Source of the DNA: Celeribacter neptunius
Lineage (GTDB): Bacteria > Pseudomonadota > Alphaproteobacteria > Rhodobacterales > Rhodobacteraceae
Reading direction: 5' to 3'
DNA length: 64,000 nucleotides
Assembly (NCBI RefSeq): GCF_900113955.1
Contig: NZ_FORH01000001.1
Location: 736,395 to 800,394 of the forward strand
Part shown: one piece after another, positions 1-64,000 of the stretch
Layout: every line of letters starts with the position of its first letter
Numbering within the stretch: position 1 is the stretch's first letter
Translations under genes and position numbers: made by a program
Notes under the pieces: model-generated
What the model was told of the DNA's origin: nothing
Databases searched by the model: none
What the model saw: only the letters and a program-made list of their open reading frames with translations

Positions 1-1
1 T

Positions 2-976
2 CTGGCGGCGGTAAACGCCGGGGCGCGGCAGGTGCAGGGCACGTTGAACGGGCTCGGTGAACGCTGCGGCAATGCCAATCTCACCACGCTCATCCCGACT
101 TTCCTGCTGAAAGAACCCTACAAATCGACGCTCGACACCGGGGTCACCGACGCGGCTTTGGCCGATATGGTCAAGGTGTCGCGCATGTTGGACGACATCC
201 TCAACCGGGTGCCGCTGCGCTCCGCGCCCTATGTCGGGGCTTCGGCTTTCGCGCATAAGGCAGGGCTGCATGCCTCGGCGATTTTGAAAGATCCCTCGAC
301 CTACGAACATGTGCCGCCCGAGACGGTGGGCAATGCCCGGATCGTGCCGATGTCCAATCAGGCCGGGCAATCGAACCTGCGCAAACGTCTGGCCGATATG
401 GGCTTGGAAGTCTCCGAAAAACAGGATCTCGGTCGTATCCTCGACCGGATCAAGCAACGCGAGACCGAAGGCTATAGCTACGACACGGCGCAGGCCTCGT
501 TCGAACTGGAAGCGCGCCGCGAGCTGGGGCTGATGCCGCAGTTTTTCGAGGTCGAACGCTATCGCGCCACGGTGGAACGCCGCCGCGACGCCAAGGGCAA
601 GGTGATCCATCTCTCCGAGGTCACCATCGTGGTGAATATCGGTGGCGAACGGCATCTCTCGGTGTCCGAGGGCATCATGGCCGACGGCAATGACGGCGGG
701 CCGGTGAACGCGCTCTCGAAAGCGCTGGTCAAGGATCTCGGCCCCTATCAGGACCTGATCGGCGACATGGAACTCGTTGATTTTAAAGTCCGGATCACCA
801 ATGGCGGCACCGAGGCGCATACCCGCGTCATCATCGATCACGAGGACAGTCAGGGCCGTCGCTGGTCCACCGTTGGCGTGTCGTCGAACATTATAGACGC
901 GTCTTTCGAGGCGCTGCTGGATGCGGTGCTGTGGAAGCTGATGCGCGACGGCGCGCAGGCGCTGGGAGCGGAGTGA
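2..976 (+). CDS. cimA: Citramalate synthase, C-terminal part (5' end outside window)
   Basis: The frame is open from the first bases. 324 codons are visible, and roughly the first 200 residues of a protein usually near 540 residues lie upstream. The visible part starts near the end of the HMGL-like TIM barrel (GERCGNANL, then HKAGLHASAILKDPSTYE). It continues into a LeuA-type allosteric domain over about the last 150 residues (NGGTEAHTRVIIDHED, VGVSSNIIDASFEAL). The family condenses acetyl-CoA with pyruvate to (R)-citramalate, a threonine-independent route to isoleucine. The related 2-isopropylmalate synthase is the main alternative, but this tail fits the long citramalate synthase family better. 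The next gene starts 9 bases downstream, suggesting co-transcription. Confidence 0.9.
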   Translation: MAAVNAGARQVQGTLNGLGERCGNANLTTLIPTFLLKEPYKSTLDTGVTDAALADMVKVSRMLDDILNRVPLRSAPYVGASAFAHKAGLHASAILKDPSTYEHVPPETVGNARIVPMSNQAGQSNLRKRLADMGLEVSEKQDLGRILDRIKQRETEGYSYDTAQASFELEARRELGLMPQFFEVERYRATVERRRDAKGKVIHLSEVTIVVNIGGERHLSVSEGIMADGNDGGPVNALSKALVKDLGPYQDLIGDMELVDFKVRITNGGTEAHTRVIIDHEDSQGRRWSTVGVSSNIIDASFEALLDAVLWKLMRDGAQALGAE

Positions 977-985
977 GACAGGCCC

Positions 986-1534
986 ATGTCGGATCGCAAT
1001 TTCTTCCGTGCGCCCTCGGTGGACGCAACGCACGCCGAGGATGTGCTTCGACTGGTCGATGTGCATCTGGGGCCCGTCGACATACATCTGCCGGACACGG
1101 GGGTGCTCTATTGCGACATTGACGGTACGCTGGCGGATATCGCGCACCGGCGTACCTATCTCGAGCGCACGCCGAAGGATTGGAAGAGTTTCAAGTCGAA
1201 GCTGCATCTCGATCATCCCGTGCCGGAGGTGATCTCTGCCGTGCAATCCCTGCGCCGAGCTGGTTGGCAGATCGTCCTGATGACCGGGCGCGATGCCGCG
1301 AGCCGCAAGGTGACGCGGGCGTGGCTCAAGTCGCATGAAGTGCCCTATGATGCGATGTTCATGCGGCCCGATGGCGACTACCGCCGCGACGATCTGGTGA
1401 AAGCAGATCTGCTGGCGCAGGCGCGGGCAGAGGGCTATGAACCGGATCTGATTTTCGACGACCGTGATCAGGTGGTCGCCATGTGGCGCGCGCAGGGGCT
1501 GTTCTGCATTCAGGTCGCCGAAGGAGATTTTTGA
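986..1534 (+). CDS. HAD-superfamily phosphatase, polynucleotide kinase 3'-phosphatase-like
   Basis: The protein has 182 residues. About 40 variable N-terminal residues precede a compact HAD domain. Motif I is YCDIDGTLADIAHRR (DxDGT nucleophile), motif II is the Thr in LMTGRD, and motif IV is the acidic pair in LIFDDRDQVV. The spacing and the HRR after motif I resemble the phosphatase half of T4/PNKP-type polynucleotide kinases, which remove 3'-phosphates from nucleic acid ends. No kinase domain is present. The gene sits between cimA (9-base gap) and the phytoene/squalene synthase-like gene (3-base gap), so it is probably transcribed with them. The substrate is inferred only from family resemblance; another small-molecule phosphatase is possible. 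Confidence 0.75.
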   Translation: MSDRNFFRAPSVDATHAEDVLRLVDVHLGPVDIHLPDTGVLYCDIDGTLADIAHRRTYLERTPKDWKSFKSKLHLDHPVPEVISAVQSLRRAGWQIVLMTGRDAASRKVTRAWLKSHEVPYDAMFMRPDGDYRRDDLVKADLLAQARAEGYEPDLIFDDRDQVVAMWRAQGLFCIQVAEGDF

Positions 1535-1537
1535 GCC

Positions 1538-2332
1538 GTGTCGACAGACAAGATGAGCATTCAAGCCTGTGCCGAGCTGGTTCAAAAGGGCGATGAGGCG
1601 CGGTTTCGCGCCACCATGGCGGCGCCGTTGAAAGCCCGCGAGGTGCTGTTCCCGATCCATGCCTTTTGTCTCGAGGTGGCGAAAGCGCCCTGGGTGACGC
1701 AAGAGAGCATGATCGCCGAAATGCGGCTGCAATTCTGGCGCGATGTGCTGCAGGAGAAACTGGATGGCAAGGCGCCGCGCGCGCATGAGGTGGCGGCGCC
1801 TCTGGCCGCGGTGCTCGATGCGGCATCGGCCGAGGCGCTGGATCAGGCGGTCACCGCCCGGCAATGGGACATCTACCGCGACCCGCACGAGGACGAAGCG
1901 GCGCTGCATCGCTATCTCCACGCGTCCTATGCCATCCCGATGCATGTGGCGGCACGTCTTCTGGGGGCGCCCGAGAGCGCGACCAAGGCGCTGAATCGTC
2001 TGGGTTTTGCCGGCGCGCTCGGGCGTTACCTCGCGGCTATTCCCGCGCTTCAGGACGCCGGGCGCATTCCGCTGGTCGATGGCCGGCCGGAGGCGGTGGC
2101 AGCCCTGGCGAAAGACGCTTATGAACAGGGTCGCTGGGGCGCGCAGCAGCTTTCGAAATGCTCGAAACTGGCCCGCGCGCCGATGATCGACGCTATGATG
2201 CAACTGCCGCTTCTGCGTCAGGCCGCGCGCGATCCGCAGGCCGTCATCGACGGACGTCTGGGGCAGGGGGCGGTGAAAAAATCGCTGCGTCTGGCGTTGG
2301 TGTCTCAGTCACCCAGCTGGGCGTTTCTCTGA
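1538..2332 (+). CDS. Squalene/phytoene synthase family protein
   Basis: The protein has 264 residues with the all-alpha trans-isoprenyl synthase fold. The N-terminal FPIHAFCLEVAK and EMRLQFWRDVL segments match the first conserved helices of the family. The second Asp-rich motif of true phytoene synthases (DxxxD in a YCRxxA context) is not obvious. It therefore resembles the divergent NDUFAF6-like/short bacterial branch rather than CrtB, and no carotenoid genes are nearby. The GTG at 1538 is chosen because AAGGAG lies 12 bases upstream; the in-frame ATG at 1553 is an alternative. The 3' end overlaps the convergent ribbon-helix-helix gene by 28 bases. The substrate cannot be stated from sequence. 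Confidence 0.8.
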   Translation: MSTDKMSIQACAELVQKGDEARFRATMAAPLKAREVLFPIHAFCLEVAKAPWVTQESMIAEMRLQFWRDVLQEKLDGKAPRAHEVAAPLAAVLDAASAEALDQAVTARQWDIYRDPHEDEAALHRYLHASYAIPMHVAARLLGAPESATKALNRLGFAGALGRYLAAIPALQDAGRIPLVDGRPEAVAALAKDAYEQGRWGAQQLSKCSKLARAPMIDAMMQLPLLRQAARDPQAVIDGRLGQGAVKKSLRLALVSQSPSWAFL

Positions 2333-2553
2333 GCCAGCTGTTTCTGGGTATAGTCGAGTACATAGACCCGGATCGCAGAGGCCAGCCCGCTGTCGACGCC
2401 CCTGAGTTCATCGATCTCGGCGGCCAGAACATTGATCGGAATGTCGCGCGCGCGGGCGATCTCGCGAAAGGCGCGCCAGAACGGTTCTTCCAAGGAAACC
2501 GAGGTGCGATGCCCGTGCAGGGTAAGCGAGCGTTTGACCGGGCGCGCGCTCAC
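2305..2553 (-). CDS. Ribbon-helix-helix domain protein (RHH_4 type)
   Basis: This is an 82-residue protein. The N-terminal KRSLTLHGHRTSVSLEEPFWRAFREIA pattern, read in two parts as a beta strand (RSLTLHGHRTSVSLE) and the first helix, is the hallmark of the small RHH_4 family common in alphaproteobacteria. Arc-type RHH proteins bind DNA as dimers through the beta strand, so a regulator or antitoxin-like role is possible, but no toxin partner is visible. The start codon overlaps the stop of the DUF4169 gene (ATGA), indicating translational coupling. In related genomes the pair commonly follows fumC; here two exported-protein genes lie between. Confidence 0.85.
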   Translation of the reverse strand: MSARPVKRSLTLHGHRTSVSLEEPFWRAFREIARARDIPINVLAAEIDELRGVDSGLASAIRVYVLDYTQKQLAQRNAQLGD

Positions 2554-2747
2554 TCCGCGTCGCCTTTTTCAGCGTCATCTTTCTTATGCGCGTCGAGTTC
2601 GGCCTTCGCCTTGGCTCTCTGCGCCTCTTCCAGAAGCTTCTGCGCCTTCGTGCGACCGAAGCTCACCGCATTCTCATCGCCGCGGGTGCGTTTCTCGGCC
2701 CGGGCCTTTTGTTTGCGGAACTGGTTCAGGTTGGTGACGTTGCTCAT
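2550..2747 (-). CDS. DUF4169 family protein
   Basis: This is a 65-residue, highly charged protein beginning MSNVTNLNQFRKQKARAEKR, the typical N-terminus of the DUF4169 family. The rest is Lys/Glu/Ala-rich and predicted helical or disordered (ending KKDDAEKGDAE). The start at 2747 is chosen over a longer reading because the conserved NLNQFRKQ segment sits directly after this Met. The 3' end overlaps the RHH gene by four bases, so the two are an operon. The function is unknown. Confidence 0.85.
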   Translation of the reverse strand: MSNVTNLNQFRKQKARAEKRTRGDENAVSFGRTKAQKLLEEAQRAKAKAELDAHKKDDAEKGDAE

Positions 2748-2904
2748 GGGCCAAGCATAGACCGCGGCAGAGAGCGTGGAAATAGCGGCGTTGCGGATTT
2801 TCAATCGAGAGATTGCTGCTCCTCACGGGGGGGGAGAGAAGAGAAAGGGCGAACTGTGCCGCCCCTTCGATCATGTTTTTGGGGGATTGAGTGTTCAGGA
2901 GCGC

Positions 2905-3228
2905 TCAGGAACGTTCGGGCGCATGGGCGCGCAGAACCTCTTCGTAGCGCTCCGTGGTGATCTCCGGATTGTGGCTTTGAACGCAGGCGACCATTTCCGG
3001 GCGCGCGCCGTCAGGGGCTGCAGTCTCTCCGGCCTTGAATCGGTCTTTCGCGGCGCGCAGCTCGCTGCGCGGCGGGCGGTTGTCACGGAAACATTGGGTC
3101 AGTTCTTGCGAGGTGATGCCGAGATCGGCGGCGATGGCGTCCACGTTGGGGCGCCCCTGAGCCACGGCGGGGACGGCGGTGCCAAGGGAGAGGGCGAAGA
3201 AGATCGGGGCTGCGAGATGAGATTTCAT
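2905..3228 (-). CDS. Exported hypothetical protein, 107 residues
   Basis: A clear Sec signal peptide (MKSHLAAPIFFALSLGTAVPAVAQ, cleavage probably after AVAQ) precedes a short mature domain with DAIAADLGITSQELTQCFRDN and EMVACVQSHNPEI. The two cysteines could form a disulfide in the periplasm. An ATG preceded by GGAGACC on the minus strand supports the start. It lies between the glycine-rich exported protein and DUF4169 on the same strand. I recognise no family with a known function. Confidence 0.7.
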   Translation of the reverse strand: MKSHLAAPIFFALSLGTAVPAVAQGRPNVDAIAADLGITSQELTQCFRDNRPPRSELRAAKDRFKAGETAAPDGARPEMVACVQSHNPEITTERYEEVLRAHAPERS

Positions 3229-3388
3229 TGGGGTCTCCTGTTGTTGTGGAACCTCTCATACGCAAGTCCCGAGGGGCTTCTGTCGCCGTTCTCGCGTCAC
3301 TTTAATGTGTCGGCTGTCCGGCGTAGGAAAATCGCCTTTTGGACGTAGATCCAAGGGAAGGAGAGGTGGGCAAAGCCGCCACCAAAGG

Positions 3389-3412
3389 AAAGGCGCCCTT
3401 GCGGGCGCCTTT
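3389..3412 (-). terminator. Intrinsic terminator after the glycine-rich protein gene
   Basis: A perfect 10-bp stem (AAAGGCGCCC pairing with GGGCGCCTTT) with a 4-base loop lies 31 bases beyond the stop codon of the minus-strand gene ending at 3443. It is followed on that strand by a short T-rich tract (TTTCCTTT). Confidence 0.75.
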
Positions 3413-3442
3413 GTTGCTTTACAGGTTTCCCGGATCTTGCGA

Positions 3443-4228
3443 TCAGCCGTGGCCTGCCAGAATGGCAATGCGGATCGATTCCGCGGCCTCGGCCAGAAGA
3501 TCGGCGTCATGACCGGTGATTGGATCACCGAGGATCGTCGTCACGGCGGTGACGGTCTCGTCGGTGATTTCCACGGTCTTGTCGGAGGCGGTGCCAAGGA
3601 AGACGGCCAGCAACGTGTCCAGATCATTGGTCACGCCGGCGTCTGCCAGAGGCGTTTCACCTTCGAGATAGGCGTCGAGCAGGGCAAGGTTCTGCAACGG
3701 GCTGTCGATATAGCTGAGATCGTCGAAATGGAGCGACAGCTCTTCGACCATTTCATCCACGCTCAGGTTGTAGAAATCGACGGCCGCGTCGGAGAGCTCG
3801 TTCAGGCTTTCCGCAAGTGCACGTTCGAGCACGTGATCGGGCGAGCGGGCGACATTGAGCCGACCGAGTTCGACCTCCGGAATGCCTTCGTTCGACCAGA
3901 CAGGACCACCGGCGCCTGCGCGGGCATTGCCGCCGCCGGCACGCGGGCCTTGGCCTTCGCTGTCGTCATCGGGCGAGCCCTGACCGCCGCCGCTTTGGCC
4001 ACCGGTCGAGCCATTATGGCCACTGCCGCCGCTGCCATTGCCTCCGTTACCATTTCCACCATTGCCGCCGTCACCGTTATGACCATCGGCGCCGGATGCG
4101 GCGTATGCGGGTGAGATCAGCCCCATGTCGAAATGGACCACCGCACTGCCGGCCAGACCAGCCACCAATGCGAGAACCGACAGGGTCGTGAAAACGTTCT
4201 TTCGTGTCAGTGCCGTAAAGTGTGACAT
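3443..4228 (-). CDS. Exported glycine-rich repeat protein, 261 residues
   Basis: The start at 4228 has a strong AGGGAGGGG ribosome site. The N-terminus (MSHFTALTRKNVFTTLSVLALVAG, ending near SPAYAAS) is a long signal peptide. Residues of about 45-90 are a low-complexity spacer of GDGGNGGNG-type repeats with Asn and Ser. The C-terminal 160 residues are acidic and helical (SLNELSDAAVDFYNLSVDEM, ETVTAVTTILGDPITGHDAD). Such a signal-spacer-domain layout fits a secreted or surface-exposed protein. No family was recognised. The GGTTAATATTC motif 33 bases upstream is shared with the VPLPA-CTERM gene. A terminator follows at 3389-3412. Confidence 0.75.
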   Translation of the reverse strand: MSHFTALTRKNVFTTLSVLALVAGLAGSAVVHFDMGLISPAYAASGADGHNGDGGNGGNGNGGNGSGGSGHNGSTGGQSGGGQGSPDDDSEGQGPRAGGGNARAGAGGPVWSNEGIPEVELGRLNVARSPDHVLERALAESLNELSDAAVDFYNLSVDEMVEELSLHFDDLSYIDSPLQNLALLDAYLEGETPLADAGVTNDLDTLLAVFLGTASDKTVEITDETVTAVTTILGDPITGHDADLLAEAAESIRIAILAGHG

Positions 4229-4260
4229 TTTCCCCTCCCTTGTTTGAAATGCCAATAACA

Positions 4261-4271
4261 GAATATTAACC
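4261..4271 (-). promoter_or_regulatory. GGTTAATATTC motif upstream of glycine-rich protein gene
   Basis: An 11-base motif identical on the minus strand to the one upstream of the VPLPA-CTERM gene at 7458-7468. It lies 33 bases before the start codon. The regulator is unknown; the TTAA core invites comparison with CtrA-type sites. Confidence 0.35.
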
Positions 4272-4338
4272 GGATTTTTCGCGGCGGACTTTGATATGGT
4301 CCCGGCCTGACAATCGAAAATATGAATTTTTACACGCA

Positions 4339-4362
4339 AAAGGCGACCCGAAGGCCGCCTTT
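4339..4362 (-). terminator. Intrinsic terminator after fumC
   Basis: A 10-bp stem (AAAGGCGGCC with GGTCGCCTTT, one G-T pair) capped by a TTCG tetraloop and followed by T residues on the minus strand lies about 100 bases past the fumC stop codon. Confidence 0.75.
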
Positions 4363-4464
4363 CGAACTGATGTCTTGATCCGTCTCGGCGCACAGGCGCA
4401 CAGGAGACCCATCGAAGGGCCAGAGCTTACCCGATGCCTTGATGGCTCTCGATCGGGGCTGGGA

Positions 4465-5856
4465 TCAGTCTTTCGGGCCGATCATCTGCTCCGGGCGTAC
4501 CACGGCGTCAAAGGTGGCTTCGTCGACAAAGCCCAGTTTGATCGCCTCTTCCTTCAGCGTGGTGCCGTTCTTATGCGCGGTCTTCGCCACTTTGGTGGCG
4601 TTGTCATAGCCGATGGTCGGCGCCAGCGCGGTCACCAGCATGAGAGATTCATGCAGAAGTTTCTCGATGCGCGGCTCATTGGCCTGAATGCCCGCCACCA
4701 TGTTGTCGGTGAAGGCCGAGGCGCTGTTCCCCAGGAGCTGCATCGACTGCAGCACGTTGTAGGACATCATCGGGTTGTAGACGTTCAATTCGAAATGGCC
4801 TTGCGAGCCGGCGAAACCGACAGCGGCATCATTGCCCATGACATGGGCACAGACCATGGTCAGCGCTTCGGCCTGGGTCGGGTTGACCTTGCCCGGCATG
4901 ATCGAGCTGCCCGGTTCGTTTTCCGGCAGGATCAGCTCACCCAGACCACAGCGCGGCCCCGAACCCAGAAGGCGGATGTCGTTGGCGATCTTGAACAGCG
5001 AGGCGGCCACGGTCTTCAAGGCGCCGGAGAACATCACCATGGCATCATGGCCGGCCAGAGCTTCGAATTTGTTCGGGGCGGTGACAAACGGCAGGCCGGT
5101 GATCTCGGCCATATTCGCGGCGACAGCTTCGGCCCAGCCGGTCTTGGTGTTGAGACCGGTGCCCACGGCCGTGCCGCCCTGGGCCAGCTCGTAGATCGCC
5201 GGCAGGCAGTCGTTCACACGTTTGATGCCCATGCGCACCTGATGCGCATAGCCGGAGAATTCCTGGCCGAGCGTGAGCGGCGTCGCGTCCTGGGTGTGGG
5301 TGCGGCCGATCTTGATGATGTCCTTGAAGGCCTCGGATTTTTCCTCGAGCTTGGCGGCGAGTTTCTCCAAACCCGGCAGGAGCACGTCGCGCGCCTGCAT
5401 GGCGATGCCGACATGCATGGCGGTCGGGAAGGTGTCGTTCGAGCTTTGCCCCATGTTGCAGTGATCGTTCGGGTGCACCGGGTCTTTCGAGCCCATGGTG
5501 CCGCCGAGCATTTCGATCGCGCGGTTGGAGATCACCTCGTTGGCGTTCATGTTGGACTGGGTGCCGGAGCCGGTCTGCCAGACCACGAGCGGGAAGTTGT
5601 CGTCGAACTTGCCCTCGATCACCTCGGAGGCGGCGGCAACGATGGCGTCGCCCAGCTCTTTCGCCAGCTTGCCCTGCGCCATGTTTTCCATCGCACAGGC
5701 TTTTTTCACCACGCCCAGAGCGCGGATGATCGGCACCGGCTGACGTTCCCAGCCGATCGGGAAATTCATGATCGAGCGTTGGGTCTGGGCGCCCCAGTAT
5801 TTGTCGGAGGGAACTTCGAGCGGGCCAAAGCTGTCGGTTTCGGTACGGGTGGTCAT
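4465..5856 (-). CDS. fumC: Fumarate hydratase class II
   Basis: The protein has 463 residues, the usual length for the class. It catalyses the reversible hydration of fumarate to malate in the TCA cycle as a cytosolic homotetramer that needs no iron-sulfur cluster. The superfamily signature [11 protein letters not shown] is present near residue 317. The conserved [14 protein letters not shown] (near residue 98) and [16 protein letters not shown] (near 185) active-site regions are intact. The start [27 protein letters not shown] is standard, read here as [15 protein letters not shown] followed by [12 protein letters not shown]. It is followed by a tetraloop terminator at 4339-4362 and is probably monocistronic. 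Confidence 0.97.
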
Positions 5857-5926
5857 CGGGGCATTCTCCCTTGAAGCGGTGCCAAAGATTGCCTTTGGCT
5901 ATAAGGGGTCAAAGGGGGGCTTGCAA

Positions 5927-5944
5927 TGTATACCGAGGCATACA
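5927..5944. promoter_or_regulatory. Inverted repeat in the fumC upstream region
   Basis: TGTAT and ATACA arms separated by 8 bases form an operator-like palindrome about 70 bases upstream of fumC. On the minus strand it is followed by a possible promoter, TTGCAA then 16 bases then TTATAG. The assignment is tentative. Confidence 0.3.
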
Positions 5945-5973
5945 CGGGACTGTTATCGCTAAAATATGCGGCG

Positions 5974-5993
5974 TGAGCCGGTGTTTCGGCTCA
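5974..5993 (-). terminator. Hairpin at the end of the methyltransferase gene
   Basis: A 7-bp stem (TGAGCCG with CGGCTCA, 6-base loop) begins at the stop codon of the minus-strand gene ending at 5991. The following T content is modest, so it is a weak terminator candidate. Confidence 0.4.
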
Positions 5994-6548
5994 GGACAGC
6001 CGACGATGATATTGAAACACCCGCGCCGGTGGCAGATTGGCCCAGACCGAGCCGCGCTTGCGGCTGCTGAGCCCGAGTTCCCGCTGCATCTCCGGGGTGA
6101 CCGGCGAGGTGTTGGCATAGGTGATCTGGGTAAAGAAACCCTCGGGGGCCATGACCTCGAAGGCGCGACCGACCACGGCGCGTTGCAGATCGGGGCGGGC
6201 CAGGACCGGCACGCCGGAGATCACCGCGCCGACAGCCTCGAGCCCGATGTCGCGGATCTCCTCGGCGGAGCGGTTGAGCACAGTCACCCCCGGGAATTTC
6301 GCGCGCAGGTCCGCGCAGAACCGCGGGTTCAGCTCCAGCAATGTCAGCCGTTCGGGGTTGATGCCGCGGGCCAGAATGGCCTTGGTGAAGGCGCCGGTGC
6401 CCGGGCCGATCTCGACGATGGGACCCGGCACGGTCTCCACCCCCTCGGTCATCAATCTCGCCGTGGCGGCGGAGGAGGGCGCAATCGCGCGCACCTCATC
6501 GGGGTTGCGGATCATCTCTCCGAGAAACACGGCGAAATCGCGGGGCAT
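5991..6548 (-). CDS. Small class I SAM-dependent methyltransferase, phospholipid N-methyltransferase-like
   Basis: This is a 185-residue Rossmann methyltransferase. The SAM-binding glycine motif is VEIGPGTGAFTKAIL (about residues 44-58), followed by LTLLELNPRF with the acidic residue that binds the ribose. ISGVPVL occupies the post-motif position. Size and the FLGEMIRNPDEVRAIAPSS N-terminus match the PmtA/KsgA-like group of short phosphatidylethanolamine N-methyltransferases of alphaproteobacteria. KsgA itself is longer and has an NLPY motif that is absent here. The ATG at 6548 is preceded by AGGAGG. The substrate is an inference from the family; rRNA or small-molecule methylation cannot be excluded. 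Confidence 0.75.
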   Translation of the reverse strand: MPRDFAVFLGEMIRNPDEVRAIAPSSAATARLMTEGVETVPGPIVEIGPGTGAFTKAILARGINPERLTLLELNPRFCADLRAKFPGVTVLNRSAEEIRDIGLEAVGAVISGVPVLARPDLQRAVVGRAFEVMAPEGFFTQITYANTSPVTPEMQRELGLSSRKRGSVWANLPPARVFQYHRRLS

Positions 6549-6703
6549 GGTATCCTCCTGTTGCGGCTGTTGCGATCTGGAATGGGCAGGAGAGTCCATG
6601 CAAGGGCCTGTCGTCCCGCGTTACCAAAACTTCATCGCACACACGCGAAACTGTTACGCGGACCGGGGTTTTGGGCGCTGCGTGGGCCGCGGCGGCAAAG
6701 CAA

Positions 6704-6728
6704 AAGCCCCGCTACGAGACCGGGGCTT
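6704..6728 (-). terminator. Terminator after the VPLPA-CTERM gene
   Basis: An 8-bp stem (AAGCCCCG with CGGGGCTT) with a 9-base loop is followed on the minus strand by TTTTGCTTTG. It lies 26 bases past the stop codon at 6754. Confidence 0.7.
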
Positions 6729-6753
6729 GAAATCTGTCGCGATCCGTTTTGGC

Positions 6754-7410
6754 TTACGCCTTTTTCTTGCGCTTCAGCATGCCAAAGGCGGCGAGCCCAC
6801 CGAGCAGAAGCGGGAAACTGGCCGGGAGCGGCACCGCCGGAAGCGACACCGCCGGGAGCGATCTGGCCACAACGATGCTGAGGTTCTCGCCGGAGACCGA
6901 GTCGGTGATCGAATAGGTGCCTTCGGTCATCCCGAGGCTGGCGAATGACGTGCCTGAGGCAAACCAGCTCTGATCCGTGCTCCAGACCGAGCCGACGAGA
7001 TCGGAGGTGTGCAGCGAAAAGCCCGGCACGAGGTGGCCTCTCCCCCAGAGATAGGTCGCGAAAGAGCTGGAATCACCGCTTTGGGACCATGAGAAATGGC
7101 TCTGCGTGTAAGGCCGCCCTGCGCCGGTGAAGTCGGAGAAATCGGTGCCCGCGTGGAATTGATAGGTGGCATTCACGGCCCCGCCGGTCGTGTTGCCGAG
7201 AATGCTGGTGGCGTCGTAGCTCTGGATGCCGAGACCACCCCAGCCGTTGACGCGGTTGTTTCGAACCAGTCCGGAGACGTCAATCGAGCCGGAGGCGGTC
7301 ATGGTGACGCCGCTCAGGTCTTCTGTAAATGTGAATGCGATGGCATTGGCGGCTGCGCCATAAACCAATCCGAGTGCGGTCATGACCGCGAATAAATTGC
7401 GTTTTTTCAT
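6754..7410 (-). CDS. VPLPA-CTERM (PEP-CTERM class) sorting-domain protein
   Basis: The protein has 218 residues. A signal peptide (MKKRNLFAVMTALGLVYGAA) leads into a Ser/Gly/Thr-rich beta-type domain of about 165 residues. The C-terminus is the tripartite sorting signal: VPLPAS near residue 193, a hydrophobic stretch FPLLLGGLAAFGML, and a basic tail KRKKKA. Proteins of this class are exported, cut in the inner membrane by an exosortase/rhombosortase-type protease and placed on the surface or in the matrix. No sorting protease gene is in the window. It shares the GGTTAATATTC upstream motif with the other exported protein gene at 3443-4228. The function of the mature domain is unknown. Confidence 0.88.
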   Translation of the reverse strand: MKKRNLFAVMTALGLVYGAAANAIAFTFTEDLSGVTMTASGSIDVSGLVRNNRVNGWGGLGIQSYDATSILGNTTGGAVNATYQFHAGTDFSDFTGAGRPYTQSHFSWSQSGDSSSFATYLWGRGHLVPGFSLHTSDLVGSVWSTDQSWFASGTSFASLGMTEGTYSITDSVSGENLSIVVARSLPAVSLPAVPLPASFPLLLGGLAAFGMLKRKKKA

Positions 7411-7457
7411 CTGTCCCCTCGAAAATCAGGTTTGCCCCGTGCCCTCCTAGTGACACG

Positions 7458-7468
7458 GAATATTAACC
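7458..7468 (-). promoter_or_regulatory. GGTTAATATTC motif upstream of the VPLPA-CTERM gene
   Basis: The motif is identical to that at 4261-4271 and lies 48 bases before the start codon. On the plus strand it reads into TTAACCAT, which equals a CtrA half-site variant. A regulator cannot be assigned from this alone. Confidence 0.35.
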
Positions 7469-7504
7469 ATAATGGGGCAGATTGATGCGCGTTTTGGAAA
7501 CAGA

Positions 7505-7996
7505 CTATTTCCGGAACTTGTCCAGCGAGACGATCTCGGCCTCTTTCGGGGTGTCGGATTTCTCCGGCTCCTCCTTGGGCTCGAAGCTTTTCACCTCGGC
7601 ATCATGCGGGATCTCGTCCTCGTCCAATTCCTCGACATCGTATTCCTGCGTCTCAAAGCGCAGGCCGAATTCGACCGAAGGGTCGACGAAGGTGCGGATC
7701 GCGTCATAGGGGATATAGAGCGGTTCGGGGCTGTCGCCGAAATTGAGCGTGATCGCGAACCCGTCCTCGGTGACGTCGAGATTGTCGAACCAGTGCTGGA
7801 TGACGATGGTCATCTCTTCCGGGTAGCGGTCCGACAGCCAATCGGCCAGTTCCACATCCGGGTGCATGGTGTCGAACGTGATGAAGAAATGATGTTCCCC
7901 CGGCAGGCCGTCTTGCGCCACACCGTCGAGCACCTTGCGGATCAGACCGCGCATGGCGTCATGCATGAGGTTCCCGTAGTCGATGGTTTTCGCCAT
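7505..7996 (-). CDS. sspB: SspB-family ClpXP adaptor protein
   Basis: The 163-residue protein has the alphaproteobacterial SspB fold. The first about 110 residues form the substrate-binding domain (IDYGNLMHDAMRGLIRKVL, FFITFDTMHPDVELADWL, FAITLNFGDSPEPLYIPYDA). They are followed by a long acidic, proline-containing linker and a short C-terminal XB-like tail (AEIVSLDKFRK) that docks on ClpX. In Caulobacter the orthologue captures tmRNA-tagged proteins and delivers them to ClpXP. The tmRNA gene lies 2.2 kb downstream in plus coordinates. The start has AAGGAAAGG upstream. Confidence 0.92.
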   Translation of the reverse strand: MAKTIDYGNLMHDAMRGLIRKVLDGVAQDGLPGEHHFFITFDTMHPDVELADWLSDRYPEEMTIVIQHWFDNLDVTEDGFAITLNFGDSPEPLYIPYDAIRTFVDPSVEFGLRFETQEYDVEELDEDEIPHDAEVKSFEPKEEPEKSDTPKEAEIVSLDKFRK

Positions 7997-8074
7997 CCGA
8001 GCATCCTTTCCTTATCCCCTTGCGTGCAGCATAGGGGATTCTACGGCTATGAAAAGAGGCGATGGAACCTTACG

Positions 8075-9325
8075 TTAACCAAGCGTCGCCATTGCCAGTC
8101 CGGCCAGGACAACAAGGGCCAAACTGGTGAGCAACCCGCGTTTGAGCGGAAAGAGCAAGACAATCGCCAGACCTGTCAGGCCAAGGGCCTGCGGTTCGAG
8201 ACTGGCGGGCTGCGGCACGGTGAGTCGCAGCGGACCTGCGGCGATTTCCGTCACATCCGCAAAGAGCACATGCAGGGCGAACCACCAGGAGAGCGAAGCG
8301 ATGACACCGACGACGGCGGCGGTGATGGCTTTCAACGCGGCATCGAGGCGCGGACGGCTGGAGATCCAGTCGATGTAAGGCGCGCCGGCGAAAATCCAGA
8401 GATAGCAGGGGATGAACGTGACCCAGAGCGTCAGAGCCGCGCCGAGGAGCCCGCCGAATGGTCCAAGCGGCGTGGCGGCCATGAAGCCGACGAATTCGGT
8501 CACCAGAATGAGCGGCCCCGGTGTGGTCTCGGCCAGCCCCAGCCCGTCGAGCATGGCGTCGGGCGAGAGCCAGCCATGGTGCTGCACCACTTGCTGGCTC
8601 ATATAGGCCAAGACCGCATAGGCGCCTCCGAATGTCACAACGGCCAGTTTCGAGAAGAACAACCCGATGGCCAGAAGCCGGTCCTGTCCCGTGGCCCAGA
8701 GCGCTGCGAGCGGTGCCGCCCAGAGGCTGCCCCAGATCAAAAGCGTGCGGGGCAGGTGGCCGGCTTTCGGCGCGGCGAGCTTCTGCGTCGTGCCTTGGCC
8801 CGTCAGCGCGCCGATGAAGGCCGCTCCCAGCACGATCAGCGGAAAGGGCACGGCAAAGCCCGCGATCAACAGGAAAGAGGCAAGCGCGAGGGCCCAACGT
8901 GCGGGGGTTCCGAGCGCCTTTTTGCCCAGCCGCAACAGCGCCTGGACCACGACCACCACGACGGTGGCCTTGACGCCGAGAAACAGCGCTTCTGCCGAGG
9001 GGAGATGTCCGAAGGCGGCATAGAGGCTGGCGAGCGCCAGCATGACAAGTGCTCCGGGCAGGACAAAGAACAGCCCGGCGATGATCCCGCCCGGCACGCC
9101 CTTGAGGCGCCAGCCGCAATAGGTCGAGAGCTGCATCGCCTCGGGGCCGGGCAGCATCATGCAAAAGGACAGGGCCGAGAGGAACCCGTCCTCGCTCATC
9201 CAGCGGCGCTCTTCCACCAGTTCGCGATGCATCACGGCGATCTGGGCGGCCGGGCCGCCAAAGGACAGCAAGCCAATGCGGGCGAAGCTGTGCAGAAAGT
9301 CGCGATGTGAGGGGGAGGGCGTCAT
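8075..9325 (-). CDS. chrA: Chromate efflux transporter
   Basis: The 416-residue membrane protein has two homologous halves, each with the CHR signature region. The first half has FARIGLLSFGGPAAQIAVMH and MMLPGPEAMQLSTYCGW. The second has FSKLAVVTFGGAYAVLAYM and LGLAETTPGPLILVTEFVGF. About ten hydrophobic segments are visible. The two-domain (long-chain) ChrA family exports chromate by a proton-linked mechanism, although many environmental members are annotated by homology only. The gene stands between sspB and the NTF2-like gene. A 10-base inverted repeat lies just upstream of the start. Confidence 0.92.
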   Translation of the reverse strand: MTPSPSHRDFLHSFARIGLLSFGGPAAQIAVMHRELVEERRWMSEDGFLSALSFCMMLPGPEAMQLSTYCGWRLKGVPGGIIAGLFFVLPGALVMLALASLYAAFGHLPSAEALFLGVKATVVVVVVQALLRLGKKALGTPARWALALASFLLIAGFAVPFPLIVLGAAFIGALTGQGTTQKLAAPKAGHLPRTLLIWGSLWAAPLAALWATGQDRLLAIGLFFSKLAVVTFGGAYAVLAYMSQQVVQHHGWLSPDAMLDGLGLAETTPGPLILVTEFVGFMAATPLGPFGGLLGAALTLWVTFIPCYLWIFAGAPYIDWISSRPRLDAALKAITAAVVGVIASLSWWFALHVLFADVTEIAAGPLRLTVPQPASLEPQALGLTGLAIVLLFPLKRGLLTSLALVVLAGLAMATLG

Positions 9326-9340
9326 CGGAGTGCTCGGGCT

Positions 9341-9369
9341 GGAACCGTTATGCCCTTGGTAACGGCTCC
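9341..9369. promoter_or_regulatory. Inverted repeat upstream of chrA
   Basis: GGAACCGTTA and TAACGGCTCC form an imperfect palindrome with one mismatch and a 9-base loop. It sits 15 bases upstream of the chrA start and 36 bases past the preceding gene. It could be a chrA operator or a terminator lacking a T tract. Confidence 0.35.
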
Positions 9370-9405
9370 GCGTGATCGGTCAAGTGATCTGATTGTGACA
9401 GATTT

Positions 9406-9831
9406 TCAGCACAAAACTTCACCGGCCAGCATCAGCGCGATCGAATCCTGGGGCAGGTTGCCCATCTGTTCGAAATAGCTGATGAAATCAAAGTTGTTAT
9501 GGGCCTCGACGATCTTGCCATTCTTGATCCGGATCATCACCTGGCCGGGGATATGGATCGGCGTCATGTCATGCGCCTTCTTGGCGTGAAGCGTCACCCG
9601 CGCCCAGACCCGGTCGTCCTGTTCCATGGAATCCTCGAAGGAGACGGAGACCTCGCGCACCGCTTGCAGAACCGCCGGCACCAGCGCCTGCATGTCCTCG
9701 AGATGGGCGGCGAAATCGGTCATGATCCCGGAGGCCAGCGCCTCGACATCGAAAAACTCTGCGACGGCCTCGATGTCAGCCTGTACCCATACTTTCTCGT
9801 ACCATGCTTCAAGCAGTTCTAGCCCGGTCAT
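9406..9831 (-). CDS. NTF2/SnoaL-like protein, function unknown
   Basis: This 141-residue protein has the cone-shaped NTF2-like layout. An N-terminal helix pair (LELLEAWYEKVWVQADIEAV, FFDVEA) is followed by a curved sheet (VSVSFEDSMEQDDRVWARVT, GQVMIRIKNGKIVEAHNNFD) and ends FEQMGNLPQDSIALML. Such folds serve as small-molecule binding proteins, isomerases or cyclases, and the pocket here gives no specific hint. The start at 9831 has GGAG seven bases upstream; an in-frame ATG at 9843 is an alternative. The upstream 300 bases contain no gene. Confidence 0.75.
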   Translation of the reverse strand: MTGLELLEAWYEKVWVQADIEAVAEFFDVEALASGIMTDFAAHLEDMQALVPAVLQAVREVSVSFEDSMEQDDRVWARVTLHAKKAHDMTPIHIPGQVMIRIKNGKIVEAHNNFDFISYFEQMGNLPQDSIALMLAGEVLC

Positions 9832-10169
9832 ATTCCTCTCCATGGATTGGGACCTTTTGACCTCGACAGTATTGCCCGGAAGTATAAACGATTGGTTTCC
9901 AAAATGGGTTAATTGCGCCATCTGCCCAATATTAATTGGGTTTTTCGTGAATTTCTGGCCTTTGCATGATGCGCAAAGCCCCGCCGCGCGTGTCATGATG
10001 CAAATCCCGGACAGAGACATTCATCCCATATCGGCGCCTGACTGGCGCGCGGGGCAGCCCGTCAGGGGGCGGTCTCGGGGCGCGTTCCCGTGGCGGTCGC
10101 GCCGCACAGGAGCCGGCAGCTGTGTGTCCGGTGGCAGGTTGCCGGAGCGCGCTTGTCGAAGATGGGGGA
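9832..10169. other. Intergenic stretch before ssrA, no gene seen
   Basis: This AT-richer stretch carries an inverted repeat at 9925-9940 (CCCAAT, 4 bases, ATTGGG), followed on the plus strand by TTTTT, which could act as a weak plus-strand terminator or an operator. No reading frame with coding character or tRNA structure was found. Confidence 0.4.
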
Positions 10170-10508
10170 AGTGCAGGTTTCTGTTGCCAGGTACCTGCGA
10201 ACCCCGCCTTACGCTGCTAGGCGAAAGGGCTTAGATTTCGATATTTCGCACAGCTTACGCTGCGAGAGCCATCGGAGCTTTGTTGTCGTTTGCAACTAGC
10301 TTAAGTGAACCGATAACGGTGGTATCTCACCGAGACAAAGCAAACCCCTTTAGACGTCCGTCGATCCTATTTCGTCCCCATGATCCAATCTCTTGCCGAT
10401 CTCAAACGAAGATCGAAGAGGGGTATTTGGTGGAGACGCCGGGTACCGCCCCCGGGTCCGATCCGCTTATTACGAGCGCGTTTATGTCCATAGTCCGGCG
10501 AACCGGAC
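10170..10508 (-). ncRNA. ssrA: Transfer-messenger RNA, circularly permuted two-piece type
   Basis: Read on the minus strand, the acceptor piece comes first (about 10508-10428). It contains a GTCCGG-TTCG-CCGGAC hairpin, the T-arm region CCCGGGGGCGGTACCCGG and an encoded 3' CCA at 10430-10428. After a spacer of about 48 bases the coding piece starts at 10379 with GGGGACGAAATAGGATCGAC, the counterpart of the 5' end of ordinary tmRNA. Its GGGGACG pairs over 7 bp with CGTCTCC of the acceptor piece. The tag frame at 10293-10255 encodes ANDNKAPMALAA and a TAA stop. Hairpins near 10200-10230 and at 10173-10198 close the coding piece. This permuted arrangement is known in alphaproteobacteria. Exact ends are estimates. 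Confidence 0.93.
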
Positions 10509-10514
10509 AAAGCA

Positions 10515-10543
10515 TATATAGGCAAGCGGGCCAGGGCGTTCAA
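10515..10543 (-). promoter_or_regulatory. Sigma-70 type promoter of ssrA
   Basis: On the minus strand TTGAAC (10543-10538), a 17-base spacer and TATATA (10520-10515) precede the predicted 5' end of the acceptor piece at about 10508. Both boxes are close to consensus. Confidence 0.75.
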
Positions 10544-10615
10544 GGGGGATCGGTCTGCGGACGAGAGCGCGGGGCCTGTCCCGCGACAGCGTCGCTATCG
10601 CGCTGAAAAACATGG

Positions 10616-10660
10616 GGTAAGGTTTTACGCAGGTAAGGTTTCCCTTAGGTAAGCGTTACC
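10616..10660 (+). repeat. Three direct repeats at exact 16-bp period
   Basis: GGTAAGGTTT starts at 10616 and 10632, and GGTAAG at 10648. The third copy also forms an inverted repeat with TTACC (10656-10660). The array lies between the divergent ssrA promoter and the peptide/radical SAM cassette and looks like a cooperative protein-binding array. Confidence 0.6.
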
Positions 10661-10709
10661 GGTATAGGCGAATCCCAGGACCCGTGTTTTGCTGATTGCG
10701 CAGCTTGCC

Positions 10710-10724
10710 GTTGCAAGTTGCAAC
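10710..10724 (+). promoter_or_regulatory. Perfect inverted repeat upstream of the peptide gene
   Basis: GTTGCAA-G-TTGCAAC is a perfect 7-1-7 palindrome ending 28 bases before the start codon at 10753. It falls in the spacer of a tentative promoter (TTGCCG at 10705, TATCAG at 10729), the position expected for a repressor site. Confidence 0.5.
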
Positions 10725-10752
10725 TTTGTATCAGTAACCAGTGAGGTATAAA

Positions 10753-11004
10753 ATGCCGCGTAAAATTTCCAACCCCTATGCCGCCGTGAAAACCACGATG
10801 ATCGGTCTTCCGAAACTCGAGGACTCGGATCTTGACCTTCTGGCCGACGATCCGAATGCCTTTTTTGCGGAACCGGGCAATCGGGCCAAGCTGTTCGGCA
10901 TGCCTGCCGACAAGCTGAAGCTGACGCTGGCCGAATACGGTCTGCGCAAAGGGGTCGATCAGGCCGCGATGATCAAGAGCGTCATCACCGAGATCGATTG
11001 GTAA
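10753..11004 (+). CDS. 83-residue peptide encoded next to a radical SAM enzyme, candidate modified-peptide precursor
   Basis: The frame has good high-GC codon use. The start at 10753 is preceded by GTGAGG; a GTG four codons upstream is less likely. The peptide has no signal sequence or membrane segment and no cysteine. The basic N-terminus MPRKISNPYAAVKTTM is followed by an acidic segment LEDSDLDLLADDPNAFF, a KLFGMPADKLKLTLAEYGL helix-like stretch, and a C-terminus VITEIDW ending in the only tryptophan. The radical SAM gene begins 39 bases downstream with no terminator between. That pairing is typical of ribosomally made, post-translationally modified peptides, but no known precursor family was recognised. 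It could also be a small partner or substrate-carrier protein. Confidence 0.7.
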   Translation: MPRKISNPYAAVKTTMIGLPKLEDSDLDLLADDPNAFFAEPGNRAKLFGMPADKLKLTLAEYGLRKGVDQAAMIKSVITEIDW

Positions 11005-11043
11005 GCCTCCGGGCTTGTCATCCTGTCTTTGTGATCCTGCAAA

Positions 11044-12132
11044 ATGACTGTCTCTTGTGAGCAGGTCAGCAGATATGGCGAGCACATCGCCATATCTGTC
11101 ACCAATTCCTGCCCCCTCCAATGTGCACATTGCATTTCCGGATCGGCCCCGGACACCGCCCGTGGGGCGTCGGGGCTGATCGAGGCCTTCGACGCGTTGC
11201 TGGCGCGCTGGCCGATCATCAACCATGTCACCTTCACCGGTGGCGAACCGTTTCATCATCCCGAGGAACTGGCCGAATTTGCCGCCCGCGCCAAGGCACG
11301 CGGCGTGCGCTACGGCGTGATCACCGGGGCGTTCTGGGGCAAATCCGAACGTTCCTGCGATCGCTATCTCAAGGCCGTGCCCGATCTCGCCACGATGACC
11401 GTGAGCACGGATCTCTATCACCAGCAATTCGTCACCCATCGCCATGTTCTCAATGTGGTGAAAGCCGCGCGCAAACGCGGCATCCATGTCAAGGTGCGCT
11501 TCACCCATGCCGATCCGATGCCGGAGGCCGAGCGCGCCGTCGAGGCGGCGCTGAAGGCCGATCTCCGGCCCGAGGAGCTGGAATACGCGCCCTTGCAGAA
11601 ATACGGCCGGGCGGTGGAGCAGGGGATCGGGCGCAGCTATGACCGCTGGTCGCCGCAGCCGCGCGAGACCAAATACGGCATCTGCCCCTCGACCGGACCG
11701 CATATCTTCGAGAATGGCCGGGTCATGCCGTGCTGTAACACCATCGTTTCGCTGCGCGACACGGATATTCCGCTCGATTTCGGCAATGCGATCACGGAAG
11801 GCGTGCCAAAGGTACAGGCGAACCGGGCGCAGAACACCTTCTGGCTGGCGATCAAGGTGCTGGGGTTTGACTGGCTGAAAGACCGGCTGAGCGAACTCAA
11901 CCCCGCCTATGCCGAGTATGCGCCGATCAACGCCTGCGATTTCTGTTTTGATGGCTGCAAGCCCGGCGGCATCCGCGACGATATCGCCCGGCTGATGGCG
12001 GATCCTTCGCTGGCGCTTTACGTCCATTCCGTGGCCGCCGAGGCCCTGGGAGAGATGCCGGATATTGCCCTGCTCAGTGGCTTTGCCGCGCAAATTCGCA
12101 CTGGTCGGGCCGAGTCTGGGATCAGGCTCTGA
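11044..12132 (+). CDS. Radical SAM protein with SPASM-like C-terminal cysteines
   Basis: The protein has 362 residues. The 4Fe-4S/SAM motif CPLQCAHC places cysteines at residues 23, 27 and 30, followed by the SAM-contacting FTGGEPF near residue 64. The C-terminal third carries further cysteines at about 214, 230, 231, 298, 301 and 305 (YGICPSTGPH, VMPCCN, ACDFCFDGCKPGG). This layout matches a SPASM or twitch auxiliary-cluster domain. Such enzymes commonly install carbon-carbon, thioether or other radical modifications on peptides. No clear ribosome site precedes the ATG at 11044, which suggests coupling to the peptide gene 39 bases upstream. A hairpin terminator follows at 12150. No transporter or protease is adjacent. 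Confidence 0.88.
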   Translation: MTVSCEQVSRYGEHIAISVTNSCPLQCAHCISGSAPDTARGASGLIEAFDALLARWPIINHVTFTGGEPFHHPEELAEFAARAKARGVRYGVITGAFWGKSERSCDRYLKAVPDLATMTVSTDLYHQQFVTHRHVLNVVKAARKRGIHVKVRFTHADPMPEAERAVEAALKADLRPEELEYAPLQKYGRAVEQGIGRSYDRWSPQPRETKYGICPSTGPHIFENGRVMPCCNTIVSLRDTDIPLDFGNAITEGVPKVQANRAQNTFWLAIKVLGFDWLKDRLSELNPAYAEYAPINACDFCFDGCKPGGIRDDIARLMADPSLALYVHSVAAEALGEMPDIALLSGFAAQIRTGRAESGIRL

Positions 12133-12149
12133 AGGGGGCTCAAACGAGA

Positions 12150-12176
12150 CTGCCGCCCCCGATCCGGGAGCGGCAG
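12150..12176 (+). terminator. Hairpin terminator after the radical SAM gene
   Basis: CTGCCGC pairs with GCGGCAG and, after one mismatch, CCCG with CGGG around a 3-base loop, followed by a T-rich region ending CTTCTTT. It lies 17 bases past the stop codon. Confidence 0.6.
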
Positions 12177-12204
12177 ATCAAGTGTCTTCTTTAATCAGAG
12201 TGGC

Positions 12205-13245
12205 TTAGAAGCCGGCTTTGATCTTTTCGAACTCTTCGGATTGTTTGGTCCGGAGCTCCACCGACATCGGCAGCTGCGCCAGGATCGGGGCGTCGATCGG
12301 CTCGAGCCCGCCGGCGACCAGAGCCTCTTCGCCCAGGGTGGCGAGGCCTTCGGTGTTGGAAATGCCGTAGCCGGCATCCATCAGCACGGCGGCGTTGGAG
12401 GCATCGAGGAAGCCATTGATGTAATCATAGGCCTTGTCCTCGGAGCCGGGACCGTCTTTCAGGTTCACATAGCCGCAGAGCCAGAGCGAGGAGCCTTCGG
12501 TGGCCTGGCGCTCGAAGCCTATCGGGAAACCTTCGTCGGCGAGCGTCGGATAGGTCTCGTTCCAGGCCCAGGCGATCAGCACCTCACCGGTGGCCATCAG
12601 CTGCGCCAGCTCGGCCGGGTCGGTCCAATAGGTGCGCAGGTTCGGATGCACTTCGCGCAGCCAGTTGGACGCCGCTTCGAATTGCGCGTCGGTGGCGGTG
12701 GTCCAGTCGGTGGTGCCGGTGGCGAGATAGGCCAGCGCATAGGCATCGTCGACATTGTCGGGCAGGGTCATGCGGCCCGCGTATTTCGGGTCCTTGTAGA
12801 CCTGCAGGGTCTTCACATCCTCGACCGGCACCTCATCGGCATTATAGGCCGTGGCGGTGGAGCCGAAGTCGGTGGGGATGAAATAGGCGCTGTCGGAACC
12901 GACGTCAGCCCCCAGAAGATTGCTGTCGAGCTTGGAATATTCGGTGATTTTCGAGGTATCCCAGGGCTCGATGATGCCGCTTTCTTCCCATTTCTTCACC
13001 GACCCGGCGCAGACGTGGCTGACATCGGCCTTGAAGCCGGAGACGAGTTTTTGCAGCGCCTCGTCCTCTTCGCCGAAAAAGGCAAAGGACGGCACATCAC
13101 CGTTTTTCTCGGCATATTTGGTGTGGAAGGCCGGATCTTCGAAACCGGAATAATCGAACACCAGAAGCTCGGCGTCTTCGGCGAAAGCGGCGGCCGCCAG
13201 CACGGACAGCGCGGCGCCGCCCAAAAGGGTTTTAAGAGCGTTCAT
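12205..13245 (-). CDS. Periplasmic solute-binding protein, spermidine/putrescine type
   Basis: This 346-residue ABC-type binding protein has a signal peptide (MNALKTLLGGAALSVLAAAAF, cleavage after FAE). The mature part has the bilobal layout of the PotD/PotF family, with LLVFDYSGFEDPAF, YFIPTDFGSTATAYNADEV and LIAWAWNETYPTLADEGFP regions. Start chosen at 13245, preceded by GGGAGACGA. No permease or ATPase gene is adjacent, so it either uses a transporter encoded elsewhere or serves chemosensing. Polyamine specificity is inferred from family resemblance. Confidence 0.85.
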   Translation of the reverse strand: MNALKTLLGGAALSVLAAAAFAEDAELLVFDYSGFEDPAFHTKYAEKNGDVPSFAFFGEEDEALQKLVSGFKADVSHVCAGSVKKWEESGIIEPWDTSKITEYSKLDSNLLGADVGSDSAYFIPTDFGSTATAYNADEVPVEDVKTLQVYKDPKYAGRMTLPDNVDDAYALAYLATGTTDWTTATDAQFEAASNWLREVHPNLRTYWTDPAELAQLMATGEVLIAWAWNETYPTLADEGFPIGFERQATEGSSLWLCGYVNLKDGPGSEDKAYDYINGFLDASNAAVLMDAGYGISNTEGLATLGEEALVAGGLEPIDAPILAQLPMSVELRTKQSEEFEKIKAGF

Positions 13246-13448
13246 ATAGGTCGTCTCCCTGAAATGGACCGTTTCAGTCGTCGACGCTAGCACGGGTTTT
13301 GCACCGCGCAAGAGGGCAGTTTGCGGCCTACGGCGATTTTTCGCCCCACTGCCTGAAATTTGATCAAATTTACGGGGTGATGGTCCGGACAATGGTTGGG
13401 GAGCAGCTTTTCACGCCCCGGAGCGGGGCGGTCCGGCGGGGGCAGCAT

Positions 13449-14207
13449 TCACGCCTCGTGATCCTTCTGACAGGCGTCACGGGCGGCCAGAGCGGTGCGC
13501 AGGGTCTGGTCGCGCAGATAGTCGATCAGGATCTCGAGCCGTGCACCGATACGCGACTCGAGCGCCTCGAGAATGGCCTCGTGCAGCGCCACGACGGCTT
13601 CGCGATCCCGCTGTTTATATGTGATCATATTCATCAAGGGCTCGATCCCTTCGACCGCCGCGGCCAATTGCCAGGACAGGACCGGGTTGCCCGCCGCATC
13701 GACCAGCGCCCGGTGAAAGGCGACATCGGAGGCGCAGAACGCCTCGTCGCTGAGATCCGCTTGCTGTTGCCGGGCGATCTCCTGGCGCATGATGGCCAGA
13801 TGCGCCTCATCGCGATGTTTGGCCGCCAGCCGCATACAGCCGCGTTCGAGCGCAAACCGTGCTTCACAGGCGGTGGCAAAGTCGACATCGTTGAGGCTCA
13901 GGAGCAAAGTGGCCGTGGTCGCCATCTGGCGATAGGCGTCTTCGAAGCTCTGGCGATTGACGAAGGCGCCGCCGGTTGCGCCGCGCCTTGTGCGGATCAG
14001 GCTCTGTGCCGCGAGCCGTTTGAGCGCCTCGCGCACGGTTGGACGGGACACGCCGTAAGATTCGGACAATTCTGCCTCCGACGGCAGTCGATCATCGGCC
14101 ACGAGCTCTCCCCGAACGATGGAGGCGCGGATTTCGTCCGCAATTTGTGCTGAAAGATCATGGGGTTGATCTGTATGTTTTGGCTTTGAGATCGAATTGT
14201 CAGACAT
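13449..14207 (-). CDS. GntR-family transcriptional regulator, FadR/FCD subfamily
   Basis: The protein has 252 residues. The winged helix-turn-helix domain (residues about 20-85) includes LPSEAELSESYGVSRPTVREALKRL. The FCD effector domain (about 100-240) carries the metal-binding residues in ARFALERGCMRLAA, FHRALVDAAGNPVL and ALHEAILEAL. The gene is divergent from acuI. TTGTCAGACAA lies between them and a near copy overlaps its own start codon, fitting the FadR-type operator pattern. It probably represses itself and acuI, released by an organic acid or acyl-CoA; the effector is unknown. Confidence 0.9.
   Translation of the reverse strand: MSDNSISKPKHTDQPHDLSAQIADEIRASIVRGELVADDRLPSEAELSESYGVSRPTVREALKRLAAQSLIRTRRGATGGAFVNRQSFEDAYRQMATTATLLLSLNDVDFATACEARFALERGCMRLAAKHRDEAHLAIMRQEIARQQQADLSDEAFCASDVAFHRALVDAAGNPVLSWQLAAAVEGIEPLMNMITYKQRDREAVVALHEAILEALESRIGARLEILIDYLRDQTLRTALAARDACQKDHEA
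14197..14207. promoter_or_regulatory. GntR operator candidate overlapping the regulator start
   Basis: TTGTCAGACAT matches the perfect palindrome at 14228-14238 at 10 of 11 bases and includes the regulator's start codon, consistent with autorepression. Confidence 0.45.
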
Positions 14208-14227
14208 TTTACTTGCGCCTCATTCAT

Positions 14228-14238
14228 TTGTCAGACAA
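14228..14238. promoter_or_regulatory. GntR operator candidate in the divergent promoter region
   Basis: TTGTCAGACAA is a perfect palindrome with the TNGTNNNACNA pattern of FadR-subfamily operators. It is centred 31 bases (about three helical turns) from the copy at 14197, between the regulator and acuI. Confidence 0.55.
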
Positions 14239-14340
14239 TTATGAAACAACGTCTCGTGAAAGGCAAGCCGGGGACGTGCGGTGAGGACGCGTGCGTGGGG
14301 TGCCGATTTGCAGGACAGGTTTGGAGAAGAGGAGAGACAG

Positions 14341-15333
14341 ATGATCAAAGCATTGGTGATGGAGCAGGGGGAAGACGGCTTGGCCGCAGCTCAGATCAAG
14401 GAGATTTCCGAAGACAGCCTGCCGGCGGGCGACGTCACGGTGCGGGTCGAATACTCGACGCTCAATTACAAGGACGGTCTCTGTCTTTCGCCCAAGGGCG
14501 GCGGTCTGGTGCGCAGCTATCCGCATGTGCCGGGGATCGATTTTGCCGGCACTGTCGAAAGCTCCGACAGTCCGGAGTTCAAACCCGGCGACAAGGTGGT
14601 TCTGACCGGCTGGCGTGTCGGCGAAGTGCATTGGGGCGGCTATGCCGAGAAAGCGCGGGTGAAATCCGACTGGCTGGTGCCGCTGCCCGAGGGGCTGTCG
14701 ACGCGCCAAGCCATGGCCGTCGGCACCGCTGGTTTCACGGCCATGCTGGCGGTGATGGCGCTCGAGGATCACGGATTGAGCCCGGATCAGGGTCCTGTCC
14801 TGGTCACCGGTGCTTCGGGCGGGGTCGGCTCCGTCGCCACCGCCATTCTGGCGCATCTGGGCTATGAGGTCGCCGCTGTCACCGGCCGGCCCGAGGGGGC
14901 GGGGTATCTCAAATCCCTGGGCGCCACGCAGATCGTGCCACGCGACGAGATCAACGAAGTGGTGAAACGCCCGCTCGAAAGCGAAAGCTGGGCCGGGTGC
15001 GTCGATGCCGTCGGCGGCGAGATGCTGGCGCGCCTTCTCGGGCAGATGAAATACGGTGCCTCGGTGGCCGCGGTCGGTCTGGCCGGCGGCGCGGCGCTGC
15101 CGGCGACGGTCATTCCCTTTCTGCTCCGGGGCGTGAACCTTTTGGGCATCGATTCCGTCATGCAGCCGAAAGCCAACCGTATCCGCTGCTGGCACCGCAT
15201 CGCGACCGACCTGCCGATGGAAAAGCTCGAGGAGATGGTGCAACCCGCAAGGCTCGAGGATCTGCCGGAGCTTGGCGCGGCGATCCTCAAGGGTGGGGTG
15301 AAGGGCCGGGTGCTGGTCGATCTGGGCGCCTGA
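14341..15333 (+). CDS. acuI: Acryloyl-CoA reductase (NADPH), AcuI-type medium-chain reductase
   Basis: The protein has 330 residues. It is a zinc-free MDR/quinone-oxidoreductase fold. STLNYKDGLCLSPKGG marks the N-terminal catalytic domain. VLVTGASGGVGSVATAILAHLGY is the NADPH-binding motif, read as VLVTGASGGVGSVA then TAILAHLGY. The C-terminus includes GIDSVMQPKANRIRCW. AcuI reduces acryloyl-CoA to propanoyl-CoA, which detoxifies acrylate from DMSP or 3-hydroxypropionate. No DMSP lyase or TetR-type acuR is adjacent; a GntR/FCD gene is divergent instead. The start at 14341 is preceded by GAGGAGAGACAG. Confidence 0.88.
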   Translation: MIKALVMEQGEDGLAAAQIKEISEDSLPAGDVTVRVEYSTLNYKDGLCLSPKGGGLVRSYPHVPGIDFAGTVESSDSPEFKPGDKVVLTGWRVGEVHWGGYAEKARVKSDWLVPLPEGLSTRQAMAVGTAGFTAMLAVMALEDHGLSPDQGPVLVTGASGGVGSVATAILAHLGYEVAAVTGRPEGAGYLKSLGATQIVPRDEINEVVKRPLESESWAGCVDAVGGEMLARLLGQMKYGASVAAVGLAGGAALPATVIPFLLRGVNLLGIDSVMQPKANRIRCWHRIATDLPMEKLEEMVQPARLEDLPELGAAILKGGVKGRVLVDLGA

Positions 15334-15430
15334 AGACGGGGAGAGAGCCCTGCGCCGACCCGTTGCGGCGGGCCGGGCCGGTGTGTGCCGATCACCGCGC
15401 CCCGTCGCCGCGGCTCAGATCTGTGGTGGC

Positions 15431-16627
15431 CTATTGCGGAGCAAAGGCCATGCGCGCCCGGGGCAGGACATAGATCAGAAGCGCCAGGGCCATCAGCGAA
15501 CAGGCCAGCATGGCGCCGATCATCGGCGCGGGGCTGCCGTCGAAGAACAGCCCGGCCAGTGCGGTCATCAGCCCGCCCGCGATCATCTGCATCGTGCCCC
15601 CCATCGAAGAGGCCAGCCCGGCGATCTCGCCATGCGGATCGAGCGCGGCCACCATCGCGGTGGGAATGACCAGCCCGACAAAGGCAAAGCTGACGATCAG
15701 GCAGGCCACCGTGGTCCAGAGCCCGGCCAGGCCGCTCACCGTCAGGCCGAACAGGAGCGCAATCATCGCCACATAGCCCAGGACGCCGGTGGAGATCACC
15801 CGCAGCGCGCCGTAGCGGCGCAGGAAATTCGGGGCAACCTGCGAGGCGCCGATGAAGCCCATGGCATTGACCATGAAGGCCAGCGAGAATTGCGTCGGGC
15901 TCAACCCGAAGGTCTCGGCATAGACAAAGGAGGCCGAGGCGATGAAGACGAAGAACGCCCCCATGCAGAAGGCACCGATAAAGGTCAGCCCCATGAAAAT
16001 CGGGTCCCGCAAAAGGGTTCTGGCGCCTTGTCCCATGCTCTTGAGGCTGATCGGCACGCGGTGCTCTTTCGCCAGCGTCTCCGGTTGCAGGAACATGGTG
16101 ATCAGCGCGGCGATCACGCCGGCGATGGCCATGGTGACAAAGATTGCCCGCCAGCCGGTCACCAGGATGAGCCCGGCGCCAGAGAGCGGTGCGAACATTG
16201 GCGAGACGGAAAACACCAGCATGATCAGCGACATGAGTTTGGTCGCCTCATAGCCGGTATATTGATCGCGAATGATCGCACGGGTTACCACCATGAGGGC
16301 GGCGGCGCCGACGCCCTGAAGCATCCGCGCCCAGATCAGCGCGGTGATCGTCGGCGCGAGGGCGGAGGCGAGGGAGCCGGCGATGAACAGCGTCAGCCCG
16401 ATATAGAGCGGCGCCTTGCGCCCGATCTGATCCGAGAGCGGGCCATAGATCAGCTGCGACAGGCCGAAGGCCATGAAATAGAAGGAAATCGTGCCCTGCG
16501 TGGTGGCGATATCGGCGCCGAGGCTCTCGGCGATTGCCGGCAGGGCGGGCAGGAACATGTCGATGGCAAAGGGGCCGACGGCCGACAAGAGGCCCAGGAC
16601 CAGGGCGCTTTTGAACAGGGGGGACAT
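15431..16627 (-). CDS. Multidrug efflux MFS transporter, Bcr/CflA family
   Basis: This 398-residue carrier has 12 predicted membrane segments. The N-terminal PFAIDMFLPALPAIAESLG and QLIYGPLSDQIGRKAPLYIG (motif A, GPLSDQIGRK) are characteristic of the Bcr/CflA drug:proton antiporters, which include bicyclomycin and chloramphenicol exporters. The gene is convergent with acuI. No resistance regulator is adjacent, and the substrate cannot be predicted. Confidence 0.9.
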   Translation of the reverse strand: MSPLFKSALVLGLLSAVGPFAIDMFLPALPAIAESLGADIATTQGTISFYFMAFGLSQLIYGPLSDQIGRKAPLYIGLTLFIAGSLASALAPTITALIWARMLQGVGAAALMVVTRAIIRDQYTGYEATKLMSLIMLVFSVSPMFAPLSGAGLILVTGWRAIFVTMAIAGVIAALITMFLQPETLAKEHRVPISLKSMGQGARTLLRDPIFMGLTFIGAFCMGAFFVFIASASFVYAETFGLSPTQFSLAFMVNAMGFIGASQVAPNFLRRYGALRVISTGVLGYVAMIALLFGLTVSGLAGLWTTVACLIVSFAFVGLVIPTAMVAALDPHGEIAGLASSMGGTMQMIAGGLMTALAGLFFDGSPAPMIGAMLACSLMALALLIYVLPRARMAFAPQ

Positions 16628-16799
16628 GGCTCACGTCCTTGACTTTTTTTGAATGGGGGGAGACCAGCGCCCGGATGGCAAAATAGCGACCGGACTGCTC
16701 TCGTGCGTTTCTGCAAGTCTGTCCGACGAATGCGCTGACTGGTCAAGGGGAAAGCGACCGGATATGGCTGTGTGAAATGCCCAAAACGGATGTGTGAAA

Positions 16800-17621
16800 A
16801 TGACCGACCTCGCCACGCTCTTGCCCTTTGTCGCCCTGATTGCCGGGATCGGCGCCTTTGCCGGTGTGCTCGCCGGGCTGTTGGGCGTGGGCGGCGGTAT
16901 CGTGCTGGTGCCGGCGTTCTATTACGCCTTTGCCGGGCTGGGCTATGACAGTCCGCAACTGATGCAGATCTGTCTGGCCACCTCACTGGCGACGATCATC
17001 GTCACCTCGATCCGCTCGGTTTTGTCGCATCACAAGAAGGGCGCGGTGGAATGGCCGATCCTGAAAAGCTTCGCCCCCGGGATTGTCGTGGGCGCGGTGA
17101 TCGGCGTTCTGGTCGCCTCGAGCCTGCGGTCTGCGACCTTGCAGATGATTTTCGGCGGGGTGGCGATTTTCATCGGGCTTTACATGGCCTTCGGCAATGC
17201 CGCCTGGCGCCTGGGCACGGAGATGCCGAAAGGCGTGATGCGCGCCGTGGTCTCGCCGATGATCGGCTTTCTCTCGGTGCTGATGGGGATCGGCGGCGGC
17301 TCCTTCGGGGTGCCGACCATGACGCTTTACGGTGTGCCGATCCACCGGGCCGTGGCCACCGCCGCAGGTTTCGGCGCGATCATTGCCATCCCGTCCGTGA
17401 TCGGTTTTCTCTTTGTCGATCTGCCCGCCGAGGTGACGCCGCCCTTCACCGTCGGCGCGGTGAATATCGCGGCCTTTCTGGTGGTGATCTCGATGACGCT
17501 GATCACCGCGCCCTTGGGGGCGAAAATTGCCCATGCGATGGACCCGAAGCCATTGAAGCGGGTGTTCGGCGGTTTCCTGATCCTGGTGGCGCTCAACATG
17601 CTGCGCAAGGCGCTGATGTGA
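16800..17621 (+). CDS. TauE/SafE family sulfite-exporter-like permease
   Basis: This 273-residue membrane protein has two homologous halves with Gly-rich motifs, GVLAGLLGVGGGIVLVPAF in the first and GFLSVLMGIGGGSFGVPTM in the second. About eight hydrophobic segments are present. Family members move sulfite, sulfoacetate or related organosulfur anions, but many substrates are unknown. The ATG at 16800 has GGA nine bases upstream; the GTG two codons earlier is too close to it. The gene is divergent from the MFS gene, with about 170 bases between. Confidence 0.88.
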   Translation: MTDLATLLPFVALIAGIGAFAGVLAGLLGVGGGIVLVPAFYYAFAGLGYDSPQLMQICLATSLATIIVTSIRSVLSHHKKGAVEWPILKSFAPGIVVGAVIGVLVASSLRSATLQMIFGGVAIFIGLYMAFGNAAWRLGTEMPKGVMRAVVSPMIGFLSVLMGIGGGSFGVPTMTLYGVPIHRAVATAAGFGAIIAIPSVIGFLFVDLPAEVTPPFTVGAVNIAAFLVVISMTLITAPLGAKIAHAMDPKPLKRVFGGFLILVALNMLRKALM

Positions 17622-17728
17622 GTTGATAGAAGGGGGGGGAGCCCACTTTGACCGATTCTGCGTAGCGCAGCGACGGCTGCTCTGAGAGCCTTCGGGAACA
17701 GGAAGCCATCGGGAAAAATTTCTATTAG

Positions 17729-18199
17729 TTACCCGCCAAACCTCGTGCGCAGATCAGATACAGCCTTGGCATGTCGGCCATGAACGTAAACCCGAAAGCG
17801 TAAATCATCTGAGCCTCCGTAAGGAATCGAGTCTTCATAGTATGGGATTTGCATATTTGTCAGGCAGCCCTTCAGAACGTTCAATTCTTTTCTCTCTTTC
17901 ACGAAACCAACCATATGACTCCATGCCCAGCCATCTGTTTTGATCTCGTGGTATGCAAAGGATACGGCGTCACGTTCATTGGCAAATCTTTCTATGACAC
18001 GTTCCACTCCACGCTCCGTGTAAATCCAGTGGTAGGAAGACCCAACCGAGGCGAGAATATGACCCTCTGCTATGCTTGCGCTATCAACTTCGTATGAAAG
18101 AAAATTACAGCCGTTCTCTTCCATCCACGATTTCAGTTCTCGGATTGTCGTTGGTTCGGTAATCGGCTCTTTCGGACTGAAGTCAAAGCGGTGGGCCAT
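17729..18199 (-). CDS. Hypothetical protein in AT-richer, foreign-looking DNA
   Basis: This 156-residue protein is charged and probably cytosolic. It begins MAHRFDFSPKEPITEPTTIR and contains GSSYHWIYTERGVERVIERF and DGWAWSHMVGFVKERKELNV. It has no signal peptide or membrane helix. Its base composition is visibly lower in GC than its neighbours, with many AT-ending codons, which points to recent acquisition. A good TGGAG site precedes the ATG at 18199. It stands alone between the TauE gene and the DUF1289-ruvX-ccmI operon, with no recombinase or repeat at its edges. An immunity-type or defence-associated role is possible, but nothing in the sequence shows it. Confidence 0.65.
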   Translation of the reverse strand: MAHRFDFSPKEPITEPTTIRELKSWMEENGCNFLSYEVDSASIAEGHILASVGSSYHWIYTERGVERVIERFANERDAVSFAYHEIKTDGWAWSHMVGFVKERKELNVLKGCLTNMQIPYYEDSIPYGGSDDLRFRVYVHGRHAKAVSDLRTRFGG

Positions 18200-18345
18200 A
18201 AATTTCTCCAAAAAAATTTGTCTTGTTTTGCCACAGGAGAAGGGCACGACAAACACTAATCATGTCTCTTACCTGTAATAGCCGCTGTTCGAGAAATCGA
18301 GTTCGGCGGCCGCTTCGTCCGCGTTGCTGACTTTGGTTGCGGGCT

Positions 18346-18615
18346 TTAAATCCCGGTCTCGTCGCGCCGTTTGAGACGCGCCGCCCGGCCACCGCGGCGT
18401 TTGTTCGGCGCCGGTTCGCGCGAGGGCAGCTCGGCCATGATGGCGCGACGCTCCTCCGGGCTCATCCGCGACCAGCTGGCGATCTCGTCGATCGAGCGGG
18501 CACAGCCAAGGCAGAGCCGGGTCTCCGGGTGGATCTGACAGATCTTGGAGCAGGGGCTTTCCACCTCGTCGCGTTTCCAGATCTCATCGGTCTTTTGCGG
18601 CGTGCCTTCGGTCAT
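18346..18615 (-). CDS. DUF1289 domain-containing protein
   Basis: This 89-residue protein has the DUF1289 signature: VESPCSKICQIHPETRLCLGC holds four cysteines (CxxxC ... CxxC), read as SPCSKICQIHPE and RLCLGC. It is followed by SIDEIASWSRMSPEERRAIM and a basic tail. The cysteines could hold an iron-sulfur cluster or zinc. The gene follows ruvX with one base between and is probably in the ccmI-ruvX operon. The function is unknown. Confidence 0.88.
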   Translation of the reverse strand: MTEGTPQKTDEIWKRDEVESPCSKICQIHPETRLCLGCARSIDEIASWSRMSPEERRAIMAELPSREPAPNKRRGGRAARLKRRDETGI

Positions 18616-18616
18616 G

Positions 18617-19093
18617 TCACAGGTTCCTGAGCCGGTCGAGCGCGCCCTGCAGGATCACCCCGGCGGCCACCTGATCGATCTTTTCGGCGCGTTTGGCTCG
18701 CGACATATCGGCTTCCAGCATCGCCCGGTCCGCGGCGACCGTAGACAAGCGCTCGTCCCAGAAGGTGATCGGCAGATCGGTCAATTGTCCGAGATTGCGG
18801 GCAAAGGCGCGGGTCTTTTGACAGCGCGGACCTTCGGTGCCGTCCATATTGCGCGGCAGGCCGAGGACGATGCCTTTGACCTCGCGCTGGCTGAGCAATT
18901 TCAACAAAGCCTCGGCGTCCAGGGTGAATTTCTTGCGCCGGATCGTGTCGGTCGGTGTGGCGACGGAATGCAACCGGTCGGAAATCGCCACGCCGATGGT
19001 CTTGTCGCCGAAATCCAGCCCCGCGAGCGGTGACATCGGCGGCAGGCTGGCGGCGAATTCCGCCATGTCATCGGTGATCAGCGCCGCCATCAC
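18617..19093 (-). CDS. ruvX: Putative pre-16S rRNA nuclease / Holliday junction resolvase-like protein
   Basis: The protein has 158 residues. The RNase H-like YqgF fold is shown by [17 protein letters not shown] with the first catalytic Asp, [15 protein letters not shown] in the middle, and [15 protein letters not shown] with the conserved DERLST motif. The family processes the 5' end of 16S rRNA in several bacteria and has been proposed as a Holliday resolvase. Its start overlaps the end of ccmI by four bases (ATGA). Confidence 0.92.
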
Positions 19094-20325
19094 TCGACCA
19101 GCCCGGCCCGCTCGGCGCCGCCGCGCACCACGGCCAGCGCCTCCGGCTCGGCGCCGAAGATCACCTGCGCCTCATCCCAGATCGAGCTGGCGCGATCGGT
19201 GTCGCCCAGCATCGCCAGCGACGAGATCAGCCGCGCCCATTCCTCGGGCGAGCCGCCTTCATTAGCAAGCCGTGCAGACAGGCCTTCGACCATGCCGCGG
19301 ATCATGTCCTGACGCTCTTCCGGGGTCATGTCGGCCGTGGCCTCGATATCCGCCTGGCTCGGTCCTCTGAGCCCGCCTGCGCCCGGCAGCGGCGGCAAGG
19401 TGTAGCGAATGCCCGCAGCCTGGGCGACCATTTCGATCTGGCCGCGGATCGGGGCGACCCAGGGCGCATCGGCCTCGGAGTTGCTCAGAAGCGGCTGCCA
19501 GAGCCGGAAGGTCATGTCGGGCCGCCCGGTCTGGGCGAACATCAGCCCGGAATAATAGATCGCGGTGCCATTGTTGGGATCGCGTTGCAGCGCTTTGGTG
19601 AGCGCATCCTCGGCCTCGGGCGAGACATAGCCACCGGCGGCGAGGATCATCAGATCGGCGAGATCGGCATAGTCTGTCGCCGTGGCGGCATTGCCCTTGA
19701 TCCGGATCACCTCTTTCTGGGCGGCATAGGCGCGGTCGTAATTGCCGATCACCGCCTCGTTGCGGGCCAGAAGCACATGGCCCTGAAGATCGTCGGGACG
19801 GGATTTCAGCGCCTCGCGCAGCTGGCTGACCAGGGTCAGCAGCCGTTCATCGGGTTGCTGGATCGGCGGCGAGGAGGGGCGCTCTTTCTCGATCTCGGCC
19901 TGGGCTGGCCGTGTGGCGCGGGCCTCGTCGGCCAGAGCGATGCGATGCGCCAGCGGCAGATCCTCATAGCCCGGCGCGCCGGTGTAGTCATAGAGCCAGA
20001 TGCCGCCGCCGATCACCAGAACGGGCAGGGCGATGACGGCCCAGATTGGCATGCGGGTCGAGGCTTTCTTTTCCGTGGCGCGGGCCTTGTCGGCTTCGAG
20101 AAGCCGGCGCGAGACCTCGAGCCGGGCACGTTTGGCATCCTCGGCTGACAGCACGCCGCGCGCCTCGTCGCGGTCGACCTCTTTGAGCTGGTCCCGATAG
20201 ACCTTCATCTCGACCTCGGCGGTCGATCCCTCTACCTCGCTGATCCCGTGCGCCTTGCGCAGCGCCAATGCCAGAGGCAGGGCAGAGAGAGAGGCGATGG
20301 CGATGGCGATGATCCAGAAGGTCAT
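19090..20325 (-). CDS. ccmI: c-type cytochrome biogenesis protein CcmI
   Basis: The protein has 411 residues. The two N-terminal membrane helices ([19 protein letters not shown] and [20 protein letters not shown]) flank a cytoplasmic coiled coil (about residues 35-90, [20 protein letters not shown]). The periplasmic C-terminal half carries TPR-like repeats ([39 protein letters not shown]). CcmI (CycH) chaperones apocytochrome c to the haem ligation complex. Other ccm genes are not in the window, so this copy is separate from them. It leads the ccmI-ruvX-DUF1289 operon. Confidence 0.93.
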
Positions 20326-20629
20326 GTCAGGGTCCGTCTAAAAAGAAATCTGGAGCACAGCTTTATCCGGCACGGGGGCTTCGGGGAACCCCCAATGACG
20401 CAGGTGTGACCGAATGGCTCTTCTCGCATCGTTCGCGGTGGCAGACCGGGGCGGCAGAAGCGCCGGGGGCCGGTATGACGGTCGAAAGAACACTTCTCAA
20501 CCTCACTTCAGCTATTTTTTGTGCAAATCCCGATCCATGCTTGACCTCGGGGCCCGATCGGCACAGGTATAAGCCCGACAGAAACGCACAAGTTCTGCTG
20601 ATAAATTTTCTGCTGACCAGGAGGCCCCA

Positions 20630-21229
20630 ATGGCTTTTGAACTTCCCGATCTCCCGTACGCTCATGACGCTCTCGCCGATCTCGGCATGTCGAAAGAGAC
20701 GCTCGAGTATCACCACGACCTGCACCACAATGCCTATGTGACCACCGGCAACACGCTGATTGCGGGCACCGAGTGGGAAGGCAAATCGGTCGAAGAGATC
20801 ATCAAAGGCACCTATGACGCCGGCGCTGTCGCTCAAAACGGCATCTTCAACAACGCCTCGCAGCACTGGAACCACACCCAATTCTGGGAAATGATGGGCC
20901 CGGGCGAGAAAGCCATGCCCTCCGAGCTGGAAAAAGCGCTGGTTGAGAGCTTCGGCTCCGTCGACGAGTTCAAGAAACAGTTCGCCGCCGCGGGTGCCGG
21001 TCAGTTCGGCTCCGGCTGGGCCTGGCTCGTCAAGGACACCGACGGTGCGCTGAAAGTGACCAAGACCGAGAACGGCGTGAACCCGCTCTGCTTCGGCCAG
21101 ACCGCGCTTCTGGGCTGTGACGTCTGGGAACATTCCTATTACATCGACTTCCGCAACAAACGCCCGGTCTACCTGTCGAACTTCCTCGACAAGCTGGTGA
21201 ACTGGGAAAACGTCGCATCCCGTATGTGA
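20630..21229 (+). CDS. sodB: Superoxide dismutase, Fe/Mn family
   Basis: The protein has 199 residues and is full length. The metal ligands are His27 in LEYHHDLHHNAYV, the His in SQHWNHTQFW, and the Asp and His of the signature CDVWEHSYYIDF. The Gln in AAAGAGQFGSGWAWL is at the position typical of the Fe-using group, but Fe versus Mn cannot be settled from sequence. The enzyme disproportionates superoxide in the cytosol. The ATG has AGGAGG eight bases upstream. The last 34 bases of the gene region are duplicated 88 bases downstream. Confidence 0.96.
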   Translation: MAFELPDLPYAHDALADLGMSKETLEYHHDLHHNAYVTTGNTLIAGTEWEGKSVEEIIKGTYDAGAVAQNGIFNNASQHWNHTQFWEMMGPGEKAMPSELEKALVESFGSVDEFKKQFAAAGAGQFGSGWAWLVKDTDGALKVTKTENGVNPLCFGQTALLGCDVWEHSYYIDFRNKRPVYLSNFLDKLVNWENVASRM

Positions 21230-21319
21230 TCGGCGAGGGCGCTCTCCCAGTCACCTCCGCGCACCGCGTTCGCGGCACGCTTGGATGAACTGGGAAAACG
21301 TCGCATCCCGCATGTGATC
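21198..21319 (+). repeat. Duplication of the sodB 3' end
   Basis: The 34 bases at 21198-21231, covering the last codons and stop of sodB, recur at 21286-21319 with one difference (TATG to CATG). The second copy still carries an in-frame ASRM-like ending but has no gene body in front of it. Confidence 0.75.
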
Positions 21320-21340
21320 TCTGACGATCTACTGAATTTG

Positions 21341-21369
21341 AAAGGGCGCCCCAAGGGGTGCCCTTTTTT
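21341..21369 (+). terminator. Terminator of sodB
   Basis: A GC-rich stem of at least 10 bp (AAAGGGCGCC with GGTGCCCTTT) is followed by a T6 tract. It lies after the duplicated sodB end. Confidence 0.85.
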
Positions 21370-21444
21370 CTTGGCCCGGGAATGATTATCTTGAGACATG
21401 CAGACCGGTGAAGAAACCCTCTGCGGCTCTTCATCGTCTCGCAT

Positions 21445-21495
21445 GAATGCTTGCATGGCTAGAATGCTTGCATGGCTAGAATGCTTGCATGGCTA
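21445..21495 (+). repeat. Three perfect 17-bp tandem repeats
   Basis: GAATGCTTGCATGGCTA occurs three times without a mismatch and ends 14 bases before the host-attachment-family start codon. Each unit contains the palindrome ATGC-TT-GCAT. Confidence 0.9.
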
Positions 21496-21509
21496 GAGAG
21501 GAGGAAGAC

Positions 21510-21965
21510 ATGTCCGTTCTTCAAAAAGGCACCTGGGTGCTCGTCGCCGATGGCGAGAAAGCCCTGTTCCTGCGCAATGATCTCGAGGCAATGAACCCGG
21601 ATCTGAATGTGCTGCGTATCGAGACACAGGACAATCCTGCCGACCGCGATCAGGGGACGGCCCGCGCCGGGCGCAAGGCCGATGCCGGACCGGGGCAGAA
21701 AACCGCGCTCGAGGAAACCGATTGGCACGAGCTGGCCAAGGAACGCTTTGCCGAGGAGATCGCCGCGATCCTGTACCAACAGGCCCATGGTGGCGCTTTT
21801 GAGCGGATCGTTCTGGTGGCGCCGCCCGCCACCCTGGGCGAGCTGCGCAGCAAGCTCCACCCGGAGGTGCGCGCCAAGGTCGTCGGCGAGATCGCCAAAA
21901 CCCTGACCAACCATCCGCTCGACAAGATCGAAAGCCTGTTGCTCAAGGAACTGGAAGCGGCCTGA
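21510..21965 (+). CDS. Host attachment family protein (Host_attach / AtsE-like)
   Basis: This 151-residue protein begins MSVLQKGTWVLVADGEKALF, the standard N-terminus of the family named after an Agrobacterium attachment locus. A disordered DRDQGTARAGRKADAGPGQK loop precedes a C-terminal eRF1-domain-like half (FERIVLVAPPATLGELRSKL, VGEIAKTLTNHPLDKIESLL). Members are widespread, including in bacteria with no host, so attachment is a label rather than a proven function. A GAGAGGAGG site precedes the ATG at 21510. Three 17-bp repeats lie directly upstream. Confidence 0.85.
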   Translation: MSVLQKGTWVLVADGEKALFLRNDLEAMNPDLNVLRIETQDNPADRDQGTARAGRKADAGPGQKTALEETDWHELAKERFAEEIAAILYQQAHGGAFERIVLVAPPATLGELRSKLHPEVRAKVVGEIAKTLTNHPLDKIESLLLKELEAA

Positions 21966-22070
21966 GTGCAGCCCGACATCGCGGCCAGAAATCACGGCGT
22001 GACATCAGTGGGCGCCATTTTGCCCTTGCGGGACTGAGCGCGGGATGGGAGAGAAAGGGCAGGAGGCCCC

Positions 22071-23297
22071 ATGACCCTTTCCCCGTTCCCGACAGCACCG
22101 GTTCCCAACGCCTGGACCCTTGATCCCGACACGCTGGCCGAGGCCGTGGCTTTGCGCCATGAGCTGCACCGTTTTCCCGAGGTTTCCGGGGCGGAGCATG
22201 AAACGGCGGCGCGGATTGCCGCACGGATGCGGGGACTTGGCGCCGAGGTCACCGAGGGGCTGGGCGGCACCGGTGTGGCGGCGGTCTTTGGCCCGAAAGA
22301 GGAACCGAAAGCCGGGCCTGAAAAGGGGCAGGGTGTCCGCACCCTGATGATCCGGGCGGAGCTCGACGCTCTGCCGATCCTCGAGGCCATGGGGCCGGAC
22401 TACCGCTCCGAACATGAGGGCGTGGGCCATCTTTGCGGTCATGACGGCCATATGGCGATCCTGTTCACCGTGGCCAAGGCGCTGGCGCGCCATGCGCCCG
22501 CCTGCCGTGTGGTGCTGTTGTTCCAGCCGGCCGAGGAAACGGGCGCCGGGGCGCGGGCGGTTCTGGATGATCCGAAATTTGCGCCATTGCAGCCCGATCT
22601 GGCGATCTCGCTGCACAATCTGCCGAAATTGCCGATGGGGGCTGTGGCGTTGCAACAAGGCCCGGTGGCCTGCGCCTCGCGCGGCTTGCAGATCCGGCTT
22701 AGGGGCGCGACATCGCATGCGGCGCGGCCGGAGAACGGCCGATCCCCCGGTCTGGCGCTCGCAAATCTCATTCCGGCGCTTGGCGCGCTGTCGCGGGATC
22801 TGCCGACCGAAGACCCTGGCTTCCGGCTTTGCACCGTGACGCACGCGCGTCTCGGCGTGCCCTCCTTTGGCATCAGCCCGGGCGAGGCGGAGCTGCAAGT
22901 GACGCTGCGCACGCTGCTCAACGCGGAAATGGCGGCGCTCGAGGCGGAAGCGCGGGCGCTGATCGACCGGTTCGCCGCCGATTTCGCCCCCGCGATCACC
23001 CTGCATGACGCGTTCAGCCATTCGGTGAACGCGCCCGAGGCGACGGCGCTTCTGGAAGCCGCCTGCGCAAGGTTTCCCCGCGTTGAAGGCGCGATCCCGA
23101 TGCGCCCGTCGGAGGATTTCGGCCTGTTCGGCACCGAGCAGAACGGCAAGGTGATCCCCGCCGCGATGCTGTTTCTCGGCTCGGGCGAGACCCAGCCGGA
23201 ACTGCACAATCCGGATTTCGATTTCCCGGATGCGCTTGTTCCATTGGGGGCGGAGATCTTTCTCAACGCCATCCACCAGTTTTCAAACGGGGTCTAA
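22071..23297 (+). CDS. M20-family amidohydrolase (N-acyl amino acid / hippurate hydrolase type)
   Basis: This 408-residue enzyme has the di-metal M20D layout. ALRHELHRFPEVSGAEHET is the N-terminal family motif. CGHDGHMAIL supplies metal ligands, and FQPAEETGAGARAVL contains the catalytic Glu pair. The small dimerisation domain spans about residues 190-300. FGLFGTEQ and the late LFLGSGE segment carry the last ligand region. Such enzymes release free amino acids from N-acyl or N-carbamoyl conjugates, or act on indole conjugates. The start has AGGAGG seven bases upstream. The upstream gene is on the same strand 105 bases away. Confidence 0.9.
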   Translation: MTLSPFPTAPVPNAWTLDPDTLAEAVALRHELHRFPEVSGAEHETAARIAARMRGLGAEVTEGLGGTGVAAVFGPKEEPKAGPEKGQGVRTLMIRAELDALPILEAMGPDYRSEHEGVGHLCGHDGHMAILFTVAKALARHAPACRVVLLFQPAEETGAGARAVLDDPKFAPLQPDLAISLHNLPKLPMGAVALQQGPVACASRGLQIRLRGATSHAARPENGRSPGLALANLIPALGALSRDLPTEDPGFRLCTVTHARLGVPSFGISPGEAELQVTLRTLLNAEMAALEAEARALIDRFAADFAPAITLHDAFSHSVNAPEATALLEAACARFPRVEGAIPMRPSEDFGLFGTEQNGKVIPAAMLFLGSGETQPELHNPDFDFPDALVPLGAEIFLNAIHQFSNGV

Positions 23298-23363
23298 CCG
23301 CGCCGAGCCCCTGTGCGTTTTTCCGCCTTGTGAAACCGGCGCGCGCGGCGCTTTGTGCGCATC

Positions 23364-24278
23364 ATGACCGAAACGCAAAAAGGGCTCGTGGCCCTCTTCA
23401 TCGCACAGACATCCTGGGGCCTGTCGCCGCTCTATTACAAGGCCGTGGGCGCTGTCCCGGCCTTCGAAGTGGTGGCGCATCGCACGCTCTGGACCCTGGT
23501 CCTCTTCGGGCTCTGGATCGCCTTTCAGGGCCGTCTTGGGGAATTGCGGGCGCTCTTGACCGACCGGCGGTTGAAGAAGCTTATCCCGGCTGCACTTCTG
23601 GTGTCCGGCAACTGGGCCCTGTTCATCTATGCGATCCAGTCGGGACAGGCGCTCGAGGCCTCGTTCGGCTATTACATCTTTCCGCTGGTCGCCACGCTGA
23701 TCGGCATGGTGTTCTTTGGAGAGCGCCTTCGCGGGCTGCAATTTGCGGCGCTGGCGCTGGCTGCGGTGGCTGTCGTGGTGCTGGGCGTCGGGCTTGGCCG
23801 GTTGCCGTGGATGGCGCTGGTGCTGGCATTGTCCTTTTCGGCCTATGGCGCGATCAAGAAGACGCTCGATGCAGGGCCGGTGCTCTCGGTCACCGGCGAG
23901 GTGGTGTTTCTCGCGCCGATTGCGCTGATCTGGCTGATCGGTGCCGAGGCCTGGGGCTGGGGCGGCACAGAGGCGCAACCGGCCGGGGCCTTCGGGCACA
24001 GTGTGAAAGACTCTGTGCTCCTGATTTTCGCGGGGATCGTCACCGGCGCGCCGCTGATTTTCTTTGCCGCTGCCGCCCGCCGTCTGCCGCTCACCGTGGT
24101 GGGCATGGGGCAATATTGGAATTCGACCATTCAATTCGGTCTCGCCGTTCTGGTCTTTGCCGAGCCTTTCACCCATTGGCATGCGATCGCCATGCCGCTC
24201 ATTTGGCTGGCACTGGCGCTCTATTCCGCACAGGTGCTCCGAAGCGAGGCGCAGGCCCGCCGGTTGCGGCGGGTCTAA
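23364..24278 (+). CDS. rarD: EamA-family transporter RarD
   Basis: The 304-residue DMT carrier has ten predicted membrane segments. RarD hallmarks are the N-terminal TSWGLSPLYYKAVGAVPAFE, the HRTLWTLVLFGLW segment, GYYIFPLVATLIGMVFFGER, and the C-terminal GMGQYWNSTIQFGLAVLVF. Substrates of RarD proteins are not firmly known. ATG at 23364 is chosen; a GTG nine bases earlier is also possible, and neither has a strong ribosome site. The 3' end overlaps the convergent pentapeptide gene by four bases. Confidence 0.9.
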   Translation: MTETQKGLVALFIAQTSWGLSPLYYKAVGAVPAFEVVAHRTLWTLVLFGLWIAFQGRLGELRALLTDRRLKKLIPAALLVSGNWALFIYAIQSGQALEASFGYYIFPLVATLIGMVFFGERLRGLQFAALALAAVAVVVLGVGLGRLPWMALVLALSFSAYGAIKKTLDAGPVLSVTGEVVFLAPIALIWLIGAEAWGWGGTEAQPAGAFGHSVKDSVLLIFAGIVTGAPLIFFAAAARRLPLTVVGMGQYWNSTIQFGLAVLVFAEPFTHWHAIAMPLIWLALALYSAQVLRSEAQARRLRRV

Positions 24279-24916
24279 AGCACCGTCACCCCCAGCCCGT
24301 GCAGCAATTCGGTGGCCTGGCTTTTGGAAATGATCGCGCCCTTGAAACAGGTGGCGGTTGCAAAGCTGAGCGGGCCGAGATCGGCCAGCCGCAGATCGGC
24401 GCCGTCGAACCGCGCGGTGGCGAGATGCGCATCATTGAGACGGCAGCTGTCGAAACTCGCCTCGCGGAAATCGCACCCGGCGAGATCCGCCCCGGTAAAA
24501 TCGATCTGCTCGAGCTGGCATTTCCGGAAATTCATCTGTCTCAGATCGGCCCCGGACAGGAGCGAGCCGTTGAACACGACGCCAAGGGCGCGGGCTTCCT
24601 TGAAATCGGCCCCGGTCAGTTTGCAATCGTGAAAGACCGCGCCGGAGACATCGGCGCCGGAAAAATTCGACAGCGACAGGTTGCAGGTTTCGAACCGGGC
24701 TTCGGACATGCGGGCATATCTGAAATCGGTCTTCAGGGCCTTGCATTTGGTAAAACTGCACTCTTCCAGAAGGGCGCTGGTGAAGCTGCAGTCCTGGAAC
24801 CGGCAATCCTCGAACCGCATATGCGACAGATCCATGCCGTCAAAACTAAGCGCCCTGAAGTCGCAGGCGGCAAATTCTGTCGCATTGAAGTCTTTGAGAT
24901 CGGAGATGATCTGCAT
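24275..24916 (-). CDS. Pentapeptide repeat protein, Qnr/McbG-like
   Basis: The 213-residue protein consists almost wholly of A(D/N)LXX-type pentapeptide repeats (e.g. MRFEDCRFQDCSFTSALLEE, ARFDGADLRLADL) and would form a right-handed quadrilateral beta helix. Length and the C-terminal dimerisation tail SQATELLHGLGVTVL are like those of Qnr proteins (about 218 residues), which mimic DNA and protect gyrase from quinolones. The usual Qnr loop positions are not clearly conserved. Gyrase protection is therefore possible but unproven. It overlaps rarD tail to tail and follows the LOG gene on the same strand with a 41-base gap. Confidence 0.85.
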   Translation of the reverse strand: MQIISDLKDFNATEFAACDFRALSFDGMDLSHMRFEDCRFQDCSFTSALLEECSFTKCKALKTDFRYARMSEARFETCNLSLSNFSGADVSGAVFHDCKLTGADFKEARALGVVFNGSLLSGADLRQMNFRKCQLEQIDFTGADLAGCDFREASFDSCRLNDAHLATARFDGADLRLADLGPLSFATATCFKGAIISKSQATELLHGLGVTVL

Positions 24917-24957
24917 CGCTGGCGCACCGTTTGCTCTGGTTTCTGCGTCGGATCGGG

Positions 24958-25539
24958 TCAGGATTCACGTCTTTCCCGCGCCGCCCTGAGCGCTGCCACC
25001 AGACCTTCGACCGTCTCGACCGTGTCGAAATAGGTGGCGGTGGACAATGGCGCGAAACCTTCTTCGGTGATATGTTCAATGAGCTCTTCGAGCGGCTGCC
25101 AATAGCCGTCGGTGGACAACAGGAAGATCGGCTTGTCATGCAATCCGATCTGTTTCCAGGTCAGCACTTCGAAAAACTCGTCGAGCGATCCGGCACCGCC
25201 CGGCAGCACCACGATGGCATCCGAGTTCATGAACATCACCTTTTTGCGCTCATGCATGTTCTCGGTGATGATGAACCGGGTGAGATCGCGCTTGCCAACC
25301 TCCTTGGGCAAAAGATGCGTCGGGATCACCCCGAAGGTCTCGGCGCCCTTGCTCTGCGCCGCACGCGCCACCGCACCCATCAGCCCCACGTCGCCCGCGC
25401 CATAGACCAGTCGCCAGCCCTCGGCGGCGATGCGCTCGCCGACCTGCCTGGCCGCGGCCTCGTATTTCTCGCCCTTGCCGGAGCGCGAACCGCAAAAGAC
25501 ACAGACGGAGAAGGGCGTTTGGACGGGCTGATCGGACAT
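24958..25539 (-). CDS. LOG-family protein (TIGR00730 type Rossmann fold)
   Basis: The protein has 193 residues. FCGSRSGKGEKYEAAA at the N-terminus and LPGGAGSLDEFFEVLTWKQ in the middle are the two LOG signatures (the second is PGGxGTxxE, with Ser in place of Thr). The conserved RKK nucleotide-binding residues appear in HERKKVMFMNSDA. Family members hydrolyse cytokinin riboside monophosphates or nucleoside monophosphates to the base and ribose-5-phosphate. In bacteria outside plants the physiological role is uncertain. It is probably transcribed with the pentapeptide gene downstream. Confidence 0.92.
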   Translation of the reverse strand: MSDQPVQTPFSVCVFCGSRSGKGEKYEAAARQVGERIAAEGWRLVYGAGDVGLMGAVARAAQSKGAETFGVIPTHLLPKEVGKRDLTRFIITENMHERKKVMFMNSDAIVVLPGGAGSLDEFFEVLTWKQIGLHDKPIFLLSTDGYWQPLEELIEHITEEGFAPLSTATYFDTVETVEGLVAALRAARERRES

Positions 25540-25646
25540 GGGGGATACTCTCAAAAAAGGAAGTCTTTGACCCTTGTTAGCCCCCTTGATAGGCTGTCTC
25601 AACCCTTGAAAATGGGCCGGGGGCAAACGGGGACGGAAGCTGGGAT

Positions 25647-27113
25647 ATGGCGAAGACAAACGCATGGATGATGCCTGCGGCGGGCGTTGGTGCCGCGGTG
25701 CTCGTGGTGATGATCGGGGCGGTGCTCTATCTGGCGCGACCGCTGCCGAATGAGGGCGGTGTCGTCCTCTCTGATCCGACCGCCGGACAGAGCGGTACGG
25801 TGGCTGTGGAGACGGGGGAGACTGCGCAGACGGGGGAGGCCGCTGTGACCTCCGAAACCGGGGCCGCGACTGGCGAGAACCTGAATGCCGCCCAGGAGAC
25901 GGCGATGGCGATGGCGCCCGGGTTCGACGTGGTGCGTGTGCCGGCCGAGGGCTTTGCCACCGTGGCGGGCCACGCCGAACCGGGCAGTGAAGTCTCGGTG
26001 ATCGTCGATGGCGAGGAAGTCGCCACAGCCACGGCCAATGAGCGGGGCGAATTCGTGGCGCTGTTCGACACGCCGGCGGGAGATACCCCGCGGGAAATGC
26101 GGCTTTCGACACAATCCGGAGAGGCTGGCGCGGCGCCGCTCGAAAGCTCGGAAAGCATCATCGTGGCGCCGGCGGCGAAATCGGCCGACGCGGAGGTGGA
26201 AATCGCGACGATCGATGTGGACGAGGCCCCCGAAGGCGCGGGATATGCGCAGACGTCCGGTGGCGCCATGCCCGACACGCCACGCGGTGCGGCGCAGTCC
26301 GTCGCCGAACAGGTGCTGAGCGCGCGCGATGGCGAGGCCGGAGCGGCGATCGAAGAGCACGCGGACGACGGCACGACAGATATGGCTGAGAGCACATCGC
26401 AAGACATGGTGCCGGCCGCGCCGGCGAACGGGGCGGAGCAATCCGCCACAGGGTCTGCGGTGCCCCTGACGGCTCCGACCGTGCTGATGGCCGATGATGA
26501 CGGCCTCAAGGTGTTGCAGCAGGAGGGCACAGCCCCCGCCGAGCTGCGCATCGATACGGTGAGCTACGATCCCGAAGGGCGGGTCTTTGCTTCCGGTCGC
26601 GCCACACCCGGCGCCGATTTGCGGATCTATCTCGATCAGCTGTTTCTGACCGCCGCGACGGTCGGGGAAGACGGCTATTGGCGTCAGGAACTCGTCGATG
26701 TCTCCGCTGGCCGTTACACGCTCCGGGTGGACGAGGTCGATCCTTCGGGCAAGGTTCTGGCGCGCGCCGAGATCCCGTTCCAGCGCGAGGATGTGGCCAA
26801 ACTGGCCAGGTTGGCGCGGATTTCCGGCGCCGGATCGGATCAACCGATGGGGGCATCGGCACCGCAAGACCCGGCGCAGAGCACACCGGCGGAAGAGAGC
26901 GGCGCGGCGGCTGCGCCCGGTGATACGGCGGGTGGTGCGGTGGGCGGGCGCATTGCCTCGGTCACCGTTCAGCCGGGCAATACGCTTTGGGGCATTGCCT
27001 CGAACCGCTATGGCGACGGTTTTCTCTATGTGCGGGTGTTCGATGCCAACCGCGATCAGATCCGCGACCCGGACCTGATCTATCCGGGGCAGATTTTCGC
27101 GCTGCCGGAGTGA
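25647..27113 (+). CDS. LysM domain envelope protein with long acidic low-complexity region
   Basis: The 488-residue protein has one N-terminal membrane anchor (residues about 8-32, [21 protein letters not shown]). An Ala/Glu/Thr-rich spacer follows (about 40-330) containing an immunoglobulin-like segment ([20 protein letters not shown]) and a related one near 310 ([19 protein letters not shown]). The last 50 residues are a LysM domain ([20 protein letters not shown]) that binds peptidoglycan. The architecture matches a common but uncharacterised rhodobacterial protein thought to act in the periplasm. It is monocistronic, with the next gene 243 bases away behind an 11-bp repeat array. Confidence 0.88.
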
Positions 27114-27238
27114 GCCTGTCCAGATAGACCATGCGGATGGAGCGCTGCGGGGCCCGGTGACCGGCCCCGTGCGCATCTGCCGCCCCCGATCTGCGGGCTG
27201 AAAGCTTGTCCTCGGGGCCCGATTGCCCCATCTAGCCA

Positions 27239-27326
27239 GTGACAAACCTGTGACGAAGCTGTGATGAGCCGATGATGGCGCGGTGATCGCACGGTGATGG
27301 GACGGTGATGGGACGGTGATGTCCCT
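27239..27326 (+). repeat. Eight tandem 11-bp units, GTGA(T/C) type
   Basis: Eight units stay in register at exactly 11 bases, starting at 27239. The first are GTGACAAACCT and GTGACGAAGCT, and two later units are identical (GTGATGGGACG). One unit begins ATGAT instead. The array ends 30 bases before the Atm1-type ABC gene, and the period equals about one DNA turn. Confidence 0.75.
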
Positions 27327-27356
27327 GATGAAGAAGAGCCACCGAAAGGCAGCGAG

Positions 27357-29207
27357 ATGCGCGGCAGACCGACGATGACGACAACCAAAGGTCCGAAAAA
27401 CGGCTGGGCGGTGATCCGCGCCGTGATCCCCTATTTCTGGCCTGAAAAATCGGTCGAGGGCGCGGGCCGGGTGAAGGCGCGGGTCGTGGTGGCGCTTCTG
27501 TTCCTTCTGGGCGCCAAGATAGTCACGGTGGGGACCCCCATGCTCTACAAGGCCGCCGTCGATGCGCTGGCGGGCGACGGGACATCGGCGGCCTGGATGC
27601 TGGGTGCCGGCGCGGTCGGGCTGACCGTTGCCTATGGCATGGCGCGGCTGATGACCAACGGGTTCAACCAGCTCCGCGATGTCGTGTTCTCGCCGGTGTC
27701 GCAATCGGCGCTGCGCCAGCTTGCCCTCGAGACCTTCAATCACATCCATGCGCTGTCCATGCGCTATCACATCACCCGCAAGACCGGCGGGCTTTCGAGG
27801 ATCATCGAACGCGGGGTGAAAGGCGTGGCCTTCCTCTTGCGCTTCCTGGTGTTCTCGATCGGGCCTCTGGCGCTCGAGCTGCTGATGGTTCTGGTGGTGA
27901 TCGCCTTTGCTTTCGGGCCCTCCTATATGCTGGTGCTTCTGGCCACCATCGCGATCTATGTCTGGTTCACCTTCACGGTCACCGAATGGCGGGTGAAACT
28001 GCGCAAGGAGATGAACGATCAGGACACCGACGCCAACCAGAAGGCGGTCGACAGCCTGTTGAACTTCGAGACGGTGAAATATTTCGTCGCCGAGAAACGC
28101 GAGGCCGCGCGCTATGACAAGGCCATGGCGCGCTATGAGATCGCCGCCAACAAGACCGCCTATTCGCTCGGGTTCCTGAATTTCGGCCAGAGTTTCTTCA
28201 TCACCGGCGGGCTGGTGATCGTCATGGTCATGGCCGCCATCGGGGTCGAGAGAGGACAGATGACCGTCGGCGATTTCGTCATGGTCAATGCTTATATGAT
28301 CCAGATCACCATGCCCTTGAACTTCCTCGGCTCGGTCTATCGCGAGATCCGTCAGGCGCTGGTCGATATGGAAGAGATGTTCGATCTGTTGCATCAACCG
28401 GCCGAGATCATCGACGCGCCGAACGCGCCCGATATCCATGTCACCGGCGGTACGGTGGCCCTCAAAAATGTCGAATTCCATTACGATCCGGCGCGCCCGA
28501 TCTTGAAGGGCGTCGATCTCGAGGTGCCGGCGGGCAAGACCATGGCCATCGTCGGCCATTCCGGCTCGGGCAAATCCACCATCGGACGGCTGTTGTTCCG
28601 CTTCTACGATGTCACTGGCGGTCGTTTCGAGATCGACGGTCAGGACATTCGCGAGGTGACGCAGGAGAGCCTGCATCGCGCCATCGGCGTGGTGCCACAG
28701 GACACGGTGCTGTTCAACGATACGATCCGCTACAACATCGGCTATGGCCGCGACGGCGCCACCTATGACGAGATCGTCGCAGCGGCGAAACAGGCGCAGA
28801 TCCACGAGTTCATCCTCGGGCTTCCCGAAGGCTACGAGACCCAGGTCGGCGAACGCGGCCTCAAACTCTCTGGCGGCGAGAAACAACGTGTCGGCATTGC
28901 CCGGACACTGTTGAAAGACCCGCCGATCCTGTTGCTGGACGAGGCCACCTCGGCCCTGGACACGCGGACCGAGAAAAGCATTCTCGGCGCGCTGAAGCTC
29001 GCGGGCGAGGGGCGCACGGTGATCACCATCGCGCACCGCCTCTCGACAATCGCGGATTCGGATGAGATCGTGGTGCTGGAAGCCGGTGTCGTGGTCGAGC
29101 GCGGCACCCATGAGGCGCTATTGAAAGCCGGCGGGCATTATGCCCAGATGTGGTCGGCCCAGGCCGAGGACCGCGAGGCCGCCGAAGGGGACGACGCGGC
29201 CGCGTAA
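27357..29207 (+). CDS. Atm1-type ABC exporter (ABCB family, fused permease and ATPase)
   Basis: The protein has 616 residues. Six membrane helices (about 50-320) include the KTGGLSRIIERGVKGVAFLL region typical of the Atm1/HMT1 group. The ATPase follows with Walker A GHSGSGKST, signature LSGGEKQR, Walker B ILLLDEATSALD and the H-loop IAHRLSTI. Atm1-like proteins of alphaproteobacteria export glutathione-linked sulfur or metal conjugates and help in heavy-metal tolerance. The ATG at 27357 has GAAAGG upstream. An 11-bp repeat array sits in front. The photolyase follows after 23 bases, so the two may be co-transcribed. Confidence 0.93.
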   Translation: MRGRPTMTTTKGPKNGWAVIRAVIPYFWPEKSVEGAGRVKARVVVALLFLLGAKIVTVGTPMLYKAAVDALAGDGTSAAWMLGAGAVGLTVAYGMARLMTNGFNQLRDVVFSPVSQSALRQLALETFNHIHALSMRYHITRKTGGLSRIIERGVKGVAFLLRFLVFSIGPLALELLMVLVVIAFAFGPSYMLVLLATIAIYVWFTFTVTEWRVKLRKEMNDQDTDANQKAVDSLLNFETVKYFVAEKREAARYDKAMARYEIAANKTAYSLGFLNFGQSFFITGGLVIVMVMAAIGVERGQMTVGDFVMVNAYMIQITMPLNFLGSVYREIRQALVDMEEMFDLLHQPAEIIDAPNAPDIHVTGGTVALKNVEFHYDPARPILKGVDLEVPAGKTMAIVGHSGSGKSTIGRLLFRFYDVTGGRFEIDGQDIREVTQESLHRAIGVVPQDTVLFNDTIRYNIGYGRDGATYDEIVAAAKQAQIHEFILGLPEGYETQVGERGLKLSGGEKQRVGIARTLLKDPPILLLDEATSALDTRTEKSILGALKLAGEGRTVITIAHRLSTIADSDEIVVLEAGVVVERGTHEALLKAGGHYAQMWSAQAEDREAAEGDDAAA

Positions 29208-29230
29208 TCTGCAGCGACGGGGAGGGGCGC

Positions 29231-30631
29231 GTGACGACGATCTGGTGGATCCGGCGCGACATGCGCCTCGCCGACAATCCGGCGCTTGTTGCCGCCGCGC
29301 AGGCCGGGCAGGTCCTGCCGGTATTCATCCGGGACGACAGCGTCACTAGTTTGGGTGCCGCGCCGAAATGGCGTCTCGGCCTCGGGCTCGCGGATCTCAT
29401 GGCGCGGATCGAGGGGCAGGGCGGCCGTGTCCTGTTGCGATCCGGCGATGCGAAAGAGGTCTTGCTGTCCTTGGCGCAGGAGACCGGCGCGACGGCGGTC
29501 TATTGGAACCGGCTTTATGACAAGGCGGCGATTGCCCGTGACACGGAGGTCAAAACAGCGCTGAAAGCGGCAGGGATCGCGGCGCAGTCCTCGAATGCCC
29601 ATCTCTTGTTCGAACCCTGGACGGTTCAGACCAAGACCGGCGGGTTCTACAAGGTCTATACCCCCTATTGGAAGGCGGTGCGACAGATGCCGGTGGCGGG
29701 CGCCTTGCCGGTGCCCGAGATCTCTTGGGCGGAGGTGCAGGCCGCGAGTGAGCGCCTCGATGACTGGTCTGTCGCCCATGACATGCGGCGCGGCGCCGAT
29801 GTGGTTTTGCCGTATTGCCGGATCGGTGAAGACGCGGCTCTGGCACGATTGACGCGCTTTCTCGAAGACCGGATTGCGCAGTACAAGGCTCGGCGCGATT
29901 TTCCGGCCGATCCGGCCTGTTCCGGCCTGTCCGAGAACCTGACCTATGGCGAGATCTCGCCGCGCACGATCTGGCATGCGGGCTGGCATGCGATCGAAGA
30001 GGGTGGGCAGGGGGCGGAGACCTTCCTGAAAGAGCTGGTCTGGCGCGAGTTTGCCTATCATCTGCTCTATCATTTGCCCGATTTGCCGCGCCGGAATTTT
30101 CGCCCCGAATGGGACGGGTTCGCCTGGCGCGCGGACAATGAGGATGCGGAGCGCTGGCGGCGGGGCCGAACCGGGGTGCGGCTCGTCGATGCGGCGATGC
30201 GCGAGCTTTTCGTCACCGGCACCATGCACAACCGCGCCCGGATGATCGCGGCCTCCTACCTGACCAAACATCTGCTGACCGACTGGCGCGTCGGGCTCGA
30301 ATGGTTCGAGGACTGCCTGATCGACTGGGACCCGGCCTCGAATGCCATGGGCTGGCAATGGGTGGCGGGCTGCGGCCCTGACGCTGCGCCCTATTTCCGG
30401 ATCTTCAACCCGGACGGGCAGGCGGAGAAATTCGACGGCGATGGCGCCTATCAAAAGCGCTGGCTCACCGAGGGCGCGCCGGTGCCGAGCGCCACTGCGC
30501 TGTCCTATTTTGAGGCGGTGCCGAGGTCCTGGGGGCTCTCATTCGAAGATGCGCCTGCGCCCCCTGCAATCAGTCTGAAAGACGGGCGCGACAGGGCTCT
30601 GGCGGCCTACCAAGGGTTCCGAACCCCGTAA
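29231..30631 (+). CDS. phrB: Deoxyribodipyrimidine photolyase (cryptochrome/photolyase family)
   Basis: The protein has 466 residues. An N-terminal antenna domain (TIWWIRRDMRLADNPALVAA) precedes the FAD-binding domain. The FAD site includes TGTMHNRARMIAASYLTKHL and the region DWDPASNAMGWQWVAGCGPD, which contains the Trp/Asn residues for electron transfer and flavin tuning. Photolyases repair cyclobutane pyrimidine dimers with blue light. The start is GTG at 29231, following GGAGGGG. It lies in a stress-related run with cfa, trgA and trgB. Confidence 0.94.
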   Translation: MTTIWWIRRDMRLADNPALVAAAQAGQVLPVFIRDDSVTSLGAAPKWRLGLGLADLMARIEGQGGRVLLRSGDAKEVLLSLAQETGATAVYWNRLYDKAAIARDTEVKTALKAAGIAAQSSNAHLLFEPWTVQTKTGGFYKVYTPYWKAVRQMPVAGALPVPEISWAEVQAASERLDDWSVAHDMRRGADVVLPYCRIGEDAALARLTRFLEDRIAQYKARRDFPADPACSGLSENLTYGEISPRTIWHAGWHAIEEGGQGAETFLKELVWREFAYHLLYHLPDLPRRNFRPEWDGFAWRADNEDAERWRRGRTGVRLVDAAMRELFVTGTMHNRARMIAASYLTKHLLTDWRVGLEWFEDCLIDWDPASNAMGWQWVAGCGPDAAPYFRIFNPDGQAEKFDGDGAYQKRWLTEGAPVPSATALSYFEAVPRSWGLSFEDAPAPPAISLKDGRDRALAAYQGFRTP

Positions 30632-30753
30632 AAGGGGTGACGGATCGGGTCTTTGCGCTACACTCTGAGGATATTGAGCGGGGATATCGGGCACGGATAT
30701 CACGGCATATTGCGTCGAACCCGCTCGCAGATATCATCCTGTGAGGGGCCAAG

Positions 30754-32001
30754 ATGCTTGATAAGAATAAGCAAGCGGCCGACCGAAAGGCCGTATTGAC
30801 CAGCACCGAAGCGCAGGGCGACCTGCCGCGCTATTTCAGCAATGTGTTCGAGATCGCCCAGGCGATGGCGCGCGGGCGATTGGATTTCGTCCTGCCCGAC
30901 GGGCGGGTGTTTCGCGCCGAAGGCAAGGCGCCCGGTCCGGTGGCGGAACTGCATGTCCATAGTGACGATGTCTTTGCCCGGCTGATCCGCGAGGGCGACT
31001 TGGGCTTTTGCGAGGATTACCTCGACGGCGGCTGGTCGACGCCGGATCTCATGGCCTTCATGGATCTTCTGCACGCCGGCAATGACGATCTTTATGACGG
31101 GTTTCCCGGCATGGCCTTCGTGCGCGCCTATGAGCGTCTGCGGCACTGGATGAATTCGAACAGCAAACGGCAGGCGAAAAAGAACATCTCGTATCATTAC
31201 GATCTCGGCAATGATTTCTACCGACTCTGGCTCGACGAGACGATGACCTACAGTTCGGCATTGTTCGAGAGTGGTCAGGAGACTTTGGAAGCCGCTCAGA
31301 CCGCGAAATACAAGAGCATGGTCGATGAGATGGGCGTGGAAGCCGGCGATCACGTGCTGGAGATCGGCTGTGGCTGGGGCGGCTTTGCCGAATATGCGGC
31401 GGGCCAGCGCGGGCTCAGGGTCACCGGTCTGACCATTTCCGAGGAACAGTTCAAATTTGCCAATGAACGGATCCGCAAAGCCGGGCTGTCGGAGCTTGTG
31501 AACTTCAAGCTGCAGGATTACCGCGATGAGCGTGGGCAATACGATGGCATCGCCTCGATCGAGATGTTCGAGGCGGTGGGCGAGAAATACTGGCCCACCT
31601 ATTTCGGCAAGATCCGCGACTGTCTCAGCCCGGGCGCCAATGCCACCTTGCAGATCATCACGCTGCAGGACGCACGTTTCGAGAGCTATCGCAAAGGTGT
31701 GGATTTCATCCAGAAATACATCTTTCCCGGGGGTATGCTGCCGTCGCCGACGGCGCTCAGGCAGCAGATCGACAAGGCGGGGCTGGGCTTTGTCAAAAGC
31801 CGGGAATTCGGCGAGAGCTATTCGGCCACGCTCCGGCGCTGGTTCGAGACCTTCAACGCCAGATGGGATCAGGTCGAGGCGCAGGGGTTCGACGCGCGGT
31901 TCCAAAGGATGTGGAATTTCTATCTCACCTCTTGCGCCGCGACCTTTCACGGTGGAAACTGTGACGTAACACAGATCACAATGACTCATCCGAGCAGATA
32001 G
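30754..32001 (+). CDS. cfa: Cyclopropane-fatty-acyl-phospholipid synthase family methyltransferase
   Basis: The 415-residue protein has an N-terminal CFA-type domain, with GDLGFCEDYLDGGWSTPDL near residues 85-105. The methyltransferase core carries the SAM motif VLEIGCGWGGFAEYAA near 200, and SYHYDLGNDFYRLWLDETM is the family signature. Cfa converts cis double bonds of membrane phospholipids to cyclopropane rings, a stationary-phase and acid-stress adaptation. Four GATATC-like motifs lie upstream (30670-30735). trgA follows after five bases, so the genes are one transcript. It is a broad family; an unsaturated fatty acid methyltransferase is an alternative. Confidence 0.93.
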   Translation: MLDKNKQAADRKAVLTSTEAQGDLPRYFSNVFEIAQAMARGRLDFVLPDGRVFRAEGKAPGPVAELHVHSDDVFARLIREGDLGFCEDYLDGGWSTPDLMAFMDLLHAGNDDLYDGFPGMAFVRAYERLRHWMNSNSKRQAKKNISYHYDLGNDFYRLWLDETMTYSSALFESGQETLEAAQTAKYKSMVDEMGVEAGDHVLEIGCGWGGFAEYAAGQRGLRVTGLTISEEQFKFANERIRKAGLSELVNFKLQDYRDERGQYDGIASIEMFEAVGEKYWPTYFGKIRDCLSPGANATLQIITLQDARFESYRKGVDFIQKYIFPGGMLPSPTALRQQIDKAGLGFVKSREFGESYSATLRRWFETFNARWDQVEAQGFDARFQRMWNFYLTSCAATFHGGNCDVTQITMTHPSR

Positions 32002-32006
32002 AGCAG

Positions 32007-32447
32007 ATGCCCACAGCCGCCAAACTCGTTGCCGCCCTCTGGTTTGCCATCCTGGCCTGGTTCGCCGCCGAACTCGTCAAGCCGCATATGGAAGAGGGCA
32101 CGCAGTTTGGCCTCATGTCCTATATCGCCGGTGGTTTCGGCTTTCTCACGGGATGGATCTTCATGGGCAAACGCGCCGGCGACACCGTGGCGGCGGCGAT
32201 GGCTTACGGGTTTTCCTCCTCGGTGATCCTGAGCTTCTGGTCGGTGTTCTATTTCGCTTTCGAGACGATGATCCACCGCTCGCTTGACCTGCGCTACAAG
32301 GGGCCGACCGAGGCGCTCATGGGCATGGTCGATCTGATGGGGGAATACGGGATCTACCTCCTGAAGCCGGACGTTCTGGTGACGCTGGTCGTCGGGGGCT
32401 TGTTCGGTGCCTGGATCGTGGAAAAAGCGGCCGGCAAATGGGCCTGA
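32007..32447 (+). CDS. trgA: TrgA family membrane protein (tellurite resistance locus)
   Basis: This 146-residue protein has four hydrophobic segments (LVAALWFAILAWFAAELV, FGLMSYIAGGFGFLTGWIF, YGFSSSVILSFWSVFYFAF and LVTLVVGGLFGAWIV). The order with TrgB downstream is that of the Rhodobacter sphaeroides trgAB locus, which contributes to tellurite resistance by an unknown mechanism. It starts five bases after cfa. Confidence 0.88.
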   Translation: MPTAAKLVAALWFAILAWFAAELVKPHMEEGTQFGLMSYIAGGFGFLTGWIFMGKRAGDTVAAAMAYGFSSSVILSFWSVFYFAFETMIHRSLDLRYKGPTEALMGMVDLMGEYGIYLLKPDVLVTLVVGGLFGAWIVEKAAGKWA

Positions 32448-32456
32448 GAAATCGGT

Positions 32457-32537
32457 CTGCAGAATTTACCCTGAAAATTCGCCCGGAAAAATTCGCTCTG
32501 AAAATTTGTCTTGAAAATTTGTCCTGAGAAACTTGCC
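32457..32537 (+). repeat. Degenerate 13-14 bp repeats between trgA and trgB
   Basis: Units beginning CTGAAAATTCGCC, CGGAAAAATTCGCT, CTGAAAATTTGTC, TTGAAAATTTGTC and CTGAGAAACTTGCC follow each other from 32471, with a weaker one at 32457. They are AT-rich islands in GC-rich DNA. Confidence 0.7.
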
Positions 32538-32563
32538 CAAAAATGGCCCTGACCGAGGTATGA

Positions 32564-33427
32564 ATGTCCGATATTTTTGCGCCGTTGGCGTCCCGCTATT
32601 CCGCGAGCGAGCTCGACTTCCTGCGCGCCGTTCTGAGCGGCGATGAGCAGGTCCTGAGCGAAGAATTCGTCGCCACCGCCGCCGAAGAGGTGGTGCTCTA
32701 CCATGGCAAGCGTGCGGTGGAGGAGCTCAGGCCGCTGCGACCGATGATCTTCACCCGCACCTGGGCACGTATGATGGCGCGTCGGGGCGGGCGGCCAAGG
32801 GGCGCGGGGCGCACGACCCTGTCTCGTGAGGACGTGACCCTGTTGCGCCAGGACATCCCCTACAGCCATTTCTTTGCCGTCGATGACAGTCATCTGAAAC
32901 ACCGCCGGTTCGGTGGCGGCGAGACCGATGTCATGACCCGCGCCGGGTTCCTGATGGCGGATGCGGTCACCGTCTTGCCCTATGATCCGCTGCGCGACCG
33001 GGTGCTGGTGATCGAACAATTCCGCTTTGGTCCCTATGCGCGCGGCGATCTCTTCCCATGGATGGTGGAGCCGATCGCGGGCCGCGTCGATGCCGGCGAG
33101 GGGCCGGAAGCCACGGCCCGGCGCGAGGCGGTCGAGGAGGCCGGGGTGACCCTGGGGGCGCTGCACAAGGTGGCGGAATATTACCCCTCGGCGGGGGCGA
33201 TGACCGAATATATCACCTCCTATGTCGGGATTGCCGATCTGCCGCAGGGGCTCGAGGGCATCGGGGGCTTGGATCATGAGCACGAGGACATCGCCTCGAC
33301 GCTGATGTCCTATGAGCGGCTGATGGAGATGTGCGATGCCGGGCAGCTCGACGTCGGCCCGCTCTACATGTCCGCCTTCTGGCTGGCACGGCACCGGGAC
33401 AAGATTCGGGCGGAAGCGGGGGGCTAG
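32564..33427 (+). CDS. trgB: NUDIX hydrolase, TrgB type
   Basis: The protein has 287 residues. An N-terminal domain of about 100 residues with PLRPMIFTRTWARMMARRGG precedes a NUDIX domain that resembles ADP-ribose pyrophosphatases. The Nudix box runs through GRVDAGEGPEATARREAVEE and continues AG. LVIEQFRFGPYARGDLFPW is the usual strand before it. It pairs with TrgA as in the Rhodobacter tellurite resistance locus. The likely reaction is hydrolysis of ADP-ribose or a related nucleoside diphosphate derivative, by family analogy. Confidence 0.9.
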   Translation: MSDIFAPLASRYSASELDFLRAVLSGDEQVLSEEFVATAAEEVVLYHGKRAVEELRPLRPMIFTRTWARMMARRGGRPRGAGRTTLSREDVTLLRQDIPYSHFFAVDDSHLKHRRFGGGETDVMTRAGFLMADAVTVLPYDPLRDRVLVIEQFRFGPYARGDLFPWMVEPIAGRVDAGEGPEATARREAVEEAGVTLGALHKVAEYYPSAGAMTEYITSYVGIADLPQGLEGIGGLDHEHEDIASTLMSYERLMEMCDAGQLDVGPLYMSAFWLARHRDKIRAEAGG

Positions 33428-33631
33428 TCTCCGGGGCGAGGGGCGGAGCAAATGTTCATCCGCTCAGAGCGCGAGCCGGGACAAGCCTGCCTGTAGGGGG
33501 GGGCGACCTGACGCATGTGCGCAGCGCTTTATGGCGCAAAATACATCTAAGATCCGCGGTTTGCGCGCCGGTGCAATGCGCCAGCCTGCGGGGACGGGGC
33601 ATGGCTGAGGCCTGCTTTCAGCATGGCCGCA

Positions 33632-33660
33632 GGCGCGGCGGCTTCGCCTTGTTCCGCGCC
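33632..33660 (+). repeat. Hairpin-forming intergenic repeat, copy A
   Basis: GGCGCGG and CCGCGCC form a 7-bp outer stem around CGGCTTCGCCTTGTT. The same core occurs at 35106-35134 (opposite orientation) and 40599-40625. This copy lies between the convergent trgB and MFS genes. Confidence 0.6.
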
Positions 33661-33700
33661 GGATAGGCGAGCTGCTCTCCCCCCGTGCAGAGGCGGGCGC

Positions 33701-34915
33701 TTAGCTGCTTTTCGGCTGCATCCAGAGCCAGATCAGCGCACCGCCCGCCAGTGTCAGGAAGGGCACCATGGCGAGGTTCACCGCCTGCCAGCCGTCCTGG
33801 GCCGAACCGCCGGAACAGTTCATCAGCCCGCCCGAGGCCAGCGAGGCAAGGGTGACCCCGCCGAAGACGATCAGATCGTTCATGCCCTGCACCCGGCCAC
33901 GCTCCGAGGCCTCATGCGCCGAGGACAGCATCGCGGTGGCGCCGATGAAACCGAAGTTCCAGCCCACGCCCAAAAGCACCAGCGCGACAAAGAAATTCTC
34001 CAGATCGACCCCGATCATGCCGATGACGCCGGCCAGGGCGAGGATCACCAGACCGGTGGCCATGATCCGTTCGACCCCGAATTTCGAGATCAGGAAACCG
34101 GTGAAGAACGACGGGATGAACATCGCCAGCACGTGGGCGGAGACCACATCGGCGGCGGTGTTCTGTTCGAACCCGCAGCCGACGACGGCGAGCGGAGTCG
34201 AGGTCATCACCAGGTTCATCAGCGCGTAGGACACCATGGCAACGATGATCGCCACGGCGACGCGCGGGGTTTTCAGAAGCTCCATGCGCGAGCGCCCGAT
34301 CAGATGCGCATGGGTCGAGACCGGCGGTCTCGGGATGTCGAGAAACAGGAACAGGAGCGAGCCGATCAGATTGATCGCGATCACCGCCAGATAGGTGCCC
34401 AGGAAGGGCACGACCATCGCCTGAGAGGTGACTTTCACCAGTTGCGGCCCGATGATCGCAGAGGCCAGCCCGCCGGCCAGCACGTAGGAGATCGCCTTGG
34501 GTTTGAACGCCTCATCGGCGGTATCGGTGGCGGCAAAGCGGAAGAAGCCCTGCGAGGACTGATAGACCCCGGTGAACAGCCCGCCGATGACGAACATCCA
34601 GAAATTCTGTTGCATCAGCGCGACGGCACCAATGGCCGCACCGATCGTGCCCGATCCGGTGCCGATCCAGAAGCCGGTGCGACGGCCCCAGCGCTGCATC
34701 GCCGCCGACAAGGGCGTGGCGGCCAGCATCGAGCCCAGCACGGTTGCGGAGATCGGCAGGGTCGCGAAACACAGGTTCGAGGCCAGCGATTGCCCGGCGA
34801 GACCGGCGATGGTGAAGATCATCGACATCTGCGCGCCCAGAAAGGCCTGGGCCATGACGAGGATCATCACGTTGCGGCGGGCTTTGGAGGTATCCGTCAG
34901 GGGCAGGTCGGTCAT
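33701..34915 (-). CDS. MFS transporter, substrate unknown
   Basis: This 404-residue protein has 12 predicted membrane segments. Motif A is degenerate (PLSAAMQRWGRRTGFWIGTG), and the central loop contains DIPRPPVSTHAHLIGRSRM. The second half has GERGRVQG-like ASERGRVQGMNDLIVFG. The family includes drug and metabolite exporters, and no neighbour narrows the substrate. The gene is convergent with trgB. Confidence 0.88.
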   Translation of the reverse strand: MTDLPLTDTSKARRNVMILVMAQAFLGAQMSMIFTIAGLAGQSLASNLCFATLPISATVLGSMLAATPLSAAMQRWGRRTGFWIGTGSGTIGAAIGAVALMQQNFWMFVIGGLFTGVYQSSQGFFRFAATDTADEAFKPKAISYVLAGGLASAIIGPQLVKVTSQAMVVPFLGTYLAVIAINLIGSLLFLFLDIPRPPVSTHAHLIGRSRMELLKTPRVAVAIIVAMVSYALMNLVMTSTPLAVVGCGFEQNTAADVVSAHVLAMFIPSFFTGFLISKFGVERIMATGLVILALAGVIGMIGVDLENFFVALVLLGVGWNFGFIGATAMLSSAHEASERGRVQGMNDLIVFGGVTLASLASGGLMNCSGGSAQDGWQAVNLAMVPFLTLAGGALIWLWMQPKSS

Positions 34916-35343
34916 CTCGGGTCTCGTATGATGTCTTGTGCGGAGTTTTGAATATGTAACTCAGAAGCGTTTAACGGCCCGGGCAGGCTCTGAGAACCCG
35001 TGTTTTGTCGCAGGGGAAAGAATGATCCTGTGCAAGGGGTGTGCGAAAACGTGAGCGGAGATCGGCAGAGATCTGGGATGCGAGACTTTTGTGCCGTTGG
35101 TTTCCGGCGCGGGGCAAGGCGAAGCCGCCGCGCCTGCGCTGGCCCGTGTCACGCCGGAGGCGTGCTTGCAGCACAGCCGGGCGAGCGCATTGTCACCCGT
35201 GTACAACGGATTGAAATTATACGGATTTGATGACGATAAAGGGCTGACCTCAAGAGGGAAAGCGCTCCCCCACGGGCCTGCGCAGTCGCTCAGCGCTTGA
35301 ACGTCCGCAGAGGCTCTCTCCAGACTTTCGTGAAATCCGCCGC
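34916..35343. other. Intergenic region with hairpin repeat copy B, no gene seen
   Basis: The 428 bases between two minus-strand genes hold the promoter region of the MFS gene and a copy of the hairpin repeat at 35106-35134 in reverse orientation (GGCGCGG to CCGCGCC). No convincing coding frame, tRNA or terminator was found. Confidence 0.5.
35106..35134 (-). repeat. Hairpin-forming intergenic repeat, copy B
   Basis: The 29-base element matches copy A with two differences and the same complementary 7-bp ends. Confidence 0.6.
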
Positions 35344-36201
35344 TCAGCCCTGTTCCGCCGGCTTTCCCCGTCCCAGAGGGTCAAGATCGCGCGGGGTCTC
35401 GCCGCGCATCAGCGCCTGCCAGTCGAGCACCTGCCGCATCAGCACCGCCCGGCCGACACAGATGATCGCCGGCGGCTCGAGCCCGGCCGCGGCGATATCC
35501 CCGACCATCGTGCCCAGCGTCGTTTCCAACACCGCCTGATCCGGTGTCGTGGCTTGCGAGACCACGGCGACCGGTTCGTCTTCGGGGCGGCCCGCGGCGA
35601 GAAGGCCCTCGCGGATCGATGGGGCATGTTTCATCCCCATGTAGATCACCAGGACGCCCGAGGCGCGGCCCATCGCGGCCCAGTCGACCTGGGTCGGCCC
35701 ACCGGTCTTGTCATGGCCGGTGACAAAGGTCACCGCCTGATTGACATCGCGATGGGTGACCGGAATGCCGGCATAGGCCAGCCCGCCGATCCCCGCCGAA
35801 ATCCCCGGCACGATCCTGACCGGTACGCCATGCTGGATGAGCGTCTGCGCCTCTTCGCCGCCCCGGCCAAACACGAAAGGATCGCCGCCCTTGAGCCGCA
35901 ACACACGTTTGCCGGCTCTGGCCAGATCGACCAGGGTCAGCGAGATATCCACCTGTTTCGCCGAGGGCTTGCCGCCGCGTTTGCCGGCATAGACCAGCTC
36001 GGCGGCCGGGTTGGCCCAGGACAGGATCTCTTTTGACACGAGCGCATCATAGACGAGGACATCGGCCTGTCTGAGCGCATTCACCGCATGCAAAGTCATC
36101 AGCCCCGGATCGCCGGGCCCCGCGCCACAGAGCCAGACCCAGCCGGGGTCGATGGTGGGCCAGGTGCCGGAGGGCAGGGAGAGGGAATGGGAATCTGTCA
36201 T
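35344..36201 (-). CDS. cobA: Uroporphyrinogen-III C-methyltransferase
   Basis: This 285-residue SUMT has the tetrapyrrole methylase fold. The N-terminal signature is VWLCGAGPGDPGLMTLHAV. GGDPFVFGRGGEEAQ and the mid-domain PGISAGIGGLAYAGIPVTHR follow. It transfers two methyl groups from SAM to uroporphyrinogen III, giving precorrin-2 on the route to sirohaem or cobalamin. No CysG precorrin dehydrogenase fusion and no other cob gene is nearby, so the pathway cannot be assigned from context. The ATG at 36201 is chosen because it directly precedes the conserved domain; a Met nine codons upstream is possible. Confidence 0.93.
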   Translation of the reverse strand: MTDSHSLSLPSGTWPTIDPGWVWLCGAGPGDPGLMTLHAVNALRQADVLVYDALVSKEILSWANPAAELVYAGKRGGKPSAKQVDISLTLVDLARAGKRVLRLKGGDPFVFGRGGEEAQTLIQHGVPVRIVPGISAGIGGLAYAGIPVTHRDVNQAVTFVTGHDKTGGPTQVDWAAMGRASGVLVIYMGMKHAPSIREGLLAAGRPEDEPVAVVSQATTPDQAVLETTLGTMVGDIAAAGLEPPAIICVGRAVLMRQVLDWQALMRGETPRDLDPLGRGKPAEQG

Positions 36202-36305
36202 AGTCTCGTTATGGCGAAATCCGTGCAACTTAGGAAGCCGGTTTGGGGTTGATGGCGGCGCCGTGCCGTCTATCGTCGGGACGGGAGAGAAGGAGCGCGG
36301 CGGAC

Positions 36306-36929
36306 ATGCGGATTATCACGAGTGTTGCGGATGTGGCCGAGGGGGCTGCGCATCTGGCGCGGATCGAACCGCGTTTTGCCCATGCGCTCGGCCAGACCGG
36401 GGATTTGCCGCTCAGGCGGCGCAAGGACGGGTTCGAGGAGCTTTTGGGCGCCATCGTCAGCCAACAGATCTCGGTGGCCGCGGCCAACGGCATCTGGAAA
36501 CGGCTGAAAACGGCGCGGCTCACCGGACCGCGCAAGGTGCTCTGGGCCACGGAAGACGAGCTGCGCGCCTGCGGCTTGTCGCGCCAGAAGGTGCGCTATG
36601 CCAAGGCGCTCGCTGAGGCGCGGATCGATTTCAAGGCGCTGCGCAGCGCGCCCGCCGAGGAGATTGTCGCCACGCTGACCGAAGTCCCCGGCATCGGTGT
36701 CTGGACCGCCGAGATCTATGCCATGTTCTCGCTCGGCCATGCCGATGTCTTTGCCCCCGGCGATCTGGCGCTGCAGGAGGCAGCACGGCTTCTGTTCGAT
36801 CTGCCGGAGCGCCCGAAAGAGCGCGCTTTCCGGGAGATGGCCGAAGCCTGGTCGCCATGGAGAGCGGTTGCAGCACGGCTGCTTTGGGCCTACTACCATG
36901 TCGAAAAGCAACGCGAAGGGGTGCGCTGA
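36306..36929 (+). CDS. DNA-3-methyladenine glycosylase II-like, HhH-GPD superfamily
   Basis: This 207-residue protein has the helix-hairpin-helix LTEVPGIGVWTAEIYAMFSL followed by the catalytic-Asp region HADVFAPGDLALQEAARLL. FEELLGAIVSQQISVAAANG is the usual N-terminal motif of AlkA-type enzymes. It would excise alkylated bases in the first step of base-excision repair. The short length lacks the N-terminal beta domain of E. coli AlkA, as in many bacterial members. The start at 36306 has GAAGGAG upstream. The esterase gene overlaps its stop (TGATG). Confidence 0.9.
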   Translation: MRIITSVADVAEGAAHLARIEPRFAHALGQTGDLPLRRRKDGFEELLGAIVSQQISVAAANGIWKRLKTARLTGPRKVLWATEDELRACGLSRQKVRYAKALAEARIDFKALRSAPAEEIVATLTEVPGIGVWTAEIYAMFSLGHADVFAPGDLALQEAARLLFDLPERPKERAFREMAEAWSPWRAVAARLLWAYYHVEKQREGVR

Positions 36930-37597
36930 TGGCCGATCTGACCAACCATAAACGGGATAGCCTGTCGGGCCGGACCAATTCCGCCGTGATTTTCCTGCAT
37001 GGCTATGGCGCCGACGGCAATGACCTGTTGGGGCTGGCCGATCCGCTGGGCGAACACCTGCCGGACACGATGTTCTTTGCCCCCGACGCGCCGGAGCGCT
37101 GCACCGGCAATCCGATGGGCTATCAATGGTTTCCGATCCCCTGGATCGACGGTTCCTCGGAAGAGGAAAGCCGCGCCGGCATGATGCGCGCCGTCGATGA
37201 GCTCAACGATTATCTCGACAATGTCATGGTCGATTACGGCTTCGAGGCGGATCAGATCGCGCTTCTGGGCTTTTCCCAGGGCACGATGATGTCGCTGCAT
37301 GTGGCGCCGCGCCGCGAGGAGGCGGTTTCCTGTGTCGTCGGTTTCTCGGGGCGGCTCCTGGAGCCGGAAATGCTCGAGGATGAGATGCGGGTGAAAATGC
37401 CGGTGTTGCTGATCCATGGCGACGAGGATGACGTGGTGCCGCCGCAATCTTTGCCCGAGGCGGGGCAGGCGCTGCAATCGGCAGGGTTCGAGACCTACGC
37501 CCATATCATGCGCGGCACGGGGCATGGGATCTCTCCCGACGGTCTGTCGGTGGCGCTGGCATTTCTGCGTGAAAAACTGGGCTACGAGGCCGGCTAA
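36929..37597 (+). CDS. Alpha/beta hydrolase, phospholipase/carboxylesterase type
   Basis: The protein has 222 residues. The catalytic triad is visible as Ser in LLGFSQGTMMSL, Asp in LLIHGDEDDVVPP and His in RGTGHGISPDG. The oxyanion region is VIFLHGYGADGNDLLGLADP. The family (Abhydrolase_2) hydrolyses short esters or lysophospholipids in the cytosol; the true substrate is open. The ATG overlaps the stop of the glycosylase gene, so the two are translationally coupled. Confidence 0.9.
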   Translation: MADLTNHKRDSLSGRTNSAVIFLHGYGADGNDLLGLADPLGEHLPDTMFFAPDAPERCTGNPMGYQWFPIPWIDGSSEEESRAGMMRAVDELNDYLDNVMVDYGFEADQIALLGFSQGTMMSLHVAPRREEAVSCVVGFSGRLLEPEMLEDEMRVKMPVLLIHGDEDDVVPPQSLPEAGQALQSAGFETYAHIMRGTGHGISPDGLSVALAFLREKLGYEAG

Positions 37598-37600
37598 GCC

Positions 37601-37636
37601 CGGCCAGTTCGCCCGCCAGTTCACCGCCCAGTTCAC
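37601..37636 (+). repeat. Three 12-bp tandem units after the esterase gene
   Basis: CGGCCAGTTCGC, CCGCCAGTTCAC and CGCCCAGTTCAC follow directly on one another just past the stop codon. Confidence 0.6.
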
Positions 37637-37799
37637 CGGCAAACCCAGAGGTGAGGCCGGGCGGCTGTGAGGGCGATCGTGAAGGCGACCATGGGGCCGA
37701 CCTCCCGTCGGATCGCGTTTCGGCGGGGGCGCCCGAAGTTTTAGCGCGAATTCATATTAATTTCATTTTTTCGCCGAAATCTGATCTGGCCCCTTGACC

Positions 37800-37828
37800 T
37801 TGCCCCGGTCGGTGTTACGGTTTTTATA
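37800..37828 (+). promoter_or_regulatory. Sigma-70 type promoter before the 41-codon ORF and ABC-F gene
   Basis: TTGCCC (37800-37805), a 17-base spacer and TTTATA (37823-37828) lie about 20 bases before a GGAGG ribosome site and the ATG at 37850. Confidence 0.5.
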
Positions 37829-37849
37829 TCGAATATGGAGGGTTCTACC

Positions 37850-37975
37850 ATGGACATGATCGTGATGACCGCAATCGTTTTTGCTGCAATCGGCGTCATG
37901 GTGAGCTATGGCCTTCGTCCGACTGAGGAACGTCTCCCTGTCCGCATCCGTGTTGAGGACCGTCGCAAACGCTGA
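37850..37975 (+). CDS. 41-residue small membrane protein overlapping the ABC-F start
   Basis: ATG at 37850 follows a strong GGAGG site with 7-base spacing. The product begins MDMIVMTAIVFAAIGVMVSY, one membrane helix, and ends with a basic tail RIRVEDRRKR. It overlaps the first 68 bases of the ABC-F reading frame in another frame. A conserved small inner-membrane protein or a leader ORF controlling the ABC-F gene are both possible. Its promoter and ribosome site are better than those of the overlapping gene. Confidence 0.6.
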   Translation: MDMIVMTAIVFAAIGVMVSYGLRPTEERLPVRIRVEDRRKR

Positions 37976-39602
37976 CGGCGCCGGGCTGCGTGAGGGGGCA
38001 GGGACCTCTCGAACATCATCAAAATCCAGCTTTGGGAAATCCAGCTTTGGCAAGGGTCGATCTGACGGGCGAAATGCGTCCGGCGGTGTGATCGATCTGA
38101 CCCTTGGTCCCGGTGTGACCGGTCTGGTCGGACGCAATGGCTCCGGCAAATCCACGCTGTTGCAATTCATCGCCGGCCAGGCCGGGCCGCCGCGCATCTC
38201 CGGCGCGCTGGCCTGTTCCGGCCCGGTCAGGATGCTCGATCAATCGCCGGAGGTGTCGCAACGCGTGGTCGATCTGTTCGGGCGCGCGGCGGATTTGACG
38301 GACATGCGGCGGGCTCTGGCGGGGCAGCCGACGCTTGGTCCGTTCGAGGCGGTGGATTGGACGCTCGAGGAGCGGATCACAGCGCAGCTCACGCGCTTCG
38401 GGCTCGGGCAGGTTCCGCTCGATGCGCCGTTGCGTCAGCTGTCCGGCGGGCAGGTGTTGCGTGCGGCGCAGGCGGCGGCCTTCTTCGAGCCTCCCGAGAT
38501 CCTGCTGATGGACGAGCCGAGCAATGCGCTGGATGCCGAGGCGCGGCAGATCCTGCGCGCTGCGCTCGATGGGTTTCAGGGCATCGCGCTGGTCGCCAGC
38601 CATGACCGGGCGCTTTTGGAACGGGTCGATCAGATTGCCGCGCTGGAACCGGATGGCAGCATGTCGCTGTTCGGTGGCGGCTGGAGCGCCTTTCAGGCCG
38701 CGCGGGAGGCGGAACGGGCGCGGCTCAGCACCCAGGCGGATCGGGCCGAACGCGCCGTGAAACACCATCGCGCGCAGGCACAGGAAGCGGCGGCGCGACA
38801 GGCCCGCCGGGCGCGTCAGGGCAAGCGTTTGCGCGACGGGTCGCAGTCGAAAATGCTGCTCGACAAGGCGAAGGAGGGCGCGGAAAGCGCCGCCGGCGGT
38901 CGTTTGAGGGCGACGGCACGGCGCGATGCGGCGGCGGAACAGGCGCGCCTCGACGTGCTGGCGCGGCTCGAACGGATCACCCCGGTGGCGATGCGCTTTC
39001 CCGAGGTGGATCTGCCCGCGAACAAGCTGTTGATCGAGCTGGACGAGGTTGTGCTGTCTTGTGGCGATCACGAGATCGGCCCGGTCTCGCTGTCTCTGCG
39101 TGGTCCGGCGCGGCTGCATGTCACCGGGCCGAACGGCGCCGGAAAATCGACGCTTTTGCGTGCCATGGCGGGGGAAATCCTCCCGGTGTCGGGGCAGGTG
39201 AAGCGCTTCTGCCGAGTGGCCCATCTCGATCAAAGCGGCGGGCTTGCCGGTGTCGGCACGCTTCTCGATGTGGCGCAGGCGGCGCATTCGGAGCTGTCGC
39301 GGGCAGAGATCCGCGAGAGCCTTGCCCGGGTCGGGTTTCGTGGCGAGGCGGTGCTGAAACCGGCGGCGTCCCTCTCGGGCGGCGAGCGGCTTCGCGCGGC
39401 CATCGCCCTTGTGAGCGCCAGCACAGACCCGCCGCCGCTGTTGCTGCTCGATGAACCGACCAATCATCTCGATCTCGAGGCGATCGAGGCGCTGGAAACC
39501 GGGCTGTCCGCGTGGCGCGGTGCCGTAGTTCTGGTCTCTCATGACCCGTATTTTTGCCGCAATCTCGGGAATTTTTCCGAGTTTTCGCTGCCATCTGCCT
39601 AA
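37908..39602 (+). CDS. ABC-F family ATP-binding protein (soluble, duplicated ATPase)
   Basis: The 564-residue protein has no membrane segments and two ATPase domains. In domain 1 Walker A is GRNGSGKST (residues 75-83), with signature LSGGQVLR and Walker B LLMDEPSNALD. In domain 2 Walker A is GPNGAGKST, with signature SLSGGERLR and Walker B LLLLDEPTNHLD. The interdomain linker is long, charged and coiled-coil-like. ABC-F proteins act on the ribosome, relieving stalling or antibiotic block. The chosen start MAFVRLRNVSLSA gives the expected first strand but overlaps the small ORF at 37850. An unusual insert (residues about 14-58) carries a duplicated SSFGK from a 15-bp tandem repeat. Confidence 0.88.
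   Translation: MAFVRLRNVSLSASVLRTVANADGAGLREGAGTSRTSSKSSFGKSSFGKGRSDGRNASGGVIDLTLGPGVTGLVGRNGSGKSTLLQFIAGQAGPPRISGALACSGPVRMLDQSPEVSQRVVDLFGRAADLTDMRRALAGQPTLGPFEAVDWTLEERITAQLTRFGLGQVPLDAPLRQLSGGQVLRAAQAAAFFEPPEILLMDEPSNALDAEARQILRAALDGFQGIALVASHDRALLERVDQIAALEPDGSMSLFGGGWSAFQAAREAERARLSTQADRAERAVKHHRAQAQEAAARQARRARQGKRLRDGSQSKMLLDKAKEGAESAAGGRLRATARRDAAAEQARLDVLARLERITPVAMRFPEVDLPANKLLIELDEVVLSCGDHEIGPVSLSLRGPARLHVTGPNGAGKSTLLRAMAGEILPVSGQVKRFCRVAHLDQSGGLAGVGTLLDVAQAAHSELSRAEIRESLARVGFRGEAVLKPAASLSGGERLRAAIALVSASTDPPPLLLLDEPTNHLDLEAIEALETGLSAWRGAVVLVSHDPYFCRNLGNFSEFSLPSA
38022..38051 (+). repeat. 15-bp tandem duplication inside the ABC-F gene
   Basis: AAATCCAGCTTTGGG is followed directly by AAATCCAGCTTTGGC. 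It is in frame and encodes the SSFGK duplication in the N-terminal insert. Confidence 0.85.
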
Positions 39603-39806
39603 AGAGGCGTCATATCTCTGTCATCATGGACCTGTAATCACCAATGCGAAGGCTTCGCATATACTGGGGCTTGTCAGGTTCAAGCCGCGATATATAGTCG
39701 AAGTCACAGCGTCACGCCTTGCCGCTGACCGGGGCTTTGTGCGGGACGCTTTCACGGGCGGGAGCACCCGTCCGATCTGAGACCAGAGACGGAGCGGCGG
39801 AGCATC

Positions 39807-40391
39807 ATGGACGGAGACTTCAGGACGGATTTTGTCAGGCAACCGAATGCGACACGGGCGCACCCGGCCTTGGTTCTGAATGCGGATTACCGGCCTCTGT
39901 CCTATTATCCGCTGTCCTTGTGGCCCTGGCAGGAGGCGGTCAAGGCGGTGTTTCTCGATCGGGTCGATATCGTCGCGGAATATGACGATTACGTCCATAG
40001 CCCGAGTTGCAAGATCAGGATCCCCTCGGTCGTCGTCCTCAAAGATTATGTCAAACCTCAAAAGCGCGTGGCCTTCACGCGCTTTAATTTGTTTTTGAGG
40101 GATGAATTCCGCTGCCAATATTGCGGTTCGCGCGGCGAGCTGACCTTTGATCACGTGATCCCGAGGGCGCGGGGCGGGGTGACGTCATGGGAAAACATCG
40201 TCGCGGCCTGCGTGCCCTGCAATCTGCGCAAGGGCTCGAAATCGCTGCGGCAGGTGGGGATGAACCTGCGCAAACCGCCGCGCGCGCCCGGCGCCGAAGA
40301 GCTCAAGAACATGGGTCGCAAATTCCCACCGCATCATCTGCACGAGAGCTGGATGGATTATCTCTATTGGGATAGCGAACTGGAGGCGTGA
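39807..40391 (+). CDS. HNH endonuclease family protein
   Basis: The protein has 194 residues. An N-terminal ALVLNADYRPLSYYPLSLW segment, common in this bacterial HNH subgroup, precedes the nuclease core. The core has CQYCGSRGELTFDHVIPRA (first CxxC zinc pair and catalytic His), the Asn in TSWENIVAAC, and the second zinc pair in CVPCNLRKGSK. It is a non-specific or structure-specific DNase candidate found as a chromosomal single gene in most rhodobacteria, so a housekeeping role is more likely than a mobile one. Confidence 0.92.
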   Translation: MDGDFRTDFVRQPNATRAHPALVLNADYRPLSYYPLSLWPWQEAVKAVFLDRVDIVAEYDDYVHSPSCKIRIPSVVVLKDYVKPQKRVAFTRFNLFLRDEFRCQYCGSRGELTFDHVIPRARGGVTSWENIVAACVPCNLRKGSKSLRQVGMNLRKPPRAPGAEELKNMGRKFPPHHLHESWMDYLYWDSELEA

Positions 40392-40598
40392 GACAGGGCC
40401 GCTTTGCGGGACGGAGGGGACGTTGGCGATTTGTCTGACATGAGGGCGTGTGCCGGACCGTGGGCTGGCGCAGCAACGACTGAACGTTGCGCTTTATGTC
40501 TGCCAAGTCCGATAAAGATCAATCTGTTGTACGGGGATGAAAAATGCGCCTGACCGCCGGGACGGTCCGGCGCACGCCCGGGCAACTGCGTTGCTGCT

Positions 40599-40625
40599 CC
40601 GGGCGGCTTCGCCTTGTCCCGCGCC
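40599..40625 (+). repeat. Hairpin-forming intergenic repeat, copy C
   Basis: GGCGGCTTCGCCTTGTCCCG and the following CGCC match the core of copies A and B; the left outer arm has diverged. It lies between the convergent HNH and radical SAM genes, in a 272-base gap with no other feature. Confidence 0.55.
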
Positions 40626-40663
40626 GGAAGGCTCAATGTTCCCAAAGGGCTCATCGCCGCCTC

Positions 40664-41644
40664 TCACACCGAACAGGACGCGCCCCCCAAGACGCAGAAT
40701 TTCGCGCAATGAGGATGGTTGAGCGCCACGTCGCGAGAGGCCTCTTCGAGCGTTGCGCCGAGATCGAATTCCGCCTCATAGGGCAGGAGCGTACAGGCCA
40801 CGACCGAAGGGCGCTGGCCCTTGCGCTTCACCACCATGCGCGACGAGGCGCACATCACATCCTTGGGGTCCTTGCCGAGAATGCCCCAGCAGGCGGTGGT
40901 GATTTCCGGTACTTCGGCGCTGAGATCCATTTCCGGGAAGATCACCGTCATGCCCGGGTTCTCGGCGTCGATCTCATAGCGGCGCTCGGCGAAGAGCGCG
41001 GCGAACCCGGCGCGGGTTTCGGCCTCGCTGTCATGCCAGAGCGAGCGCGCCGCCACGGCCATCGGGATGCCATGATCGCGCAGCCAATCCATGCCGGCAA
41101 GTGTCACGCGATAGCTCCCGGCGCCGCGCATCTCGTCATGATGCGCCTCGGCAAAATGATCGAGCGAGACGCGGAGCGTCAGTTTTTCGGGGAAGTCACG
41201 GTTGAGCGCGATCAGCCCCTCCTGCACCTGCGGCCGCTGCATCGGGCGCATGGCATTGGTCAGGATCAGCAGCTCATAGCCGCGGGTCAGCGCGGCCCGG
41301 GCCATCTGAATCATCTCCGGGTTCATGAAGGGCTCGCCGCCGGTAAAGGCGATCTCGCGCGGTCGGTCTTTGCGGGTGTGCAACTCGTCGAGATAGGTCT
41401 CGACCTCGGCGGTGCTCAGATAGGTCAGCGCATCATTGCTGGGCGAGCTGTCGATATAGCAATTCACACAGGTGATGTTGCACAGTGTCCCGGTGTTGAA
41501 CCAAAGCGTCTGCAGCCCGTTCAGCGCCACCGTCGCCCGTGTCTCGCCCTTGGCGGTCACCTCCGGGTGCTGAAATTTGCCCTGATTGGCCGGAGTGGTC
41601 TCGGCCCGGGCATGGGGAGCGGGAATCGCATCGTGGTCTTTCAT
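40664..41644 (-). CDS. Radical SAM protein, function unknown
   Basis: The 326-residue enzyme has the cluster motif CNITCVNC (residues 55, 59, 62) followed by YIDSSPSNDALTYLSTAEVE. The SAM-contacting segment is EIAFTGGEPFMNPEM. C-terminal cysteines occur in ITTACWGILG, DVMCASSRM, VVACTLLP, and the closing HCAKFCVLGGASCSV, which could hold a second cluster. The first ~45 residues are a less conserved lead. It stands alone, convergent with the HNH gene and divergent from zwf. No peptide gene is adjacent, and the substrate is unknown. Confidence 0.88.
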   Translation of the reverse strand: MKDHDAIPAPHARAETTPANQGKFQHPEVTAKGETRATVALNGLQTLWFNTGTLCNITCVNCYIDSSPSNDALTYLSTAEVETYLDELHTRKDRPREIAFTGGEPFMNPEMIQMARAALTRGYELLILTNAMRPMQRPQVQEGLIALNRDFPEKLTLRVSLDHFAEAHHDEMRGAGSYRVTLAGMDWLRDHGIPMAVAARSLWHDSEAETRAGFAALFAERRYEIDAENPGMTVIFPEMDLSAEVPEITTACWGILGKDPKDVMCASSRMVVKRKGQRPSVVACTLLPYEAEFDLGATLEEASRDVALNHPHCAKFCVLGGASCSV

Positions 41645-41831
41645 CTCGGGCCATCTTTCGGAACGGGGCGGTTCTCCGCAGGCTAAATCTTTGTCAGCGT
41701 GGTGAAAAGGTCTCACTTGAGCGGCTCACAGGGGCGTGAGCGGAGATTTGAGGCCTGTTCGGCCACTGCGGGGTTGAGAGCGATCAAAGCGATGCTAGAC
41801 TTTCGGGGGCCGTGGCGCTAGATCAGCATCA

Positions 41832-41843
41832 GTTAGCGCTAAC
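41832..41843. promoter_or_regulatory. Perfect palindromic operator upstream of zwf-pgl-pgi
   Basis: GTTAGCGCTAAC, a 12-base perfect palindrome with the AGCGCT core typical of LacI-family sugar regulators, lies 34 bases before the zwf start. The regulator is not in the window. Confidence 0.65.
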
Positions 41844-41877
41844 GCCTCAAAGCCCCTCGGGCGGAAAGGAAGACTTC

Positions 41878-43332
41878 ATGGCTTCGCGTGTCATTCCCGT
41901 AGATGATTTCGATCTGGTGATTTTCGGGGGCACGGGCGATCTGGCCCGGCGCAAGATCCTCCCCGGACTGTACCGCCGCTTTTGTGCCGGGCAGATGCCC
42001 GAAACGGCGCGGATCATCGGTGCGGCCCGATCCGAACATGACACGGAGGAATTCCGGCAAATCGTGCGGGCCGCCATCATCGAGTTCTCCGCCACGCACA
42101 CCTGCGACGAAGGCCAGATCGGCGCCTTTCTCAAGCAGCTCGAATATGTTCAGGTCGATGCCAGGGGCGATCAGGGCTGGACGGATCTCAAGGCGCTGAT
42201 GCGCGACGGGGTGATCAAATCCTATTATTTCTCGGTGGCGCCTTCGCTGTTCGGCGATCTCGCCGAACGTCTGATGAGCTTCGGCATTGCCGATCGCGAG
42301 GCAAGGATCGTGGTCGAGAAACCCTTTGGCCGCGATCTCGGGAGCGCCCGCAAGCTCAACGGCGATCTTGCCAAGCATTTCGACGAGACCCAGATCTACC
42401 GCATCGATCATTACCTCGGCAAAGAGACGGTGCAGAACCTGATGGCCGTGCGTTTCGGCAATATCCTGTTCGAACCGCTGTGGAACAGCCAATATGTCGA
42501 TCACATCCAGATCACCGTGGCCGAGACCGTCGGGGTCGGCGGGCGTGGCGAATATTACGATAAATCCGGCGCCATGCGCGATATGGTCCAGAACCACCTG
42601 ATGCAGCTTTTGTGCCTGATTGCGATGGAGCCGCCCTCGCGGTTTGACCCGGATGCGGTGCGCGACGAGAAGCTCAAGGTGATCCGGGCGCTGGAGCCGG
42701 TGGAGCACCACGATATCGTGCGTGGCCAATATGATTCGACCGAGGATGAACCGTCCTATCGCGAAGATTCCGGCGATCCGCGGTCGCATACTGAGAGTTT
42801 CATCGCGCTGCGCTGCAAGATTTCCAACTGGCGGTGGGCCGGCACGCCGTTCTACCTGCGCACCGGCAAGAAGCTCAAGGCCCGCGCCTCCGAGATCGCG
42901 GTGATGTTCAAGGACGCGCCGCATTCGATCTTTGGCGAAGAGGCCGGGCGGCATGCCAATGTGCTCTCGATCCGGCTGCAGCCCAACGAGGGCATGACGC
43001 TCAAGGTGACGATCAAGGAGCCGGGCCCGGGCGGCATGCGCCTGATCGATGTGCCGCTCGACATGTCCTTTGCCGAGGCTCTGGGCGAGGATGCCGAGGA
43101 AATCACCGATGCTTACGAGCGGCTGATCATGGACGTGATCCGGGGCAACCAGACGCTGTTCATGCGCGGCGATGAGGTCGAGGCAGCCTGGGCCTGGACC
43201 GATCCGCTGATCGAGAGCTGGGAGAAACGCGGAGACGTGCCGCAGCTCTATGATGCCTATTCCTCGGGGCCCGAAGATGCGGCGATGATGCTGCATCAGG
43301 AGGGGCGTCGCTGGCGGGAGATCAAGGAATGA
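41878..43332 (+). CDS. zwf: Glucose-6-phosphate 1-dehydrogenase
   Basis: The 484-residue protein has an N-terminal dinucleotide fold with VIFGGTGDLARRKILPGLY. The substrate-binding signature is YRIDHYLGKETVQNLMAVRF, containing the catalytic His, and WAGTPFYLRTGKKL follows further on. It oxidises glucose-6-phosphate to 6-phosphogluconolactone with NADP or NAD, starting the Entner-Doudoroff and pentose phosphate routes. The start at 41878 has AAAGGA upstream and directly precedes the conserved domain. pgl overlaps its stop by four bases. The palindromic operator upstream suggests sugar-responsive repression. Confidence 0.97.
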   Translation: MASRVIPVDDFDLVIFGGTGDLARRKILPGLYRRFCAGQMPETARIIGAARSEHDTEEFRQIVRAAIIEFSATHTCDEGQIGAFLKQLEYVQVDARGDQGWTDLKALMRDGVIKSYYFSVAPSLFGDLAERLMSFGIADREARIVVEKPFGRDLGSARKLNGDLAKHFDETQIYRIDHYLGKETVQNLMAVRFGNILFEPLWNSQYVDHIQITVAETVGVGGRGEYYDKSGAMRDMVQNHLMQLLCLIAMEPPSRFDPDAVRDEKLKVIRALEPVEHHDIVRGQYDSTEDEPSYREDSGDPRSHTESFIALRCKISNWRWAGTPFYLRTGKKLKARASEIAVMFKDAPHSIFGEEAGRHANVLSIRLQPNEGMTLKVTIKEPGPGGMRLIDVPLDMSFAEALGEDAEEITDAYERLIMDVIRGNQTLFMRGDEVEAAWAWTDPLIESWEKRGDVPQLYDAYSSGPEDAAMMLHQEGRRWREIKE

Positions 43333-44000
43333 ACCTCATCGAATACCCCGACCGCGATGTGATGCTCCTGGATCTGGCCAACAAGATCGCCGGTGAATTG
43401 CGCGCCGGTTTGGAACAGCATGAGCGCGTCAGTTTCTGTGTCCCCGGCGGCACCACGCCCGGCCCGGTGTTCGACACGCTTTCGGGCGTGTCGCTGGATT
43501 GGGACCGGGTCGACGTGCTGCTGAATGACGAACGCTGGGTGCCGGAAACATCGGAGCGCTCGAATACGGCGCTGCTGAAACGCCGGCTTCTGGTCGGCAA
43601 GGCGGCAAGCGCCCGTCTGATCCCGCTGCATCGCGATGTGCCCACACCGGAAGACGGGCTCGAGGCGCTGATGCCGGCGGTGGAGGCGGTGTTGCCGCTC
43701 AATGTGCTTTTGCTCGGCATGGGCACGGATATGCACACGGCGAGCCTTTTCCCGGGCGCCGATCAGCTCGAGCTCGGTCTCTCGGATGCGGCGCCGACGC
43801 TTTTGGCGATGCGGGCACCGGGGGCGCCCGAGCCGCGCATCACGCTTTCGGCTGAGGCGCTCAAGACCGCGATCTCGACGCATATTCTGATCACCGGGCC
43901 GGAAAAGCGCGCGGCGCTGGAGCGCGCCCAGTCGCTGTCGCCGATGGAGGCGCCGGTGAGTGCCTTCCTGCCGGAGGCCAGCGTGCATTGGGCGCCCTGA
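43329..44000 (+). CDS. pgl: 6-phosphogluconolactonase
   Basis: The 223-residue DevB/Pgl-type protein has FCVPGGTTPGPVFDTLSG near residue 36, VLLNDERWVPETSERSN near 71 and LLLGMGTDMHTASLFPGAD near 132, the three conserved regions. The enzyme hydrolyses 6-phosphogluconolactone to 6-phosphogluconate. Its start overlaps the zwf stop (ATGA), indicating coupled translation within the zwf-pgl-pgi operon. Confidence 0.95.
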   Translation: MNLIEYPDRDVMLLDLANKIAGELRAGLEQHERVSFCVPGGTTPGPVFDTLSGVSLDWDRVDVLLNDERWVPETSERSNTALLKRRLLVGKAASARLIPLHRDVPTPEDGLEALMPAVEAVLPLNVLLLGMGTDMHTASLFPGADQLELGLSDAAPTLLAMRAPGAPEPRITLSAEALKTAISTHILITGPEKRAALERAQSLSPMEAPVSAFLPEASVHWAP

Positions 44001-44147
44001 GCCCGGTCATGGGATGTGCCCTGTCATTTTGCCGTCTGAAAATCGCGCGGCTTCGCGTAAGGCTTAGCGAGACTGTAATAAATCGCATATAGAGGAAAGT
44101 GGGGCGCATCGTGATCTGTCGCCCCGAACGGCCCTTAAGGAGACGAT

Positions 44148-45770
44148 ATGAGTGTTGATTTTGCCGCTTTGAAAGCCCTGAAGGCCGAGGCCGGGGACCG
44201 TCATATTCTGGATCTGTTTGCCGAGGACGAAGATCGCGCCAGCCGCTATTCGGCGATGGCCGATGGTCTCCTGTTCGATTATTCGAAAACCAATATCGAC
44301 GATGCCACGCGCGCGGCGCTGTTCGGCCTGCTGGATCAGGCGGGCGTGGCGGCGAAGCGCGAGGCGATGTTCACCGGCGAAAAGATCAACGACACCGAGG
44401 GCCGCGCCGTGCTGCATACCGCGCTGCGCAATCTCGACGGTGGCCCGGTCATGGTCGAGGGCAAGGATGTCATGCCCTCTGTGCGTCATACGCTGGCGCG
44501 GATGGATGATTTCGCCGACCGGGTGCGACGCGGTCAGATCTCCGGCTATTCCGGCACGGCCTTTGAACATGTGGTGAATATCGGCATCGGCGGCTCCGAT
44601 CTCGGGCCGGTCATGGCCTATATGGCGCTGCATCCTTTTGCCGACGGGCCGAAATGCCATTTCGTCTCCAATGTCGACGGCGCGCATATCCATGACGTGC
44701 TCTCGAAGCTCAATCCGCAGACCACGCTGATCGTGGTTTCTTCCAAGACCTTCACCACGATCGAGACCATGACCAATGCCCGGACCGCGCGCGACTGGCT
44801 GGTGTCCGCGGTGGGCGAAGAGGGGGTGTCGAAACATTTCGCCGCCGTCTCCACCGCGCGCGACAAGACCGCCGAATTCGGGATCGATCCCGATCTGGTC
44901 TTCGGTTTCGACGATTGGGTCGGCGGTCGCTATTCGGTCTGGGGGCCGATCGGCCTGTCGCTGATGCTGGCCATCGGGCCGCAACGCTTTGCCGAATTCC
45001 TGCGCGGCGGGCAGGCGATGGACCGGCATTTCCGCGAGGCCAAGGTGGAAGACAACCTGCCGATGCTTCTGGCGCTTGTGGGCGTCTGGCACAATCAGGT
45101 CTGCGGCTATGCCACGCGCGCGGTGCTGCCCTATGAGCAGCGGCTGCTACGGCTTCCGGCCTATCTCCAGCAGCTGGAGATGGAGAGCAATGGCAAGCGC
45201 GTCGCCATGGACGGCACGGACCTGCCTTTCGACAGCGGGCCCGTCGTTTGGGGCGAACCCGGCACCAACGGCCAGCACGCGTTTTACCAGTTGATCCATC
45301 AGGGCACCCGGGTCGTGCCCTGCGAATTCATGGTCGGCCGCCACGGGTTCGAACGCGGGTTGGCACATCAGCATGAGCTTCTGGTCGCCAATTGTCTGGC
45401 CCAGTCCGAAGCGCTTCTGCGTGGCAGGACCCTCGAAGAAGCTACGGAAATCATGACCAAAAAAGGTTTCGAAGGGGCGGAGCTCGAGCGTCAGGCGCGG
45501 CATCGTGTCTTCCCGGGCAACCGGCCCTCGACGACACTCGCCTATGACAAGCTGACGCCCTTTGTACTGGGGCAGGTCATCGCCCTTTACGAGCATCGCG
45601 TCTTTGTCGAAGGCGTGATCCTCGGGATAAACTCCTACGATCAATGGGGCGTCGAACTGGGCAAGGAGTTGGCGCTCGCCCTGCAACCGGTTCTGGCCGG
45701 GGAAAGCGATGGCGCGGGCAAGGACGGATCGACCCTGCAGCTCGTAAATTACCTGAAGATGAACCCGTAA
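44148..45770 (+). CDS. pgi: Glucose-6-phosphate isomerase
   Basis: The 540-residue protein has both PGI signatures: [19 protein letters not shown] in the first and the C-terminal region with [17 protein letters not shown]. It interconverts glucose-6-phosphate and fructose-6-phosphate, letting triose recycle into the Entner-Doudoroff pathway. The start has AAGGAGACG upstream. It follows pgl after 147 bases, a gap that could hold its own promoter or a processing site. The gene is convergent with xerD. Confidence 0.97.
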
Positions 45771-45885
45771 GCCGCTGATAAGGCTACGCCTTGATGAGGT
45801 TTTGCGCGCCCTTTCGGGCGTTGCCCGGCGCGGGGCATCGACCGATGCTCAAGCCCGGCAAGCCGCACCCGCGGCGATTTGCGCC

Positions 45886-46827
45886 TCACTCCTTGGCCAG
45901 CGGATGATGGGTGAGCACCAGCTCTTTCAACCGTTCGTCGAGGACATGGGTGTAGATCTCGGTGGTTGACAGGTCGGCATGGCCGAGAAGCGTCTGGATC
46001 GCCCTGAGATCCGCCCCATGCGCCAGAAGATGGGTGGCAAACGCATGGCGCAGCGTGTGCGGCGTGACCTTGGCGGGCGAGACCCCGGCGGCGACCGCGA
46101 TTTCCTTGATCAGCTTGTAGAACCCGTCGCGGGTGATATGGCCCTGTCTGGCGTGTGACGGAAAGAGAAAGAGCGAAGGCTTCTTGCCCTTCTCCCGCTT
46201 CTGGAGATCTTCTGCGCTGTCGCGGGTCTCGAGCCAATCTTTCAGCGCGGCGCGCGCGGGCTGCGACAGCGGCACCATCCGCTCCTTGCCGCCCTTGCCG
46301 AGCACCAGCAACATCCGCGGATCGCCACGACAGGCGGACACCGGCAGCGAGATCAGCTCCGAGACCCGCATGCCGGTGGCGTAGAGAATTTCCATCAGAC
46401 AGGTGTTGCGCAGCCGGTCTTCCGCATGGCGCCCAACCGCCCGCGCGGCCTCCAAAAGCCGGCTCACCTCGTCTTCGGAGAGCGTCTTGGGCAGGCGCTT
46501 CACCCGCCCGGGCCCCTTGATCTGGATCGCCGGATTGTCGCCGCGCCAGCCCTCTTCGAAGGCAAAGCGGTAGAGCTGTTTGATCGAGGAGAGCCGGCGC
46601 GCCCGCGTCGATTGCGCCAGGCCTTCGGCCTCGCAGGCCACGAGATAGGCTTCGATATCGTCGCGCCCAGCGCTCTCGAAACTTCTGCCCCGTCGTGCGA
46701 GCCAGTCGGAAAAGCCGACAAGATCGCGGCCATAGGAGAGACGCGTGTTCTCGGCGGCGCCAAGCTCGGCCATCTGCGCCTCGGAAAAACTGGAAATCCA
46801 GCGGGCATCCTGCGGCGCGATACTCAT
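45886..46827 (-). CDS. xerD: Site-specific tyrosine recombinase XerD
   Basis: The protein has 313 residues. The SAM-like N-terminal core-binding domain (TRLSYGRDLVGFSDWLARRG) precedes the catalytic domain. The catalytic residues are Arg in ILYATGMRVSELISL, the His-x-x-Arg in TPHTLRHAFATHLLAHGA, His in LLGHADLSTTEIYTH and the nucleophile Tyr in IYTHV. XerD with XerC resolves chromosome dimers at dif. No dif site was identified here. Its start overlaps the upstream exported-protein gene by four bases. Confidence 0.94.
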   Translation of the reverse strand: MSIAPQDARWISSFSEAQMAELGAAENTRLSYGRDLVGFSDWLARRGRSFESAGRDDIEAYLVACEAEGLAQSTRARRLSSIKQLYRFAFEEGWRGDNPAIQIKGPGRVKRLPKTLSEDEVSRLLEAARAVGRHAEDRLRNTCLMEILYATGMRVSELISLPVSACRGDPRMLLVLGKGGKERMVPLSQPARAALKDWLETRDSAEDLQKREKGKKPSLFLFPSHARQGHITRDGFYKLIKEIAVAAGVSPAKVTPHTLRHAFATHLLAHGADLRAIQTLLGHADLSTTEIYTHVLDERLKELVLTHHPLAKE

Positions 46828-48395
46828 CCGCGTCGTTCCAGCAACAAGAGTTCGAGCGCCGCCCGCCGCGCCGTGGCCTCGAGCCCGATGGCGCGGAAGA
46901 ATTGCAGCGCGTCCGAGAGCTCGTCCTGATCGCCCATGGCGCCGCCTTCCAGAAGCTCGATCGCGCGCAGGATCGCCTCGCCCAGACGGCCCTCATCGAC
47001 CAGCGTGGTCAGCCGCACCGGGATGCCGGAGGATTTGAAGCCCTCGGCAATGGCCCGGGCCTGCGCGCTGCCGGGCCGGCCGGTCGGCAGATCCCCCAGC
47101 GCGATGCCCTGCAAGAAGGCCTGCTCGCGGTCGAGTGCCGGTTTCCAGGTGAGCGCGATCTTCTCGTAATCCGGCGACAGGAGCGCCACGTCGAAGGCGA
47201 TCTCCGAGGCCGCGCCGCTCAGGCTGAGTTTCGAGAGCGGCGTGGCGAAAAGCTCGGCGAAGACGTTCTGCAAACCTGCGGCGCGCATTTCGTTCCAGAC
47301 CGGGGGCAGGGTGCGGGCGACCGCATCGGGGTCCTGCTCGTTGAGTGCGGTCTCGAAATTCTGCAGCGCGTCGATCCGGTCCCAGATGCCGCCGGAGGCC
47401 GCCGGCAGATGTTCGGACCAGATGCCGAGCCAGCGGTTGGGCGAGAGCGCGCCGACACGCGCCAGCCGCTCGGCCGCCGTGGCCCGTGCCTTCCAGCCGG
47501 AGGTGGCGCGCAGGTCGCTTTGTGCAAAGGCCAGCGGCAGGGATGTGGTCGGCAGTGGCTCGCCGATGGCTTCCATCAGGCGAAAGGTCAAAGGCGTCGG
47601 ATGATCCGGGATCGGCAGCGGCGGCTCCCCCTCGAACAGGTCGGGGTCGAGAAAACGCGCCAGAAGCGTGCCCTGGTTTTCCGGGATCAGCCCCAGGGCC
47701 TCGCCGGTTTCAAGCGTCAGCGCCGCCGCGCTCCAATCGCCGCCGCGCGCGAGGCAGAAGATCCGAGCCTGCAGCGAAGGCGACAGGCCGGGCGTATGGG
47801 TGAGCCTTTGACAGGCCTCATCCTCGGTGCCCAAGAGCAGTTTCGTGTCGAACGCACGGCGGAAGATCGCCGGCGTGCTGAGACCGGCGAGATCGACCAG
47901 CGCATTGGCCTCGTCGAGAAGCCCCTGCGAGAGCAGCGCATCGACGCGGGTCAGAAACAGCCGCCCGTCGCGATCGGAGCGTATCGGCGGGTCCAGTTCG
48001 GCCAGAACCAGCGTGTTCAACAGCCGGCGCGAGGCCGGCAGAAGATCGGAGCGGGTCGAGATCACGCTGATCCGCCGGGCAATGTCGGTGGCGTCCGAGG
48101 CGCCCCAGAGCGCCCGCGGCAGGCCGGTGACCGATGGCGCCAAAAGTCCGGCGCTGTCCGGGTCCGGGGCATCCAGAGGCAGGACGGTGACCGTTTCCGG
48201 CAGGGCACTCTCGGCAATGTCGCTGGTGTCGGGGACCGGCGCCGGGCGCGGCGCGTCAAGCGTATCGGAGAGCCAGTCGATGGCGGAAATCGGCTTTTGT
48301 GCCGCGCTCTGTTCCTGTCCGGCGGCCGGCAGCGCCAATGCAAGCGCCAGCGGCAGGGCGTTCAACATCACGGGGAGGGAGGGACGCCGCCGCAT
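46824..48395 (-). CDS. Exported protein of 523 residues, function unknown
   Basis: A signal peptide ([20 protein letters not shown], cleavage near ALPAAGQE) precedes a long, Ala/Leu-rich helical protein. The helices look like repeat-type (TPR or SEL-like) units, e.g. LLSQGLLDEANALVDLAGLS, ARIFCLARGGDWSAAALTL and GRLGEAILRAIELLEGG, but no clean consensus can be counted. It is conserved upstream of xerD in related genomes as far as I recall. It overlaps xerD by four bases and ends four bases after a small membrane protein gene, so the three form one operon. A periplasmic scaffold role is a guess. Confidence 0.8.
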   Translation of the reverse strand: MRRRPSLPVMLNALPLALALALPAAGQEQSAAQKPISAIDWLSDTLDAPRPAPVPDTSDIAESALPETVTVLPLDAPDPDSAGLLAPSVTGLPRALWGASDATDIARRISVISTRSDLLPASRRLLNTLVLAELDPPIRSDRDGRLFLTRVDALLSQGLLDEANALVDLAGLSTPAIFRRAFDTKLLLGTEDEACQRLTHTPGLSPSLQARIFCLARGGDWSAAALTLETGEALGLIPENQGTLLARFLDPDLFEGEPPLPIPDHPTPLTFRLMEAIGEPLPTTSLPLAFAQSDLRATSGWKARATAAERLARVGALSPNRWLGIWSEHLPAASGGIWDRIDALQNFETALNEQDPDAVARTLPPVWNEMRAAGLQNVFAELFATPLSKLSLSGAASEIAFDVALLSPDYEKIALTWKPALDREQAFLQGIALGDLPTGRPGSAQARAIAEGFKSSGIPVRLTTLVDEGRLGEAILRAIELLEGGAMGDQDELSDALQFFRAIGLEATARRAALELLLLERRG

Positions 48396-48399
48396 GGCC

Positions 48400-48537
48400 T
48401 CACTTGAGCTCGATCGTGGCCGGCACCCGTTGTTCGGTGCGTTCCGGGGACAGGTCACCGACATAGGCAAAGCCGATGAAGCCGATCAGGCCGAGAAGGA
48501 TCAATATGGCCAAAAGCCGGAACAGAAATTTGCGCAA
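48400..48537 (-). CDS. 45-residue small membrane protein with TTG start
   Basis: On the minus strand TTG at 48537 follows GGAGG with suitable spacing. The product begins MRKFLFRLLAILILLGLIGF, a single membrane helix, and ends with a short polar tail (DLSPERTEQRVPATIELK). Five bases after its first stop base the 523-residue gene begins, which supports an operon. It is too short for most gene finders. The function is unknown. Confidence 0.7.
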   Translation of the reverse strand: MRKFLFRLLAILILLGLIGFIGFAYVGDLSPERTEQRVPATIELK

Positions 48538-48755
48538 CGTCGACTGCCTCCGTTTGTGCCCGTGTTGCGGGCGGCATTTTTCCGGATTGCCGGGCTTTTT
48601 TCTGCCGGTTCCGGTTTTCTTGGTTTTATATATGGCATTTTCCGAGAGATCACGCCATTGAAGGAGCGAAATTTTTGTCGGCGGGAATTTGCCGCAAAGA
48701 TTGAAGGCGGCATAGAAAGCTGTACCGAAAGAGGCGAGGGGAAGAAACGAGGCAG

Positions 48756-49304
48756 ATGGCGAAGGGTTTGAGGAAGACGGTGGCCCTCGTGGGCATGATG
48801 GGGGCGGGAAAAACCGCCGTGGGCAAGGCTCTCGCGAGCCAGCTCGAGGTCCCGTTTCTGGATTCGGATGCCGAAATTGTGAAGGCGGCGGATCGCTCGA
48901 TTGCCGAGATTTTCGAGGAACATGGCGAAGCGTTCTTTCGTAAACGCGAGAGCGAGGTGATCGGCCGGTTGCTGGATTCGCAGCGCGCCATCCTGTCCAC
49001 GGGCGGTGGCGCCTATCTTTCGGCCGACAATCGCGCGATGATTTCCGAGCGCGGCGTCGCGGTCTGGCTCAAGGCCGATCTCGATCTTCTGTGGTCGCGG
49101 GTGCGGCACAAGACGACCCGGCCATTGCTGCGCACCGACACCCCCTATGAGACGCTCAAGGCGCTGGCACTGGCGCGCGAACCGTTCTATGCCCAGGCCG
49201 AGCTGATCGTCGAGGCGGAGCCGGGGCTGTCGATCGAGGCCATGGCCGAAAAGGTGGTCCGCGCGCTCGCAAAGAAGGGCGATATTCTGGAGGATGATCA
49301 ATGA
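48756..49304 (+). CDS. aroK: Shikimate kinase
   Basis: The protein has 182 residues. The P-loop is VGMMGAGKTAVGKALASQL, followed by the shikimate-binding DSDAEIVKAADRSIAEIFEE and the ILSTGGGAYLS motif. The lid Arg is in TTRPLLRT. It phosphorylates shikimate in aromatic amino acid synthesis. It overlaps aroB by four bases, the usual aroK-aroB arrangement, and is divergent from the xerD operon. Confidence 0.96.
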   Translation: MAKGLRKTVALVGMMGAGKTAVGKALASQLEVPFLDSDAEIVKAADRSIAEIFEEHGEAFFRKRESEVIGRLLDSQRAILSTGGGAYLSADNRAMISERGVAVWLKADLDLLWSRVRHKTTRPLLRTDTPYETLKALALAREPFYAQAELIVEAEPGLSIEAMAEKVVRALAKKGDILEDDQ

Positions 49305-50431
49305 GCTATGGAGCTGGACAGTTTCAAACGGTGCATGTGCCGCTTGGGGATCGCGCCTATGATGTGCGGATCGGCGAGGGTCTTGTGGCCGAGGCCGGCG
49401 CCCATATCGCCCCGCTTCTGGGCAAAAAGAAAAAGGTCTTCGTGCTGACCGACGAGACGGTCGCGGGGCTGCATCTCGAGGCCCTGCGTGCGGGGCTTGC
49501 CGCTTCGGGCATCGACATGGTGTCGCTGGCGCTGCCGGCGGGCGAGGGTACGAAAGCCTGGCCAGAGTTCACCCGCGCGGTGGAATGGCTTCTGGCCGAG
49601 AAATGTGAGCGCAAGGACGTGGTCGTCGCCTTTGGCGGCGGGGTGATCGGCGATCTGGCCGGCTTTGCCGCTTCGGTGCTGCGCCGGGGCGTGCGCTTTG
49701 TGCAGATCCCGACGACGCTTCTGGCCCAGGTCGACAGTTCGGTCGGCGGCAAGACCGGGATCAACGCGCCCCAGGGCAAAAACCTGATCGGTGCCTTTCA
49801 CCAGCCCTCGCTGGTCTTGGCCGACATTTCCATCCTCGGGACACTCAGCTTGCGCGATTTCCTGGCCGGCTATGGCGAGGTGCAGAAATACGGGCTCTTG
49901 GGCGATGAGAGCTTTTTCGAATGGCTCGAAGAGAACGGTCCAGCACTGGCGGCGGGTGACATGGCGCTTCGCGCCGAGGCGGTGCGGCATTCCGTGCAGA
50001 TGAAAGCCGATATCGTGGTGCGCGACGAGACCGAACAGGGCGACCGCGCGCTTTTGAACCTTGGTCATACCTTCTGTCACGTGCTTGAGGCCGCGACCGG
50101 TTATGGCGACCGGCTGTTGCATGGCGAAGGCGTGGCGATCGGCTGTGCGTTGGCCTTTGAGCTGTCGTCCCGTCTGGGCCTCTGTTCGCAGGAGGCGCCG
50201 AGCCGCGTGCGCCAGCATCTCAAAGCCATGGGGATGAAATGCGACCTGTCGGATATCGAGGGCGATCTGCCCTCTGCCGAAGACCTGGTCGAGCTGATGG
50301 GGCAGGACAAAAAGGTGGTGGATGGCCAGCTCCGCTTCATCCTCGCCCGCGGCATTGGCGACGCTTTCGTCACCGCCGACGTGCCGCGCGAAGCGGTGGT
50401 GCAGGTGTTGAAGGACGCGTTGGCGCAGTAG
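49301..50431 (+). CDS. aroB: 3-dehydroquinate synthase
   Basis: The 376-residue protein carries the NAD and metal-binding core FGGGVIGDLAGFAASVLRRG, then FVQIPTTLLAQVDSSVGGKT. The zinc ligands are Glu in LAGYGEVQKYGLL, and His in LLNLGHTFCHVLEA and LLHGEGVAIG. It closes DAHP to 3-dehydroquinate in the shikimate pathway. Translation is coupled to aroK. No terminator is obvious before the convergent small gene at 50552. Confidence 0.96.
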   Translation: MSYGAGQFQTVHVPLGDRAYDVRIGEGLVAEAGAHIAPLLGKKKKVFVLTDETVAGLHLEALRAGLAASGIDMVSLALPAGEGTKAWPEFTRAVEWLLAEKCERKDVVVAFGGGVIGDLAGFAASVLRRGVRFVQIPTTLLAQVDSSVGGKTGINAPQGKNLIGAFHQPSLVLADISILGTLSLRDFLAGYGEVQKYGLLGDESFFEWLEENGPALAAGDMALRAEAVRHSVQMKADIVVRDETEQGDRALLNLGHTFCHVLEAATGYGDRLLHGEGVAIGCALAFELSSRLGLCSQEAPSRVRQHLKAMGMKCDLSDIEGDLPSAEDLVELMGQDKKVVDGQLRFILARGIGDAFVTADVPREAVVQVLKDALAQ

Positions 50432-50551
50432 TCGCGAAGACGCGTCGTTGTGACGACCCCCTAAGCGCTGCTTCGGGGTGGTTCAGCCGCGAGACACGGC
50501 CGACAAGCTCAAGCCTCGATCAAAGGCGCCAACTCAAAGCGCGCAGACGCG

Positions 50552-50779
50552 TCAGCCGTTGCGGCGCTGACCGCTTTTCAAAGGCGGCAGATCGCTCATG
50601 TCGACTTCCGCCTCGCGTGCCTCTTTTTCCTCTTTGCTGAGCGTGTTGCCCCACTGACCTTTCGACAGGCCGAGACCCATCGGCAGGGGCTTGGTCTTGC
50701 CCTTTTTCACTTCACCGCCCTTGGCGAGGAATGCGTCGATCAGGTCCTGATCTGTGGTGGGTTTGACGATATTGCTCAT
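50552..50779 (-). CDS. Conserved hypothetical protein, 75 residues
   Basis: This small, charged cytosolic protein begins MSNIVKPTTDQDLIDAFLAK. It has a central KKGKTKPLPMGLGLSKGQWG and an acidic helix KEEKEAREAEVDM. The pattern looks conserved among alphaproteobacteria, but no function is known to me. The ATG is preceded by AGGAGACGACC. It is separated from ssb by a strong terminator, so it has its own promoter. Confidence 0.75.
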   Translation of the reverse strand: MSNIVKPTTDQDLIDAFLAKGGEVKKGKTKPLPMGLGLSKGQWGNTLSKEEKEAREAEVDMSDLPPLKSGQRRNG

Positions 50780-50867
50780 GGTCGTCTCCTATGTTGCGCG
50801 TCTGCCATGTTGCCATGACCATGTGACAGGGAGGTATCGCCTCGGTTTGCGATGGTTCCCCAAAGAA

Positions 50868-50891
50868 AAACCCCGCCGTTTGGCGGGGTTT
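50868..50891 (-). terminator. Intrinsic terminator of ssb
   Basis: A perfect 10-bp stem (AAACCCCGCC with GGCGGGGTTT) and 4-base loop end in a T5 tract on the minus strand, 8 bases past the ssb stop codon. Confidence 0.9.
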
Positions 50892-50899
50892 CATCAATC

Positions 50900-51412
50900 T
50901 CAGAACGGGATCTCGTCGTCGTCGAGCGAGGGGCGTGAACCGCCACCTTGCGACGGGCCTTGATCATAGCCACCCGAGGGGCCCTGATCGTAGCCGCCGG
51001 ACGGGCCCTGATCATAACCGCCGCCGTAGCCGCCGCCACCGCCGCCCTGGCCGCCTTCGCCGCGACCATCCAGGAGCGTCAGCTCCCCGCGATAGGGGCG
51101 CAGCACCACTTCGGTCGAATAACGGTCGTTGCCTTGCTGGTCCTGCCATTTGCGGGTCTCGAGCTGGCCCTCGATATAGACCTTGGAGCCTTTGCGCAGA
51201 TATTGCTCGGCAATGCGCGCCAGCGGTTCGGAAAAGATCGCCACCGAATGCCATTCGGTGCGTTCGCGGCGCTCACCGGTGTTGCGGTCTTTCCAGTTCT
51301 CGGAGGTGGCAATGCGCAGGTTGCAGACCTTGCCGCCGTTCTGGAAGGTGCGGACTTCGGGGTCGCGGCCGAGATTGCCCACGATGATGACTTTGTTCAC
51401 GGAACCGGCCAT
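50900..51412 (-). CDS. ssb: Single-stranded DNA-binding protein
   Basis: The protein has 170 residues. The OB-fold domain is residues 1-112 ([55 protein letters not shown]). A glycine-rich linker follows with three copies of GGYDQGPS, and the protein-docking tip is DDDEIPF. It coats single-stranded DNA as a tetramer and recruits repair and replication proteins. The start at 51412 has AGGGAGA upstream and matches the standard MAGSVNKV N-terminus. The repeat linker arises from 24-bp DNA repeats. Confidence 0.96.
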
Positions 51413-51637
51413 GCGAATTCTCCCTGAGTATTTATCGTCAGATTCTCTAAGTTGGAGGCACCTTACACCAAACCCGGCGCGGCAAGGAAAGGGCAAAACC
51501 ACCAAACTCCATGGAAAATCCGCCATCTCCGCAGGCCTGCTGCGCTGGCTAAAAACCGCCTGCGTCACGGCAATGCTTTGAAATGTGACGTTTCGTGACT
51601 ATATTGCCGGCAATTGAGTTAGGGACAGGGTATTTCC

Positions 51638-52273
51638 ATGGGTCTGGTGTCTGTGCGACCGGCTGTGCGAATGTCTTCGCGGAACGGCCTCGGGATACGT
51701 GCGGCTTTAGTCATTGCGACGGCAGCGATTGCCTCCGCCGATATGGCCATGGCCGATGAGATTTTCTCCACCAGCAACCGCATGGCGATCTTTCGATCCC
51801 AGCTCGATGTCTTGGATGGCCGGGCCGCCGATCAGTATTCCAATTCGACGAGCCTGCAGCCCGAACGGTTTGGCGGCGACGATATTTCCCGCCCTTATAC
51901 CGGCGGCTACAAGGGGCAATGGCTGCCCGTGGCCGAGGCGATGGCCCAAAAACACGGCATTCCGAAAGACCTGTTCTTCCGCCTCGTGCAGCAGGAAAGC
52001 GGCTGGAACCCGACCGCACGCAGCCCGAAAGGCGCCACCGGACTGGCCCAGCTGATGCCCGACACCGCCCGGCGTCTCGGCGTCAATATCAACGATCCGC
52101 ATCAGAACCTCGAAGGTGGCGCGCGCTACCTGCGGCAGATGTACAACCGCTTCGGCAACTGGCGTCTGGCGCTTGCTGCGTACAATGCCGGGCCGCTGGC
52201 GGTCGAGAAATACGACGGCATCCCGCCCTATAAAGAGACGATGAATTACGTGCGGATCATCTACGGCTCGTGA
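51638..52273 (+). CDS. Lytic transglycosylase (SLT domain) protein
   Basis: The 211-residue exported protein has a long basic-hydrophobic signal region (to about residue 40, [20 protein letters not shown]). The C-terminal SLT domain contains [20 protein letters not shown] with the catalytic Glu, [20 protein letters not shown] and [20 protein letters not shown]. It cleaves peptidoglycan glycan strands to 1,6-anhydro products in the periplasm. An in-frame Met at 51671 could be the true start with a shorter signal peptide. Confidence 0.92.
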
Positions 52274-52392
52274 GCGCCGCTCCGCGCAGGATTGCCGCTC
52301 ACGGAGGGGTGATTTCGACTTGTCATCGTCGCGGGTATGATTGCTCCAGATCGAGGCGCCGAAGGGGGCGGACCTCGGAGAGAGGAGCGATC

Positions 52393-52968
52393 ATGACCCG
52401 TCGTGACGGAAAACGCACCTTTATCTTTGCCCTTTTGACCTCGGCCTCGGTTGCGGCGCTGCCGCTGGCCGCGACGACGCGCGGCAGCCGTTCGGGAGAC
52501 GATGTCGATCGGCTCGGCGAGGCGACCGAGGTCGAGATCTTCGAGGGGCGGGGCAACCTTCACGGCTCGGGCCTGTCGGCGCGGCTGGCCTCGGACCTGA
52601 CCGTGGCGATCCGGGACCGGTTGCAATCCATGCTGGATGAGGCTGTGAGCGGGCCGTTGATCTGGGCCGAGGCCTATCATGTCCGCGTCGATGTCACGGG
52701 TATGCCGGATGATCCGGGGGGGCAGCAAGCGACGGTGGACCGTCTGCCGGACGGCTGGCTGCTGGAGGGCCAGGTCTATATCGATGCGCCGGAGACCGAG
52801 ATGCCGATGCGAAAATACCGGATTGCGCTGCCGTCCGAGGGCCTGGCGCAGATCGCGCCGGGCGATTGCGAGGCCTGCTATGCGGCGCTGGTCGATGGGT
52901 TCGCGGCACAGGTCGTGCGCGACGCGATGCGCTTGCCACAGGCAGAGCAAGGGGGGTCTTCTGTCTGA
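52393..52968 (+). CDS. Exported hypothetical protein, 191 residues
   Basis: The N-terminus MTRRDGKRTFIFALLTSASV, with AALPLA after it, is a signal peptide or anchor. The mature part has alternating sheet and helix character (TEVEIFEGRGNLHGSGLSAR, YHVRVDVTGMPDDPGG, WLLEGQVYIDAPETEM) and two cysteines in GDCEACYAALVDG. It resembles uncharacterised rhodobacterial periplasmic proteins, with no recognised domain. The start has GAGAGGAGC upstream. It is convergent with the AraC regulator. Confidence 0.75.
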   Translation: MTRRDGKRTFIFALLTSASVAALPLAATTRGSRSGDDVDRLGEATEVEIFEGRGNLHGSGLSARLASDLTVAIRDRLQSMLDEAVSGPLIWAEAYHVRVDVTGMPDDPGGQQATVDRLPDGWLLEGQVYIDAPETEMPMRKYRIALPSEGLAQIAPGDCEACYAALVDGFAAQVVRDAMRLPQAEQGGSSV

Positions 52969-52994
52969 ACGCCGGTCTGAGAGCTGGCAGGGGC

Positions 52995-53948
52995 TCAGCG
53001 CATCTGCCGGAAGGCCCGTGGCGAGACGCCGGTGTGTTTGTGAAACGCCCGGGAAAAATACGCCGCCGAGTGGAAGCCGAGCTTTTCGGCCACCTGCTTG
53101 ATCGGCAGATCCGTCTCCATCAGCAACCGCCGGGCTTCGAAATGCACCCGGTCTGCCAGAATGGCCGAGGCGGAGCGGCCGCAGGCGATGTTGCAGGCGC
53201 GGGTGAGATGCGTCGGCGTCACGCCCAGTTCGGCGGCAAAATGCGCCACCGTTCGGCCATCGCGCAGCTCGTTCTCGACCAGCGCGGTAAAGGCCGCGGC
53301 CAGACGGCGCGAGGCATCCGGGGTGAGATCGTAGTCGGGCATGATCGACATCTGCCGCTCCAGCCAGACCGCGATCATCCCGGCCTGGAACGCCATGGCG
53401 CGGTCGCGCCCGGGCTGATCGGTCTCGATCTCGCGTTGCAGCCCCTCGATCATTCCGGTGATCTCGTTTTGCTGCAACACTTCGCGAAACCGCATGTGCA
53501 GAGGCTCCTCGGGCAGCGCCAGAGACGGGTCCTCGGGCAGGTGCACGCGGTAGCCCATGACCTGACCGACCGGCTCGAACCCGTACATGGTGCGGGTCGG
53601 CAGGAACAACAGGTTGTGCGGTCCGAACCCGCGGGTGACGCCCGACACGGTGATCCGGCCCTGACCGCGGGTGAACCAGAGAAGCGTCGGCGTGCGATGG
53701 CTGCGCATCGCCTGCATCCGCCATTTCTCGGCGCCCGACAGCGTGCCGGAGCCACGCCCCAGCGGCAGGACGCGGTAGGACTCTTGTTCCGGGAGGTCCG
53801 GGATCTGCGGTGTGCGCGAGCGGCGGCGGCGCGCTTGTTTCGACAGCGGGATATCCGGCTGGCTGGCGGGCGGCGCGGCGTTCCCTTTCCTGCCGATTTC
53901 CCCCAGCGGCAGGGTTTGGAAAATTTTACGCGGTGTCTTCTCGGGCAT
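52995..53948 (-). CDS. AraC-family transcriptional regulator
   Basis: The 317-residue protein has a cupin-like sensor half (about residues 60-150; LLWFTRGQGRITVSGVTRGF) and a C-terminal double helix-turn-helix (about 225-315). The first helix pair is AAELGVTPTHLTRACNIACG, and the family signature runs through KQVAEKLGFHSAAYFSRAFH to KHTGVSPRAFRQ. The leading 50 residues are basic and probably disordered. The sensed ligand and target genes are unknown, and no catabolic operon is adjacent. Confidence 0.92.
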   Translation of the reverse strand: MPEKTPRKIFQTLPLGEIGRKGNAAPPASQPDIPLSKQARRRRSRTPQIPDLPEQESYRVLPLGRGSGTLSGAEKWRMQAMRSHRTPTLLWFTRGQGRITVSGVTRGFGPHNLLFLPTRTMYGFEPVGQVMGYRVHLPEDPSLALPEEPLHMRFREVLQQNEITGMIEGLQREIETDQPGRDRAMAFQAGMIAVWLERQMSIMPDYDLTPDASRRLAAAFTALVENELRDGRTVAHFAAELGVTPTHLTRACNIACGRSASAILADRVHFEARRLLMETDLPIKQVAEKLGFHSAAYFSRAFHKHTGVSPRAFRQMR

Positions 53949-54072
53949 GGCAGCGGGTCTTGTTCGGTTTGTACAATTCCCGCAGAGACTAACCCTGTTG
54001 CGCGACCTGTCAAAGAAAATCTTTTATTTTCAATGCGGTATGGGTTAATGTTAAGAATTCATCAACCATTAC

Positions 54073-54972
54073 TCACGGCAGCGATATCTTGTGGTAGGCC
54101 TTCATGCGCGCCCTAAACCATGTGCGTTGCCGCTTGGCATATTGCCGTGTCGCCACGGTCGCGGCCTCTTTCGCCTCGGAAAGCGACATCTCTTCGCGCA
54201 GGTAGGCGATCAGCTCCGGTGCGCCGATGGCTTTCGACGAGGGCGCGGCCGGGTCCCAGGTCGGCAGATTGACCTCCGCCTCCGCCAGCGCGCCCTGAGC
54301 GAGCATCATTTCGAATCGCCGGGCGATGCGGGCGTTGAGCCAATCCTTGTCGGCCTGCATCACGAGCGGGGTGCAGTTGGCGAGCGGCAAAAGCGGCGGC
54401 GGCGTGTCGGCCTGCCAGTCCGCGAGCCCGCGTCCGGTGGCGCGCAGCACCTCCCAGGCGCGTTGCACCCGCATCGGGTTCAGTCGGTCGATCTTGCCGG
54501 CGGTCAGCGGGTCTTCGGCGTCGAGCTCCGCCAGCAACCCCTGATGCCCGCCGTCTTCGGCCCGTCTGCGATCGCCCTCGGCGCGAATGTTCGGGGGCGT
54601 TTCGGGGATCTCCACCAGCCCCTCGGTAAGCGCGCTGAAATAGAGCCCGGTGCCACCAACGATGATCGGCCGTACCGGCCCCGTGAGAAAAGGCGTGACA
54701 TCGCGCAGCCAGTGACCGACGGAATAGCTGGCATCGCCCGGGACATGGCCATAGAGCACATGTTTGGCGCGCGCTTCATCCGCCTCGGACGGTCGCGCGG
54801 TCAGTACCCGCCAATTGGCGAAGACCTGCAACGCATCGGCATTGACGATCACGCCGCCCTGAGCCTCGGCAATCGCCAGCGCCAGCGCCGATTTGCCCGA
54901 GGCCGTGGGGCCGGCGATCAGCACCGGACGTTCGGGGGCGAGCAGGGGCGATATGTCAAAGGGCAGGGTCAT
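54073..54972 (-). CDS. miaA: tRNA dimethylallyltransferase
   Basis: The protein has 299 residues. The P-loop is [20 protein letters not shown], followed by [20 protein letters not shown] (the DSMQVY-like region is changed to DALQVF). [17 protein letters not shown] and [17 protein letters not shown] are conserved tRNA-contact regions, and the C-terminus has [14 protein letters not shown]. It adds the dimethylallyl group to A37 of UNN-decoding tRNAs. The start at 54972 places the P-loop near residue 20 as usual. The gene is divergent from pyrH. Confidence 0.94.
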
Positions 54973-55128
54973 GAGACTGCGGTGGCAAAGTGGCGCGGGT
55001 TTGTCCAGAGGGGAAAGAGGAAAAATTCCGGCCGAATCCCGGGTATATTTCGCGCGCTGCGCATTGATCCCGGGGGCGTTTTCGATCATTTTGCCCGCAA
55101 TCAATCACATAGATCTCGGGGACTTCTG

Positions 55129-55866
55129 ATGAGCGACGCGGAAAAGGATCATCCTGCCACGAAGTACAAACGTGTGCTGTTGAAAATCTCGGGCGAAGCG
55201 CTCATGGGCGATCAGGGGTTCGGCCTGCATCCGCCGACGGTGGAGCGCATCGCCAAGGAAGTGAAATCGGTGCACGATCTCGGGGTCGAGATCTGCATGG
55301 TCATCGGCGGCGGCAATATCTTCCGCGGGCTGCAGGGCTCGGCCCAGGGCATGGAACGCACCACCGCCGATTACATGGGCATGTTGGCGACCGTAATGAA
55401 TGCGCTCGGCATGCAGGCGGCGCTTGAGGGGCTGGGCATCCACACCCGCGTGATCTCGGCGATCACCATGAACGAGGTGGCAGAGCCCTATATCCGCCGC
55501 CGCGCCGTGCGTCACCTCGAGAAGAAGCGGATCTGCATTTTTGCCGCCGGCACCGGCAACCCCTATTTCACCACCGACACCGCCGCGACGCTGCGCGCCA
55601 ATGAAATGGCCTGCGAGGCGATCTTCATGGGCAAGAACGGGGTGGACGGGGTCTATGACAAAGACCCGAAGACCAACCCGGATGCGAAACGCTACGACCA
55701 TGTCAGCTATGACGAGGTTCTGCGCAAGAATCTCAAGGTCATGGATGCCTCGGCGATTGCGCTGGCGCGCGACAATGCTCTGCCGCTGATCGTCTTTCCG
55801 CTGGATGCACCGGGCGGCTTCCGCTCCATCCTGGCGGGCGAAGGCACCTATACATTGGTGAACTGA
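55129..55866 (+). CDS. pyrH: UMP kinase
   Basis: The 245-residue amino acid kinase-fold protein has [20 protein letters not shown] near the N-terminus, [20 protein letters not shown] as the UMP-binding region, [20 protein letters not shown], and the ATP-site [19 protein letters not shown]. It phosphorylates UMP to UDP and in bacteria is regulated by GTP and UTP. The ATG at 55129 is chosen by homology of the N-terminus. frr follows after 73 bases that contain a hairpin. Confidence 0.97.
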
Positions 55867-55890
55867 TCCGGCTATAAGCACCGGCGACGC

Positions 55891-55913
55891 GCCCCGCGGC
55901 AGGCTTGCGGGGC
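55891..55913 (+). promoter_or_regulatory. Hairpin between pyrH and frr
   Basis: GCCCCGC and GCGGGGC form a perfect 7-bp stem with a 9-base loop and no T tract. It is more likely a processing or attenuation element than a full terminator. Confidence 0.35.
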
Positions 55914-55939
55914 ATTGAGAGATAAGACGGGAGAGACCC

Positions 55940-56500
55940 ATGTCCGAAGAATTTGAACTCGACACAGCTGATCTGGCGAAACGTATGGACGGGGCGCTCT
56001 CGAACCTGCGCACGGAATTCGCCTCGCTGCGGACCGGCCGGGCGTCCGGTTCGATGCTCGAACCGATCATGGTGGATGCTTACGGCTCGATGACGCCGAT
56101 CAACCAGGTCGGCACCGTGAACGTGCCGGAACCGCGCATGGTGACGATCAATGTCTGGGACAAGGGGCTGGTCAACAAGGTCGAGAAAGCAATCCGCGAA
56201 AGCGGTCTCGGCATCAACCCGCAGCTCAATGGCACGATCATCATGCTGCCGATCCCGGAGCTCAATGAAGAGCGCCGTCGCGAGCTCACCAAGGTGGCCG
56301 GCCAATATGCCGAACATGCCCGCGTCGCCGTGCGCAACGTGCGCCGTGACGGTATGGAACAGATCAAGAAGCACAAGGACGGCATGTCCGACGACGATCA
56401 CAAGTTCTGGGAAGGCGAGGTTCAGGACCTCACCGACAAGCATATCAAGGGCATCGACGATCTTCTTGCGCATAAGCAAGAAGAGATCATGCAGGTCTGA
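55940..56500 (+). CDS. frr: Ribosome recycling factor
   Basis: The protein has 186 residues, full length. Hallmarks are [40 protein letters not shown] and [20 protein letters not shown], then [20 protein letters not shown]. With EF-G it splits post-termination ribosomes. A GGGAGAGACC site precedes the ATG. The gene order after pyrH is the usual one. Confidence 0.97.
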
Positions 56501-56695
56501 GATCGGCGGAAGAGCGCAGACGCTTTTCTTCCTGTTTGCCCGGACCGCCTCTGGCGGGTATCACGGGGCATCACCGCCGCGTGTTGCGGATGTGCTGCAG
56601 ATGTGGCGCAGATACGACTGGGGCGCTCCCATCGGGGGCGCTTCGAATTTTAAAGAGCCGCGGACAGGGACGTGGCCGGTAGTTGTGAGAACATG

Positions 56696-57442
56696 ATGAG
56701 CGACAGTAGCCCGGCGAGTATGGAAACGGCTGGCGTCCCCGGCGGCCCGAAACATGTCGCGGTGATCATGGATGGCAACGGTCGCTGGGCCCAGTCGCGT
56801 GGCAAACCGCGCCTGTTCGGTCACCACGCTGGTGCCAAACGGGTCAAGGAAATCGTCCGCGCCTGTCCCGATTTCGGGGTGAAATACCTGACCATATTTG
56901 CCTTTTCGACCGAGAACTGGAAACGCACCCAGACCGAGGTCTCCGGCCTGATGTCGCTGTTTCGCCGTTATATCCAGAACGAGATGAAGGATCTGGTGGC
57001 CGAGGGCGTGCGGGTGCGGTTCATCGGCGACCGTCTCAGGCTGGACAAGAAGCTGCAAAAGCTGATGGACGATCTCGAAGAGGTCACCCGCGACAATGAA
57101 AAGGTCCATCTGACCATCGCCATCAATTATGGCGGGCGCGACGAGGTCTCGCGCGCGATCAAGGATCTCGCCTGTCAGGTCGCCAAGGGCGAGCTGGACC
57201 CGGAGACCGTCGACGAGACCACGCTCACCCGGTTTCTCGACACCAAGGTGCTGCCGGACCCGGATCTGGTCATTCGCACCTCCGGCGAGGCGCGAATCTC
57301 CAATTTCCTTTTGTGGCAATCGGCCTATGCCGAATATGAATTCATCGACACGCTCTGGCCGGATTTCACCGCCGAGGTGTTCGCCGAATGCGTGAACCGC
57401 TTTGCCCGCCGGGATCGCCGCTATGGCGGGGTGACAGCATGA
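56696..57442 (+). CDS. uppS: Isoprenyl transferase (undecaprenyl diphosphate synthase)
   Basis: The 248-residue cis-prenyltransferase has the signature HVAVIMDGNGRWAQSRGKPR with the catalytic Asp. GHHAGAKRVKEIVRACPDFG, LTIFAFSTENWKRTQTEVSG and the C-terminal DLVIRTSGEARISNFLLWQS are all conserved. It makes the C55 lipid carrier for peptidoglycan and other glycans. ATG at 56696 is chosen; an ATG one codon earlier and a GTG at 56672 also fit, and no start has a strong ribosome site. cdsA overlaps its stop. Confidence 0.95.
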   Translation: MSDSSPASMETAGVPGGPKHVAVIMDGNGRWAQSRGKPRLFGHHAGAKRVKEIVRACPDFGVKYLTIFAFSTENWKRTQTEVSGLMSLFRRYIQNEMKDLVAEGVRVRFIGDRLRLDKKLQKLMDDLEEVTRDNEKVHLTIAINYGGRDEVSRAIKDLACQVAKGELDPETVDETTLTRFLDTKVLPDPDLVIRTSGEARISNFLLWQSAYAEYEFIDTLWPDFTAEVFAECVNRFARRDRRYGGVTA

Positions 57443-58128
57443 CAACGCCCCCGAGATCCGGCAAATGGCGCGATCTGATGCCACGGCTCCTGTCCGCCGT
57501 GGTCATGGTCGCCATCGGGCTGGGCGCGGTGTTCTCGGGTCATCGGGCCTTTTCCGCGTTGGTGCTTGTGGTCGGGGCGATCGGTGTTTGGGAACTCTGG
57601 CGGATGCGCGCGGCGAAACGCGCCGCCACCGGCCTCAATGCCGGCGATCGTCAGAGCCTCTGGGCCTATCTCCTGCTGTTGCTCCTGGGCTGCTATGGTC
57701 TCGTCATGCTCTCGGCCAAGGGCGGGCTGGCGCTTCTGCTTTTTGCCATCGGGCTCGTCGTGGTGACCGACAGCCTCGGCTATCTCGTCGGCAAGACCCT
57801 TGGCGGTCCGAAATTCTGGCCGCGCGTCAGCCCGAACAAGACCTGGTCGGGCATCATGGGCGGCTGGGCCGGGGCAGGGCTTCTGGCCTATGTCACCCAT
57901 GGTTACATGCCCGAGGGCTTCGTGCGGCTGTGGTTCTTCGTGACCTCCTCGATGGTGCTGTCCTTCGCCTCGCAGCTGGGCGATATGGCCGAGAGCGCGC
58001 TCAAACGCCGCATGGGGGTCAAGGACAGTTCCAATATCATTCCCGGGCATGGCGGCGTGCTGGACCGGTTCGATGCGCTTCTGGCATTGGGCGCGCTCTA
58101 TGCCGTGCTTGCGCTGATCTTTGGCTGA
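57439..58128 (+). CDS. cdsA: Phosphatidate cytidylyltransferase
   Basis: The 229-residue membrane protein has about six helices. The family signature is SQLGDMAESALKRRMGVKDS followed by SNIIPGHGGVLDRFDALL, with RVSPNKTWSGIMGGWAGAG earlier. It converts phosphatidic acid and CTP to CDP-diacylglycerol, the branch point of phospholipid synthesis. Its ATG overlaps the uppS stop (ATGACA at 57439). Confidence 0.95.
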   Translation: MTTPPRSGKWRDLMPRLLSAVVMVAIGLGAVFSGHRAFSALVLVVGAIGVWELWRMRAAKRAATGLNAGDRQSLWAYLLLLLLGCYGLVMLSAKGGLALLLFAIGLVVVTDSLGYLVGKTLGGPKFWPRVSPNKTWSGIMGGWAGAGLLAYVTHGYMPEGFVRLWFFVTSSMVLSFASQLGDMAESALKRRMGVKDSSNIIPGHGGVLDRFDALLALGALYAVLALIFG

Positions 58129-58135
58129 GGCAGAT

Positions 58136-59299
58136 ATGCGACGGATTTCCATTTTCGGCTCCACCGGTTCCATCGGGCAATCGACCATCGATCTGATCCG
58201 GCGTGACCGCGAGGCCTATGATGTCGTGGCGCTCACCGGCGGCGGCAATATCGATCTTCTGGCGAAAGACGCCATCGAGCTGGGCGCGAAGGTGGCGGTC
58301 ACCGCCTATGAAGACCGTCTGGCGGATCTGAAAGCGGCGCTGGCCGGAAGTGGCGTTCAGGCCGCCGCCGGTGAACATGCCCTCATTGAAGCCGCCGACC
58401 GTGAGGCGGATTGGATCATGTCGGCCATCGTCGGCTCCGCCGGTCTGGCGCCGGGGCTGCATGCGCTGCGCCACGGCACCACGCTGGCGCTGGCCAACAA
58501 GGAGAGCTTGGTGACCGCCGGACCGCTGCTGATGCAATCGGCGCGGAGCCACGGCGCCCGCGTCCTGCCGGTCGACAGCGAACATTCGGCGGTGTTTCAG
58601 GGCCTCGTCGGTGAGGACCAAAGCGAGGTCGAGCGCGTCATCATCACCGCCTCCGGCGGGCCGTTCCGCGACTGGTCGCACGAGCAGCTCAAGGGCGCCA
58701 CCCTGGCGCAGGCCTGCAAACACCCGTCCTGGGACATGGGGCAGCGGATCACCATCGATTCCGCCTCAATGTTCAACAAGTCGCTCGAGATCATCGAGAC
58801 CAGGGAATATTTCGGCTTTGCCCCGGAGCAGATCGAAGTGCTGGTGCATCCCGGCTCCTATGTCCATGCGCTGGTCGGGTTTCGCGACGGGGCGCTGATG
58901 GCGCATCTCGGCGCGCCCGACATGCGCCATGCCATCGGCTATGCGCTCCATTGGCCGGAACGCCGCGATCTGCCGGTTGCACGGCTGGACCTGGCCAAGG
59001 TCGGTCAGCTCCGCTTCGAAGCCCCCGACGAGATCCGTTTCCCGGCGCTCAGGCTGGCGCGCGAGGTGATGGAACTGGGCGGTCTCGCGGGGGCGGTGTT
59101 CAACGCCGCGAAAGAGGCGGCGCTCGATCTGTTCATCGCCCAGAAGATCGGTTTTCTCGACATGGCACAGCTGGTCGAGCAGGTGCTGACGCAAATGTCA
59201 GCGGGCGGCATGCTCAAAGTGACCGCTCTGAGCTTGGATAATGTGCTGGCAGCCGATAAAGAGGCGAGAGCCCGTGTGCTGGCCCTCAAGGCCGCCTGA
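58136..59299 (+). CDS. dxr: 1-deoxy-D-xylulose 5-phosphate reductoisomerase
   Basis: The protein has 387 residues. The NADPH site is RISIFGSTGSIGQSTIDLIR, and the metal/substrate region is LPVDSEHSAVFQGL. TASGGPFRDWSHEQLKGATL, the flexible loop MGQRITIDSASMFNKSLEII and the C-terminal four-helix bundle are present. It catalyses the first committed step of the MEP isoprenoid pathway and so supplies UppS. Start at 58136 with GAGG upstream; an in-frame TTG at 58121 would overlap cdsA. Confidence 0.96.
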   Translation: MRRISIFGSTGSIGQSTIDLIRRDREAYDVVALTGGGNIDLLAKDAIELGAKVAVTAYEDRLADLKAALAGSGVQAAAGEHALIEAADREADWIMSAIVGSAGLAPGLHALRHGTTLALANKESLVTAGPLLMQSARSHGARVLPVDSEHSAVFQGLVGEDQSEVERVIITASGGPFRDWSHEQLKGATLAQACKHPSWDMGQRITIDSASMFNKSLEIIETREYFGFAPEQIEVLVHPGSYVHALVGFRDGALMAHLGAPDMRHAIGYALHWPERRDLPVARLDLAKVGQLRFEAPDEIRFPALRLAREVMELGGLAGAVFNAAKEAALDLFIAQKIGFLDMAQLVEQVLTQMSAGGMLKVTALSLDNVLAADKEARARVLALKAA

Positions 59300-59358
59300 C
59301 CACTTCATTGACCGACGACACAGATCGTAAAGACAGATCGTAGAGGAAGACCCTTTTC

Positions 59359-60705
59359 ATGGATGTGAATACTCTCTTGAGCTCGCTCGGCGGCACCGCG
59401 TTTACGCTGGTGTTCTTCATCGTCGCCCTGTCGATCATCGTGACCGTCCATGAATATGGCCATTACATCGTCGGGCGCTGGTCCGGGATCAAGGCGGATG
59501 TGTTCTCGCTGGGATTCGGCAAGCCGATCTGGCAGCGCACCGACAAGCGCGGCACGGTCTGGCAGATCGCCTCCTTGCCCTTTGGCGGCTACGTGAAATT
59601 CGCGGGCGACGCCAATGCCGCCTCGGCGCCCGACGCGCATGCGGTCGAGGGGCTGAGCGCCGAAGAGGCCCGTCACACCATGCCCGGGGCGCCTTTGTGG
59701 GCGCGCACGCTCACGGTGGCCGCCGGTCCGGTGTTCAATTTCATCTTTTCCTTCCTGGTCTTCACCCTGTTCGTGCTGTTCGTCGGGCAGGCCAGCGACC
59801 GGATCATCGTCGATGAGGTGGCGCCGACGCCTTATGAAACCGGGCTGCAGACCGGCGATCAGATCCTCGCCATCAATGGCCAGGAGGCACCGGAAACCTC
59901 GGGGCTTCTGGGCTTTCTCGAGGCGCTGCCGCGTCAGGCTCAGATGAGCTACACCGTGCTGCGTGACGGGAATGAGGTCTCGGTCGACGGGCCGTATCCC
60001 TATCCGGTCGTCGTCGCCGCCGTGTCGCCGAAATCCGCGGCGCGTGATGCCGGCATCGAGACCGGCGATGTGATCACCCATCTCGATGGCACGCCGGTCA
60101 ACACATTCTGGGATCTTCAGGATTATGTCATGGGGCATGACGGGGCGGAAATGACCCTCACCGTCTGGCGCGACAGCAAAGCCGGCGGCGAGACGTTTGA
60201 GACCACGCTCGAGCCGCGCCGCCGCGACATTCCGGCCGATGATGGCGGGTTCGAAACCCGCTGGCTGATCGGTATCACCGGTGGTTTGCTTTTCTCTGTG
60301 GGCACGGAGCCTGTGGGGCTGGGCGAGGCGATCCTGTCGGGGGCCGAAGGCGTCTGGCGCATCATCACCACCTCGCTGTCGGGGCTGTGGCACATGATCA
60401 CCGGGGCGATCTCCGCGTGTAACCTGTCGGGGCCGGTGGGCATTGCCGAGGTTGTTTCCACCTCTGCGGCCGACGGGGCGATGAGCTTTGTCACCACCGT
60501 GGCCATGCTCTCCACCGCCATCGGGTTGATCAACCTGTTCCCGATTCCGGTTCTCGATGGTGGCCATCTGGTGTTCTACGCCTATGAGGCGGTGCGCGGC
60601 AAACCGCTGCCGGATCGTGCCGTCGGCATCATGATGACCGTCGGCCTTGCCGTGATCATGACCTTCATGGTGCTGGGGCTGGGCTCGGATCTGTTCTGCA
60701 AATAG
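59359..60705 (+). CDS. rseP: Site-2 protease RseP family, RIP metalloprotease
   Basis: The 448-residue membrane protease has the zinc motif TVHEYGHYIVGRWSG in the first helix, two PDZ domains (about residues 130-290, with VAPTPYETGLQTGDQILAIN and VSPKSAARDAGIETGDVITH), and the third metal ligand in NLFPIPVLDGGHLVFYAYEA. RseP cleaves anti-sigma factors such as RseA and signal-peptide remnants inside the inner membrane. Four helices are predicted. It follows dxr after 59 bases. Confidence 0.95.
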   Translation: MDVNTLLSSLGGTAFTLVFFIVALSIIVTVHEYGHYIVGRWSGIKADVFSLGFGKPIWQRTDKRGTVWQIASLPFGGYVKFAGDANAASAPDAHAVEGLSAEEARHTMPGAPLWARTLTVAAGPVFNFIFSFLVFTLFVLFVGQASDRIIVDEVAPTPYETGLQTGDQILAINGQEAPETSGLLGFLEALPRQAQMSYTVLRDGNEVSVDGPYPYPVVVAAVSPKSAARDAGIETGDVITHLDGTPVNTFWDLQDYVMGHDGAEMTLTVWRDSKAGGETFETTLEPRRRDIPADDGGFETRWLIGITGGLLFSVGTEPVGLGEAILSGAEGVWRIITTSLSGLWHMITGAISACNLSGPVGIAEVVSTSAADGAMSFVTTVAMLSTAIGLINLFPIPVLDGGHLVFYAYEAVRGKPLPDRAVGIMMTVGLAVIMTFMVLGLGSDLFCK

Positions 60706-60900
60706 GCGGTATCATCCGGGGCGCGCCGGCTTTTTCGCCCGCGCGCCGCGATTTTCGATCTGCCGGGGCTTTCGGTCCAAATCTCGCCACATTCCTTTTC
60801 TATCACCGGGGCAACGGGTGCCCGAAAGGGTGCCGAATTGGAATGTCTCCGGCGAAGCGAGACGCATTCCTGATGATCGATCACCGAGGAGGGCCTCACC

Positions 60901-61032
60901 ATGACTGCAATCCGTGCCGGCTATCAAAGCCTTTCGCAACTGGCCGATCTGAACTGGGACCGCCTGTTCTACGCCGTGACCATCGCCGTGGCGCTGGTCG
61001 CCGGATCGTTTTTCGGTCACCTTTTTCTCTGA
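60901..61032 (+). CDS. 43-residue small membrane protein between rseP and bamA
   Basis: ATG at 60901 follows GAGGAGG with ideal spacing. The product starts MTAIRAGYQSLSQLADLNWD and ends in a single membrane helix LFYAVTIAVALVAGSFFGHL. It is followed by a strong terminator at 61097 and preceded by a bulged hairpin at 60840-60870, so it looks like an independent transcription unit set into the envelope cluster. I recognise no family. Confidence 0.65.
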   Translation: MTAIRAGYQSLSQLADLNWDRLFYAVTIAVALVAGSFFGHLFL

Positions 61033-61096
61033 ACTCATCCTCTGAGCCGTGCCGGCCCGAAGGCCGACTCGCATCACAGGTTCGCATGACAGATTG

Positions 61097-61125
61097 AACG
61101 GGATGCCCCATGGCGTCCCGTTTTT
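61097..61125 (+). terminator. Intrinsic terminator between rseP and bamA
   Basis: An 11-bp stem (AACGGGATGCC with GGCGTCCCGTT, one G-T pair), 4-base loop and T5 tract. It would uncouple bamA from rseP read-through. Confidence 0.85.
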
Positions 61126-61296
61126 CGTTGTGGCAGCGGCCGCGCGGGGGATCCTGAGGCGGGCCTGGCGACGGGCCTTGCGCAGATCGGCAAAACACGG
61201 CTCTGAGCGCAACATCTGCTTTCTCTTTTGGCAGGTATGGTTATGATCACCCCAAAGCTGGGCATCCCTTGTGTGTGGCGCGGGTGATATCGCGTT

Positions 61297-61325
61297 TTGA
61301 CAAGGGGCGGCAGAGCCGTTACTCA
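61297..61325 (+). promoter_or_regulatory. Possible bamA promoter
   Basis: A consensus TTGACA at 61297 is followed at 17 bases by a poor -10 (TACTCA). A promoter is expected here because a terminator lies upstream, but the exact boxes are uncertain. Confidence 0.35.
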
Positions 61326-61360
61326 GCTAGATACTTGTGGGGAATTTCGAGAAAGCTGCC

Positions 61361-63706
61361 ATGTTCGCAATTGATCATCGTTCGACCCGTGAAGCGTCGC
61401 GGATTGTCTCGCGCTCCTTTGCGCTCACCTTTGCAGCTTTCGCTGTCACAACCGTCTCTTACACGGCGTTTCCGACCCCGGCGGTGGCCCAGGCCTACCG
61501 CTTTACCAATGTCGAGGTCGAAGGCGCGGGGCGCGTCTCCACCGGCACGATCCTGTCCTATGCGGGAATCACGCGCGGTCAGGCGGTCTCGGCCGGCGAG
61601 TTGAACGACGCCTATCAGAAGGTCCTGGGCTCCGGTCTGTTCGAGACCGTCGAATTCATTCCCCGGGGCAATACGCTGGTGATCAAGGTCACGGAATTCC
61701 CCGTGGTCTCGCGCATTTCCATCGAGGGCAACCGCAAGGTGTCCGACGATGCGCTGATGCCGCTTCTGGCCACCAAGGTGCGCCGGGTCTATTCGCCCGC
61801 CGAAGTCGAGGCCGATGCCGCCGGCATCACCGAAGCCTATGCCGTCAAGGGCCAGCTGGTCGCCACGGTGACGCCGAAAATCATCCGCCGTCCGGACAAC
61901 CGGGTCGATGTGGTCTTTGAAGTGACCGAAGGCAAGGGCGTGGAGATCGAGCGGCTGAGCTTTGTCGGCAACCGCAATTTCTCCGACAGCCGTCTGCGCC
62001 GGGTGCTGCAGACGAAACAGGCCGGCGCCCTGCGCTTCATCATCGGGCGTGACACCTATGCCGAGGACCGGATCCAGTTCGATCGTCAGGTGCTGACGGA
62101 TTTCTATACCTCGCGCGGCTATGTCGATTTTCAGGTGCTGAATGTCGCGGCCGAGTTCTCGCGCGAGCGCAATGCCTATTTCCTGACCTTCGACGTGCGC
62201 GAAGGCCAGAAATACAGTTTCGGCAATATCTCCGTGTCGTCCGAGATCGCCGAGGCCACATCCGACGACTTCCTGCAGGTCAACAAAATCCGTTCCGGCC
62301 AAACCTATTCGCCGCTTGCGGTCGACAACACGGTCGAGCGGATGGAGCGGCTGGCGACCAAGAAGGGCATCGATTTCCTGCGGGTCGAACCGCGGGTGAC
62401 CCGCAACGACCGGGCGCAGACGCTCGATATCGAATTCGTGCTGGTGCGCGGGCCGCGGGTCTTTGTCGAACGGATCGACATCGAGGGCAATGCCACCACG
62501 CTTGACCGGGTGATCCGGCAGAAATTCAAGACCGTCGAAGGCGACCCGTTCAACCCGCGGCAAATCCGCGAGGCTGCGGAACGTATCCGCGCCTTGGGCT
62601 TCTTCTCCAATGCCGATGTGAACGCGCGTCAGGGCTCCTCCGAAGAGCAGATGATCGTCGATGTCAACGTGACCGAGAAGCCGACCGGCTCCTTCACCTT
62701 CGGCGGCAACTATTCCGTCTCCGACGGCGCCAATCTGATCGCGTCCTTCAGTGAAAAGAACTTCCTGGGCCGTGGCCAGACCCTGTCGTTCAACCTGACC
62801 ACAGATGTTGACAATGGCTCGCTGAGCTTCAACTTTGTCGAGCCGGCCTTTCTCGGCCGCGATGTCGCCTTTGGTCTCTCGGCCGGGCTCGGGACGTCGC
62901 AGCCCTCCTATGCCGAACACGAGCAGCGCCGCGCCTTTGTCTCACCGCGCCTGACTTTTCCGGTGTCCGCCAATGGCTCTCTGACCGTCAATTACCGCGG
63001 CGAGCTGCGCGAACTTGTCGATGCCAGCGAGGGCGCGATCACCTTGCCCGCCACGATCCAGACCGATATCGCGGCCGGGCGCGAGACGGTGCACAGTCTC
63101 GGCTATTCCTACAGCTTCGACACCCGTCGGTCGGGCTTGAACCCGAATGCCGGCTTCCTGTTCAAATTCGGTCAGGATTACGCCGGCCTCCTTGGCGGCG
63201 ATGTCGAGTATGTCAAAACCTCTGCCGAGCTCACGGGCGAGATGAAAGTCCTCAACGAGGAAGTGACACTGCGCGCCACGGTCGAGGGTGGCGTGATCGA
63301 TGCCGATGGCAATTCGAGCGTGGCCGATCGGTATTTCAACAGCCCTTCGATCATTCGCGGCTTTGAACCGGGCGGCATCGGCCCGCGCGATGACGCGTCG
63401 GGGTTGGCGCTTGGCGGCAATTACTATGCGGTTGCGCGTCTCGAGGCGAATTTCCCGCTCGGCCTGCCGGAGGAATACGGCCTCTCGGGCGGTCTGTTCT
63501 ATGACTACGGCTCCGTCTGGGGGCTCGATGACGTGAGCGGAATCATTGCCGGGTCCGACGATCCGAACTGGCGGTCGGTGATCGGGGCGTCGATCTTCTG
63601 GACCACGCCGCTGGGGCCCTTGCGCTTCAACTTCACCCATGCGCTGGACAAGGAAACCTACGACGAGGAACAGACTTTCGATCTGACCATTTCGACGAGT
63701 TTCTGA
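61361..63706 (+). CDS. bamA: Outer membrane protein assembly factor BamA
   Basis: The 781-residue protein has a signal peptide (to about residue 45, ending TPAVAQA). Five POTRA domains (about 48-390) include FTNVEVEGAGRVSTGTILSY and FVERIDIEGNATTLDRVIRQ. The C-terminal 16-strand barrel has the SFSEKNFLGRGQTLSFNLTT and SIIRGFEPGGIGPRD (VRGF-type loop 6) motifs, and ends in the outer-membrane sorting Phe (LTISTSF). It folds beta-barrel proteins into the outer membrane. A start at 61337 (GTG, eight codons earlier) is an alternative. The Skp-like gene follows after one base. Confidence 0.96.
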   Translation: MFAIDHRSTREASRIVSRSFALTFAAFAVTTVSYTAFPTPAVAQAYRFTNVEVEGAGRVSTGTILSYAGITRGQAVSAGELNDAYQKVLGSGLFETVEFIPRGNTLVIKVTEFPVVSRISIEGNRKVSDDALMPLLATKVRRVYSPAEVEADAAGITEAYAVKGQLVATVTPKIIRRPDNRVDVVFEVTEGKGVEIERLSFVGNRNFSDSRLRRVLQTKQAGALRFIIGRDTYAEDRIQFDRQVLTDFYTSRGYVDFQVLNVAAEFSRERNAYFLTFDVREGQKYSFGNISVSSEIAEATSDDFLQVNKIRSGQTYSPLAVDNTVERMERLATKKGIDFLRVEPRVTRNDRAQTLDIEFVLVRGPRVFVERIDIEGNATTLDRVIRQKFKTVEGDPFNPRQIREAAERIRALGFFSNADVNARQGSSEEQMIVDVNVTEKPTGSFTFGGNYSVSDGANLIASFSEKNFLGRGQTLSFNLTTDVDNGSLSFNFVEPAFLGRDVAFGLSAGLGTSQPSYAEHEQRRAFVSPRLTFPVSANGSLTVNYRGELRELVDASEGAITLPATIQTDIAAGRETVHSLGYSYSFDTRRSGLNPNAGFLFKFGQDYAGLLGGDVEYVKTSAELTGEMKVLNEEVTLRATVEGGVIDADGNSSVADRYFNSPSIIRGFEPGGIGPRDDASGLALGGNYYAVARLEANFPLGLPEEYGLSGGLFYDYGSVWGLDDVSGIIAGSDDPNWRSVIGASIFWTTPLGPLRFNFTHALDKETYDEEQTFDLTISTSF

Positions 63707-63707
63707 C

Positions 63708-64000
63708 ATGCGTTTGCTCTGGGCCCTTGCCGCGATCTGTTGCCTGACGGGCACCGCGCTCACGGCGCAGGATGTGCCACAGGGCAATGCGCAGGGCGGT
63801 CCCCAAGACAGTCCCCAAGGCGAGGCGACAGATCCGGCATCCGCCGCCGGCTCCGTGCGCAACGGCAAACTGATCTTTCCGGTTCTGGTCTTCGATCGGG
63901 CGCGTGTCCTGTCGCAAAGTCAGGCCGGGCAGGATCTGGAGGCCCGGGCCGAGGCGGAACGCTCCGCACTCCTGGCGGAGAACGACAAGATCTATGCCGA
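63708..64000 (+). CDS. skp: OmpH/Skp-family periplasmic chaperone (3' end outside window)
   Basis: The first 97 codons are visible. A signal peptide (MRLLWALAAICCLTGTALTA) is followed by a Gly/Gln/Pro-rich linker (QDVPQGNAQGGPQDSPQGE). The beginning of the Skp core is LIFPVLVFDRARVLSQSQAG, then a charged coiled-coil arm (QDLEARAEAERSALLAENDK). Skp holds unfolded outer-membrane proteins for BamA, and this position right after bamA is the usual one. The linker is longer than in enteric Skp. Confidence 0.9.
   Translation, partial: MRLLWALAAICCLTGTALTAQDVPQGNAQGGPQDSPQGEATDPASAAGSVRNGKLIFPVLVFDRARVLSQSQAGQDLEARAEAERSALLAENDKIYA

Follow-up and report, generated by a model that had tools for sequence, protein, structure and literature searches.

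The window analysed here is a stretch of 64,000 nucleotides from Celeribacter neptunius, and it includes the gene for tmRNA (ssrA) and, reading away from it, a small peptide operon. The ssrA gene occupies 10164-10520 on the minus strand, with a core promoter, TTGAAC-17-TATATA, at 10515-10543 on the same strand. On the plus strand, the gene for an 83-aa small protein, a putative precursor peptide (10753-11004), is followed by the gene for its partner, a radical SAM protein of 362 aa (11044-12132; PF04055, E 3e-12). Both genes, together with an array of short repeats, are held in an extra segment, at about 10550-12150, that separates ssrA from the gene for a solute-binding protein, assigned by Pfam. 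A terminator-like hairpin on the minus strand (12150-12176), after the solute-binding-protein gene, lies at about the right-hand end of the segment. The region between ssrA and the peptide gene had been described as divergent, and the strands of the two genes agree with this.

The array contains three copies of GGTAAG, GGTAAGGTTTTACGCA, GGTAAGGTTTCCCTTA and GGTAAGCGTTACCGGT, which by direct reading begin at 10616, 10632 and 10648, with a start-to-start distance of exactly 16 bp throughout, as the initial annotation had it. That annotation also noted two copies identical over 10 bases and an added inverted half, TTACC; the 10-base block is GGTAAGGTTT, common to copies 1 and 2, and TTACC is found at 10656-10660, after copy 3. 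In a repeat search, copies 1 and 2 are 16-nt units with 75% identity. Tandem Repeats Finder, run with its threshold lowered to 30, gives the array a period of 16, 2.4 copies and a score of 48, which is below the default cut-off of 50.

The repeat unit is better drawn as an imperfect 13-bp dyad, GGTAA-N3-TTACC, that recurs every 16 bp with 3-bp linkers, all on the plus strand. Copy 1 (10616-10628) reads GGTAA-GGT-TTTAC, with three of five letters of the second half matching, and copy 2 (10632-10644), identical to copy 1 in its first 10 bases, reads GGTAA-GGT-TTCCC, with four of five. Copy 3 (10648-10660), which holds the inverted half, is the perfect dyad GGTAA-GCG-TTACC, so that 12 of 15 second-half letters match across the three copies. 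DNA has 10.5 bp per helical turn, and because 16 bp is about 1.5 turns, neighbouring copies are on opposite faces of the helix; by the same arithmetic only copies 1 and 3, which are 32 bp apart, share a face. The earlier description of the repeats as evenly phased is right for their equal spacing and does not imply that neighbours lie on one helix face. Same-face spacing of neighbouring sites, as looked for in a cooperative multi-site operator, is absent, but this weighs little, given that it is not required by all operators. As such an operator would, the array does repeat a single site sequence at a regular interval within non-coding DNA. It ends 92 bp before the ATG of the peptide gene, and operators are common at such a distance upstream of a start codon.

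For the gap at 10548-10752, which is 205 bp long, 3000 dinucleotide shuffles produced three equally spaced identical 6-mers, at any spacing from 8 to 40, in 3 cases. A dyad score of 12 matches was reached in 8 of 20,000 shuffles of the letters after GGTAAG when the copies were treated as independent, and in 55 of 20,000 when the block common to both copy 1 and copy 2 was shuffled as one, in a test that was picked after the data had been seen. The 6-mer GGTAAG alone shows no enrichment in the window, with 8 occurrences observed, 6.49 expected, and at least 8 in 32 of 100 shuffles. Across the 4.4-Mb genome, GGTAAG-N10-GGTAAG is limited to two overlapping pairs, both in the array; because the reversed control pattern was also found twice, a single such pair is not rare, whereas the triple is.

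The array is more than random letters, and short tandem duplications explain an array of its kind without function. The real window has nine clusters of comparable triples, whereas 40 shuffles of the whole window gave 0.8 on average and at most 3, so short tandem duplications are common here. Tandem Repeats Finder lists higher-scoring arrays as well, for example at 21445-21497 with a score of 106 against 48. The latter stretch is a perfect 17-bp tandem repeat, GAATGCTTGCATGGCTA, in 3.1 copies, and stands directly before a plus-strand ORF that starts near 21489-21510. In viral contigs, the exact 16-bp-phased GGTAAG triple is found in 11 stretches that are, by eye, mostly plain tandem repeats. 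One viral stretch (L063) that resembles copy 3 was set aside; it is surrounded by ORFs that look transposase-like by eye, and the part read holds no cassette. Given the nine clusters, the viral triples, a score under the usual reporting cut-off and the fact that the array with its cassette was found nowhere else in the searches, the array may be what remains, in decayed form and without function, of a short tandem duplication of 16 bp in non-coding DNA that was newly acquired, and we put this at a little under an even chance. Against it, GGTAAG and the dyad symmetry stayed while the copies diverged, subject to the late choice of the dyad test.

The initial annotation suggested that the repeats bind a regulator of one or both of the divergent units. 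Comparison within the genus speaks to the ssrA part of this claim. Of 20 genus genomes, one that is 85% complete had no ssrA match, leaving 18 relatives and C. neptunius itself for comparison. A counterpart of the ssrA promoter is present at all 19 loci, with a -35 box of TTGAA in 15 genomes and TTGCA in 4, followed by a 17-bp spacer and a hexamer that starts with TA. The array was found at ssrA in none of the 18 relatives, with 600 bp examined in each, and the examined stretches of L013 and L020 each hold one single GGTAAG. The array does sit in the shared divergent gap, which would allow it to act on ssrA, either alone or jointly with the peptide operon. However, ssrA and its promoter are retained in all 18 relatives although the array is missing there, and the array begins 73 bp upstream of the ssrA -35 box. 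Control of ssrA is therefore very unlikely, and that part of the earlier claim falls; the part that concerns the peptide operon may hold, since the array lies inside the extra segment.

The same relatives show what takes the place of the extra segment. The solute-binding-protein gene is within 140 bp of reference point 10495, on the same side, in 8 of the 18, and at 850-873 bp with other DNA between in another 3. In 5 relatives, that side instead carries a relative of window 14281-15333, which on reading by eye is a quinone-oxidoreductase-like gene, and in the remaining 2 none of the tested genes is present on that side within 1.5 kb. The peptide and radical SAM genes are near ssrA in none of the 18, with about 1.5 kb examined. 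Because the segment is rare, the extra DNA was probably gained here rather than lost by the other relatives, and the lack of the array next to ssrA in the 18 relatives indicates that it came with the segment or arose in it. Which genes lie between ssrA and its neighbour differs from one member of the genus to another (window 10550-12150 and L005-L022), and on these gene contents the promoter side of ssrA looks like an insertion slot. Repeats found here should therefore be assigned first to an incoming cassette and only then to ssrA. Searches of plasmids and phages with the gap sequence returned no match. A literature search on insertion at ssrA in Rhodobacterales found no matching work, and a search for GGTAAGGTTT gave, among the matches listed, only papers that their titles mark as unrelated.

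The cassette resembles the YydF/YydG epipeptide loci, in which, according to the part of the source available, a short peptide gene is followed by a radical SAM gene (PMC7026026). The gene order is the same, and the best NCBIfam model for the enzyme is the YydG peptide epimerase, TIGR04078. The cassette differs from these loci in that the enzyme scores 66.3 bits, below the model's cut-off of 300, and the peptide, even with E values up to 1 allowed, matches nothing in NCBIfam or Pfam. No regulator gene is present in the cassette. Among 20 genus and 394 family genomes, only its own yielded the peptide, and the radical SAM protein, used alone as a query, gave no confirmed cassette relative in genome contigs. 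Plasmids gave neither a radical SAM match (at a strict limit of E 1e-30) nor a peptide match, phages gave no match to the radical SAM protein, and viral contigs gave none to the peptide.

A search of the class (385 genomes) returned no relative beside the enzyme itself, and a search of the phylum (398 genomes, E 1e-20) returned one, with 31% identity (L024). At L024 the radical SAM gene is preceded by a gene for a 76-aa protein that is 29% identical to the window peptide in a two-sequence alignment, and both proteins are also found in Litchfieldella qijiaojingensis (L025). A scan with a two-row alignment led to 21 loci, of which 8 (L025-L032) were read and 13 weaker ones (L033-L045) left out. 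Further relatives, with 24-34% identity in the best segment, come from records of Syntrophomonadaceae, Reyranella, Geomonas, Bacteroidales, Chloracidobacterium and Chloroflexota. In L025, L026, L028, L029 and L032, the radical SAM gene is preceded by an ORF of 76 to 181 aa. Pairs of a small ORF and a radical SAM gene are scattered across distant groups (L024/L025 and L026-L032). The small proteins of L028 and L029 end in stretches rich in Ala, Val and Ile, and by eye a motif resembling DLYHQQF of the window enzyme recurs in most of the distant enzymes. In the 900 bp that precede the radical SAM match, neither GGTAAG nor CTTACC appears at any of the 8 distant loci read; this span includes the small ORF itself, and L031 offers only about 364 bp of it. 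Because these loci are so distant, the result is weak evidence against a conserved operator.

A strict promoter scan of 10450-12250 found no promoter. In a lax scan, the candidate for the peptide operon is TTGCCG-18-TATCAG on the plus strand (10705-10734), which is weak at 8 of 12 consensus matches and would place the start at about 10740. A weaker alternative, TTTCCC-18-TATAGG (10639-10668, plus strand, 7 of 12), would have copy 3 fill its spacer, and further plus-strand candidates run into the start codon. Weak candidates also appear on the minus strand, where TTACCT-19-TAAAAC (7 of 12) uses the array itself. The central position of copy 3 in the TTTCCC-18-TATAGG spacer suggests that the array could belong to the peptide promoter itself or to its leader RNA, but with only 7 of 12 matches for this promoter where other candidates score 8, and with array folding that is not unusual (z -1.11 and -1.58), this is a poor prospect. 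Between the array and the peptide start, a 15-bp palindrome, GTTGCAAGTTGCAAC, at 10710-10724 is overlapped by a terminator-like hairpin at 10700-10721, before the peptide gene. Folding of 10675-10760 is ordinary (z -1.08), and the palindrome and hairpin at 10700-10724 are a candidate for a second operator or a leader element.

The initial annotation proposed a search for the motif elsewhere in the genome, and this search lent it no support, since patterns with 0-3 mismatches were not above the reversed-pattern control. The perfect dyad, GGTAANNNTTACC, is found at 2 places in the genome against 6 for the reversed control, and a longer pattern with 3 mismatches gave 8 matches against 23. The other GGTAANNNTTACC place (L068, contig C7) is about 100 bp before an ORF that resembles, by eye, an FtsE-type ABC ATPase. 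In a search of 384 family genomes, a triple with one mismatch allowed is found in two, C. neptunius and G168, with the control in one genome, and GGTAAGGTTT-N6-GGTAAG in three, C. neptunius, G168 and G078, with the control in none. Simple base counting gives a chance expectation of about 2 for the triple and about 0.7 for GGTAAGGTTT-N6-GGTAAG, so the matches in family genomes are near chance. The G078 match was rejected as a second array, as it is inside a coding gene.

At the G168 locus (L069, 10880-13428 of contig C6; also L056), a ParB-like gene (PF02195) is beside an ORF that is ParA-like by eye, and what may be a replication gene, again by eye, adjoins them. Four palindromes, CTTACCC-N2-GGGTAAG, are found there, and behind one of them comes a half-site at 16 bp (GGTAAGGTTTTGCCTGGGTAAG). 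The locus is a putative parABS system, and its replicon perhaps uses the palindromes as parS sites; ParABS partition loci with such sites are treated in the available parts of PMC9040568 and PMC10419367. The array shares the half-site GGTAAG with these palindromes, but it holds the inverted pair only with 2 mismatches: 10638-10653 fits CTTACC-N4-GGTAAG to that degree, and this is also the nearest approach to the full G168 palindrome. The G168 half-site at 16 bp and the fit at 10638-10653 might suggest that the array is what is left of a plasmid centromere (parS) that arrived together with the cassette. This is highly improbable, given that the 2-mismatch pattern shows no signal in the C. neptunius genome (34 places, not one of them perfect, where the control has 138), that this genome has no match to the G168 ParB-like protein at E 0.001 in a search run without a positive control, and that the two other genomes of 384, one with a coding match, are near the rough expectation.

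The array could instead serve the acquired peptide/radical SAM operon as an operator close by, which is the best of the functional readings. In short, a dimeric helix-turn-helix regulator encoded elsewhere would bind the three tandem imperfect dyads across their 3-bp gaps, most strongly at copy 3, which is nearest the peptide gene, and the bound array would set expression of the peptide operon and not that of ssrA. Binding of a protein, its dimeric nature and the peptide operon as its target are each steps that we infer. The operator reading is supported by the rarity of the triple in the gap and of the dyads in either form of the shuffle test, by the genus comparison, in which the ssrA promoter is kept throughout and the array is not, and by the non-coding position of the array ahead of the peptide ATG. 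It is weakened by the lack of a second array in the genome and of a regulator gene in the cassette, by the result at the distant radical SAM loci, by a 16-bp spacing that sets neighbouring copies on opposite faces, by the want of a convincing promoter that would fix the geometry, and by the nine clusters of such triples in the window. The operator and the functionless duplication are about equally likely, each falling somewhat short of even, and sequence alone does not separate them.

Multi-site operators of dimeric regulators are known from phage lambda, where OR and OL are built of 17-bp dyads every 20-24 bp. The array is similar in that several imperfect dyads are neighbours in a control region, but its dyads are of 13 bp, every 16 bp, with no regulator gene next door. 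BldC sites, as described in the part of the paper available, are direct repeats bound cooperatively by a small regulator (PMC5859096); the array is also made of direct repeats, a likeness of arrangement in a different host group.

That the contents of the gap vary across the genus is a firmer result than the operator reading. It is conceivable, if rather unlikely, that the array is bound by an undescribed regulator that serves only this rare cassette, which would have moved horizontally with the neighbourhood of ssrA as its landing slot. If the array is an operator, it would offer a way to learn under which conditions an uncatalogued peptide-modifying cassette is turned on.

Follow-up and report, generated by a model that had tools for sequence, protein, structure and literature searches.

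Genes and features at the locus

The window, a stretch of 64,000 nucleotides from Celeribacter neptunius (contig NZ_FORH01000001.1, positions 736,395 to 800,394), carries a two-gene cassette between ssrA and a solute-binding protein gene. The features of this region are as follows.

10170-10547, minus strand: ssrA (tmRNA), flanking the cassette
10753-11004, plus strand: small-protein ORF of 83 codons (83 aa), putative precursor (substrate)
10972-11001, plus strand: IKSVITEIDW, the Ile/Val/Thr-rich C-terminal stretch of the small protein (residues 74-83), proposed epimerisation site
10999-11020, plus strand: hairpin across the peptide stop codon and the intergenic gap, possible attenuator
11044-12132, plus strand: EpeE/YydG-like radical SAM enzyme of 362 aa, putative peptide epimerase
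11110-11133, plus strand: CPLQCAHC, residues 23-30 of the enzyme (C23/C27/C30), its three cysteines shared by all 13 aligned enzymes
11731-11736, plus strand: C230-C231 pair, with C231 at the position of EpeE C223 and present in 12 of 13 enzymes, proposed hydrogen-atom donor
11935-11958, plus strand: C298, C301 and C305, which together with C214 and C230 may ligate an auxiliary Fe-S cluster
12150-12176, no strand assigned: GC-rich hairpin, scoring as terminator-like on the minus strand, where the enzyme and solute-binding genes converge
from 12205, minus strand: solute-binding protein gene (PF13416), converging on the enzyme gene

The open reading frames bore out the layout given in the preliminary description, namely a cysteine-free gene of 83 codons, a gap of 39 bases, and a radical SAM enzyme gene encoding CPLQCAHC and six further C-terminal cysteines. 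The sole tryptophan of the small protein is its last residue (W83). As had also been proposed, the small gene belongs to no recognised family, since no model matched it in Pfam and NCBIfam (E <= 1) or in PHROGs and PADLOC (E <= 0.1). The GC contents at the three codon positions were 0.60/0.39/0.72 in the small ORF, 0.64/0.48/0.77 in the enzyme gene and 0.61/0.43/0.79 in the next gene. This enzyme-like pattern, together with a homologue in the equivalent place in Litchfieldella (see below), supports reading the 83-codon frame as a real gene. Its product was predicted to be helical at low confidence (pLDDT 56), and the fold model was rejected for structural use because of this poor quality.

The stretch containing the first hairpin (10985-11043) folded with a z of -3.55, and 0 of 200 shuffles were as good. 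The second hairpin had been taken for a terminator of the enzyme gene; it does exist downstream of that gene, but it scores as terminator-like on the minus strand. It more likely belongs to the solute-binding gene, because of this score and because relatives without the cassette show, by eye, a similar GC-rich hairpin in the equivalent place.

Genomic site of the cassette

The solute-binding gene was present in 14 of the 20 genomes of the genus (E <= 1e-60), and among the 13 other than the window's own, ssrA lay within the fetched stretch in 11 and was absent from it in 2. The cassette is missing from this site in most sister genomes: in 8 of the 11 genomes with both anchors, 64-129 bp separate the aligned gene ends, which leaves no room for it (1642-1708 bp in the window), and in the remaining 3 the gap of 815-856 bp holds other open frames. 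The spacer thus looks like a spot of gene uptake, given the open frames in these three genomes (L032, L040 and L044). The simplest reading is that the window's lineage gained the cassette, which is not foreign in base composition (GC by codon position as above; window GC 0.63). Direct repeats, as signs of a mobile element, were sought within 10400-12350, and none was convincing. The spacer frames in the three genomes are 239-270 codons long, and one of them is short-chain-dehydrogenase-like by eye.

No protease, dedicated peptide exporter, ABC ATPase or permease was found among the seven flanking proteins of the window that were scanned. They include a chromate transporter, an ABC solute-binding protein and an MFS transporter, all encoded on the opposite strand. 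A gene for SspB (Pfam PF04386; 7505-7996, minus strand), the adaptor for ssrA-tagged proteins, lies 2.2 kb from ssrA.

Remote relationship of the enzyme to EpeE

Four Pfam families matched the enzyme, including Radical_SAM (3e-12), Fer4_12 (1e-6) and the SPASM domain PF13186, the last below threshold (15.2 bits; gathering cut-off 21.5). By eye, the enzyme has the C-X10-G-X4-C arrangement of the SPASM motif (C214, G225, C230). The top NCBIfam family was TIGR04078, the YydG peptide epimerase (66.3 bits over residues 15-286; runner-up 27); as the curated cut-off of this family is 300 bits, the enzyme is a relative of YydG and not a member. No PoyD family was among the best 25 of 50 NCBIfam families. 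A sequence search of the PDB listed three distinct YydG/EpeE sequences first (2e-14 to 5e-13), followed by another protein at 5e-5. A 13-row enzyme profile, which itself includes an annotated YydG, again placed EpeE/YydG at the top (3e-83; next 1e-10).

The predicted structure agreed with these searches. Using a model built by ColabFold/AF2 from ten sequences (pLDDT 80) as the query of a fold search, nine EpeE chains led the results (E 5e-15 to 8e-14; TM 0.66-0.70 on the query; identity 18-19%), and DesII followed at 6e-8, so that the enzyme is predicted to have the EpeE fold. Judged from its sequence, it is a remote relative of EpeE/YydG, the epipeptide epimerase of Bacillus. Epimerisation is therefore the reaction to be expected, the nearest characterised relative being a peptide epimerase. 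Identity as a phage or defence gene was also considered; the matches covered the radical SAM core only (PHROG 3e-9; PADLOC pVip 3e-7), and this reading was rejected because EpeE matches better and over most of the protein.

The six further C-terminal cysteines are C214, C230, C231, C298, C301 and C305, and the enzyme also has C5 and C105. Besides C23, C27 and C30, the invariant residues in the 13 aligned enzymes are G66, G67, S121, H126, C214, C230, C298 and C301; C305 is not invariant. C231 aligned with the residue that is Ala in the PDB entries of the C223A variant (8ai3-8ai5). PMC8326336 describes Cys223 as the proposed hydrogen donor in EpeE, C-alpha hydrogen abstraction at Val36 and Ile44, and two [4Fe-4S] clusters in the enzyme; it also reports that the peptide breaks when Cys223 is mutated. 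The acidic residue D210 of EpeE, which is changed in PDB 8ai6, has no counterpart, as it aligned with G218; the Litchfieldella enzyme likewise has Gly at this position, with Asp one residue earlier.

A homologous gene pair in Litchfieldella

In Litchfieldella qijiaojingensis (genome G663, loci L005/L009), an enzyme of 31% identity is preceded, 10 bases upstream, by a homologous 76-aa ORF, and the gene order is the same. The alignment of the 76-aa and 83-aa peptides scored 66, while shuffled sequences averaged 24.1 (sd 4.2) and 0 of 5000 shuffles reached the score in any of four settings. The 76-aa ORF also ranked first among the 125 ORFs of that locus against the window peptide. BLASTP between the two peptides gave E 0.033, which is weaker than the shuffle test. 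No Pfam or NCBIfam model matched the Litchfieldella peptide.

The similarity spans residues 17 to 81 and thus extends beyond the C-terminus alone. Near the peptide end, VDQAAMIK--SVITEI stands opposite LDQVALVKVTKIVVEI of Litchfieldella, and residues 74-81 stand opposite VKVTKIVVEI with a gap of 2 residues. The Litchfieldella peptide has no counterpart of the first 16 residues, of YGL or of the final D-W, and it contains no Trp. Trp83 and YGL, which had been put forward as key targets, are hence missing from the sole homologous peptide and are unlikely to be essential; the third suggestion, KLK, is not preserved as a motif.

The genome samples searched for the enzyme overlap one another. In the window's family 1 of 295 genomes had it (E <= 1e-30) and in its genus 1 of 20 (E <= 1e-6), in both cases the window's own; in the phylum it was present in 2 of 398 (E <= 1e-12), namely the window's own genome and that of Litchfieldella. 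With a two-row profile, 1 of 385 genomes of the window's class (its own) had a match. For Litchfieldella the values were 1 of 151 genomes in the family (G663 itself) and 3 of 369 in the class (G663 included). Co-occurrence of the pair among family relatives is not demonstrable, because a single genome of the 295 has the enzyme. Apart from the window's own genome, the peptide search in these 295 genomes gave a single weak hit (E 0.004), which falls within an open frame of 697 aa. No match was obtained for the peptide among plasmids or for the enzyme among phage records.

Remote relatives of the enzyme

A search by peptide words with the single enzyme sequence recovered no relatives in genome contigs or viral contigs. 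The two-row enzyme alignment recovered 21 loci in genome contigs and none in viral contigs, and five distant matches to the enzyme were obtained among plasmids. We compared 14 loci: the window, eight from genome contigs (L009-L016), three from plasmids (L006-L008) and two from the sample of the Litchfieldella class (L047 and L048). Outside this comparison are 13 of the 21 loci (L017-L029), which have short matches to the N-terminal core, the plasmid matches H2 and H4, and L002 and L004. The hosts of the remote relatives are Proteobacteria, Geobacteraceae, Chloroflexota, Bacteroidales and, for one plasmid, a haloarchaeon.

At 10 of the 14 loci (the window, L006-L013 and L016), the enzyme is directly preceded on its strand by a gene or ORF of 51-190 aa, and no other gene was recognised between the two; apart from annotated genes, these small genes are mechanical ORFs. 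The other four loci count against the pattern: L014 shows no clear small gene but an ABC-transporter-like one, L015 starts close to the edge of its contig, the 57-aa ORF of L047 is two genes away from the enzyme, and a transposase-like gene lies upstream at L048. This frequency and the Litchfieldella recurrence support the original proposal that the peptide and the radical SAM enzyme form a functional pair, and the closest enzyme relative does have a neighbouring peptide gene, the absence of which had been named as grounds for abandoning it.

The upstream peptides are diverse. Those of L012, L013 and L008 have Val/Ala-rich ends, and 3 of the 8 peptides scanned gave matches, all below the cut-off, to RiPP leaders of the NHLP clan (L013 4e-7, L011 1e-4, L012 0.004). 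Compared with seven precursors other than that of Litchfieldella, the window peptide showed no similarity above chance (best z 2.1), and the Litchfieldella peptide reached a z of 3.1 with one of them (L013; 14 of 2000 shuffles). TIGR04078 was the best family for all 10 enzyme relatives scanned singly. A tree of 15 enzymes grouped those of the window and Litchfieldella with two from Syntrophomonadaceae (97/96), on long branches that carry a risk of false joins. The peptide upstream in Syntrophomonadaceae has no detectable similarity to the window peptide and no V/I-rich end, and this comparison of sequences is evidence against one uniform picture.

Proposed reaction and alternatives

It is highly probable that the enzyme modifies the peptide, whatever the reaction. 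A reasonably probable reading is that the cassette is a stand-alone pair of substrate and epimerase, which would convert Val/Ile near the peptide C-terminus from L to D. SAM would be cleaved at the C23/C27/C30 cluster, and the resulting 5'-deoxyadenosyl radical would abstract the C-alpha hydrogen of Val/Ile in IKSVITEIDW, those of residues 74-81 being the candidates. C231 would then donate a hydrogen from the opposite face to give D-residues, assisted by an auxiliary Fe-S cluster on C214, C230, C298 and C301. The hairpin over the peptide stop codon may keep the level of the enzyme below that of the peptide. Against the epimerase reading stand the low identity to EpeE and a score far below the YydG cut-off, Gly in place of D210, the dissimilarity of the peptide to Macrococcus YydF, the lack of a protease or dedicated peptide exporter among the seven neighbours scanned, the divergent Syntrophomonadaceae peptide, and the recovery of just a single homologous pair, whose enzymes share 31% identity and whose peptides reach only E 0.033 in BLASTP.

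A different radical reaction on the peptide, such as a C-C or C-O cross-link, an oxidation or a backbone change, despite the EpeE-like fold, is unlikely. The identity with EpeE is just 18-19%, Gly replaces D210, and several unrelated modifications by radical SAM RiPP enzymes are described in PMC8326336; the cysteine equivalent to C223 is nevertheless retained. Two such reactions can be judged from the peptides: a thioether on a peptide cysteine is excluded, as the window peptide contains no Cys, and the lack of Trp in the Litchfieldella peptide makes a Trp-based cross-link unlikely.

The small protein might instead serve the enzyme as a permanent partner, be it adaptor, activator or chaperone, with something else as the real substrate, which we regard as quite improbable. 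The alignment of the homologous peptides over residues 17-81, beyond one end, and the helical prediction (at pLDDT 56) would suit a partner. Identity with a known soluble partner protein had been named beforehand as the result that would overturn a peptide substrate; neither the window peptide nor that of Litchfieldella matches a Pfam or NCBIfam model, yet the two are alignable over most of their length. Precursor-like V/A-rich peptides before some remote enzyme relatives also speak against a partner role. That the two genes are chance neighbours is hardly credible and largely refuted: although the homologous pair occurs in just two genomes of the samples searched, each gene of one pair has its homologue in the other, and the gene order is shared across two different classes.

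Returning to the substrate/epimerase pair, the cassette resembles the EpeE system (YydG of B. subtilis; TIGR04078; PDB 8ai1-8ai6) in the predicted fold, the CX3CX2C radical SAM motif, the S-x-D-x-Y-H region, the C-terminal cysteine pattern including the C223 equivalent, the short peptide gene upstream, and a hairpin between the peptide and enzyme genes, the epeX terminator lying between epeX and epeE as described in PMC12871923. It differs in the low identity, in reaching 66 of the 300 bits needed and in having no D210 equivalent; the enzyme has 362 aa and Macrococcus YydG 320. The window pair has, among the seven flanking proteins scanned, no adjacent EpeP-type protease or EpeAB-type transporter as in epeXEPAB. 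Like EpeX/YydF, the window peptide is short, Cys-free (as is Macrococcus YydF), encoded before the enzyme and provided with Val/Ile near the C-terminus, but it has 83 aa against 51 and no detectable similarity to Macrococcus YydF, the one sequence compared (z -0.3). Because its score lies below the family cut-off and its precursor, operon and position 210 do not match those of EpeE, the cassette falls outside the epipeptide family; it probably works like the EpeE system, yet is no epipeptide system. PMC8326336 describes EpeE-type epimerases in connection with epipeptides from Bacillus, Enterococcus, Streptococcus and Staphylococcus. A literature search, most subscription papers excepted, returned nothing on Rhodobacterales radical SAM epimerase RiPPs or alphaproteobacterial epipeptides.

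Proteusins with PoyD-type epimerases (TIGR04517) share radical epimerisation, which is a proposal for the window pair. PMC8326336 describes this reaction as acting on Val and Ile, e.g. in PlpA, and PoyD-type enzymes as having the radical SAM cluster only. Unlike proteusins, the window peptide has no match to an NHLP/nitrile-hydratase-like leader (Pfam, NCBIfam, E <= 1). Sactipeptides and ranthipeptides differ in that their precursors require Cys, and the window peptide has none.

The product and biological role of the cassette can be suggested tentatively. As no protease or dedicated peptide exporter was found among the scanned neighbours of either pair, an intracellular product is possible, and the two small proteins align over about 65 residues and not as a conserved leader with a free core. 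For these reasons the product might be no cleaved peptide antibiotic but a small protein of some 80 residues that stays intact inside the cell and has C-terminal D-residues, although we hold this to be doubtful. As a two-gene unit that is easily expressed, the cassette could show whether irreversible D-residue formation serves an intracellular small protein. Together, the pair and its remote relatives suggest that EpeE-like enzymes form a broader group, for the most part unnamed, whose peptides differ greatly.

Other observations at the loci of relatives

In Litchfieldella, cobalamin-type genes lie upstream of the pair (by eye), and the three downstream proteins that were scanned have no Pfam match. 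At L047 (440-3738), an EpeE-like enzyme (TIGR04078 best, 76 bits) lies within an apparent lasso-peptide-type cluster, which by eye comprises an asparagine-synthetase-like end, the 57-aa ORF, a kinase-like protein and a 91-aa PqqD-like protein. One Chloroflexota MAG contributed both L016 and L015; by eye, these contigs have two tandem similar precursor-like peptides (L016, 4312-4942), a pair of EpeE-like enzymes, and radical SAM proteins of the B12 type. On plasmid pALVIN01 of Allochromatium vinosum (L006), the CRISPR accessory genes csm6 and csx16 are neighbours of the distant EpeE-like enzyme and of a second radical SAM protein. The haloarchaeal plasmid of Halocatena salina (L008, 2410-4008) encodes a 177-aa protein with a Val/Ala-rich end, followed by an EpeE-like enzyme. 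At L048, the frame downstream of the distant EpeE-like enzyme (reverse strand, 2456-3430) shows, by eye, a leader-like region and then a long Val/Ala-rich stretch.
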